Source: Actinomycetes bacterium (GTDB lineage: Bacteria > Actinomycetota > Actinomycetes > Streptosporangiales > Streptosporangiaceae). Taken from it: a DNA stretch of 44,025 nt. The DNA lies in the NCBI GenBank assembly GCA_025964615.1, contig JAOPYM010000168.1, positions 1-44,025 of the forward strand, written 5' to 3'. The notes below the pieces were generated by a model. That model was not told the DNA's origin. It made no database searches and saw only the letters and a program-made list of their open reading frames with translations. Position numbers and translations under genes: made by a program. Shown here piece after piece: positions 1 to 44,025 of this stretch; position 1 is the first letter of the stretch; every line of letters starts with the position of its first letter.

Positions 1-219
1 GGGGTGTACGTCGTAGGGCGGGTCGTCGAGGGGCAGCGGAGGGGCGTCGCCCGGTCTGCCGAAGACCGCCAGTGCCTCCGGTGACCAGACCGCCTTGCGG
101 GTCACCAGGTCCCATTCCCAGCCGCCCGTCTGTGCCTGGCGGTACAGCCGGGCCAAGTGCGCGTCGGATCGCCGCACGGAGTCCAGCATCCCCTCCGGCC
201 TCACAGAACGTCCTCTCAT
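1..219 (-). CDS. PAS-domain protein, N-terminus only (runs off the left edge)
   Basis: Not in the ORF track. Reverse-strand ATG at 219 reads open to base 1: MRGRSVRPEGMLDSVRRSDAHLARLYRQAQTGGWEWDLVTRKAVWSPEALAVFGRPGDAPPLPLDDPPYDVHP. GGWEWDL..WSPEAL.VFG is typical of a PAS fold. Confidence 0.7.
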   Translation of the reverse strand, partial: MRGRSVRPEGMLDSVRRSDAHLARLYRQAQTGGWEWDLVTRKAVWSPEALAVFGRPGDAPPLPLDDPPYDVHP

Positions 220-421
220 GCCCGCTTGAGCAGCGCGCAAGCGGTCTCCATTGTCCCTTCCGCCGGTCACCGTGTACAGCCGGGGCGCTCAGCCGCACAG
301 CGCGAGCGGAGCGAACGCCGGCAACCAGTTCAGATTGTGACGTGCGGGGGTGCATATTCTGGTGTCGGGCGGCAAGCGGGGGGTCTGGACATCTCGGCGG
401 TCAGAGGGGACGACGGGCGGC

Positions 422-1372
422 ATGCGGAGACGAGGGCGGCCGGCTTCCTTCCGGCACGAGGCCGTCCTGTACCGGGGCAGGCGTGGGTTCCTGCGGTCGC
501 TCGTCCCGTTCGTCCGGGACTCGCTGAACGCGGGGGAGCCGATCCTGGTGGCGGTCGGGCAGCGGAAGATCGAACTGTTGCGCAGGGAACTCGGGCCGGA
601 ATCGTCGGCTGAGGTGTCCTTCGTCGACATCGAGGGCGTGGGCCGGAACCCCGCCCGGATCATCCAGGTATGGCGGGATTGGGCAGACCGGCAGGCCGGG
701 GACCGGCTCTTCAGGTGCGTCGGTGAGCCGATCTGGCCGGGCCGGACGCCGGAGGAGATCGTTGAGTGTGAGTACCACGAGTCCCTGATCAACGCAGCCT
801 TCGAGGACGGCCCGCCGTGGTGGCTGGTCTGCCCGTACGACAGTGCCCATCTTGACCGCAGGGTGATCGACCGGGCCATGCACGCGCACCCGCTCGTCAG
901 CGATCGGGGGCGGTACCGGACCACCCTGGAGGCGCCGGCCGACTACGCCAGCGGAATGCTGGCGGATCCGCTGCCCGAGCCGCAGCGGGAGGCGGAACGG
1001 ATCCTCATCTCGATGGAGACCCTCCGTACCGTCAGGGCCAAGGTGCGCGCGGCGGGCGCCAGGTCGGGGCTGAGCGCGGCCCGGTGTCAGGATCTCGCCG
1101 TGGCCGTCAACGAGGCCGCAGCCAACAGCATCCTGCACGGCGGCGGCACCGGGGTTCTGCGGATCTGGCGGGAGAAACGGTCCCTGATCTGCGAGGTCGG
1201 CGACAACGGCAGGATCGAGGACCACCTTCTCGGGCGGGCCAGGCCGGTACCGGACGCGAAGGGCGGCGCGGGGGTGTGGCTCATCAACCAGACCTGTGAT
1301 CTCGTCCAGATCCGATCGGTGCCCGGCGGGGGGGCCGTGGTGCGCATGAGGATGTGGCTGGACCGCCGCTGA
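422..1372 (+). CDS. MEDS-domain plus HATPase_c regulator (RsbA-type anti-sigma/sensor family)
   Basis: ORF 350..1372; internal ATG at 422 (MRRRGRPASFRHEAVLY) is the more plausible start. N-terminal MEDS-like region (HEAVLYRGRRGFLRSLVPFV..GEPILVAV); C-terminal HATPase N-box NEAAANSILHGG and GGAGVWLI. Confidence 0.75.
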   Translation: MRRRGRPASFRHEAVLYRGRRGFLRSLVPFVRDSLNAGEPILVAVGQRKIELLRRELGPESSAEVSFVDIEGVGRNPARIIQVWRDWADRQAGDRLFRCVGEPIWPGRTPEEIVECEYHESLINAAFEDGPPWWLVCPYDSAHLDRRVIDRAMHAHPLVSDRGRYRTTLEAPADYASGMLADPLPEPQREAERILISMETLRTVRAKVRAAGARSGLSAARCQDLAVAVNEAAANSILHGGGTGVLRIWREKRSLICEVGDNGRIEDHLLGRARPVPDAKGGAGVWLINQTCDLVQIRSVPGGGAVVRMRMWLDRR

Positions 1373-1433
1373 GCCGGGCCGGGGCGCGCACTAGCCTGTC
1401 CATTGAGGGGATGTTTCCGCGGGAGGGAAGTGC

Positions 1434-1733
1434 ATGGTGCTGGTCGCGTTCTCGGTGACTCCGCTGGGGGCCGGTACGGATGTCGGTGAGATCGTCGCCG
1501 AGGCGGTACGGGTCGTGCGCGCGAGCGGGCTTCCCAACCGTACCGACGCGATGTTCACCACCCTGGAGGGCGACTGGGACGAGGTCATGGGCGTCGTACG
1601 GCAGGCGGTCGCCGCCGTCGAGGCCCGCGCCCCCCGGGTCAGCCTGGTCCTCAAGGCCGACATCCGCCCCGGAGTGACAGACGGCCTGACCTCGAAGGTC
1701 GAGACGATCGAACGTCATCTGGGCGACGGGTGA
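1434..1733 (+). CDS. MTH1187 family thiamine-binding protein
   Basis: 99 aa; [54 protein letters not shown] matches the small MTH1187/YqgV fold family. Confidence 0.8.
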
Positions 1734-4195
1734 CCTTCGACCTTCCCGTACGGCACGCCCTTCCCGAACTGCACGCCGCGCTGGAGAACGCCGGGGTGGC
1801 GGTGCTGGCCGCGCCAACCGGCACCGGGAAGACGACCTTGGTGCCGCTGGCCCTCGCGGGGCTGCTCCCGGACCGTCCCGGCCCGCCCCGCCGGGTTCTC
1901 GTGGCGGAACCCCGGCGGCTGGCCACGCGGGCGGCCGCACGGCGGATGGCATGGCTGCTCGGGGAGCAGCCAGGCGACCGGGTGGGCTTCACCGTGCGAG
2001 GCGAGCACCGGCCGGGCAGGCTGGTCAACGTCGTCACCACCGGCGTGCTGCTGCAACGGTTGCAGTACGACCCGGAACTGGCCGGGGTCGATGCCGTGCT
2101 CCTGGACGAATGCCACGAAAGGCACCTTGACGCCGACACCGCACTGGCCTTCCTGCTCGACGTGCGGGCGGCCCTGCGGCCCGACCTCCGGCTGGTCGCG
2201 GCCTCGGCGACCGCTGATACCGAGGCATGGGCCGGCCTGCTCGGCGGGGCTCCCGTGGTACGCACCGAGGCCGCGCTGCATCCCGTCGAGCTGGTGTGGG
2301 CGCCGCCGCCCCGGCCGGTGCGCCCGGCGTACGGGATGCTGGTCGATCCGGCGCTCCTCGACCATGTCGCCGCGACCGTCCGGCGGGCCCTCGACGAGCG
2401 GACCGGGGATGTGCTGTGCTTCCTGCCCGGTGTGGGGGAGATCGGGCGGGTGGCCGGTGCCCTGTCCGGTATCGAGGTACTCCAGGTGCACGGCCAGGCG
2501 CCCGCCGCTGTCCAGGAGGCGGTGCTGCGGCCCGGATCTGCGCGCAGGGTGGTGCTCGCCACCTCCGTCGCCGAGTCGAGTCTCACCGTGCCGGGCGTCC
2601 GGGTCGTGGTCGACTCAGGGCTGGCCCGCGAGCCCCGTACCGACCATGCCAGAGGGCTCAGCGCGCTGACCACGGTGCGGGTGTCGCGCGCCGGCGCCGA
2701 CCAGCGCGCGGGCCGGGCCGGCCGGGAGGCGCCGGGCGCGGTCTACCGCTGCTGGACGGCGTCAGAACCACTGCAGGACCGGCCCCGGCCGGAGATCGAA
2801 CTGGCCGACCTCACGGGCTTCGCTCTCCAGGCCGCCTGCTGGGGCGACCCGTCCGCGACGGGCCTGGCGCTGCTCGACCCGCCACCGGCCGCCGCGCTGC
2901 AGGCCGCCCGGGAGACGCTCCGCGCGATCGGGGCGGTCGACGCCGAGGGCCGGGTGGTCGAGCGCGGCCGCCGAATGGCCCGCATCGGCGTCCATCCCCG
3001 GCTGGCCAGGGCGCTGGTCGACGGAGCCGAGCAGGTAGGGGTACGGGCCGCGGCCGAAGTGGTGGCGATGCTGTCCGAGCCACTGCCACGGGGGGCCGGC
3101 GACGACCTGACGGAGGTGTGGCGGACGCTGCGCAGGGGCGGTGACGGTGCCGCCGCCCGCTGGAAACAGGAAGCCCGGCGCCTGGAGAGCGCCGTACGCG
3201 ACCTCGGTGGACGATCCTCGGAGCGTGCCGCCGCCGACGACGTGGCCGGCGCGGTGGTCGCACTCGCGTTCCCCGAACGCGTGGCCCGTGCCCGCCCGGG
3301 CGGTGCCGGTCACCTCATGGTCTCCGGGACCGGAGCCGAACTGCCGGCCTCGTCCGCGCTGGCCAAGGCGCCCTGGCTGGCCATCGCCATCGCCGACCGG
3401 CCCACCGGATCGCCATCGGCCCGGGTCCGTCAGGCGGTGGTCCTCGACGAGGGCATCGCCCGCCTGGCCGCCGCCTCCCTGCTGACCACCGACGACGAGG
3501 TCGCCTGGCGGGCCGGCGACGTCGTGGCGCGCAGGGTCGAGCGGCTCGGCGCCATCGAGTTGTCGGCGGTGCCGCTGCGTCATCCCGAACCCGACCTGGT
3601 GCGGGCGGCGCTGATCGCCGGCCTGCGGGCCGAAGGACTCGCGCTGCTGACCTGGACCCAGGAGGCCATCGCCATGCGTGAACGGCTCGCCTTCTGCCAT
3701 CGGGCGCTCGGCGATCCCTGGCCGGCCATCGACGACGAGACCCTGCTCGACCGGGCCGCAGAGTGGCTGGACCTGCCGGGGGCGCGCCGCCGCAGGGACC
3801 TGGAACGCTGCGACGTCGTCGCGGGGCTCCGGCGCCTCCTGCCCTGGCAGTGCGCTGCGCGGCTGGAGGAGGTCGCACCCGAGCGGATCACCGTTCCCAC
3901 CGGCTCGCGGCTGCGCGTCGACTACTCGGGAGACCAGCCGGTGCTCGCGGCGAAGCTGCAGGAGCTGTTCGGCTGGCAGACGGCCCCCGTCCTGGCCGAA
4001 GGGAGGGTGCCGCTGGTGATCCACCTGCTGTCCCCGGCGGGCCGCCCCGCCGCGGTCACCGCCGATCTCGCCTCATTCTGGCGTTCGGGCTACCGTGCCG
4101 TGCGAGCCGACCTGCGCGGCCGGTATCCCCGTCATCCCTGGCCGGAGGATCCTGCGACGGCGACCCCCACCCGGCGCCTCAACCCCCGGAAGTGA
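1730..4195 (+). CDS. hrpB: ATP-dependent helicase HrpB
   Basis: 821 aa; Walker [14 protein letters not shown] box [15 protein letters not shown] motif VI, HrpB-type C-terminus. GTGA overlap with the upstream stop. Confidence 0.92.
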
Positions 4196-4864
4196 TCAGG
4201 CCTTGTAGAGGCGTTCGGCGTAGGCGGTTCCGTAGTAGGCCTCGAGCTCCTCCAGCGTCTCCTCGGTCTGCTGGATGCTCTTGACGAGGCAGGCGTGCGA
4301 GGGCAGGACGCCAGGGTTCCAGGTCTCAGGACGCCACATCGACGACCGCAGGAACGCCTTGGCGCAGTGCAGGAAGATCTGCTCGATCTCGACGAGGAGG
4401 GCCAGCTGCGGGCGGTGCCCCTTGACGACCATCTCGTCGAAGAACGGTGCGTCCCGCAGCAGCCGGGCCCGCCCGTTGATGCGCAGGGTCTCGGTGCGCC
4501 CCGGGATGAGGAAGATCAGGCCCACGTGCGGGTTGGACAGGATGTTCAGGAAGCCGTCGGCCCTGCGGTTGCCGGGACGTTCGGGGATGGCGATCGTGGT
4601 GTCGTCGATGACGTGCACGAAACCGGCCGGGTCGCCCTTGGGGGAGACGTCGCACTCGCCTGCCGCGTCCGAGGTGGCGACCAGGCAGAACGGCGAGTTC
4701 GCCAGCCACTGCCGGTCCAGCTCGTGCAGGCTACGGCGTTCCTTGGTGACCGCGCGCGGCATCGGCGCGCCCAGCAGGTCGCGGAGTTCGGCGGCAGAGG
4801 TGATCTCGACGTGGTCCGAGATGCGCGTCGTCATATGCCTCCCGTGGCGCTCTGGCGCTAGCAT
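4196..4864 (-). CDS. Pyridoxamine 5'-phosphate oxidase family (MSMEG_1061-like FMN-dependent PPOX) protein
   Basis: FCLVATSDAAGECDVSPKGDPAGFVHVIDDTTIAIPERPGNRRADGFLNILSNPHVGLIFLIPGRTETLRINGRARL is characteristic. Confidence 0.85.
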   Translation of the reverse strand: MLAPERHGRHMTTRISDHVEITSAAELRDLLGAPMPRAVTKERRSLHELDRQWLANSPFCLVATSDAAGECDVSPKGDPAGFVHVIDDTTIAIPERPGNRRADGFLNILSNPHVGLIFLIPGRTETLRINGRARLLRDAPFFDEMVVKGHRPQLALLVEIEQIFLHCAKAFLRSSMWRPETWNPGVLPSHACLVKSIQQTEETLEELEAYYGTAYAERLYKA

Positions 4865-4869
4865 ATCGG

Positions 4870-4907
4870 CTCAAAACGCCTCAAAACGATCTCAACGTCG
4901 CTACTAT
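4870..4907 (+). promoter_or_regulatory. Direct-repeat cluster and putative -10 box in the divergent PPOX/FHA-ABC promoter
   Basis: CTCAAAACG (4870-4878), CTCAAAACG (4880-4888), CTCAACG (4891-4897), starts 10 and 11 bp apart, followed by TACTAT (4902-4907; TAnnnT-type -10). Confidence 0.5.
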
Positions 4908-4958
4908 CGCGATTCATCAGAGTTCGGGGACCCGGGCCGTGTATTGAAAGGCAGTCTC

Positions 4959-7355
4959 GTGAGCCAGTCTGTCGTGGAGTGCGATGGGGTCGCGCTGGTC
5001 CTCGACCCCGGACGTACCTACCGGCTCGGTTGTGATCCGGCGTCCGACCTGGTGGTCGGCGGTGATCTCCCGTCCGCGTCGCACGCGGGCCTGCGGTTCG
5101 AGGGCGGCCAGTGGGTTCTCGAGGACGCCGATAGCCAGAACGGCACCTATCTGGGCGAGGACCGGGTCCAGCGGGTCGATGTGAAGCCCGGGATCGAGGT
5201 ACGCCTCGGCGACGCCTCCACCGGGCCCCTGCTGCGGTTCAGCGAGATCCGCCCGGCGCCTGTCGTGACTGCGGCCGCCGTCGTGCCGGACGCCTCCGCC
5301 GACCTGCTGGCCGCCTACCAGGAGGCGTACGGCGCTGCCCCGCAGTCCTCGCACGTGGAGGCCCTGGTCGGGCAGGGTCGTACCCCCACCCTGGTCAGGA
5401 CCCTCGATGGGGCCAGGACGCTGCGCATCGGGCGGGACGAGGACAACGACATCGTGGTCGAGAACGACCTGAAGGTGTCGCATCACCACGCCGAACTGCG
5501 CTCCTCCGGCGGGGCGTACGAGATCGTCGACCTGGGCGGCAGGAACGGCACGTACGTCAACGGCCAGCACGTGCAGCGCGCCGAGATCCGGCCCCAGGAC
5601 ATCGTCGGTATCGGCAACTCCACCTTCCACCTCGTCGGCGACGTGCTGATGCAGTTCGTCGACACCGGAGCGGTCTCCCTCTTCGTCCGCGATCTCGCGG
5701 TCACCGTCGAGGGCGGCAAGAAGACACTGCTCGACCACGTCTCCTTTCCGGTCGGCGAGAAGTGCCTGCTCGCGGTGATCGGGCCCAGCGGCGCGGGCAA
5801 GTCCACCCTGCTCAAGGCCCTCACCGGACTGCGCCCCGCAGACCAGGGAACCGTCTACTACGACGGCCGCGACCTGTACCACGAGTACTCCGAGCTGCGG
5901 TCGCGCATCGGGCTCGTACCGCAGGACGACGTCCTGCACACCCAGCTGACCGTACGCCGTGCGCTCATCTACGCGGCGGAACTGCGGTTCCCCGACGACA
6001 CCCACCAGCGCGAGCGCAAGGCCCGCGTCGACGAGGTCCTCCAGCAGCTGGGGCTCACCGAGCGCAAGGACGTCCGGATCTCCGCGCTCTCGGGTGGCCA
6101 GCGCAAACGCGTCAGTGTCGCGCTCGAACTGCTCACCAAGCCGTCGCTGCTCTTCCTCGACGAGCCCACGTCCGGGCTCGACCCGGGCCTGGACAAGTCC
6201 GTCATGCAGATGCTGCGGTCGCTTGCCGACGACGGCCGTACGGTCGTGACCGTCACGCACAGCGTCACGAACCTGAATGTGTGCGACCGGCTGCTCGTGC
6301 TCGCGCCCGGCGGGAAGATCGCATACTTCGGCCGCCCCTCGGAGGCACTGGCCTTCCTCGGGTTCGCCGACTGGGCTGACGTCTTCCAGGCTTTCGACGA
6401 TCCCGCCAGGGACTGGGCCGGTGACTACGCCGGCTCCTTCGCGCACGGGCAGTACGTGGAGAACGGGATGACCGGCCCGGCCCCCGAGACGGCGGGCCCC
6501 AGGAAGAAGCCCGCCCTGCGGCTCAGGACGCAGAGCTGGCCGGAGCAGCTCAGCACTCTGCTGCGGCGATACTGCCGGAGCATCGCCGCGGATCCGATGT
6601 TCCTCGGCGTCACCGTCATCCTGCCGGTGGTCATGGGGTTGCTGGCCAGGGCCGTACCCACCGGCGATCTGCTCGGGAAGCCGGGCACCGACGGCAACGC
6701 CGCGAACCTGCTGCTCATCCTGTGCATCGGCGGCTGCCTCACCGGGGCCGCCAACGCGGTCCGCGAACTGGTCAAGGAAAGGGCGATCTACCAGCGGGAA
6801 CGGTCGGTCGGGCTGTCCCGGTCCGCCTACCTGGCCTCGAAGCTGCTCGTGCTCGGCGCGATCACCGCCGGGCAGGCCGTGGTCCTCACCCTGGTCGCCA
6901 TGACCGGTGTCAGTACCTACGCCACGGGGGTGTTCACGACTCCGATCGTGGAGGTCATGCTCGCCGTCGCGCTGCTGTCGTTCACGGCGATGACCCTCGG
7001 CCTGCTCATCTCCGCGATGGTCAGGACCGCGGAGATGACCATGCCGCTGCTCGTCCTGAGCACCCTCGTCCAGGTCGTGTTCTGCGGCGTCCTGGTGCGC
7101 CTGCACGGCAGCGCGGGGCTCGAGCAGCTCGCCTGGCTGGTACCGGCCCGGTGGGCGCTGGCCGCGATGGCGGGCAGCCTCAACGTGGGAATCCTGATCC
7201 CGCACTTCCAGAACCCACCGGATCCACTGTGGAAGCAGCAGACCGGCACCTGGCTGCTCGACATGGGGGTGATGGTCGTCATGGTGGTGGTGCTGACCTT
7301 CCTGGTGGCCAGAAGCCTGCGGCGGCACGAGCCGGAGGTCATGCGCCGCAAGTAG
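4959..7355 (+). CDS. ABC transporter ATP-binding/permease protein with two N-terminal FHA domains (Rv1747-like)
   Basis: ORF track starts at 4275 but the divergent PPOX gene occupies 4196-4864; GTG at 4959 (VSQSVVECDGVALVLDPG) is in frame. FHA2 LRIGRDEDNDIVV..SHHHAEL..GGRNGTYVNG; Walker A GPSGAGKST, signature LSGGQRKRVS, Walker B LLFLDEPTSGLD; ABC-2 type TM segments. Confidence 0.88.
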   Translation: MSQSVVECDGVALVLDPGRTYRLGCDPASDLVVGGDLPSASHAGLRFEGGQWVLEDADSQNGTYLGEDRVQRVDVKPGIEVRLGDASTGPLLRFSEIRPAPVVTAAAVVPDASADLLAAYQEAYGAAPQSSHVEALVGQGRTPTLVRTLDGARTLRIGRDEDNDIVVENDLKVSHHHAELRSSGGAYEIVDLGGRNGTYVNGQHVQRAEIRPQDIVGIGNSTFHLVGDVLMQFVDTGAVSLFVRDLAVTVEGGKKTLLDHVSFPVGEKCLLAVIGPSGAGKSTLLKALTGLRPADQGTVYYDGRDLYHEYSELRSRIGLVPQDDVLHTQLTVRRALIYAAELRFPDDTHQRERKARVDEVLQQLGLTERKDVRISALSGGQRKRVSVALELLTKPSLLFLDEPTSGLDPGLDKSVMQMLRSLADDGRTVVTVTHSVTNLNVCDRLLVLAPGGKIAYFGRPSEALAFLGFADWADVFQAFDDPARDWAGDYAGSFAHGQYVENGMTGPAPETAGPRKKPALRLRTQSWPEQLSTLLRRYCRSIAADPMFLGVTVILPVVMGLLARAVPTGDLLGKPGTDGNAANLLLILCIGGCLTGAANAVRELVKERAIYQRERSVGLSRSAYLASKLLVLGAITAGQAVVLTLVAMTGVSTYATGVFTTPIVEVMLAVALLSFTAMTLGLLISAMVRTAEMTMPLLVLSTLVQVVFCGVLVRLHGSAGLEQLAWLVPARWALAAMAGSLNVGILIPHFQNPPDPLWKQQTGTWLLDMGVMVVMVVVLTFLVARSLRRHEPEVMRRK

Positions 7356-7429
7356 GACGATCTTGGTTGCCACTCACGGAAACGGTCTGGAACGCTGCGA
7401 CGATGCAGGCGCCTGATCGACCGCCCGTG

Positions 7430-7460
7430 GCGCCTGCCCTGCAGCTACACGCTGCAGGCG
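7430..7460. terminator. Candidate bidirectional terminator hairpin between convergent genes
   Basis: CGCCTGC..GCAGGCG and nested CCTGCAG..CTGCAGG in gcgcctgccctgcagctacacgctgcaggcg, between stops at 7355(+) and 7462(-). Confidence 0.4.
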
Positions 7461-7461
7461 A

Positions 7462-8118
7462 TCAAGCGCGGTTGATGTCCCGGGTCTCGAGCACGCGCTT
7501 GGGTGCTCCATCGGCGGCGACCCTGAGCATCGTCCTGGCCAGCTGCTCGCTGTTGGTCAGGTAGGCGGGCAGCAGCGGCCGCAGGACCGGATACAGGGGT
7601 GCCGTGACCGCATACAGGACCCGGTACCACCTGGTCCTGGACACCGCTCCGTGCATGGGCTGGATGAATCCGGGACGGAACATGTACGCGGTGAAGGGCA
7701 GGGCGAGGAGCGCGTTCTCGGTCTCGCCCTTCACCCGCGCCCACATGCTCCGGCCGCGCTCGGTGTTGTCGGTCCCCGCTCCGGAGACGTAGACGAAGGT
7801 CAGGCCCGGGTTCTGCGCGGCGAGCAGCTGAGCGGCGGACAGGGTGATGTCGTAGGTGACGTGCCGGTAGTCCGCCTCGCTCATGCCCGCTGAGGAGACA
7901 CCAAGGCAGAACAGACAGGCGTCGAGGCCGGTGAGCTGGTCCCTGACCGGGGAAAGGTCGGAGAAGTCCGCGTGCACCAGCTCCCGGAGCTTCTCGTGCC
8001 GTTCCCCGGTCAGGGTGCGTACGACCGCGAGGACCGTCTCGACCTCCGGGTCGAGCAGGCTCTCTCGCAGCGCGGCCTGCCCGATCATCCCGGTCGCGCC
8101 GAAGAGGATCACCTTCAT
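7462..8118 (-). CDS. NAD(P)H-binding / epimerase-like oxidoreductase (atypical SDR)
   Basis: N-terminal MKVILFGATGMIGQAALRE (GATGMIG nucleotide-binding motif), FVYVSGAGTDNTERGRSMWARVKGETEN. Confidence 0.8.
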   Translation of the reverse strand: MKVILFGATGMIGQAALRESLLDPEVETVLAVVRTLTGERHEKLRELVHADFSDLSPVRDQLTGLDACLFCLGVSSAGMSEADYRHVTYDITLSAAQLLAAQNPGLTFVYVSGAGTDNTERGRSMWARVKGETENALLALPFTAYMFRPGFIQPMHGAVSRTRWYRVLYAVTAPLYPVLRPLLPAYLTNSEQLARTMLRVAADGAPKRVLETRDINRA

Positions 8119-8294
8119 GTTCCACCGCCTTCTCTGTCACGGAGCGGTCGCTGTTTGCGGCCTGCATGTGCGGTGAGAAGCCTAGGGGCAAGCACCGCTC
8201 AGGAAGGAACGTTGCGGAGAACAGCGTGGTGCCGAGGCCGCCGTCGACCGGTATGACCGAAAACCTGGCCCGCGTGATGCGGATCCGGTGAGGT

Positions 8295-9884
8295 CTACCG
8301 GGCCAGTCTGGGCATCAGCGCGGAGGCGGCGGCGATCCCGGCCACCGCGGCGACGGTGAGGACCAGGAAGTCCAGCGCAAGGTGCGCCGGCGTGCCGAGC
8401 AGCAGCCCGCGCAGCGCGTCGACCTGGTAGCTCAGCGGGTTGGCGTGACTGACGACCTGCAGCCAGCCGGGCATCAGCTTGACCGGATAGAGCGCGTTCG
8501 ACGCGAAGAACAGCGGCATCGTGATGGCCTGGCCGATGCCCATCAGCCGGTCACGGGTCAGCACGATCCCGGCGATCGACATCGACAGGCAGGAGAAGAA
8601 CGCGGCCCCGAGCACGACCGCCACCAGGACACCGAAGAGCCGGAGCGGGTTCCAGGTGAGCGACACCCCGAGAAGCGCGGCCAGGACCAGCACGACCACC
8701 GCCTGGATCACCGACTTCACGCCGGCCGCGAAGGCTTTGCCCGCAACCAGGGCCGAGCGCGGGGTCGGCGTCACCAGCAGTTTGGTGAGGACCCCCGAGT
8801 CCCGCTCCCAGATGATCATGATCCCGTAGAAGATGGCGATGAACATCGCCGACTGGGCGATGATGCCGGGGGCGAGATAGTCCAGATAGGGGATCTTTCC
8901 GGTGGGGATCGCCCGCAACCGGGTGAAGGTCTCACCGAAGACCAGCAGCCAGAGCGCCGGCTGGATCGCCCGGGTGTAGATCTCGCTGCGGTCGTGCCGG
9001 ATCTTCTGGATCTCCACGACGCACATCGCCTGCGCCCGCGACAGCGCGATCAGCCAGGTCGGGCGCCCGGGGAACGGATCAACCGACACGGGTGGCAGTA
9101 CGGCGGGTGCCTCGGACATCGCGGAAGTCACCCCCGTTCGACTCCAGGTGCCGCCGGCGACGGCACGGAAGACGTCCTCCAGGGTCGGCGAGCCGCCGGG
9201 CAGCGCCGACTTCAGCTCCTGCGGTGTGCCGAGCGCGTGGATCTGTCCCCGGTGCATCATCGCGATGCGGTCGCAGTACTGGTCGGCCTCGTCCATGTAG
9301 TGCGTGGTGACCAGCACGCTCATCCCGGTCTCCGCCCGCGCCGAGGTGAGCCGGTCCCAGACGCTCGACCGGGCGATCGGGTCGAGCCCGATCGTCGGCT
9401 CGTCGAGGATGAGCAGCCGCGGCGAGCTGACCAGCGCCTGGGCCAGCTCGAGGCGCCTGATCATGCCGCCCGAGTACGTCTTGGCCAGCCGGTCCGCCAC
9501 ATCGGTCAGGTCGACGATGGCGAGCGCCTCCTCGACCCTGGCGGGCCGCGCCTTACGGGGGATGTCGAAGACCCGCGCGAACAGTGCGATGTTCTCCCGC
9601 CCGGTCAGCCCGGAATCGGCGGAAAGCTGCTGTGGGACATAGCCGAGCAGCCGGCGGACCGCCATCTTGTGCTTCGCGACGTCCCGGCCGAAGACCCGGA
9701 TCATGCCGGCGGGCACCGGCAGCAGCGTGGTGATGGCCCGGATCGCGGTGGTCTTCCCGGCTCCATTGGGGCCGAGCAGGCCGAAGACCTCGCCGGGCTC
9801 GACGCGCAGGTCCACGCCGTCGACCGCCCTCGTACTCCCGAAGTTGTAGGTCAGGCCCACACACTCGACAGCCGGATCAGACAC
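8295..9884 (-). CDS. Fused ABC exporter: DrrA-like ATPase plus DrrB-like ABC-2 permease
   Basis: Walker A GPNGAGKTT, signature YSGGMIRRLELAQAL, Walker B LLILDEPTIGLD, then ABC-2 permease (YLAPGIIAQSAMFIAIFYGIMIIWERDSGVLTKLLVTPTPRSALVAGK) in one 529-aa ORF. Confidence 0.88.
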   Translation of the reverse strand: MSDPAVECVGLTYNFGSTRAVDGVDLRVEPGEVFGLLGPNGAGKTTAIRAITTLLPVPAGMIRVFGRDVAKHKMAVRRLLGYVPQQLSADSGLTGRENIALFARVFDIPRKARPARVEEALAIVDLTDVADRLAKTYSGGMIRRLELAQALVSSPRLLILDEPTIGLDPIARSSVWDRLTSARAETGMSVLVTTHYMDEADQYCDRIAMMHRGQIHALGTPQELKSALPGGSPTLEDVFRAVAGGTWSRTGVTSAMSEAPAVLPPVSVDPFPGRPTWLIALSRAQAMCVVEIQKIRHDRSEIYTRAIQPALWLLVFGETFTRLRAIPTGKIPYLDYLAPGIIAQSAMFIAIFYGIMIIWERDSGVLTKLLVTPTPRSALVAGKAFAAGVKSVIQAVVVLVLAALLGVSLTWNPLRLFGVLVAVVLGAAFFSCLSMSIAGIVLTRDRLMGIGQAITMPLFFASNALYPVKLMPGWLQVVSHANPLSYQVDALRGLLLGTPAHLALDFLVLTVAAVAGIAAASALMPRLAR

Positions 9885-10338
9885 GCTGCCCCTCCAGTTC
9901 TTCGTGCAGGTTCCCGGCGAGCCGCCGCAGCGCGGGAAGCGCGCCGAGGAGCGCGGCCTGGTCGGCCTCCGGCAGTCTGCCCAGCTCTGCGGCGAGCAGT
10001 TCCGAACGGCGCCGTTCCCATTCGGCGAGCCGGTCGCGGGCCATCTCGGTCACCGTGAGGTGCGCGGCGCGGCGGTCGGCCGGATCCGGGGTACGGGCCA
10101 GCATGCCGGCGGTGACGAGCTGGTTGACCAGGGTGGACACGGAGTTCCCTGCCAGGTGCAGCTCCTGGGCCGCCGCCGACACTCCGATCCCCGGCTGGGC
10201 CGCGACGATGCGCAGCAGTTCCACCTGGGCGCCGCGAAGACGGGGCCCAGGCAGCCCCTGCCGCAGCCGGCGGCGGACCAGGCGCTGGATCCCGGCGAGT
10301 ACGTCCGCCAGTTCGTCAGCGCCGGTCATGGATCCCAT
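9877..10338 (-). CDS. MarR family transcriptional regulator
   Basis: 153 aa winged-helix: ISAAAQELHLAGNSVSTLVNQLVTAGMLARTPDPADRRAAHLTVT-type core (GVSAAAQELHLAGNSVSTLVNQL); overlaps the downstream exporter gene by 8 nt. Confidence 0.85.
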   Translation of the reverse strand: MGSMTGADELADVLAGIQRLVRRRLRQGLPGPRLRGAQVELLRIVAAQPGIGVSAAAQELHLAGNSVSTLVNQLVTAGMLARTPDPADRRAAHLTVTEMARDRLAEWERRRSELLAAELGRLPEADQAALLGALPALRRLAGNLHEELEGQRV

Positions 10339-10345
10339 ACCGTGA

Positions 10346-10370
10346 CAATACCTCTCAGTACGAGGTATTG
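10346..10370. promoter_or_regulatory. Putative MarR autoregulatory operator
   Basis: Perfect inverted repeat CAATACCTC-TCAGTAC-GAGGTATTG ending 8 bp upstream of the marR start codon (10336-10338, minus strand). Confidence 0.6.
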
Positions 10371-10499
10371 GGCATCGATCCGGCTATGTCATATATGGGG
10401 CCTTGCGGGATTCATGGCCGCGCGGCGGGAGACCTCGCCCGCCCACCTAAGTCAGTTCGAGCGGCTGTCAAGGTGTTGTTCAGGGCCCGGAAAGTTAAA

Positions 10500-10573
10500 G
10501 CGACGCCGGGTGGATACGGGGGCAATCCACCCGGCGTCGCACATCGGTGTTCCGACGGGGGCCCGGAACACCG
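10500..10573 (-). terminator. Tandem hairpin terminator downstream of the DUF3099 gene
   Basis: Perfect 15-bp arms GCGACGCCGGGTGGA (10500-10514)/TCCACCCGGCGTCGC (10526-10540) and perfect 10-bp arms CGGTGTTCCG (10545-10554)/CGGAACACCG (10564-10573). On the minus strand the last stem is followed by TTTAACTTT. Confidence 0.65.
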
Positions 10574-10651
10574 GCACGGGCGCCCCGACGGGGGACCAGA
10601 GCGCCAGTACAAATCGTACACCGAACCCCCCCCGTGTTAGTCAAGAGGAAG

Positions 10652-10981
10652 TCATGGGCGGATTTCTGGGCGCGGACCGGAAATCTGATTCTGGTTCGCC
10701 GTTTCGTCGCTGTAGAGGGGCTTGGAGCGGTCCGGCTCGCGTCCGCCGTTGGCGAACACGACGCTGATGTACGGCAGGACGATCGCCCCCGCGAGCAGGA
10801 TGAGGACGATCCAGAAGGGGGCGTGCCCGGCCAGCAGCACGCCCGCGAGCAGACAGGCCGTGCGAATGCTCATGGACACCAGGTAGCGCTTCTGCCGGTA
10901 GTTGATGTCCTCCGACATCGGCCGCCGGGCGTCGGTGACCGTGTACACATCTGTGGCCTTGCGGCGGGGAATTACCCTCAC
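10652..10981 (-). CDS. DUF3099 domain-containing membrane protein
   Basis: 109 aa; VYTVTDARRPMSEDINYRQKRYLVSMSIRTACLLAGVLLAGHAPFWIVLILLAGAIVLPYISVVFANGGRE is typical of DUF3099. Confidence 0.85.
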   Translation of the reverse strand: MRVIPRRKATDVYTVTDARRPMSEDINYRQKRYLVSMSIRTACLLAGVLLAGHAPFWIVLILLAGAIVLPYISVVFANGGREPDRSKPLYSDETANQNQISGPRPEIRP

Positions 10982-11031
10982 GATTCCAAGGTAGGCCCAG
11001 GGCTTACGCCACGCGACACCAGGAGGTACTC

Positions 11032-11247
11032 ATGTCCGATCGGACCTACCGGGTCACCGAGATCGTCGGCACGTCGCCCGACGGGATCGAGGATGCCGTG
11101 CGCAACGGTGTCAGGAGAGCTGGTCAGACCCTGCGGCATCTCGACTGGTTCGAGATCACGGAGGTACGCGGCCAGATCGTCGACGGGGAGGTCGCGCACT
11201 TCCAGGTCGGGATAAAGCTCGGTTTCCGGCTTGAGGACGCATCCTGA
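11032..11247 (+). CDS. Dodecin family flavin-binding protein
   Basis: 71 aa; YRVTEIVGTSPDGIEDAVRNGVRRAGQTLRHLDWFEITEVRGQIVDGEVAHFQVGIKLGFRLE. Confidence 0.92.
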   Translation: MSDRTYRVTEIVGTSPDGIEDAVRNGVRRAGQTLRHLDWFEITEVRGQIVDGEVAHFQVGIKLGFRLEDAS

Positions 11248-11406
11248 TTACCTTGCTCTAACCTGATCCTCACCTCCAACCTGCTTCACTGCCGACCCTG
11301 AGGTACGGCATGCCGGGGCTCGCGGCGGAAGTGCACGAACCCATCCGCCAGGCGACCGCTTTCCATACGCCGGCGCTCCAGGGGTCGCCGGGGAGACAGG
11401 AGAACA

Positions 11407-11814
11407 GTGATGCGGAGATACGGCCTGCTGCTCGGATTGGCGGTCGGCGCGATGGTGCTCACGGGATGCGGCGGCGGCAGCAAGGCGTCCAACAATCCGA
11501 GCACCAACGCCAGCACCCCGGCGACCAGCGACTCCCCGAATCCCACCACATCCGCGACCGGCAAGGCCAAGGGCAAGGTGAAGGTGAAGGTGAAGGCCGC
11601 CGCCAAGGGCGCCAAGTGCGGCACCGCCACTGTCGCCGCTGGTACGGACCCGCAGGGCTGCGCGCACGTCACCAAGGTCTTCCAGATCTACGCGACCAAG
11701 AAGAGCGCCACCGGAGCCGCGAAGTTCAGCGGGTGGGACTGCAAGAAGGTCACCGCGAAGAAGATCATCTCCTGCACCAAGGGCACGCTGACCATCCACG
11801 AGCCCTCGGCCTGA
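11407..11814 (+). CDS. Small putative lipoprotein, function unknown
   Basis: Lipobox LTGCGGG after a hydrophobic signal; Ser/Thr/Asn linker, KAKGKVKVKVKAAAKG low-complexity stretch, then a Cys-containing domain. GTG/ATG start with upstream purine-rich RBS. Confidence 0.7.
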   Translation: MMRRYGLLLGLAVGAMVLTGCGGGSKASNNPSTNASTPATSDSPNPTTSATGKAKGKVKVKVKAAAKGAKCGTATVAAGTDPQGCAHVTKVFQIYATKKSATGAAKFSGWDCKKVTAKKIISCTKGTLTIHEPSA

Positions 11815-11825
11815 GACATCGCATC

Positions 11826-11860
11826 CTTGCGGAGGCGGGCGGTCCGCCCGCCTCCGGAAG
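11826..11860. terminator. Bidirectional terminator between convergent genes
   Basis: CGGAGGCGGGCG (11830-11841)-GTC-CGCCCGCCTCCG (11845-11856), 12-bp perfect stem extendable outward through one mismatch (CCTT/AAGG). Confidence 0.7.
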
Positions 11861-11861
11861 G

Positions 11862-13249
11862 TCAGCTCGCCTGGCTGACGGTGGACATGTTGAAGTCGCA
11901 GACCCGCAGCGCCGGCATGGCGGTCCGGGTGAAGTAGTCCGACCACTCCCGCGGCAGGGTCTGCTCGGTACGGCCGACCTCGGCCAGCCGTGACAGCATC
12001 CCGACCGGGCTCTCGTTGAACCGGAAGTTGTTGACCTGGCCGACGACCTCCCCGTTTTCGACGAGGTAGACGCCGTCGCGGGTCAGCCCGGTGAGCAGCA
12101 GGCTCTGCGGGTCGACCTCCCTGATGTACCACAGGCACGTCAGCAGCAGCCCACGCTCCGTACTCGCCACCATCTCCTCCAGCGACGGCCCGGCCGGGGA
12201 CGGGCCGCTCATGAGGAGGTTGTCGATGCCGGGAGTGAGCGGCAGGCCGGTGAGCCGGGCCGAGTACCGGGTATCGGTGAGCGCCGCCAGTCTTCCGTCG
12301 GCGATCCAGTCGGTGGCCCCCAGCGGCAGCCCGTTGTCGAAGACCGAGGAGTCCCCGCCGGAGGCGTGCGCGATGACGAACGGCGCGCACTCCAGGCCGG
12401 GCGCCGCCGGGTCGCTCCACAGCCTGACCGGCAGGCTCGTCAGCTCGTCGCCGACCCTGGTGCCGCCGCCGGGCTTGGAGAAGACCGTACGGCCCTCGTG
12501 GGCGTCCCGTCCGGAGGCCGTCCAGTACAGGTAGGTCATCAGGTCCGCCACCGCGCTGGGCGGCAGCAGCGACTCGTACCGGCCCGCGGGCAGGTCGATC
12601 CGGCGCCTGCCCCAGTCGAGCCGCTGGTCGAGCGAGGCGACCATCGCGGGGACATCGACGCCGCCGAAGTCGCGGGTGCTCACCCCGCCCCACGCTGAAC
12701 CCGACAGGTCGGCGGTCTTGGCGTTCAGCTCCACCTTGCCGGTCGGCTGGTCGTGCCGCAGGCGCAGGCCCGATGAGCTCCCGATGAAGGTCGAGGTCAG
12801 CTCGTGGTGGGCGAAGCCGTACAGCCTGCGGTCCGACGCGGCGGCGACGCCGAACGCCTCGCCCAGCGCGGGCGCGAACCCCTCGAAGACCCCGATGGAC
12901 GTCGCGGCGGGCTCGTCGGCCCAGTGCGCGGAGGCCATCGACGAACGGACCAGTGGGGAGGCGTCCTCGGCGGGTTCGTTCCCGTCGGCGATCTCCTCTG
13001 CGGCCCGGACGAGCTCTTCGATCTGGTCCGGCAGGACCCCGGCCCGCGAGACCACGCCGCTGGCCACGCCCTCGCCCTTGTTGCGCAGTGCGATGACGGT
13101 GAGGCGGCGCGAACGGCTGACTCCGTTGGTGGTGAGCGTGTTGCCCGCCCACCTCAGGTTGGCGGCGCTCGAGGCGTCGGCGATGACGATGCAGTCGTCG
13201 GCCTTGGACAGCTCCAGGGCCCGTTCGACGCTCTCCTGCGGCGTCATGC

Positions 13250-13253
<4 letters not shown>
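11862..13253 (-). CDS. tldE: TldE/PmbA-type metallopeptidase-related protein
   Basis: 463 aa; ADDCIVIADASSAANLRWAGNTLTTNGVSRSRRLTVIAL..; PmbA/TldE-like C-terminus; paired with TldD and start codon overlapping its stop. Confidence 0.85.
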
Positions 13254-14758
<1,505 letters not shown>

Positions 14759-14871
14759 TAGGGCAACCTACCTCGCCCGCCGCTCATCCGATGCGGACAA
14801 GCCGGGTCGCCGGATGTTGTCGGTTCCCGCATCTCATGGCGTGTCCGCGGACCGATACGCTCGGTCGCTGA

Positions 14872-15603
<732 letters not shown>

Positions 15604-15604
15604 A

Positions 15605-16381
15605 ATGGGACTTCTCGACGGTAAGCGCATTCTGGTCACCGGCGTCCTCACCGACGCCTCGATCGCCTTCCACGTGGCCAGGCTCGCCCAGGAGGAGGGC
15701 GCCCAGGTCGTGCTCACGGCCTACCCGCGGCCGACCCTGACCGCACGCTATGCCAAGCGGCTCCCGTCCGGTCCGGACAACCCGCCGCCGGTCATCGAGC
15801 TCGACGTGACCAGCACGCAGCAGCTCGAGGGTCTCGCCGGGGTGCTGGCCGAGCACGTGGACGGGCTCGACGGGGTCGTGCACGCGATCGGCTTCGCCCC
15901 GCAGACGGCACTGGGCGGCAACTTCCTGAACACGCCGTGGGAGGACGTCGCGACGGCCGTGCATACTTCGACGTACTCGCTGAAGGCGCTCACCATGGCC
16001 TGCCTGCCGCTGATGAAGAGCGGCGGCTCGGTGGTCGGCCTGGACTTCGACGCCACCAAGGCCTGGCCGGTCTACGACTGGATGGGCGTGGCCAAGGCGG
16101 GCCTGGAGTCCTGCTCCCGCTACCTCGCCCGCTACCTCGGCCCGCAGGGCATCAGGGTCAATCTGGTGGCCGCCGGGCCGCTGAAGACGATGGCAGCCAA
16201 GAGCATCCCCGGCTTCGAGGAGTTCACCGAGATCTGGCCGCAGGTCGCCCCGCTCGGCTGGGATGTCGAGGATTCCGAGCCCGCCGCCCGCGCGGCCGTG
16301 GCGCTGCTGTCGGACTGGTTCCCGGCCACGACCGGTGAGATCGTGCACGTCGACGGCGGAGTGCACGCCATGGGTGCCTGA
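15605..16381 (+). CDS. fabI: Enoyl-ACP reductase (FabI/InhA type)
   Basis: ATG at 15605 in ORF 15575..16381: MGLLDGKRILVTGVLTDASIAFHVARLAQEEGAQVVLTAYPRPTLTARYAKRLPS; active-site YDWMGVAKAGLES. Confidence 0.92.
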   Translation: MGLLDGKRILVTGVLTDASIAFHVARLAQEEGAQVVLTAYPRPTLTARYAKRLPSGPDNPPPVIELDVTSTQQLEGLAGVLAEHVDGLDGVVHAIGFAPQTALGGNFLNTPWEDVATAVHTSTYSLKALTMACLPLMKSGGSVVGLDFDATKAWPVYDWMGVAKAGLESCSRYLARYLGPQGIRVNLVAAGPLKTMAAKSIPGFEEFTEIWPQVAPLGWDVEDSEPAARAAVALLSDWFPATTGEIVHVDGGVHAMGA

Positions 16382-16386
16382 CCCGG

Positions 16387-16425
16387 CGGTCTGGAAGGGG
16401 AGCAGGGGTCACCCCTTCCAGACCG
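16387..16425. terminator. Bidirectional terminator
   Basis: Perfect 14-bp arms CGGTCTGGAAGGGG (16387-16400)/CCCCTTCCAGACCG (16412-16425), 11-nt loop, between convergent stops at 16381(+) and 16433(-). Confidence 0.75.
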
Positions 16426-16432
16426 GTGAGGG

Positions 16433-17095
16433 TCAGCGTGCGGACCGGCGCCGGCGGCCGACCATCGTGAGGTTCAGGGCGCCCACGACGCCCGCAAGGC
16501 CGGCCGCACCGGCCACCCAGACGACATGCTGCGGCTGGTACACCTGCGCGGCCATCGGTGAGACCAGATGCGTCTCGGTGAGTACGCTACTGGCCGGCAC
16601 CTGGTCGGCCACCTGCGGAACCTGGGGGAGCAGCCCTGGCAGCTGCGCGGTGGTGCTACCCGCGGTGTACGGCTGGACCGAGCCGGGCAGCGAGGCTGGG
16701 CCGGTGAGGCCGGTCGATCCGGTCCGGGTCGTCGTCGTGCCGGTCCTGGCGCTGCTCTTCGTGGCCGGCGGCGGGGTCTTCGCCGTCGGGTTCGGCGTGG
16801 GCGGCTTCACCTGCGGTGGCGGGGTCTGCGGCTGGTTCTGGTGCTTGAGCTTGTCGATCTGCTTCTGCAGGTTGTTGGCGGCCTCCCTGAGCTGGCAGGC
16901 GATGCTGGCGATGGTGCTCTTCGGGTCATGTCCCTTCGCGCAGTGCGTGGCCGCGTCCGCCGGCCCCGCTCCGCCGAGCAGGAACGCGAAGGCGCCCACC
17001 GTGACCGCCGAGGTGACTCCAAGCCGTCGAAACCGTCGCTGGTCGGGCATTCTGCTCCTTATGCCGACATGCCCCGATGTGTTCTTCGACACCAT
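16433..17095 (-). CDS. Secreted/membrane-anchored Pro/Thr-rich protein, function unknown
   Basis: Signal peptide-like RRFRRLGVTSAVTVGAFAFLLGGAGPADAATHCAKG, short coiled-coil-like region, Pro/Thr-rich stalk, C-terminal TM VVWVAGAAGLAGVVGALNLTMV followed by GRRRRSAR. Confidence 0.7.
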   Translation of the reverse strand: MVSKNTSGHVGIRSRMPDQRRFRRLGVTSAVTVGAFAFLLGGAGPADAATHCAKGHDPKSTIASIACQLREAANNLQKQIDKLKHQNQPQTPPPQVKPPTPNPTAKTPPPATKSSARTGTTTTRTGSTGLTGPASLPGSVQPYTAGSTTAQLPGLLPQVPQVADQVPASSVLTETHLVSPMAAQVYQPQHVVWVAGAAGLAGVVGALNLTMVGRRRRSAR

Positions 17096-17178
17096 GTCTA
17101 ACGCATCGGGAGATCAAAAGTCACGCACCAGTCACGTGTTGATCATCTGCGCCGGAGGTATTTCTCCGTCCGTAGTTG

Positions 17179-18753
17179 TCAGCCCTCGCGCAGTAGCCCG
17201 GCCAGGCGCGTCCGCCGCTCCGGTGCCCTGACCTCCCGTACGGCCTTCGCCAGCGCGGGACCGGCCGCGTGCACCACCGACAGGTGCGCCAGCGCCCGGC
17301 CGGTCGCGGTGACGACCAGCGGCCGCGACAGGAGCGGACCCGAGTCCGGCGTCAGGACCGCGACGACCGCCGGCCAGCGGGTGCCCGCAGACCGCTGGAC
17401 CGTGATCGCCCAGCCGTGCCTGAGCCGGGACAGCAGCGCAGCCGGCACGGTCGCCGTTCCTGCGGGGAAGGAGATCTCCAGGCCGCCGTCGGCCACGACG
17501 GCGCCCACCACTCCGGTCTCACCGGTGGCCGCCTGCGGCAGTGCCGAGGTCACCACGATCCGGTCGCCCACGTCGAACCCGCCGTGCGCTCCCGGGCCCG
17601 GGTTCAGCCGCTCCTTCAGGGCCGCGTTGAGCGCGGCGGTCCCCGCGGCCCCGCCCTGCGCGGGAGTGAGCACCTGGACGTCGTCGACGGCGATGCCGAG
17701 CGCCCTGGGGATCGAGTCGGTGACCAGTTGCACGACCCGGTACACCGCCTCCTGCGGGTCCTTCGCCGCGATCAGCACCACCTCGCGGTTCGGGGCGTCG
17801 ACGGGCGGCAGCTCACCGAGCCGTACGGCCGCGCCAAGGCGTTCAAGCGGCCCGCCCGGCTCGGCCGGGCAGTCCACGACCGGTACCGTGCCGGCGGCGA
17901 TCACGTCGGCGAGCACCTGGCCCGGCATGATCGGCGGCAGCCCGGCGGGGTCGCCCGCCAGCACCAGGTGCGTGCCGTCCGCGCACGCCTCCACCAGCGC
18001 CGCGGCCAGCTCCACGTCAAGCCCGCCGGCGTCGGTGACCACGACGATCCCGGCCTCAAGCGGCCACTGCTCGCCGCGGGCGTACGTCACCCCGCCCGGC
18101 GTCTCGCGGGCCTCAAGGAGCCGGTGCAGGGAGATCCCGCCGGCCCGGTCCGTCAGGGTCGCCACGACCGCGCCCTGCTCGCGCAGCGCCGACACGGCCG
18201 CCGCGGTGCCGGGCCCGGTGAGCACGGCCACGCCGCGCTCGGAACCCTCCCGGGTCTGCGCGGTGGCCAAGAGCCGCATGATGCCCTCGGCGACCGCCTC
18301 CTCGGCCATCGCCCAGCGTTCGAGCGACAGGACCTCGTCGGGCTCCTTCTCGAAGTCCTCGGGGTCCTCGATCGCGTACCCGAGGATCTGCCCCTCGTCG
18401 AGGGCGCCGCGCATCGACTGGACGGGATCGGGCACCTTGAGCGCCTTGAGCCGGGTCACCGCCTCGGGCACCGGCAGGACCGTGTGCCCGTGCCGCGCGG
18501 CCTGCATCAGCAGGTGGGTGACCAGGGCACGGCCACGGCGTTCGTCCCCCGGATCGGTGCCATCGCCGAGGATCTGGCGCGCGAAGTGATCGGCCTGTTC
18601 CGGCCGTACCCCCGGCAGGGCGAGCAGCTGCCACGGATCGGCGCGCAACTGGTCGGCGGCGTCCGGACCGAAGTGCCCGGCCACTGCGGGCGCCAGCGTC
18701 GCGGGCACGCCGCCGCCGGCGAGCAGCGCAGTGAGCTCGGTCAGGTCAGACAT
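17179..18753 (-). CDS. RecD2-like helix-hairpin-helix protein with degenerate helicase motifs
   Basis: Likely start at 18753 (MSDLTELTALLAGGG). Aligns by eye with the RecD2 core (LHRLLE, LAGDPAGLPPIMPGQVL, DDVQVLTPAQGGAAGTAALNAALKERLNP, FDVGDRIVVT, WAITVQRSAGTRWPAVV), but Walker A reads LTGPGTAAAV and Walker B VVTDAGGLD. Confidence 0.8.
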   Translation of the reverse strand: MSDLTELTALLAGGGVPATLAPAVAGHFGPDAADQLRADPWQLLALPGVRPEQADHFARQILGDGTDPGDERRGRALVTHLLMQAARHGHTVLPVPEAVTRLKALKVPDPVQSMRGALDEGQILGYAIEDPEDFEKEPDEVLSLERWAMAEEAVAEGIMRLLATAQTREGSERGVAVLTGPGTAAAVSALREQGAVVATLTDRAGGISLHRLLEARETPGGVTYARGEQWPLEAGIVVVTDAGGLDVELAAALVEACADGTHLVLAGDPAGLPPIMPGQVLADVIAAGTVPVVDCPAEPGGPLERLGAAVRLGELPPVDAPNREVVLIAAKDPQEAVYRVVQLVTDSIPRALGIAVDDVQVLTPAQGGAAGTAALNAALKERLNPGPGAHGGFDVGDRIVVTSALPQAATGETGVVGAVVADGGLEISFPAGTATVPAALLSRLRHGWAITVQRSAGTRWPAVVAVLTPDSGPLLSRPLVVTATGRALAHLSVVHAAGPALAKAVREVRAPERRTRLAGLLREG

Positions 18754-19684
18754 CGGATACGTCGTCGAGCGCGTCACGGATCTCCTGGGGAAGGGTGAGG
18801 TCCTCGGCCTCCAGATTGGCGAGGAGCTGTGCGGTGGTACGGGCGCCGATGATCGGTGCGGCGACGCCCGGCTGGTCACGGACCCAGCTGAGCGCGACGG
18901 CCATCGGCGAGACGCCGAGCCCGTCGGCCGCGGTCGCGACCGACTCCACGATGCGGGCGCTCGGCTCGTTCAGATAGGGCTGCACGAACTCGGCCAGGTA
19001 GGGCCCGGCGGCCCGTGAGTCGGCCGGTATACCGGTACGGTACTTGCCGGTGAGCACCCCGCGGCCCAGCGGGGACCAGGGCAGGATCCCCACCCCGGCG
19101 TCCAGCGCGGCAGGCACCAGCTCCCGCTCGACGTCGCGGCAGAGCAGCGAGTACTCCAGCTGCGCGCACACGATGGGCGTACGGCCCGGCCACGCGCGCT
19201 GCCAGGTCGCCGCCGTCGCCAGCTGCCAGCCCGCGTAGTTGGATACCCCCGCGTACCGCGCCCGGCCCGAGCGGACCGCCTCGTCCACCGCCGACAGGGT
19301 CTCCTCGAGCGGGGTGTACGGGTCGTAGGCGTGCAGCTGCCACAGGTCGACATGGTCCATGCCGAGCCGGCCGAGGGACTCGTCCAACGCGCCCAGCAGG
19401 TGACGCCGGGAGGCGTCGTAGCGCCCGTCCGGGGTGATGACCGACTTCGTGGTGATGATGAGTTCGTCGCGCGGCACCACCCCGCGGACCAGCCGGCCGA
19501 GAATGAGCTCGCTGGTGCCGTCGCAGTACACGTCGGCGGTGTCGACCAGGTTCCCCCCGGCGTCCACGAACGCCGTCAGCTGTGCGGCGGCCTCGTCGGG
19601 GCCGGTGTCCTGGCCCCACGTCATGGTGCCCAGGCCCAGTCGTGACACCGAGAGCCCGCTCCGCCCAAGGTGACGCTGTCTCAT
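18746..19684 (-). CDS. Aldo/keto reductase
   Basis: MRQRHLGRSGLSVSRLGLGTMTWG, DTADVYCDGTSELILGR, GVSNYAGWQLA, GVGILPWSPLGRGVLTGKYR. Start at 19684 is better than the ORF-track start at 19849. Confidence 0.9.
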   Translation of the reverse strand: MRQRHLGRSGLSVSRLGLGTMTWGQDTGPDEAAAQLTAFVDAGGNLVDTADVYCDGTSELILGRLVRGVVPRDELIITTKSVITPDGRYDASRRHLLGALDESLGRLGMDHVDLWQLHAYDPYTPLEETLSAVDEAVRSGRARYAGVSNYAGWQLATAATWQRAWPGRTPIVCAQLEYSLLCRDVERELVPAALDAGVGILPWSPLGRGVLTGKYRTGIPADSRAAGPYLAEFVQPYLNEPSARIVESVATAADGLGVSPMAVALSWVRDQPGVAAPIIGARTTAQLLANLEAEDLTLPQEIRDALDDVSDV

Positions 19685-19820
19685 AGAGGCGCAGGTTACC
19701 GGTCTGGCGGGGCGCGGTGCGCACACACCGCCCGGCCTCGCCACCGGTCGCCTCAGGCACATGATCAATTTCACCCGGCCGCTGTTCGGACGGCCCGTTA
19801 CGTCGGTAAGGTTCCGCCCC

Positions 19821-20399
19821 ATGGCGCCCCCGCAGTTCCCCAGTATCACCGAGCCGCTGTTCGGCGCAGGGCCGGAGGGCGATCCGGGCTACCTTGCCTC
19901 GCTGCGGACCGGGCCGGTCACCATGCTGCGGCAGCTGAGGATCACCATGCTGACCCTGGTCACCGCGCCGGTGCTGATCCTGGCGATCGTCCCCTTCATC
20001 GTCCGTGGCGGGAAGGGCGTGTTCGGCGGGCTGCCCGTCCTGGTCTTCGCCCCGCTCGTGGTGGCGTTCGTCGTGGCGCTGGCCGTCGGGATCCGGGTGC
20101 CCCGTGCGCTGCCGGTGGGCCTTGCGGACAGATCGGCGGCGCAGGCGGGGGCAATGGCATTCCGGCAGGCGCTGTTCCTGCGGTTCGCGCTGGCCGATGC
20201 CGTGGTGCTGCTCGGGCTCCCGCTGTCCATCATCAGCCACAGCGAGATGCCCTACGCGGCCGGCTTCGTGCTCGGGTTCCCGCTCTTGGTGCTCCTCGCG
20301 CTGCCGACCCGCGGCACGGTCGAGCGGATGCGCCGCCGGCTCGAGGCGGATGGCACACCGTCCCATCTCTGGGCGGTCCTGCTGGCGCCCGCGGGTTAG
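19821..20399 (+). CDS. Putative membrane protein, function unknown
   Basis: ATG at 19821 (MAPPQFPSITEPLFG); four predicted hydrophobic segments by inspection (LTLVTAPVLILAIVPFIV, LPVLVFAPLVVAFVVALAVGI, etc.). Confidence 0.7.
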   Translation: MAPPQFPSITEPLFGAGPEGDPGYLASLRTGPVTMLRQLRITMLTLVTAPVLILAIVPFIVRGGKGVFGGLPVLVFAPLVVAFVVALAVGIRVPRALPVGLADRSAAQAGAMAFRQALFLRFALADAVVLLGLPLSIISHSEMPYAAGFVLGFPLLVLLALPTRGTVERMRRRLEADGTPSHLWAVLLAPAG

Positions 20400-20510
20400 A
20401 GCCGGACGCTTCCCGAACCGGGGCAGCGGGCGCCGCAGGTCACCAGGCCCGATTGTGGTCAATGTCCGGCAAAGATGGCTTTAACCATGTCGTCTCGTAG
20501 AGTGCCTCGT

Positions 20511-21197
20511 GTGACGACGCTACTGCTGGTCCGGCACGGACTGACCGAACTGACCGGTTCCGTGCTGGCCGGCTGGACTCCCGAACTGCACCTGGACGAC
20601 CGGGGCCGGGCGCAGGCGGCGGCCGTCGCGGCCCGTCTCGCGGGCCTGCCGCTGGACGCACTCGTGTCGAGCCCGCTGGAGCGCTGCCGGGAGACCGCCG
20701 AAGCGGTCGCGGCGGTGAGCGGCGCCGAGAAGGTCGAGATCGACGAGCGGTTCGGTGAGGTCCACTACGGCGACTGGACCGGCAGGCCGCTGGCCGAGCT
20801 GGTCAAGGAGCCGCTCTGGCCGGCGGTGCAGGCCCATCCGAGCGCGGTTCGCTTCCCCGGCGAGGACGGCGAGGCGCTGGCCGCCGCCCAGCATCGCGCC
20901 GTCACGGCCGTCCGGGACTGGAACGCCAGGCTCGGCCCGGACGCCGCATATCTGGTCTGCAGCCACGGCGACATCATCAAGGCCATCGTCGCCGACGCCC
21001 TGGGGCTGCACCTGGACCAGTTCCAGCGCATCCAGGCCGACCCCGCCTCGCTGACGGTCATCCGCTACAGCGCGCTGCGGCCCTTCGTCGTGCGGCTCAA
21101 CGACATGGGCGGCCCGGTGGAGGGCCTGATCCCCGAACCGCACGCCGACGGCCCGGACAGGGGAGACAGTGACGCGGTGGTCGGCGGGGGCGCGTAG
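20511..21197 (+). CDS. Histidine phosphatase family protein (MSMEG_4193-like phosphoglycerate mutase superfamily)
   Basis: RHG motif LLLVRHGLTELTGSVLAGW, SSPLERCRETAEAV, second catalytic His YLVCSHGDIIKAIVADALG. GTG at 20511 chosen; exact start uncertain (ORF from 20475). Confidence 0.87.
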   Translation: MTTLLLVRHGLTELTGSVLAGWTPELHLDDRGRAQAAAVAARLAGLPLDALVSSPLERCRETAEAVAAVSGAEKVEIDERFGEVHYGDWTGRPLAELVKEPLWPAVQAHPSAVRFPGEDGEALAAAQHRAVTAVRDWNARLGPDAAYLVCSHGDIIKAIVADALGLHLDQFQRIQADPASLTVIRYSALRPFVVRLNDMGGPVEGLIPEPHADGPDRGDSDAVVGGGA

Positions 21198-21207
21198 GGT
21201 CTAGGCC

Positions 21208-21762
21208 ATGCCGGTCATCTCCTATGACATGCCGGACAGGTTCGTCGCCGGCGCCGTCGGGCAGCCGGGCGAGCGCACCTTCTTCCTGCAGGCCCGTGCG
21301 GGCCGCCGGGTCACCAGCGTCGCTCTGGAGAAGTTCCAGGTCACTCTGCTGGCCGAGCGGCTCGAAGAGCTGCTGGACGAAGTGCTGCGCCGCGTCGGCG
21401 GTGCCGTGTCCGTGCCCGCCATCGCGCCTGTCGAACTGCGGGACGAGGCTCCCCTCGACCAGCCGGTCGAGGAGGAGTTCCGGGTCGGCTCGATGGCGCT
21501 GGCCTGGGATCCCGATGACGAACGGGTCGTCATCGAGGCGCAGGAGGCCACCGAGGACGAGAGCGCCGAGGTCGGCGAGGTCGGCGAGGACGAGCCGAGC
21601 ATCTCCGTGCTGCGGGTCAGCCTCACCGCGGGCCAGGCACGGGCGTTCGCCGAGCGTGCCCTGAAGATCGTCGCAGCGGGCCGTCCTCCCTGCCCACTGT
21701 GCGGCCTGCCACTCGACCCCTCCGGTCACGTCTGCCCTCGGCAGAACGGACACCTGACGTGA
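21208..21762 (+). CDS. DUF3090 family protein with C-terminal zinc-ribbon-like motif
   Basis: PVISYDMPDRFVAGAVGQPGERTFFLQARAGRRVTSVALEKFQVTLLAERLEELLDE; C-terminal CPLCGLPLDPSGHVC. Confidence 0.88.
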   Translation: MPVISYDMPDRFVAGAVGQPGERTFFLQARAGRRVTSVALEKFQVTLLAERLEELLDEVLRRVGGAVSVPAIAPVELRDEAPLDQPVEEEFRVGSMALAWDPDDERVVIEAQEATEDESAEVGEVGEDEPSISVLRVSLTAGQARAFAERALKIVAAGRPPCPLCGLPLDPSGHVCPRQNGHLT

Positions 21763-21787
21763 TCCTCGCGTCTGAGACAATGCCGAC

Positions 21788-22558
21788 ATGAGCCAGCCAT
21801 CCCGTTCTCCCGCGGAGCGGGGTGGTGACGGCTGGGTGGACCCCGCGGACACCCAGAACGCCGAACAGCTGCTGCGCAACGGAACCCTCACGGTGGAGGG
21901 GCGGCTCGTCCAGGCTTCCAACGCCACCCTGTACTGCTCGGTCGAGTGGGAGGGGCTGGTGGCCGCCTGCGTCTACAAGCCGGTGGCAGGCGAACGCCCG
22001 CTGTGGGACTTCCCCGACGGTACTCTCGCCGGCCGCGAGGTGGCCGCCTACCTGGTCTCCCAGGCGATGGGGTGGCGGATCGTGCCGCCCACCGTGCACC
22101 GGGACGGGCCGTTCGGGCCGGGCATGGTGCAGCTGTGGGTCGAGCCGGACGCCGACATCGACACGGTCGCCCTTTCGCGTGGCGACGACCCGGCGATCCG
22201 CCGGATGTCGGTCTTCGACGCCGTGATCAACAACGCCGACCGGAAGATCGGTCACCTGCTGCCGCCGGGTGACGGTCACGTCTACGGCTGTGACCACGGG
22301 GTCTGCTTCTCCGTCGAGTACAAGCTGCGCACGGTGCTCTGGCAGTGGCGGGGCAAGCCGCTCACCGACGAGGCCGTCGAGGCACTGCGCAGGGTACTCG
22401 CGGCGCTGGACTCCGCGCCGCTGCGTTCGCGGCTGCCGGAGCTGCTGACAGTGGCCGAGGTGGACGCCACCCGCCGCCGGGTCGAGCTGATGCTCAAGCA
22501 CCGGATCCACCCCTACCCGTCCGAGGACTGGCCCGCCGTCCCCTGGCCCCCGATGTAG
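21788..22558 (+). CDS. SCO1664 family protein (PI3/4-kinase-like fold)
   Basis: VYKPVAGERPLWDFPDGTLAGREVAAYLVSQAMGW..VPPTV, DAVINNADRKIGHLL, YGCDHGVCFSVEYKLRTVLWQW: kinase-fold-like Lys, NADRK and DHG-type motifs. Confidence 0.85.
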   Translation: MSQPSRSPAERGGDGWVDPADTQNAEQLLRNGTLTVEGRLVQASNATLYCSVEWEGLVAACVYKPVAGERPLWDFPDGTLAGREVAAYLVSQAMGWRIVPPTVHRDGPFGPGMVQLWVEPDADIDTVALSRGDDPAIRRMSVFDAVINNADRKIGHLLPPGDGHVYGCDHGVCFSVEYKLRTVLWQWRGKPLTDEAVEALRRVLAALDSAPLRSRLPELLTVAEVDATRRRVELMLKHRIHPYPSEDWPAVPWPPM

Positions 22559-22590
22559 GCCGTGCCGGACCGGGATGCTGAAATGTCGGC

Positions 22591-23364
22591 ATGTGCACGG
22601 CCATCGTCAGCATCGACCCCTCGTCCCCGTGCCCGGTGCTCCTCGTCGGTCTCAGGGATGAGTTCGCCCAGCGGCCGTGGCTGCCGCCGGATCGGCACTG
22701 GCCAGACCGGCCCGCGCTGATCGGCGGCCGTGACCTGCAGGCGGGCGGGACCTGGCTGGCGGTGGACCCCGCCGCGCCGCGCCTGTCGTGCGTGCTGAAC
22801 GGGCACGGGCCGCTCGCGCCCGGCGCCGTCCGGCTCTCCCGTGGGGAGCTTCCGCTGCTGATGGCCGACTCGAGCAAGCTCGGCGACCTCGACCCGGTCA
22901 GGTACGACCCGTTCCACCTGCTCTGTGCGGAACCCGACGCCGTACGGCTGTGGAGCTGGGACGGCGCGGACCTGACCGAGCGGAGCCTGGGGGCGGGCCT
23001 GCACCTGGTGGTGAACAGTGGTCCGGAGGGGGCCGACCTCGCCGATGGCCCGGGCGTCGCCGAGATGAGCGCGCGCCTGGACCACTTCCGGCCGCGCCTG
23101 GCAGCCGCCCGGCGCCCGCTGCCCGCCGAGGGCACGACCGCGCAGGCCTGGGGGGAGTGGCTCCCGCTGGTGGACGGCGACGGCCTGGGCCTGGAGGACC
23201 CGCGCGCCCTGATCGTGCGCCGCGACTTCGGGGACGGGCGGATCTGGGGCACCGGCTCGATCAGCCTGGTGGCCCTGCGGCCCGGGGCGGTCCGCTACGA
23301 CTTCTCGGGGCGCCCCGGCGACCCGTCCGGCTGGCACCGGGTCCCCGTTCAGAAGATCGTGTAG
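22591..23364 (+). CDS. NRDE family protein (TANGO2-like)
   Basis: MCTAIVSIDP with Cys2 and LLVGLRDEFAQRPWLPPDRHWPDRPALIGGRDLQAGGTWLAVD. Confidence 0.85.
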   Translation: MCTAIVSIDPSSPCPVLLVGLRDEFAQRPWLPPDRHWPDRPALIGGRDLQAGGTWLAVDPAAPRLSCVLNGHGPLAPGAVRLSRGELPLLMADSSKLGDLDPVRYDPFHLLCAEPDAVRLWSWDGADLTERSLGAGLHLVVNSGPEGADLADGPGVAEMSARLDHFRPRLAAARRPLPAEGTTAQAWGEWLPLVDGDGLGLEDPRALIVRRDFGDGRIWGTGSISLVALRPGAVRYDFSGRPGDPSGWHRVPVQKIV

Positions 23365-23379
23365 CCGGCGAACCGAGGA

Positions 23380-23788
23380 GTGGATCATGGGACAGATGTG
23401 CAGAAGCGGGATGAAGTGGTTTACTTCCCCGCGAGTGGGTGCGAGCTGCGCCTTGGTCGTGGAACGGGAGGACGTCTCGCTCTTGAGCTGAGCATCAGTG
23501 GTGCGCCCTATGACGTCATCGTGACGGGCAGGTTCGGTCCTGGGCCGGTCCGGTGGACGGAGCTGGGCCCTGGTCTGCGGGCAGTTGCCGCCCGGCGGTG
23601 GCAAGGTCCCGGTTGTCCTGCGGCCCGGTCGCCTGTCCAGGCGTGGGAGGCGGACCATCGGCGCCCAGGTGCTGGACGGCACCTTCCGGACCACCGAGGT
23701 GGAAGGCGACTTCCGCTCCGCCACCATCCGGCTCTCCACCCCATTACGCGGCCTGAGCACCGCGCTGGCTGACCAGACGAACCCCTAG
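23380..23788 (+). pseudogene. Frame-disrupted small gene (or sequencing error), function unknown
   Basis: Coding-like sequence moves from frame 1 (..RLALELSISGAPYDVIVTGRFGPGPVRWTELGPGL) to frame 2 (GQLPPGGGKVPVVLRPGRLSRRGRRTIGAQVLDGTFRTTEVEGDFRSATIRLSTPLRGLSTALADQTNP*) near 23575-23590, with no complete single-frame ORF. Confidence 0.5.
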
Positions 23789-23802
23789 GAAGGTTTTCCC
23801 CC

Positions 23803-24945
23803 ATGCAGGCAAGCCCCATGCCGGTCCGGATGCCACGGCGGATCACGATCGTGTCCGCGAGCGTAGGAGCCGGACACGACGGCGCCGCCACGGAGCTGGC
23901 ACGGCGTCTGGAGGCGCAGGGCTTCGCCGTCGACCGTCATGACTTCCTCGACCTGCTCCCCGCCGCGCTGGGCCGGGTGCTGAGGCGGGCCTACGCGGTG
24001 CAGTTGCAGGTCGCGCCGGACAGCTGGGGGAGGCTGCTCGCCGCTCTGGAGAGGCACCCGTCGCTGGCCGCGGCCGCGGCCGGATGTACCCGGCTGGCGG
24101 CCCGCCGGATCTCCCGGACCCTGCAGCCGGGCACCGAGGCCGTGGTCTCGACCTATCCGCTGGCCAGCCAGGCGCTCGGCGGGCTGCGCAGGCGCTGCCT
24201 GCTCGAGGTACCCGTGATCACCTACCTGACCGACCTTTCCGTCCATCCGCTCTGGGTCGCCGACGGGGTGGACGCGCACCTGGCCCTGCACCGGGTCGCG
24301 GCGGAGCAGGCGGAACGGCTCGGTGCCGCCGGAGTCCAGGTCGCCGTCCCCGCGGTGCCCCCGGCCTTCCACGCCGCGGCCTCCGCACTCGAACGGCGGG
24401 CGGCCAGGCTCCGCTTCGGGCTGCCGCATGAGGACGAGCCGCTGGCCCTGGTGGTCGCCGGGTCCTGGGGCGTCGGCGATGTGGCGGAGACGGCCAGGGA
24501 GATCGCCGCGTCGGGCCTGGCCACCCCGGTCGTGGTCTGCGGGCTCAACACCGCCCTGCGCGAGGACGTCCGCTCCGGGATCGCTCTCGGCTGGGTGGAC
24601 GACATGCCGGCGCTGATGCGCGCCTGCGACGTGGTGGTGCAGAACGCGGGCGGGCTCAGCTCGCTGGAGGCCCTCGCCTCGGGCCTGCCGGTGATCAGCT
24701 ACCGCTGCCTGCCGGGGCACGGGAGCACCAACGCCGCCGCCCTCGACCAGGCGGGCTGGGCACCCTGGGTACGCTGCCCCGAGGAACTCCGGGAGGCTCT
24801 GACCGTATCGCTCGCGGCGGGCACCACGGTGGTGGGATCATCGAGTGCTCAGGAGGGTACCGACCCGGCCGACTTCATCGCCGCGCTCGCGGGCAGCCAG
24901 GTGTTCACGCCGCTCCAGGAACTCGCCGCCGCAGGAGGCTTCTGA
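23803..24945 (+). CDS. MGDG-synthase-like / MurG-like glycosyltransferase
   Basis: ITIVSASVGAGHDGAATELARRLEAQGFAVDRHDFLDLLPAALG (MGDG_synth domain), C-terminal GWVDDMPALMRACDVVVQNAGGLSSLEALASGLPVISYRCLPGHGSTNA. Confidence 0.88.
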   Translation: MQASPMPVRMPRRITIVSASVGAGHDGAATELARRLEAQGFAVDRHDFLDLLPAALGRVLRRAYAVQLQVAPDSWGRLLAALERHPSLAAAAAGCTRLAARRISRTLQPGTEAVVSTYPLASQALGGLRRRCLLEVPVITYLTDLSVHPLWVADGVDAHLALHRVAAEQAERLGAAGVQVAVPAVPPAFHAAASALERRAARLRFGLPHEDEPLALVVAGSWGVGDVAETAREIAASGLATPVVVCGLNTALREDVRSGIALGWVDDMPALMRACDVVVQNAGGLSSLEALASGLPVISYRCLPGHGSTNAAALDQAGWAPWVRCPEELREALTVSLAAGTTVVGSSSAQEGTDPADFIAALAGSQVFTPLQELAAAGGF

Positions 24946-25673
24946 TGGGTCGTACGGTCCGGGTCGCGCTGTCCGGTATCGCCGTCGGCATAGCCGTTCA
25001 GGCCGCCCCCGCCGTCGCCGCGATCGCACCGTTGCGGCGCAGCCTCATGCCGGGGCTCGCCGGGGCCGGTGACCCTCGCCACGTGGCGCTCACCTTCGAC
25101 GACGGGCCGGGACCGGATTCGACCCCGCAGTTCCTGGACGTGCTCGACAAGTACCAGGTCAAGGCGACGTTCTTCCTGCTCGGCATGATGCTGGAGGCGG
25201 CGCCCGAACTGGGCAGGGAACTGGTCGCAGCCGGCCACGAAGTAGCGGTGCACGGCTGGGAGCACCGTCCCATGCCGCTGCGCGGGCACCGGGCGACCTA
25301 CGACGACCTGGCGAGGGCCCGTGACCTGATCGCAGCGGCCACCGGTGAGACGCCCCGCTGGTACCGGCCCCCGTACGGGGTGCTGAGCGCCTCCGCGCTG
25401 GTGGCGGCCCGCCGGCTCGGCCTCACCCCGATCCTGTGGACCAACTGGGGCCGGGACTGGGAACGCGGCGCCACGCCCGAGTCGGTCTTCACCACGGTGA
25501 CCAGGGACCTCAAGGGCGGCGCTACGGTGCTGCTGCACGACTGCGACTGCACCTCGGCCCCCGGCTCGTGGCGCAACACCCTGGGCGCCCTGCCGGTCCT
25601 GCTCGACGAGCTGCACGGGCGCGGCCTGTCGGTTGGCCCGCTACGCGAGCACGGGCTCAGTGCTCACCGATGA
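24945..25673 (+). CDS. Polysaccharide deacetylase family (NodB homology) protein
   Basis: LTFDDGPGPDSTPQFLDVLDKYQVKATFFLLGMMLEAAPELGRELVAAGHEVAVHGWEHR; ATG overlaps the upstream stop. Confidence 0.92.
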   Translation: MGRTVRVALSGIAVGIAVQAAPAVAAIAPLRRSLMPGLAGAGDPRHVALTFDDGPGPDSTPQFLDVLDKYQVKATFFLLGMMLEAAPELGRELVAAGHEVAVHGWEHRPMPLRGHRATYDDLARARDLIAAATGETPRWYRPPYGVLSASALVAARRLGLTPILWTNWGRDWERGATPESVFTTVTRDLKGGATVLLHDCDCTSAPGSWRNTLGALPVLLDELHGRGLSVGPLREHGLSAHR

Positions 25674-26661
25674 GTGCCCGCAGCACGTCGGCGAAGAACA
25701 GCACGCCCTGAGAGGCCCCGGAGGCGTCTCTGATCTCGACGAGGTGGCTGCCGCTCTCCCGCAGATCGGTGAGGATCTGACCGAGTACGGCGTTTGAACG
25801 GACCGCGGGGAGCCGCCGGATCCGGTCCGCGGGCAGTTGCGCGTCCGGGACGTCCAGCAGGTCGAGCAGGTCCCCGATGTGGACGTACCCGATCATGCGA
25901 CCGTTGCCACGGACAGGGAACCGGGAGAACCCGGTCCTGGCCACCAGGCGCTGCAGTTCACCGGTCGTCACCGTGTCCGGCACCGTGGACAGCGCGAAGG
26001 CAGGGACCAGCACGGCGTCGGCGGTCCGGTCCTCCAGGGACAGCACACCCGCCAGCAGAGCGTGGTCATCCTCGTCGAGCAGGCCTGCGCCCCGCGACTC
26101 GGCCACCAGCGCGGCGACCTCCTCGGGCGTGAACGCCGACGAGATCGAATGCACCGGCTCCACCCGGGCCAGCCTGAGCACCGCGTTGGCCAGGCCGTTG
26201 AGCGCGGAGATGAGCGGGCGTACGGGTCCTACGATGGCAGCCAGCACGGGACCGAGTGCCAGCGCGGACCGTTCGGGGCCGGCCAGCGCCAGGTTCTTCG
26301 GCACCATCTCGCCGATCACGATGTGCAGGAACACCACGACCACAAGTGCGATCGCGACCGACAGCGGACGGAGCAGGCCGTCGGGCAGCCCGGCGGCCCG
26401 CATCGGCCCATCGAGCAGATGCGACACGGCCGGTTCCCCTGCCGCGCCGAGACCCAGGGAACAGACGGTGACACCGAGCTGGGCGCCGGCCATCATCATC
26501 GTGACCTCGTCGAGCGCCTTCAGCGTGACGCGGGCGCGGCGGTTGCCGGACAGGGCGGCCGGTTCGATCTGGCTGCGGCGGGTCGCGATCAGCCCGAACT
26601 CGGCCGCCACGAAGAACGCGTTGCCGAACAGCAGCACCACGGCGAACCCGACCGCGATCAT
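25657..26661 (-). CDS. CNNM/hemolysin C family protein (DUF21 plus CBS domains)
   Basis: MIAVGFAVVLLFGNAFFVAAEFGLIATRRSQIEPAALSGN; GEMVPKNLALAGPE; CBS-like region. Start at 26661 overlaps the upstream stop. Confidence 0.9.
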   Translation of the reverse strand: MIAVGFAVVLLFGNAFFVAAEFGLIATRRSQIEPAALSGNRRARVTLKALDEVTMMMAGAQLGVTVCSLGLGAAGEPAVSHLLDGPMRAAGLPDGLLRPLSVAIALVVVVFLHIVIGEMVPKNLALAGPERSALALGPVLAAIVGPVRPLISALNGLANAVLRLARVEPVHSISSAFTPEEVAALVAESRGAGLLDEDDHALLAGVLSLEDRTADAVLVPAFALSTVPDTVTTGELQRLVARTGFSRFPVRGNGRMIGYVHIGDLLDLLDVPDAQLPADRIRRLPAVRSNAVLGQILTDLRESGSHLVEIRDASGASQGVLFFADVLRALIGEH

Positions 26662-27944
26662 GTTTCCAGCCTGACGCGCTCGATCCGGCGGCCCTCGACC
26701 CTGATCACCACGAGGCGTACCCCGCCCGCGTCCACGGTGTCGCCCACGTGGGCGAGCCTGCCGAGCCGCGCCACGATCAGGCCGGCCACCGTGTCGTACG
26801 GCCCGTCCGGCAGCTCGACCGAGGTCTCCACCGCCACCTCGTCGAGGCGCAGCAGCCCGCTCAGCTCCCATCCGCCGTCCACTGCGGTGACGGCAGGCAG
26901 GCGCTCGGGGTCGTGCTCGTCCCTGACCTCGCCGACCAGTTCCTCCAGGAGGTCTTCGAGGGTGACGATTCCGGCCGTACCGCCGTACTCGTCGATCAGC
27001 ACGGCCAGGTGCCGTCCGCGTCCGCGCATCTGCGGGAAGAGCCGCTCAAGGGGCAGTGAGTCGGGAACACGCAGGGGCGCGGTGGCGAGCTCACCGACCG
27101 TGAGGCCCGCGCGCCGGTCCGCCTGGACCGCGATGGCCTGCCGGATGTGCACCACGCCGACCACGTCGTCCAGGCCGTCCCCGCAGACAGGGAAGCGGCT
27201 GTGCCCGGTCTCGCGGGCCAGCGCGAGGAGTTCGCCGACGCCGTCGGTGGCATTGAGGGTGTCCAGGCGGGAGCGCGGTGTCATCACGTCGCCGGCCGTG
27301 CGATCACCGAACTGCAGGGTCCGGTGCACCAGAGAGGCGACCCGGTCGGGGAGGGTGCCCGCCTCCGCGGACCTGCGGGTCAGCGACGCCAGCTCCTCGG
27401 GGGAGCGCGCCGAGCGCAGCTCCTCCTGGGGTTCCACGCGCAGCAGCCGGACGAGCCGGTTGGCCACCGCGTTGAGCCCCCTGATCAGCGGCGTCATGAC
27501 CAGCGAGAACCCGCGCTGGAACCCGATCACCGTGGTGGCCACCGCGTACGGCCTGGCGATCGCCAGGTTCTTGGGGACCAGTTCACCGAAGACCATCTGG
27601 AGCACGGTCGCCACCAGCATCGCGATGACCACCGCCAGCGGGGCTGCGGCGCCGGCGGGAAGGCCCAGCGAGGTCAGGGGCCCGCGCAGCAGCGAGGCCA
27701 GCGCGGGCTCGGCCAGGAACCCGACGACGAGGGAGGTCACGGTGATGCCCAGCTGGGCGCCCGACAGCTGGAACGACAGCGTCCGCAGCGCTTTGAGCAC
27801 GCCGCCCGCGCGGTGGTCGCCGGCCCGTTCCCTGGCCTCCACGTTGGCCCGGTCCACCGTGACCATGCTGAACTCCGCCGCCACGAAGACCCCGTTCGCG
27901 GCGATCAGTAGCCCCGCGACCACCAGCAGCACCAGTTCCGGCAC
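26658..27944 (-). CDS. CNNM/hemolysin C family protein (DUF21, CBS pair, CorC-HlyC domain)
   Basis: GVFVAAEFSMVTVDRANVEARERAG, GELVPKNLAIARPYAVA, DVMTPRSRLDTL, VLIDEYGGTAGIVTLEDLLEELVGEVRDEHD. Confidence 0.93.
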   Translation of the reverse strand: MPELVLLVVAGLLIAANGVFVAAEFSMVTVDRANVEARERAGDHRAGGVLKALRTLSFQLSGAQLGITVTSLVVGFLAEPALASLLRGPLTSLGLPAGAAAPLAVVIAMLVATVLQMVFGELVPKNLAIARPYAVATTVIGFQRGFSLVMTPLIRGLNAVANRLVRLLRVEPQEELRSARSPEELASLTRRSAEAGTLPDRVASLVHRTLQFGDRTAGDVMTPRSRLDTLNATDGVGELLALARETGHSRFPVCGDGLDDVVGVVHIRQAIAVQADRRAGLTVGELATAPLRVPDSLPLERLFPQMRGRGRHLAVLIDEYGGTAGIVTLEDLLEELVGEVRDEHDPERLPAVTAVDGGWELSGLLRLDEVAVETSVELPDGPYDTVAGLIVARLGRLAHVGDTVDAGGVRLVVIRVEGRRIERVRLET

Positions 27945-28327
27945 CGGATCACCCCTTTCGCTACCTTCCCACTATTCTGGCCCCATGATCTTCCAGGGGG
28001 GGCGAGACCGCCCTGCGGCGGTGAACGCCCGTCCGGCGATCTGGATGAGGAACACCCTGCGAAGGCCCTCCTGCGTGCACTGGGTGCGCGGTGATCCGCT
28101 GGCCTGGCCGGCCCGGCAGCGCGCCGGGGGGCGAGGGTGGTCGGCGTCGAGCCGGCCGATGAGGCGGGTGCTGTACAGGCGCGCCCAGCGTCATCACTGA
28201 TGGTGATAGCGTCGCGACTCAGAGTACGTATACATGGAATCGCCCCCCCGGCAACAGGTCGGGTCCGCCCGGAGGGCGGTCCGCGACATCGCAGTGACGA
28301 CGGCCGAGCCGGCCAGTGGGGGAGTGC

Positions 28328-30139
28328 ATGACTCGGAGAACAAAGAGGTCGACGGTCGTCGCCGGATTCGGCGCGCTCGCTCTGACGACGTCGGTCGGCC
28401 TCTCTGCCTGCGGGGGCGGGGGCACCATCAGCGGCGGGAACAGCGGAACTCCGGTCAAAGGCGGCACACTCAAACTGATCGGCGCGGGCGGGCAGGACGA
28501 CCTGGACCCGACCAGCGCGTACAGCACCAATGCCAGCGCGCTGATCCGCACCTACGGCAGGCAGCTGTTCTCCTACCCGGCCTCCACGGACCTCAAGGTG
28601 TCCACCACTCCGGTCGCCGATGCCGCGGACAAGGTGCCGACGACGGGCAACGGCGGGATGAGCGCCGACGGCCTCACCTACAAGATCACCCTGCGCAAGG
28701 GCATCATGTGGGACACCTCTCCGCCCCGTGAGATGGTCGCGGCCGACTTCGTCCGGTCGTTCAAGCACATGTGCAACCCGGCCGCGCCGGTCGGTGCCCC
28801 CGGCTACTACCTTCCGGTCATCAAGGGCATGCAGGCGTACTGCACTCCCTACCTCACCAACAAGGCCCTGCAGGGCAATGTCGCCGGAATGAAGGCCTAC
28901 GAGGAGGGCCATGAGATCGCGGGCGTCAAGGCGGTGGACAGCTCGACGCTGCAGCTCCAGCTGAACGCGCCGGCTTCCGACGTCCTGAACCTGCTGGCCA
29001 TGACCTTCGCGTCCGCGGTGCCGGTCGAGTACTACCAGTACGTCCCGGGCAGCAACGCGCTGTTCGGTCATCTGGTCTCAGCCGGTCCGTACCGGGTGAC
29101 CACCTTCAACCCCGGCAGGCAGATCGTGCTGCAGAAGAACACCAACTGGAAGCCCGCCACCGACCCGCTGCGCCACCAGTACGTGGACCAGATCCAGATC
29201 ACCGAAGGGCAGAACTCGTCCGAGGCGGTCCAGCAGCAGTTGCAGAGCGGCGCCTCGGACCTGTCCTATGACGTGGCCATGTCCTCGGCCACACTCGGCC
29301 AGCTGGCCGGCCGCAACGACCCGAACCTGACCGTCAACGGGCCGCCCATCTCCAATCCGTACCTGGTGTTCAATCTGCGCAGCCCCAACGCGAACAATGC
29401 CATGCAGAACCTCAAGGTCCGGCAGGCCATCAACTTCGCCATCAACAAGGTGGCACTCGCGCAGATCTACGGCGGGCCGAAGTACAACACGCCGCTCAAC
29501 TCGACGATCCCGCCGGACAGCCTGGGCTACAAGGACTTCAACCTGTACCCGACCACCAACAACCAGGGCGACCCGGCCACGTGCAAGTCGCTGCTCAGCC
29601 AGGCCGGCTACCCGAACGGCCTCACCGTGAAGGCCGCGTACCGGCAGTCCGGCAACCACCCGGCGATCTACCAGAGCTACGCGCAGGACCTGGGGGCCTG
29701 CGGGATCAAGGTCGTCGGAGTGCCGCAGCAGGCTGCCGACTTCTACTCGCAGTTCCTGCAGAAGAACGCCAACGCCATCGCCGGCAAATGGGACATCGCG
29801 GCACCCGGATGGGTGCCGGACTGGTTCGGGAACAACGGCCGCGCGAACATCCAGCCGCTGTTCGACGGCCGTAACTGGGCCGACGGCACCTCCAACTACG
29901 GCGACTACGACAGCCCGATCACCAATGCCCTGATCGACAAGGCCCTGCAGGCCAAGTCGACCGGCGAGGCGGCGGCCAACTGGGCCAATGCCAGCGAGCA
30001 GATCATGAAGGACGCGGCCATCGTGCCCTTCATGTCGCAGAAGACGCCCTGGTACCACTCCTCGCGTGTGAAGAACGCGATCTGGGTGCCGATCACCCAG
30101 CAGTTCGACTACACCAACCTGTGGCTCAGCGGTAGCTGA
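28328..30139 (+). CDS. ABC transporter substrate-binding lipoprotein, peptide family 5
   Basis: MTRRTKRSTVVAGFGALALTTSVGLSACGGGG lipobox; KGGTLKLIGAGGQDDLDPTSAYSTNASALIRTYGRQLFSY; SBP_bac_5-type features; heads an ABC operon. Confidence 0.92.
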   Translation: MTRRTKRSTVVAGFGALALTTSVGLSACGGGGTISGGNSGTPVKGGTLKLIGAGGQDDLDPTSAYSTNASALIRTYGRQLFSYPASTDLKVSTTPVADAADKVPTTGNGGMSADGLTYKITLRKGIMWDTSPPREMVAADFVRSFKHMCNPAAPVGAPGYYLPVIKGMQAYCTPYLTNKALQGNVAGMKAYEEGHEIAGVKAVDSSTLQLQLNAPASDVLNLLAMTFASAVPVEYYQYVPGSNALFGHLVSAGPYRVTTFNPGRQIVLQKNTNWKPATDPLRHQYVDQIQITEGQNSSEAVQQQLQSGASDLSYDVAMSSATLGQLAGRNDPNLTVNGPPISNPYLVFNLRSPNANNAMQNLKVRQAINFAINKVALAQIYGGPKYNTPLNSTIPPDSLGYKDFNLYPTTNNQGDPATCKSLLSQAGYPNGLTVKAAYRQSGNHPAIYQSYAQDLGACGIKVVGVPQQAADFYSQFLQKNANAIAGKWDIAAPGWVPDWFGNNGRANIQPLFDGRNWADGTSNYGDYDSPITNALIDKALQAKSTGEAAANWANASEQIMKDAAIVPFMSQKTPWYHSSRVKNAIWVPITQQFDYTNLWLSGS

Positions 30140-30144
30140 TCTCT

Positions 30145-30173
30145 AAGGGGAAGGCCCGCCGGGCCGTCCCCTT
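30145..30173 (+). terminator. Intercistronic hairpin between the binding-protein and ATPase genes (attenuator/mRNA stabiliser candidate)
   Basis: AAGGGGAAGGCCC-GCC-GGGCCGTCCCCTT, 13-bp stem with one mismatch, immediately after the SBP stop. Confidence 0.5.
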
Positions 30174-30189
30174 GGAAGGGGAACAACAG

Positions 30190-31233
30190 ATGAGCCTGCT
30201 CGAGGTCCGTGGCCTCAAAGTCTCGTTCGACACCTCCGACGGCGTCGTCCAGGCCGTCGGCGGCATGTCGTTCGATGTCGACCGGGGCCGCACCCTCGGC
30301 ATCGTCGGCGAGTCCGGTTCGGGCAAGAGCGTGTCCACCCAGACGCTCCTCGGCCTGACCCCCGGTGCGCACATCGAGGGACAGGCGCTGTTCGACGGCG
30401 AGGACCTCCTCACCATGAGCGATGACCGGCTGCGGCAGATCCGCGGCAAGGACATCGCGATGATCTTCCAGGATCCGCTCTCCAGCCTGCACCCGCTCTA
30501 CAAGGTCGGCCGGCAGATCACGGAGCTGATCCGCCAGCATGAGCCGAGCGCCACCAGGGACCAGGCCCACAAGCGCGCCATCGAACTCCTCGGCCTGGTC
30601 GGCATCCCGCAACCGGACCGGCGGGTCGACGATTACCCGCACCAGTTCTCCGGTGGCATGCGCCAGCGCGCGATGATCGCGATGGCGCTGGCGCTCAACC
30701 CGCGGCTGCTCATTGCCGACGAACCCACCACCGCCCTGGACGCGACCGTCCAGGCGCAGATCCTGGACCTGATCCGGCGGCTTCAGCGCGAGTTCGACAC
30801 CGCCCTCATCATGATCACCCACGATCTGGGAGTCATCGCGGACCTCGCCGACGACGTCCTGGTGATGTACGGCGGCAAGCCGGTCGAGCACGCCGACCGG
30901 CGGACGCTCTACTACCGCCCGCATCACCCGTACACCATGGGGCTCCTTGAGTCGGTGCCCGGCTCGTCCGGCGCCAAGACCCGCCTCAAGCCCATTCCCG
31001 GCCAGCCACCGAGCCTCATCAACCTCCCCACGGGCTGCTCCTTCCACCCCCGCTGCGAGTACGTCCTGCGCCGCTGCCCTGCCGACATCCCGCTGCTCGA
31101 GCCAGTGGCCGGGGACCCCTCGCACCTGTCGGCGTGCTGGCTGCCGCACGACGCGGTCGGGCTCGACCCGGTGGCGGAGGCGAAACGGCGGGCGGCCGCG
31201 GGTCCGGGCGACGCCGGGGAGGTGTCCGGTTGA
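30190..31233 (+). CDS. Oligo/dipeptide ABC transporter ATP-binding protein (DppD/OppD-like)
   Basis: Walker [12 protein letters not shown], signature [19 protein letters not shown], Walker [14 protein letters not shown]-terminal oligo_HPY region [19 protein letters not shown]. Confidence 0.93.
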
Positions 31234-32318
31234 GCCAGGACGACGACGTCCTCGTACGGATCGAGGGCGTGTACAAGTACTTCCCGATCAGGCAGGGCAT
31301 CTTCTTCAAGAAGGAGGTCGCCCGGGTCCACGCGGTCGACGGCGTCGATCTCGAGGTCCGCAAGGGGCACACCCTGGGGATCGTGGGGGAGAGCGGTTGC
31401 GGGAAGTCCACGCTGGCCCGCTGCGTGACCGGGCTCTACCCGGTGACCAGGGGGCGGATCCTCTTCGAGGGCACCGACATCACCAAACTGTCCAAGAGCG
31501 GGCTGAAGGCGTTCCGCAGGGACGTCCAAATGATCTTCCAGGATCCCTACGGGTCGCTGAACCCGCGGCGCAGGGTCGGGTCGATCATCGGGGACCCGTT
31601 CGCCATCCACGGGATCGCCGCCGGGGCCGACCGCAAGAAGCGGGTCCAGGAGCTGATGGAACTCGTCGGCCTGAACCCCGAGCACTTCAACCGGTTCCCC
31701 GCGGAGTTCTCCGGCGGTCAGCGGCAGCGCATCGGGGTGGCACGGGCACTCGCGCTGAAACCGAAGCTGATCGTCTGTGACGAGCCGGTCTCCGCCCTTG
31801 ACGTCTCGATCCAGGCGCAGGTGATCAACCTCCTCGCCGACCTGCAGAGGGAACTCGGCCTGACCTACCTTTTCATCGCCCACGACCTGTCAGTGGTGCG
31901 CCATGTGAGCGACCGCGTCGCGGTGATGTACCTGGGGAAGATCTCCGAGTCCGCCGCCTCCGAGGAGCTGTACGCCAGCCCCCGTCACCCGTACACCAGC
32001 GCCCTGCTGTCGGCGGCGTCGGTCGCCGACCCGGACCTGGCCCAGCAGCGCAAGCGCATCGTGCTGTACGGAGATGTGCCGTCGCCGATCAACCCACCGC
32101 CGGGCTGCAGGTTCCACCCCCGATGCCCCAAGGCGCAGCTCACCTGCACCTCCGACGAGCCCCTGTTCATCGTCCGCGGCGGGGATCCGGCGGACCATTT
32201 CACCGCATGCCACTTCCCGGTCGAGCCGGGTGAGGACCTCGCGCACGAGCACGCGGCGATCGATCAGGTCGACACCGAACCGGCGCTGCCGGGCGTCGAG
32301 ACGGGGGCGTCGGAATGA
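31230..32318 (+). CDS. Oligo/dipeptide ABC transporter ATP-binding protein (DppF/OppF-like)
   Basis: TTG start at 31230 overlapping the upstream TGA (TTGA): (M)[84 protein letters not shown]. Confidence 0.92.
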   Translation: MSQDDDVLVRIEGVYKYFPIRQGIFFKKEVARVHAVDGVDLEVRKGHTLGIVGESGCGKSTLARCVTGLYPVTRGRILFEGTDITKLSKSGLKAFRRDVQMIFQDPYGSLNPRRRVGSIIGDPFAIHGIAAGADRKKRVQELMELVGLNPEHFNRFPAEFSGGQRQRIGVARALALKPKLIVCDEPVSALDVSIQAQVINLLADLQRELGLTYLFIAHDLSVVRHVSDRVAVMYLGKISESAASEELYASPRHPYTSALLSAASVADPDLAQQRKRIVLYGDVPSPINPPPGCRFHPRCPKAQLTCTSDEPLFIVRGGDPADHFTACHFPVEPGEDLAHEHAAIDQVDTEPALPGVETGASE

Positions 32319-33328
32319 GCCTGAGTGACCTTGAGGCGGAGTCCCTGCCGCCGGCCGCGGAGGTGCCGGGAGGTCCGGGAGGCAAGGCCATCCAGGGCCG
32401 CAGCCCATGGCGGCTCGCCTGGGACCGGCTACGCAAGGACAAGGCCGCGATGGTGTCGCTGGTCTTCCTCGTCCTGCTGATCCTCGTCGCGTTGCTGGCC
32501 CCGCTCCTGGTCAAGTGGATCGGGTGGACGCCGGAACTCGGGGACCGCACGAACGGCATCACCGTGGACGGCCTGCCCGTCAGCCCGTCGATCTGGCACC
32601 TGCTCGGCACCGACCGCCTCGGCCGGGACGTGCTGGTACGCACGATCTACGGCGCCCGGGTCTCACTGGTGGTGGGACTCACCGCGACGCTGCTCGCGAC
32701 GGTGGTCGGCGTCGTCGTCGGCACCGCCGCCGGTTTCTACGGCGGGGCGGTCGACACCGTACTGGCGCGGACCATGGACGTGACGCTGTCGTTTCCCTAC
32801 CTGCTGCTCGCGGTCGCGCTGGTGGCGGTGTTCGGCGCGAGCACGGCGCTCACCATCATCGTGATCGCCTTCTTCTCCTGGGCGGCGATCGGGCGCATCG
32901 TGCGTGGACAGGTGCTGGCCATCAAGGAACGCGAGTTCGTCGAGGCGGCCCGCTCGCTGGGTGCGAGCGGCGGGCGGATCATGTTCGTGGACATGATCCC
33001 CAATCTCATCGCCCCGGTCACCGTGCTCGCCTCGCTGACCATCCCGGCCGCGATCGTGTTCGAGTCGACGCTGTCCTACCTCGGCGCCGGAACCGATCCG
33101 CGCACCCCGAGCTGGGGCAACATGCTGAGCGATGCGACGGAGGTCTATCAGGTCGCGCCCTGGACACTGTTCGCCCCGGCCGGCGCGCTCATCCTCACCA
33201 CGCTGGCGTTCAACATCCTGGGAGACGCGGTCCGTGACGCGCTGGATCCACGGTCCGAACGTCTCTTCGCGGCCCAGAAGGCGCAGAAGAAGTCCAAGAA
33301 GAAGTCCAAGAAGAAGTCCAGGAAGTAG
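32315..33328 (+). CDS. Oligo/dipeptide ABC transporter permease (DppC-like) with Lys-rich C-terminal tail
   Basis: HLLGTDRLGRDVLVRTIYGARVSLVVGL, EFVEAARSLGASGGRIMFVDMIPNLIAPVTV; tail AQKAQKKSKKKSKKKSRK. Confidence 0.92.
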   Translation: MSLSDLEAESLPPAAEVPGGPGGKAIQGRSPWRLAWDRLRKDKAAMVSLVFLVLLILVALLAPLLVKWIGWTPELGDRTNGITVDGLPVSPSIWHLLGTDRLGRDVLVRTIYGARVSLVVGLTATLLATVVGVVVGTAAGFYGGAVDTVLARTMDVTLSFPYLLLAVALVAVFGASTALTIIVIAFFSWAAIGRIVRGQVLAIKEREFVEAARSLGASGGRIMFVDMIPNLIAPVTVLASLTIPAAIVFESTLSYLGAGTDPRTPSWGNMLSDATEVYQVAPWTLFAPAGALILTTLAFNILGDAVRDALDPRSERLFAAQKAQKKSKKKSKKKSRK

Positions 33329-33340
33329 TAGGGGCCAACG

Positions 33341-34288
33341 ATGCTTCGCTTTCTGATCCGGCGGATCGCGTTCGCCGTGCTGGTCCTGTGGATCGTCACC
33401 ACCGGCGTGTTCATCCTGTTCTTCGTCGCCGCGCCCGACCCTGCGGCGCGGTTCGCCGGCAAGTCGGCGACCCCGCAGACTCTTGCCCTCGTCCGGCACA
33501 GGCTCGGACTGGACCAGTCGAAGATCGTCCAGTATGGGAACTTCCTCAAGCGGCTGTTCCACGGCGACCTGGGCTACTCCTTCGCGACCCAGCAGTCGGT
33601 CAACACGATGATCAAGCAGGCGCTGCCGGCCAGCCTGTCGCTGATCCTCGGCGCGGCCGTGCTGTGGATGTTCGCCGGCATCGTCAGCGGGGTGCTCAGT
33701 GCGACCCGGGCCCGCAGCATCCTGGATCGCGTGATCACGCTCTTCGTGCTGCTCGGCATCTCCATGCCGGCCTTCGTGGTCGGCCTGACGCTGATCTACC
33801 TGCTCGCCGGCAGCGTGCTCACGATCTTCCCGCCGAGCGGCTACGCGAATCTGCTCTCCGGTCCCGTGCAGTGGTTCCAGCACCTGGTGCTGCCGTGGAT
33901 CACACTCGCGTTCCTGCAGACGGCGATCTACACCCGGCTCACCCGGGGGTCGCTGCTCGACGTGCTGGGGGAGGACTACATCCGGACGGCCCGCGCCAAG
34001 GGGCTGCCCGAGCGCACGGTGGTCTACCGCCACGGCCTGCGGTCGGCGCTCACGCCGGTGCTGACCCAGTTCGGCATCGACATCGGAGTCCTGATCGGCG
34101 GCACCCTCGTCACCGAGTCGGTCTTCGGCCTGCAGGGGATCGGGCAGCTGACCATCAGGTCCCTCACCCTGGGAGACCTGCCCGTCATCATGGCGGTCGT
34201 CCTGGTGGCGGCGTTCTTCGTCGTCCTGGCCAACCTCCTGGTGGATGTCGGCTACTCGTTCCTCGACCCACGCATCCGGCTGAGCTGA
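33341..34288 (+). CDS. Oligo/dipeptide ABC transporter permease (DppB-like)
   Basis: LRFLIRRIAFAVLVLWIVTTGVFILFF, LGLDQSKIVQYGNFLKRLFHGDLGYSFATQQSV, DYIRTARAKGLPERTVVYRHGLRSALTPVLTQFGIDIGVLIGGTLVTESVFGLQGIG. Confidence 0.93.
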   Translation: MLRFLIRRIAFAVLVLWIVTTGVFILFFVAAPDPAARFAGKSATPQTLALVRHRLGLDQSKIVQYGNFLKRLFHGDLGYSFATQQSVNTMIKQALPASLSLILGAAVLWMFAGIVSGVLSATRARSILDRVITLFVLLGISMPAFVVGLTLIYLLAGSVLTIFPPSGYANLLSGPVQWFQHLVLPWITLAFLQTAIYTRLTRGSLLDVLGEDYIRTARAKGLPERTVVYRHGLRSALTPVLTQFGIDIGVLIGGTLVTESVFGLQGIGQLTIRSLTLGDLPVIMAVVLVAAFFVVLANLLVDVGYSFLDPRIRLS

Positions 34289-34374
34289 GCCTTGTTGTCC
34301 TACCGCCAATAAGGTCTTGCCTCAGGGCGTCCGCTGCGCAAGTATCGGGTTACCGGTACTGATGAGGAGGCCCC

Positions 34375-35181
34375 GTGGAGACCGCAGGCGCACAGGTACG
34401 GGACAGGTCGGTTCTCAGGCTCGTCGTCACCGAGCCGGCCCTGCTGCTCGGGGCGGGCCGGGCCCTGATGCTCCAGGTCGCCCATCCGTCGGTCGCCCAG
34501 GGGGTGGCCGACCACAGCGACTTCCGCAACAGGCCGCTGCCCCGGCTCTTCGGCACGCTGGACTTCCTCACCATCGTCGCACTCGGCACCGATGAGGAGG
34601 CCGATCGCATCGGCGCCATCGTCCGCGGGGTGCACGATCACATCACCGGACCCGGTTACTCCGGCAACGACCCCGAACTGCAGGTCTGGGTGAACGCCAC
34701 CCTCATCGACGCGGCCCTGCTGGTGTACGAGGAGATCCTGCACAGCCCCAGCGGTGACCTGGCCGCGCGCTACGTCGAGCAGGCGGCGATGGTCGCGGAC
34801 GTGCTCGGCTGCCCGCCCGGTTCGCAGCCCGCCGACCTGGAGTCCTTCCGCGCCTATATGGACCGGATGGTCAACTCCCTGGAGGTGTCCGGCACCGGCC
34901 GGGAGGTCGCCGCCGCGGTGCTGTCGGCCCGCAGGCTCTGGTTCCTGTGGCCCGCGCTCGCGCTCAACCGGTTCATCACCACCGGCCTGCTGCCCGAGCG
35001 GCTGCGCGCCCAGTTCGGGATGACGTGGAGCCCCGGGCGGGAGCGCCTGCTGTGGTTCCTGCTGCGGACCGGCGCGTTCTGCTATCTGCTCGTCCCCGGA
35101 CGGCTCCGCCGGTCACCCCAGTACCTCACCATCCGCGCCTCCCGCCGCCGCGTGGCCCGCCGCGCCGCCGCCCACCGCTGA
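34375..35181 (+). CDS. Oxygenase MpaB family protein (DUF2236)
   Basis: LLLGAGRALMLQVAHPSVAQGVADHSDFRNRPLPRLFGTLDFLTIVALGT, HDHITGPGYSGNDPELQVWVNATLIDAALLVYE. Confidence 0.9.
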   Translation: METAGAQVRDRSVLRLVVTEPALLLGAGRALMLQVAHPSVAQGVADHSDFRNRPLPRLFGTLDFLTIVALGTDEEADRIGAIVRGVHDHITGPGYSGNDPELQVWVNATLIDAALLVYEEILHSPSGDLAARYVEQAAMVADVLGCPPGSQPADLESFRAYMDRMVNSLEVSGTGREVAAAVLSARRLWFLWPALALNRFITTGLLPERLRAQFGMTWSPGRERLLWFLLRTGAFCYLLVPGRLRRSPQYLTIRASRRRVARRAAAHR

Positions 35182-35207
35182 GGGGGTACGGCGGCTATCG
35201 TCGGCCT

Positions 35208-35690
35208 ATGACCGGTTCTGTGCCGCGGCCCCCGCTCCCGTGGTGGACCGCCCCCCTGTTCGTCGGCGGGGGGATCGCGCTGATCCCCTGGATCGTCTAC
35301 CTCGACCACACCCTGCCGCAGCGCCAGGTCTCCGGGAACTACCGGCTGGCCTGGGTGGGGTTCGACGTCATCCTGCTGATCCAGTTCGCCAGGACCGGCC
35401 TCTTCACGCTGATACGCGACACCCGCGCGTACGTCGTCGTCCCCGCCAGCGCCACGTCGGCGCTGCTCGTGGTCGACGCCTGGTTCGACATCACCACGGC
35501 TGCCAGCCGAGCTGACCGGACCGTCGCGATCCTCCTCGCGGTGTTCCTGGAGATCCCGCTGGCGATCCTGTGCCGGTGGCTGGCCGTACGGGACGTGGCC
35601 TCGCCCGGCAGGCTGACCTTCCTGGAGGCCTGGCTCGGCGGCCTCTGGGAACGCCGTCGGGCCCAGCGTGAGCCGGATACGGGGTCTTGA
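35208..35690 (+). CDS. Putative membrane protein (voltage-sensor-like/TM region), function unknown
   Basis: ATG at 35208 within ORF 34947..35690: MTGSVPRPPLPWWTAPLFVGGGIALIPWIVYLDHTLP..AWVGFDVILLIQFARTGLFTL; several TM segments. Confidence 0.75.
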   Translation: MTGSVPRPPLPWWTAPLFVGGGIALIPWIVYLDHTLPQRQVSGNYRLAWVGFDVILLIQFARTGLFTLIRDTRAYVVVPASATSALLVVDAWFDITTAASRADRTVAILLAVFLEIPLAILCRWLAVRDVASPGRLTFLEAWLGGLWERRRAQREPDTGS

Positions 35691-35792
35691 TGTTCCATGC
35701 GCATGCCCGGATTCGCGCGGGTCCCCGTGGGGCTCGCGATGGCGGTCGCGGCCGTAGCGAGGCTGCCCTCGCCCACCACAGCTGAGCAGCTG

Positions 35793-37007
35793 TCAGAGAG
35801 CAATCCCGAGGAGGGCGTCGGCCAGGGCGCGTACCTGGGCGGGGGCCCCGGTGTCGGTGCCGGTCTGCTCGGCCCACCGGTCCACGGCGGCCAGGGCGGC
35901 CGGAGCGTTCAGGTCGTCGGCCAGATGCCGCCTGACCTCGTTGAGCAGCGGGCCCGCCGGAGGCCCTGACGTGAGCCGTACCGCCGCCCGCCAGCGCGCC
36001 AGCCTGGCCTGTGCGGCGACCAGCTCGGGACCGGTCCATTCCCAGTCCGACCGGTAGTGGTGGCCGAGCAGCGCAAGCCGGATCGCCATCGGGTCGGTAC
36101 CCGCCTGCCGCAGTTTCGAGACGAAGACCAGGTTGCCCTTGGACTTCGACATCTTCTCGCCGTCCAGCGCGACCATCCCGGCGTGCACATACGCACGCGC
36201 ATGCGGGTGCGAGCCGGTGGCCACCTGGGCGTGTGAGGCGCTCATCTCGTGGTGCGGGAAGGTCAGGTCGGACCCGCCGCCCTCCAGGTCGAAGCCCATC
36301 CCCAGATACTTCAGCGAGATCGCGGAGCACTCGATGTGCCAGCCCGGCCGGCCCGGGCCGAACGGGGAGTCCCAGGCCGGTTCGCCGGGCCGCTCGGCCC
36401 GCCACAGCAGCGCGTCGAGGGGGTCCTTCTTGCCCTTGCGGTCCGGGTCGCCACCGCGCTCGGCGAACAACGGCAGCATCTGCGCCGGGGACAGGCCGCT
36501 GACCGCGCCGAAGTCGACGTCGGAGCTGACAGGGAAGTAGATGTCACCGTCCACCTCGTAGGCGGCGCCATTCTCCCGCAGAGTGGAGATCATCTCCGCC
36601 ACGAGGGGGATCGCCCCGACCACACCGACATAGTGGTCGGGGGGCAGGATGCGCAGCGAGGTCATGTCCTCGCGGAACAGGGCGATCTCACGTTCGGCCA
36701 GCTCCTGCCAGTCCTGGCCGTCCCGGTCGGCCCGCTCCAGGAGCGGGTCGTCCACGTCGGTGACGTTCTGCACATACAGCACCTCGTGTCCCGCGTCCCG
36801 CCATAGCCGGCCGACCAGGTCGAAGGCCAGGTAGGTGGCGGCGTGCCCCAGATGGGTCGCGTCGTACGGGGTGATCCCGCACACGTACATCCGTGCGGTC
36901 GGCCCGGGGTCGGTGGGCCGCACAGCCCGGCTACCGGAGTCGTACACGTGCAGTGGGACGCCCTCGCCTGGCAGGCGGGGCACCTCGGGAGCGGGCCAAG
37001 ATCGCAT
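35793..37007 (-). CDS. mshC: Cysteine--1-D-myo-inosityl 2-amino-2-deoxy-alpha-D-glucopyranoside ligase (mycothiol ligase)
   Basis: CysRS-like HIGH-type motif [49 protein letters not shown]-type N-terminus; about 404 aa. Start taken at 37007. Confidence 0.93.
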
Positions 37008-37017
37008 GGTGCGAAGT

Positions 37018-37872
37018 TTATCCGGAACCATCCGGATCGCGACGGCGCAGGTACCGCTCGAACTCGCGTGCGATCGCCTCGCCGGACGCCTCCGGCAGCT
37101 CCGCGGCGTCCTTCTGCTCCTCCAGGGCCTTCACGTACTCGGCGACCTCGGTGTCCTGCTCGGCCAGCTCGTTGACCCCGTGCTCCCAGGCCCGCGCCTG
37201 CTCGGGCAGCTCGCCCAGCGGCACCGTCACGTCCAGGAGGTCCTCCACACGGCGCAGCAGCGCCAGGGTGGCCTTGGGGGAGGGCGGCTGGGCCACGTAG
37301 TGCGGCACCGAAGCCCATAGCGACACCGTGTCGATGTCGGCTTTGCCGCAGAAGTCCTGCAAGACCCCCAGGATGCCCGTGGGCCCCTCGTAGCGGGCGG
37401 GCTCCAGGTTGAGGACCGTCGACAGGCCCAGATCGGAGGAGGCGCCGCTGACCGGCACCGGGCGGGTGTGCGGCGCGTCGGCGAGCAGCGCGCCGAGCAG
37501 CACGACCGTCTCGACCTCGAGCTCCAGCATCAGCCCGACCAGCTCACGGCAGAACGACTTCCACCGCATATTCGGCTCGATACCGCGGATCAGGACCACG
37601 TCCCGGTCGGAGTCCGGCGGCCGTGCCCAGGAGACCCGGCTGGTCGGCCAGACGATGCGCCGAGCTTCGTCGGGGGTCATCTCCACCATGGGCCGGGTCA
37701 CCTGGAAGTCGTAGTAGTCCTCAGGATCGAGCTCCGCGATCGGGCTCGCGCTCCAGATCTCCTCAAGGTGCCGGATGACTCCGCTGGCCGCCTCTCCCGC
37801 GTCGTTCCACCCCTCGAAGGCGGCGACCAGTATGGGGTCGACGAGTTCCGGCACTCCATCGAACTCGATCAC
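37018..37872 (-). CDS. PAC2 family protein
   Basis: [52 protein letters not shown] at 37872 taken as start (ORF from 37911). Confidence 0.9.
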
Positions 37873-37992
37873 CCGCAGCCTCCTCCCGACGCCGGCCGGG
37901 CACTTGCCCAAGATCGGTCAGTGTTAACCCTACGTCTAAATGAAGGCCTACCCACCCGCTGCGCGTTTGATTGCCGCGCAGCGCGAGGCGGG

Positions 37993-38454
37993 CTACTTAC
38001 CGCCCTCGGTGGTGCGGACGATCAGGACGTCACAGGGCGAACGGTGCGACAGGTTCGCCGGCACCGAGCCCAGCAGGCGGCCCGCCAGGCTGTTGAGGCC
38101 CCGGTTGCCGACCACGACGAGTTCCACGGAGTGCTGCTCGGCGATACGGGCCAGCACGTCGACGGCGTCGCCCTCCCGGGCGATCTCCTCGATGTCCCTG
38201 GCACCCGCCGCGATGGCCCGTTCCCTCGCCGCACGGAGCGCATCCTCGGCGGGGGTGGAGCCCTCGACCTTGTACGCCAGGTCGCCCAGGCGGTCGGCCG
38301 CCGACAGCCGGTCCTTGTCGCGCATCGGGTGATAGGCCGAGACCAGGATCAGGGTGGCGCCGGTGTCGGCGGCCAGTCTGGCGGCCTTGTCGACCGCTCG
38401 AAACGAGGAGGACGAGCCGTCGGTGCCCACGAGGATGGTGCTGTACGAACCCAT
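37993..38454 (-). CDS. Universal stress protein
   Basis: YSTILVGTDGSSSSFRAVDKAARLAADTGATLILVSAY, VVGNRGLNSLAGRLLGSVPANLSHRSPCDVLIVR. Confidence 0.93.
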   Translation of the reverse strand: MGSYSTILVGTDGSSSSFRAVDKAARLAADTGATLILVSAYHPMRDKDRLSAADRLGDLAYKVEGSTPAEDALRAARERAIAAGARDIEEIAREGDAVDVLARIAEQHSVELVVVGNRGLNSLAGRLLGSVPANLSHRSPCDVLIVRTTEGGK

Positions 38455-38590
38455 TCAGCCACTCCCTACTGGTTAGTAGTCGTAGAGCGGAACCGTAGCG
38501 TGATCCGCCCGTTCCGTCACGGGTCGTCCTGGGCGCCGATTCCGGCATGTGGACTGATCGGGCTCTTGTCGGAACTCCCTTATAGGCTGT

Positions 38591-41500
38591 ATGGCTATGA
38601 GCGCTACCCCGCAATCCCTGCGCCGGGCCCTCCGTGAACGTGTCGTCGTGGCCGATGGGGCGATGGGGACGATGCTCCAGGCCGCAGACCCCTCCCTGGA
38701 GGACTTCCAGGGGTTCGAGGGCTGCAACGAGATCCTCAACGTGACCCGGCCCGACATCGTCCGGTCGGTCCACGAGGCCTACTTCGACGTCGGCGTGGAC
38801 TGTGTCGAGACCAACACCTTCGGTGCCAACCTGGCCAACCTCGGCGAGTACGACATCCCGGAGCGGATCGAGGAACTGTCGGAGGCGGGCGCCCGGATCG
38901 CCCGTGAGGTCGCCGACCGGTACTCCACCCCCGAACGGCCCCGGTGGGTGATCGGCTCCATCGGCCCCGGCACGAAGCTGCCGACCCTCGGTCATGTCAG
39001 TTTCGCCCAGCTCCGCGACGCCTACCAGCGCAACGCCGAGGGCCTGCTGGCCGGTGGGGTCCAGTCGATACTGATCGAGACCTGCCAGGACCTGCTCCAG
39101 GTCAAGGCGGCCGTGATCGGCACCAAACGGGCCGTCCGGGCGATCGGCGCCGACACGGTCCTGATCACCCAGGTGACGATCGAGCAGAACGGGGCGATGC
39201 TGCTGGGTTCGGAGATCGGTGCGGCGCTGACCGCGATCGAGCCGCTCGAACCCGACCTGATCGGGCTCAACTGCGCCACCGGTCCGGCCGAGATGAGCGA
39301 GCACCTGCGCTATCTGGCCAAGCACGCCAGGCTCGGTCTGTCCGCGATGCCGAACGCCGGGCTGCCCCAGCTGACCTCCGACGGCGCGCACTACCCGCTG
39401 ACCCCGCAGGAGCTGGCCGACGCACACGACCACTTCACCCGCGACTTCGGGCTGTCCCTGGTCGGTGGTTGCTGCGGCACGACGCCCGAGCACCTGCGGC
39501 TGGTCGTCGAGCGGGTACGGGGCCGTGAGGTCACCGCGCGCAGGCCGCGGCCCGAGGCCGGGGCGTCCTCGCTCTACCAGCACGTACCGTTCCGGCAGGA
39601 CACCTCCTACCTGGCGATCGGGGAGCGGACCAACGCCAACGGCTCCAAGGCCTTCCGCGAGGCCATGCTGGAGGAGCGCTGGGACGACTGTGTGAAGATC
39701 GCCCGCGACCAGGCCAGGGACGGGGCGCACCTGCTCGACGTCTGCATCGACTACGTCGGCAGGGACGGCGTCCGGGACATGAAGGAGATCGCGTTCCGCT
39801 TCGCGACCGCCTCCACCCTGCCGCTGGTGCTCGACTCCACCGAGATGCCGGTCATCGAGGCCGGCCTGGAAATGATCGGCGGCCGGGCCGTCATCAACTC
39901 GGTCAACTACGAGGACGGCGCCGGGCCGGACTCGCGGATCGGCAGGCTGATGCCGGTGGTCAAGGAGCACGGCGCCGCCGTCGTCGCCCTGACCATCGAC
40001 GAGCAGGGCCAGGCCCGTACCGCCGAGACCAAGACGGCGATCGCCACCCGGCTGATCGAGGACCTGACCTCGAACTACGGGATGCGGGTCGAGGACATCA
40101 TCATCGACGCGCTCACCTTCACGATCGGCACCGGCCTGGAGGAGAGCCGCAGGGACGCGCTCGAGACCATCGAGGCGATCCGCGAGATCAAGCGCCTGCA
40201 CCCGGCCGTGCAGACCACCCTGGGCCTGTCCAACGTGTCGTTCGGCCTGAATCCGGCGGCCCGTATGGTCCTTAACTCGGTCTTCCTCAACGAGTGCGCC
40301 AACGCCGGCCTGGACTCCGCCATCGTGCACGCCTCCAAGATCGTGCCGATGGCCCGCATCCCCGACGAGCAGCGCCAGGTCGCGCTCGACATGGTCTACG
40401 ACCGGCGCCGTGACGACTACGACCCGCTGCAGCGCTTCATGGAGCTGTTCGAGGGCGTCGACGCCGCCGCGATGCGGCAGACCCGCGCGGAGGAACTGGC
40501 CGGGCTGCCGCTCTGGGAACGGCTCAAGCGCCGCATCATCGACGGTGAGCTCGACGGGCTGCAGGCCGACCTGGACGAGGGCCTCGCGCAGCGCCCCGCC
40601 CTGGAGATCGTCAACGATGTGCTCCTGGACGGCATGAAGACCGTCGGTGAGCTGTTCGGTTCCGGGCAGATGCAGCTTCCTTTCGTGCTGCAGTCCGCGG
40701 AGGTCATGAAGACCGCGGTCGCCCACCTCGAACCGCACATGGAGAAGTCCGAGGACGGGGGCAAGGGCCGTATCGTGCTCGCGACCGTCAAGGGCGACGT
40801 GCACGACATCGGCAAGAACCTGGTCGACATCATCCTGTCCAACAACGGCTTCGAGGTGGTCAACCTCGGCATCAAGCAGCCGGTGTCGGCGATCCTGGAG
40901 GCCGCCCGCGAGCATCAGGTCGATGTGATCGGCATGTCCGGGCTGCTGGTCAAGTCCACGGTGATCATGAAGGAGAACCTGGAGGAACTGAACTCCCGGG
41001 GCTTCGCGGACAGGTGGCCGGTGCTGCTGGGCGGCGCCGCGCTGACCCGCGCCTACGTCGAGCAGGATCTGGCGGAACTGTTCGACGGTCAGGTTCGCTA
41101 TGCCCGGGACGCCTTCGAGGGCCTGCGGCTGATGAACGCGTTCATGGACGTCAAGCGGGGCGTGGCGGGGGCGTCCCTGCCGCCGCTGCGCGAGCGCAGG
41201 GTCCGCACGACCGCCACCCTGCAGGTCACCGAGCCGCAGGACATGCCGGCCCGCTCGGACGTGGCCGCCGACAACAAAGTGCCCTCCCCGCCGTTCTGGG
41301 GAGACCAGGTCGTCAAGGGCATCGCGCTGAACGACTACGCGTCCTTCCTGGACGAGCGCGCCACGTTCATGGGCCAGTGGGGTCTCAAGCCCGCCAGGGG
41401 CGGCGACGGTCCGTCCTACGAGGAGCTGGTCGAGACCGAGGGCCGGCCTCGGCTGCGGATGTGGCTGGACCGGATCCAGACCGACGGCCTCATCGAGGCC

Positions 41501-42070
41501 GCCGTCGTGTACGGCTACTTCCCCGCGGTCAGCGAGGGCGACGACCTCGTCGTCCTCGACGACGGCGGCGGCGAGCGGGAACGCTTCACCTACCCGCGCC
41601 AGCGCCGTGACCGGCACCTGTGCCTGGCCGACTTCTTCCGGTCCAGGGAGTCCGGCGAGGTCGACGTGGCCGGCTTCCAGCTCGTGACGGTCGGATCGAA
41701 GATCAGCGAGGCCACCGCCGAACTGTTCGCGAAGAACGCCTACCGCGACTACCTGGAGCTGCACGGCCTGTCGGTACAGCTGACCGAGGCGCTGGCGGAG
41801 TACTGGCACGCGCGGATCCGCTCGGAGATCGGCTTCGGCGCCGAGGACCCCGACGATCTGTCGGACTTCTTCAAAGTGAAGTTCCGGGGCTGCCGCTACG
41901 CGGCCGGCTACCCGGCCTGCCCCGACCTGGAGGACCGCGCCAAGATCGTACGGCTCCTCAAGCCGGAGCGGATCGGGGTCATCCTGTCGGAGGAGTTCCA
42001 GCTCGTACCCGAGCAGGCCACCGACGCCCTGGTCGTGCACCACCCCGACGCCAGCTACTTCAACGCCTGA
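38591..42070 (+). CDS. metH: Cobalamin-dependent methionine synthase
   Basis: 1159 aa; Hcy-binding ([21 protein letters not shown]), pterin-binding ([17 protein letters not shown]), B12-binding ([13 protein letters not shown]), C-terminal activation domain (ASYFNA end). Confidence 0.96.
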
Positions 42071-42726
42071 TGGGGAGACTGCAGGCGGTCCTGTTCGACA
42101 TGGACGGGACCCTCATCGACTCCGAGAAGGTCTGGTTCGTCGCCGAGGCGCAGCTCATGGCGGAGCTCGGCTGGCCGGGCGAATGGGGCCAGGAGCACCA
42201 GCACGAGCTGGTCGGCAGCTCGATCACCCGCACCATCGAGTACATGATGGCGATCACCGGGCCGGTGGCCGACCCTGCGGTGGTGGCCCAGCGGCTGCTC
42301 GACATCACCGAGGAGCTGCTGAGCCTCCAGGTTCCGATGATGCCGGGGGCCAAGGAGCTGCTGACCCAGGTGTCGGACTCCGGCCTGCCCACGGCACTCG
42401 TCACCTCCACCGGGCGCAAGCTCGTCGAACACGTGCTCGACGGGATCGGGCGGGAACATTTCACGATCACCCTGGCCGGTGACGAGGTGACCAATCCCAA
42501 GCCCGACCCTGAGCCGTACCTGACCGCGGCCCGGATCCTCGGGGTCGACCCGGCAGGCTGCGTCGCCCTCGAGGACTCGCCCACGGGCGTCGCCTCCGCC
42601 GAGGGCGCGGGCTGTGTGACCGTCGCGATCCCCAGCGTCGCCCCCATCCCGCGGGCCCCGGGCCGTACCGTGCTCACCTCTCTCACCCAGATCGACTTCG
42701 CAGGGCTCGCCGCGCTGATCCCGTAG
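42070..42726 (+). CDS. HAD family hydrolase
   Basis: [98 protein letters not shown] overlap with the metH stop. Confidence 0.93.
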   Translation: MGRLQAVLFDMDGTLIDSEKVWFVAEAQLMAELGWPGEWGQEHQHELVGSSITRTIEYMMAITGPVADPAVVAQRLLDITEELLSLQVPMMPGAKELLTQVSDSGLPTALVTSTGRKLVEHVLDGIGREHFTITLAGDEVTNPKPDPEPYLTAARILGVDPAGCVALEDSPTGVASAEGAGCVTVAIPSVAPIPRAPGRTVLTSLTQIDFAGLAALIP

Positions 42727-42851
42727 GGGTCTCGGATCCCGCCAGCGGATGACCTTCTGCCTGCGGGAACCGTCCGTGCGGAGGAGCGGTCTGACCTGAG
42801 AACGTGTGACTATGGGGTGAGAACCCCAATCCACGCCCCGGGGGGCCCATC

Positions 42852-43238
42852 ATGACCTTGCTGATCAGCCTGACGATCACCGTGCTCGGCCTGCTCGCCA
42901 GCTACGCCGCCTACAAGCGGCGGGGCACCGCCTCCGCGATGCGCGGCACGGCGTGGTCGCTGGTGCCGATGGCCGCCTACGCGACCGGCCTGACGGACTT
43001 CGTCAGCGGTCTGGTCTTCAACCCGCTCAAGTGGCTGGGCGTGATCCTGGCCGGGGTCGCCGGGGTGCTCTACGTGACATCCGGCGTGATGCTGCGCCGC
43101 CGCGAGGAAGCCGGCCCCGCCGCGCCGAAGGCGGCCCGGGGTGGCCGGTCCAAGAAGGCCGTCGACTCTCCCGCGGCGAACCTCGACCCCGACCTGGGCG
43201 ACATCGAGGCGATCCTCCGCAAACGCAACATCAGCTGA
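42852..43238 (+). CDS. Small membrane protein, function unknown
   Basis: MTLLISLTITVLGLLASYAAYKRRGTASAMRGTAWSLVPMAAYATGLTDFVSGLVFNPLKWLGVILAGVAGVLYVTSGVMLRRR, then a Lys/Ala-rich tail ending DPDLGDIEAILRKRNIS. Confidence 0.8.
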   Translation: MTLLISLTITVLGLLASYAAYKRRGTASAMRGTAWSLVPMAAYATGLTDFVSGLVFNPLKWLGVILAGVAGVLYVTSGVMLRRREEAGPAAPKAARGGRSKKAVDSPAANLDPDLGDIEAILRKRNIS

Positions 43239-43316
43239 ATACGACCTGTCTTGCCCGGCGCGGGATCGATCCGGATGATCGGTCCCGCGTTCTCGTCGTC
43301 ACGATAAGTCCTCTTG

Positions 43317-43337
43317 AACACCACGGGCCGTGGTGTT
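43317..43337. promoter_or_regulatory. 21-bp palindrome (operator or terminator)
   Basis: AACACCACGG-G-CCGTGGTGTT, perfect 10-bp arms around one base, followed by TTGTGATATATG, upstream of the second SBP gene. Confidence 0.45.
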
Positions 43338-43570
43338 TGTGATATATGCCCCTATGCGTCGTATGGAGCTTAATGCCCGGTATGGCATCAAGTTCGGGTG
43401 TGCGACCGGATACGACGCGATCACAATCCCTAAAAGGGTCTATCGCTCAGCCCGCCGTTGACGGAGCATTCCGCTCAACTTCCTACTTTCCGGTAGCGGT
43501 GGGCAAAGGGGACCTGTCGGCGTGCGCCGACGGTGGCCCGGTGCTTGCTGCGAGGCCAAGAGAGGCGCAC

Positions 43571-44025
43571 ATGCAAGCGCGACTCAACGCTCTGACGGTG
43601 ACAGCCGCACTCGGCGCACTCACCTTGGGGCTCGCCGCCTGTGGCGGTGGCAGCACGAGCAACAGTGCCGGTACGCCCGGCAAGGGTGGCACCCTGAAGA
43701 TCGTAGACGCGGGCGACGTCGACCACCTCGACACTGCCAGTGGCTACACCACAACTGCGAACGCCCTGGAGCGTGCGTGGACCCGGCAGCTGTTCAGCTA
43801 CAAGGCCAGCAACGACATCGTCGCCGGAAGCGTGATCGTAGCCGACGCCGCGACCGACATTCCGTCGGCGGCCAACGGCGGGATCAGCGCCGACGGTAAG
43901 ACCATCACCGTGCACCTGCGCACCGGAGTCAAGTGGAACACGACCCCGGCACGCGAGGTCGTGGCCAACGACTGGATCCGCGGTATCAAGCGGGAGTGCA
44001 ACCCGGACAAGAACGGTGCGGGCGG
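43571..44025 (+). CDS. ABC transporter substrate-binding lipoprotein, peptide family 5 (truncated at the right edge)
   Basis: Open to window end: MQARLNALTVTAALGALTLGLAACGGGSTSNSAGTPGKGGTLKIVDAGDVDHLDTASGYTTTANALERAWTRQLFSYKASNDIVAGSVIVADAATDIPSAANGGISADGKTITVHLRTGVKWNTTPAREVVANDWIRGIKRECNPDKNGAG; paralogue of 28328..30139. Confidence 0.88.
   Translation, partial: MQARLNALTVTAALGALTLGLAACGGGSTSNSAGTPGKGGTLKIVDAGDVDHLDTASGYTTTANALERAWTRQLFSYKASNDIVAGSVIVADAATDIPSAANGGISADGKTITVHLRTGVKWNTTPAREVVANDWIRGIKRECNPDKNGAG

Follow-up and report, generated by a model that had tools for sequence, protein, structure and literature searches.

Can a helicase gene whose motor has been lost remain in use, and if so, for what? 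This question is raised by one gene in a 44,025-nucleotide stretch of an actinomycete contig (the window). We consider it probable that the gene is an old pseudohelicase, an ortholog of an actinobacterial RecD2-like SF1B helicase, that is kept as a non-catalytic static binder. Described pseudohelicases are few; in the open literature searched, the term is used in only three papers. Here, related genera carry intact or dead orthologs (with and without the Walker lysine, respectively) at one and the same locus, and in Streptomyces the dead form seems close to universal. Since the locus is shared and Streptomyces is genetically tractable, the role of a motorless helicase fold is directly testable. 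The gene also carries a warning for annotation, as it matches RecD helicase domains despite missing the residues for ATP hydrolysis.

Domains, fold and catalytic motifs

The gene and its parts, all on the minus strand, are as follows.

17179..18753, minus strand: pseudohelicase gene, 524 amino acids, identified by its open reading frame, family matches, fold match and ortholog alignment
18478..18753, minus strand: HHH_RecD2 domain, residues 1-92 (Pfam PF14490, 50 bits)
18193..18222, minus strand: old Walker A, LTGPGTAAAV, residues 178-187; Lys and Ser missing when aligned with GGPGTGKS orthologs
18016..18048, minus strand: old Walker B, VVVTDAGGLD, residues 236-246; the Asp-Glu pair is Thr-Asp in the alignment
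17929..17955, minus strand: old motif III, GDPAGLPP, residues 267-275; Gln271 replaced by Gly in the alignment
17560..17718, minus strand: strongly conserved domain 2A block, residues 346-398, DSIPRALGI ... LNPGPGAHGGFDVGDR; many invariant residues
17368..17409, minus strand: old motif V, residues 449-462, with TVQRSAGTRWP; the alignment shows His453 replaced by Gln, Gln456 by Ala and Glu459 by Arg
17284..17325, minus strand: old motif VI, residues 477-490; partially kept in the alignment, with Arg486 present

The reading frame is intact and spans exactly 17179-18753, from an ATG at 18753 to a stop codon ending at 17179. An earlier note on this DNA had given the same span and called the frame intact, and both points stood; it had left the strand, which is minus, unstated. 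A plus-strand reading of the interval was rejected because of its stop codons, which appear already at the sixth codon.

In a Pfam scan, residues 3-92 matched HHH_RecD2 (PF14490) with 50 bits against a cut-off of 27, which shows that a RecD2-type HHH domain is present, and AAA_30 and UvrD_C_2 gave weak matches. The TIGR01448 (RecD2) score was 181 bits and did not reach the curated equivalog cut-off of 500. The best PDB sequence match was Deinococcus radiodurans RecD2 (3e1s, E=4e-17). An AlphaFold model built with 19 relatives (pLDDT 75.5, pTM 0.62, with low confidence near the old ATP site at residues 214-231 and 310-321) had three RecD2 structures, 3gp8, 3gpl and 3e1s, as its top PDB fold matches, followed by RecD of RecBCD; the closest, 3gp8, matched with an E of 6e-26 and TM scores of 0.70/0.67. 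The window protein is thus predicted to have the overall RecD2 fold. Its kinship with RecD2, which the earlier note had put forward and had proposed to check by AlphaFold comparison, is borne out by both the alignment and the fold search.

RecD2, represented by the D. radiodurans structures 3e1s and 3gp8 and by the TIGR01448 family, is an SF1B DNA helicase of 5'-3' polarity. The window protein has in common with it the overall fold, the HHH domain, the SH3-like region and the helicase core. Unlike RecD2, the window protein lacks the catalytic residues of Walker A, Walker B and motifs III-V as well as the N-terminal OB domain; the Pfam scan found no OB_YrrC match in it, whereas the canonical RecD2 of the same genome has one. 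Alignment with intact orthologs showed that the replacements read earlier in Walker A, Walker B, motif III and motif V were correct, and the motif IV Arg-Gln (YRQ or HRQ in intact orthologs), absent from that earlier list, is also lost. A functional P-loop elsewhere in the protein, which the earlier note had named as grounds for abandoning its reading, was looked for. No A/GxxxxGK[S/T] pattern was found elsewhere in the window protein, and a hidden second P-loop was therefore rejected. The Walker lysine mutant of RecD2, K336A, has essentially no hydrolysis (PMC3757182), and because of this we strongly infer from the motifs that the window protein has lost ATPase activity.

Orthologs and their shared locus

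We scored 20 catalytic sites in motifs I-VI on an alignment of 156 orthologs. Thirty-seven had the Walker lysine and the other motifs (the full-length sequences among them kept all remaining motifs), 119 lacked the lysine, and none was intermediate; these counts leave out five canonical RecD2 proteins and include a few partial sequences at contig ends. Dead orthologs rarely retained the Walker serine (3%), the Walker B Asp (3%) or the motif V Gln (10%) and Glu (1%), and retained the motif III Gln in 29%, the motif IV Arg in 24% and the motif V His in 29%. In motif V, 76% of the dead copies have R459, which none of the intact ones has. What remains differs by group, as expected after motor death: the Streptomyces-like genus has kept the motif IV Arg and the motif V His, genus g74 the RQ of motif V (HRQ in several), and Nocardiopsis the motif III Gln. 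We also observed that, in Nocardiopsis (e.g. L046, L050), the old motif Ia is followed by long Ala/Glu/Gly-rich insertions of very variable length, which indicate that the old ATP site evolves freely.

Absence of the Walker lysine from 119 orthologs means that its loss is not due to chance, misassembly or a single decaying allele. The earlier note had reasoned that orthologs with intact motifs might expose this copy as a lone decaying allele or a misassembly. Intact orthologs do exist, yet the window copy belongs to a large group of dead copies that are under selection and that share the loss of the Walker lysine and, to differing extents, the other K/DE/Q/H losses for which that note had suggested searching. 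With 118 further dead orthologs, both explanations were rejected.

The breadth of the gene varied across actinomycetes. When matches at or below 1e-105 are counted, 100 of the 251 genomes sampled from the window's family have an ortholog, which is intact in four (G010, G016, G031, G105); about 60% of the sampled family genomes are without the gene, so it is dispensable there. Dead copies are found throughout that family (Actinomadura, Thermomonospora, Nocardiopsis and others), Streptomonospora being a further named genus with a dead copy, and the named intact copy is from Frankia (L049, sequence partly masked). Group f20/g56 had an ortholog in 117 of 121 genomes, the remaining four being 78-95% complete, and all 28 of the g56 sequences examined were dead. 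Genus g56 is almost certainly Streptomyces, and the dead form is apparently kept in nearly every Streptomyces. Intact orthologs (e.g. L005, L010, L013 and Frankia L049) were 50-61% identical to the window protein over matched stretches and have the same gene neighborhood; unlike the window protein, they keep all catalytic motifs. Their TIGR01448 scores (399-415 bits) are likewise below the cut-off of 500, which makes the intact orthologs, too, a side family of RecD2-like proteins.

No internal stops occurred among the matches listed. In the single-contig genome G020, the ortholog is split over two frames (L017 and L159) and is whole in the congener G099, which points to a sequencing error or to decay of this copy; another ortholog, L054, is also broken into two frames. 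In a record titled Glycomyces fuscus (L042), the gene shares about 90% identity with those of Nocardiopsis, and the record is probably mislabelled. In Actinomadura sp. WMMA1423, the same locus lies at both ends of the chromosome record, once frame-shifted (L036 and L059), which looks like an untrimmed assembly overlap.

The neighbors of the gene in the window include the following.

18746..19684, minus strand: aldo/keto reductase gene, directly upstream (Pfam Aldo_ket_red, 224 bits)
16433-17095, minus strand: 220-amino-acid open reading frame without a Pfam match, kept at the same place in relatives L032, L035 and L117
19761-20399, plus strand: 212-amino-acid open reading frame, flanked by the aldo/keto reductase gene and the phosphatase gene; no Pfam match

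The aldo/keto reductase gene overlaps the start of the pseudohelicase gene, by 8 nt in the window and by 4 nt in one g56 locus. The same-strand reductase lies directly upstream at most dead loci and at the intact loci of families f2, f14, f16 and f50. To judge from its sequence, the product of the 220-residue frame is likely secreted or located in the membrane. Many relatives keep the 212-residue frame, with 43-63% identity. Whether the helicase gene is intact (L166) or dead, TldD, FabG and FabI genes lie on one side of the locus and the genes for a histidine phosphatase and DUF3090 on the opposite side. Because this neighborhood is common to intact and dead loci, the dead gene is an ortholog in place rather than a spare duplicate. 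Duplication followed by decay is further disfavored by the single chromosomal place that intact and dead copies share, and no genome had both forms of the ortholog among the matches listed. Assignment to a defense system was rejected, as the PADLOC matches reflect general RecD/helicase similarity and are weaker than those of an intact ortholog.

Selection and the origin of the motor loss

The dead copies are under purifying selection. Nei-Gojobori dN/dS ranged from 0.19 to 0.53 across 112 close dead pairs (median 0.29), with a median of 0.23 across 21 intact pairs; pooled over disjoint pairs, dead copies had a value of 0.231 and intact copies one of 0.152. These values, well under 1, agree with the view of the earlier note that the gene is retained rather than decaying, for which it had proposed this measure. 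The difference between dead and intact copies was uneven along the protein. From intact to dead, dN/dS rose from 0.085 to 0.231 in residues 171-285 (motifs I-III), from 0.052 to 0.150 in residues 441-500 (motifs V-VI) and from 0.138 to 0.379 in the SH3 region. It held in residues 346-398 (0.165 intact versus 0.154 dead) and rose modestly in the HHH domain (0.173 to 0.235), where column entropy was equal (1.39 intact, 1.40 dead). The shift therefore indicates that constraint was relaxed mainly at the motor and held elsewhere, and this unevenness is the main evidence that the dead protein remains in use.

A single origin of the motor loss, with same-locus transfer or lineage sorting, is favored. 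In a tree from all non-motif columns, the dead copies formed one clade with support of 100/100, and with motif columns removed, monophyly of the window's family was rejected (p-AU 0.0001), as was that of its order (p 0.003). Six derived residues (G63, P68, V264, A275, P302 and R459) are common to the Streptomyces-like genus and the other dead copies. These results speak against several separate losses, in the Streptomyces-like genus, in family f10 and in one or more Streptosporangiaceae lineages, to which we give a smaller but still considerable probability. Such losses would fit the gene tree, which places dead copies from other orders within the order of the window, contrary to taxonomy, a conflict that could also be long-branch pull among relaxed sequences. 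They would fit, too, the result from equally constrained columns only, in which dead-clade support fell to 78/92 and family monophyly was not rejected (p-AU 0.106).

It is also conceivable, though less likely than not, that the near-universal Streptomyces protein is an old pseudohelicase with a single origin from an active RecD2-like enzyme, that it took on a new non-catalytic function marked by shared derived residues including the motif V Glu-to-Arg change, and that it later passed from one actinomycete order to another, settling at the same locus.

Possible roles of the motorless protein

Under the static-binder reading, the ATP-binding and hydrolysis motifs would have been dismantled in an ancestor of the pseudohelicase, with the HHH domain, helicase core fold and domain 2A block meanwhile preserved by selection. 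The protein would be unable to bind and hydrolyze ATP in the manner of RecD2 and so would neither translocate nor unwind. Its HHH domain and old ssDNA groove may hold an intermediate of DNA repair or replication; alternatively, its preserved surfaces may recruit another repair protein. A non-enzymatic job is probable, since the dead version is kept under selection in many actinomycetes.

Precedents for such reuse have been described. PriA of D. radiodurans is a pseudohelicase that still binds DNA and contacts DnaB; in that case too, the motifs of a bacterial DNA helicase decayed within a single lineage and the gene persisted (PMC4504706). PriA belongs to SF2, and its DNA binding and DnaB contact have been demonstrated; for the RecD2-type protein in the window, a binding function is predicted. 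RecC and AddB contain inactivated helicase domains, with an SF1 fold but without the motifs, that were reused for DNA binding (PMC4824097). These are UvrD-like domains in large helicase-nuclease complexes; the window holds a stand-alone gene with a RecD2/SF1B fold, whose identified neighbors are FabG, FabI, aldo/keto reductase, phosphatase and DUF3090 genes, and, unlike for RecC and AddB, intact orthologs occupy the same locus in related genera. Pseudohelicases are a known kind. The RecD2-like dead family seems to be new to the open literature: searches there on RecD-like Streptomyces proteins and on degenerate helicase motifs turned up nothing about it, although a subscription paper may hold an earlier description.

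What the static binder would hold is less certain. R72, R73, R339 and K380 are invariant, and the HHH domain is conserved as in intact orthologs. The mean net charge of the HHH domain, however, is +1.6 in intact and -0.5 in dead copies (-4.0 in the window protein), and median pI declines from 5.32 to 4.85. This loss of positive charge weakens the case for plain DNA binding by the HHH domain, and with the drop in pI and the acidic surface it makes a protein-binding scaffold a serious rival. The dead fold might then be a protein-interaction module without a DNA role, holding a partner and perhaps tied to the co-oriented aldo/keto reductase, whose gene overlaps it in most dead loci. We regard this as somewhat unlikely, given the conserved HHH domain and the four invariant basic residues. 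The reductase is also missing upstream in many Nocardiopsis loci and present beside intact helicases, which indicates that the pairing predates motor loss.

It is improbable that the dead copy pairs with and regulates canonical RecD2 as a partner or brake. On a different contig (C191), the genome of the window does carry an intact canonical RecD2 as a separate gene (TIGR01448, 844 bits), and nearly all g56 genomes carry both genes. Dependence of the dead copy on canonical RecD2 is nevertheless disfavored by four genomes (G088, G121, G126 and G143, 98-100% complete) in which the dead copy is present but canonical RecD2 has no match.

Slow decay of a pseudogene left open by chance, which the lost catalytic sites, the somewhat higher dN/dS than in intact orthologs, the many family genera without the gene and the split frames in G020 and L054 might suggest, is very improbable given the pooled dN/dS of 0.23, the lack of internal stops among the matches listed, retained blocks that are constrained as in intact copies, and the near-universal presence of the gene in the Streptomyces-like genus.
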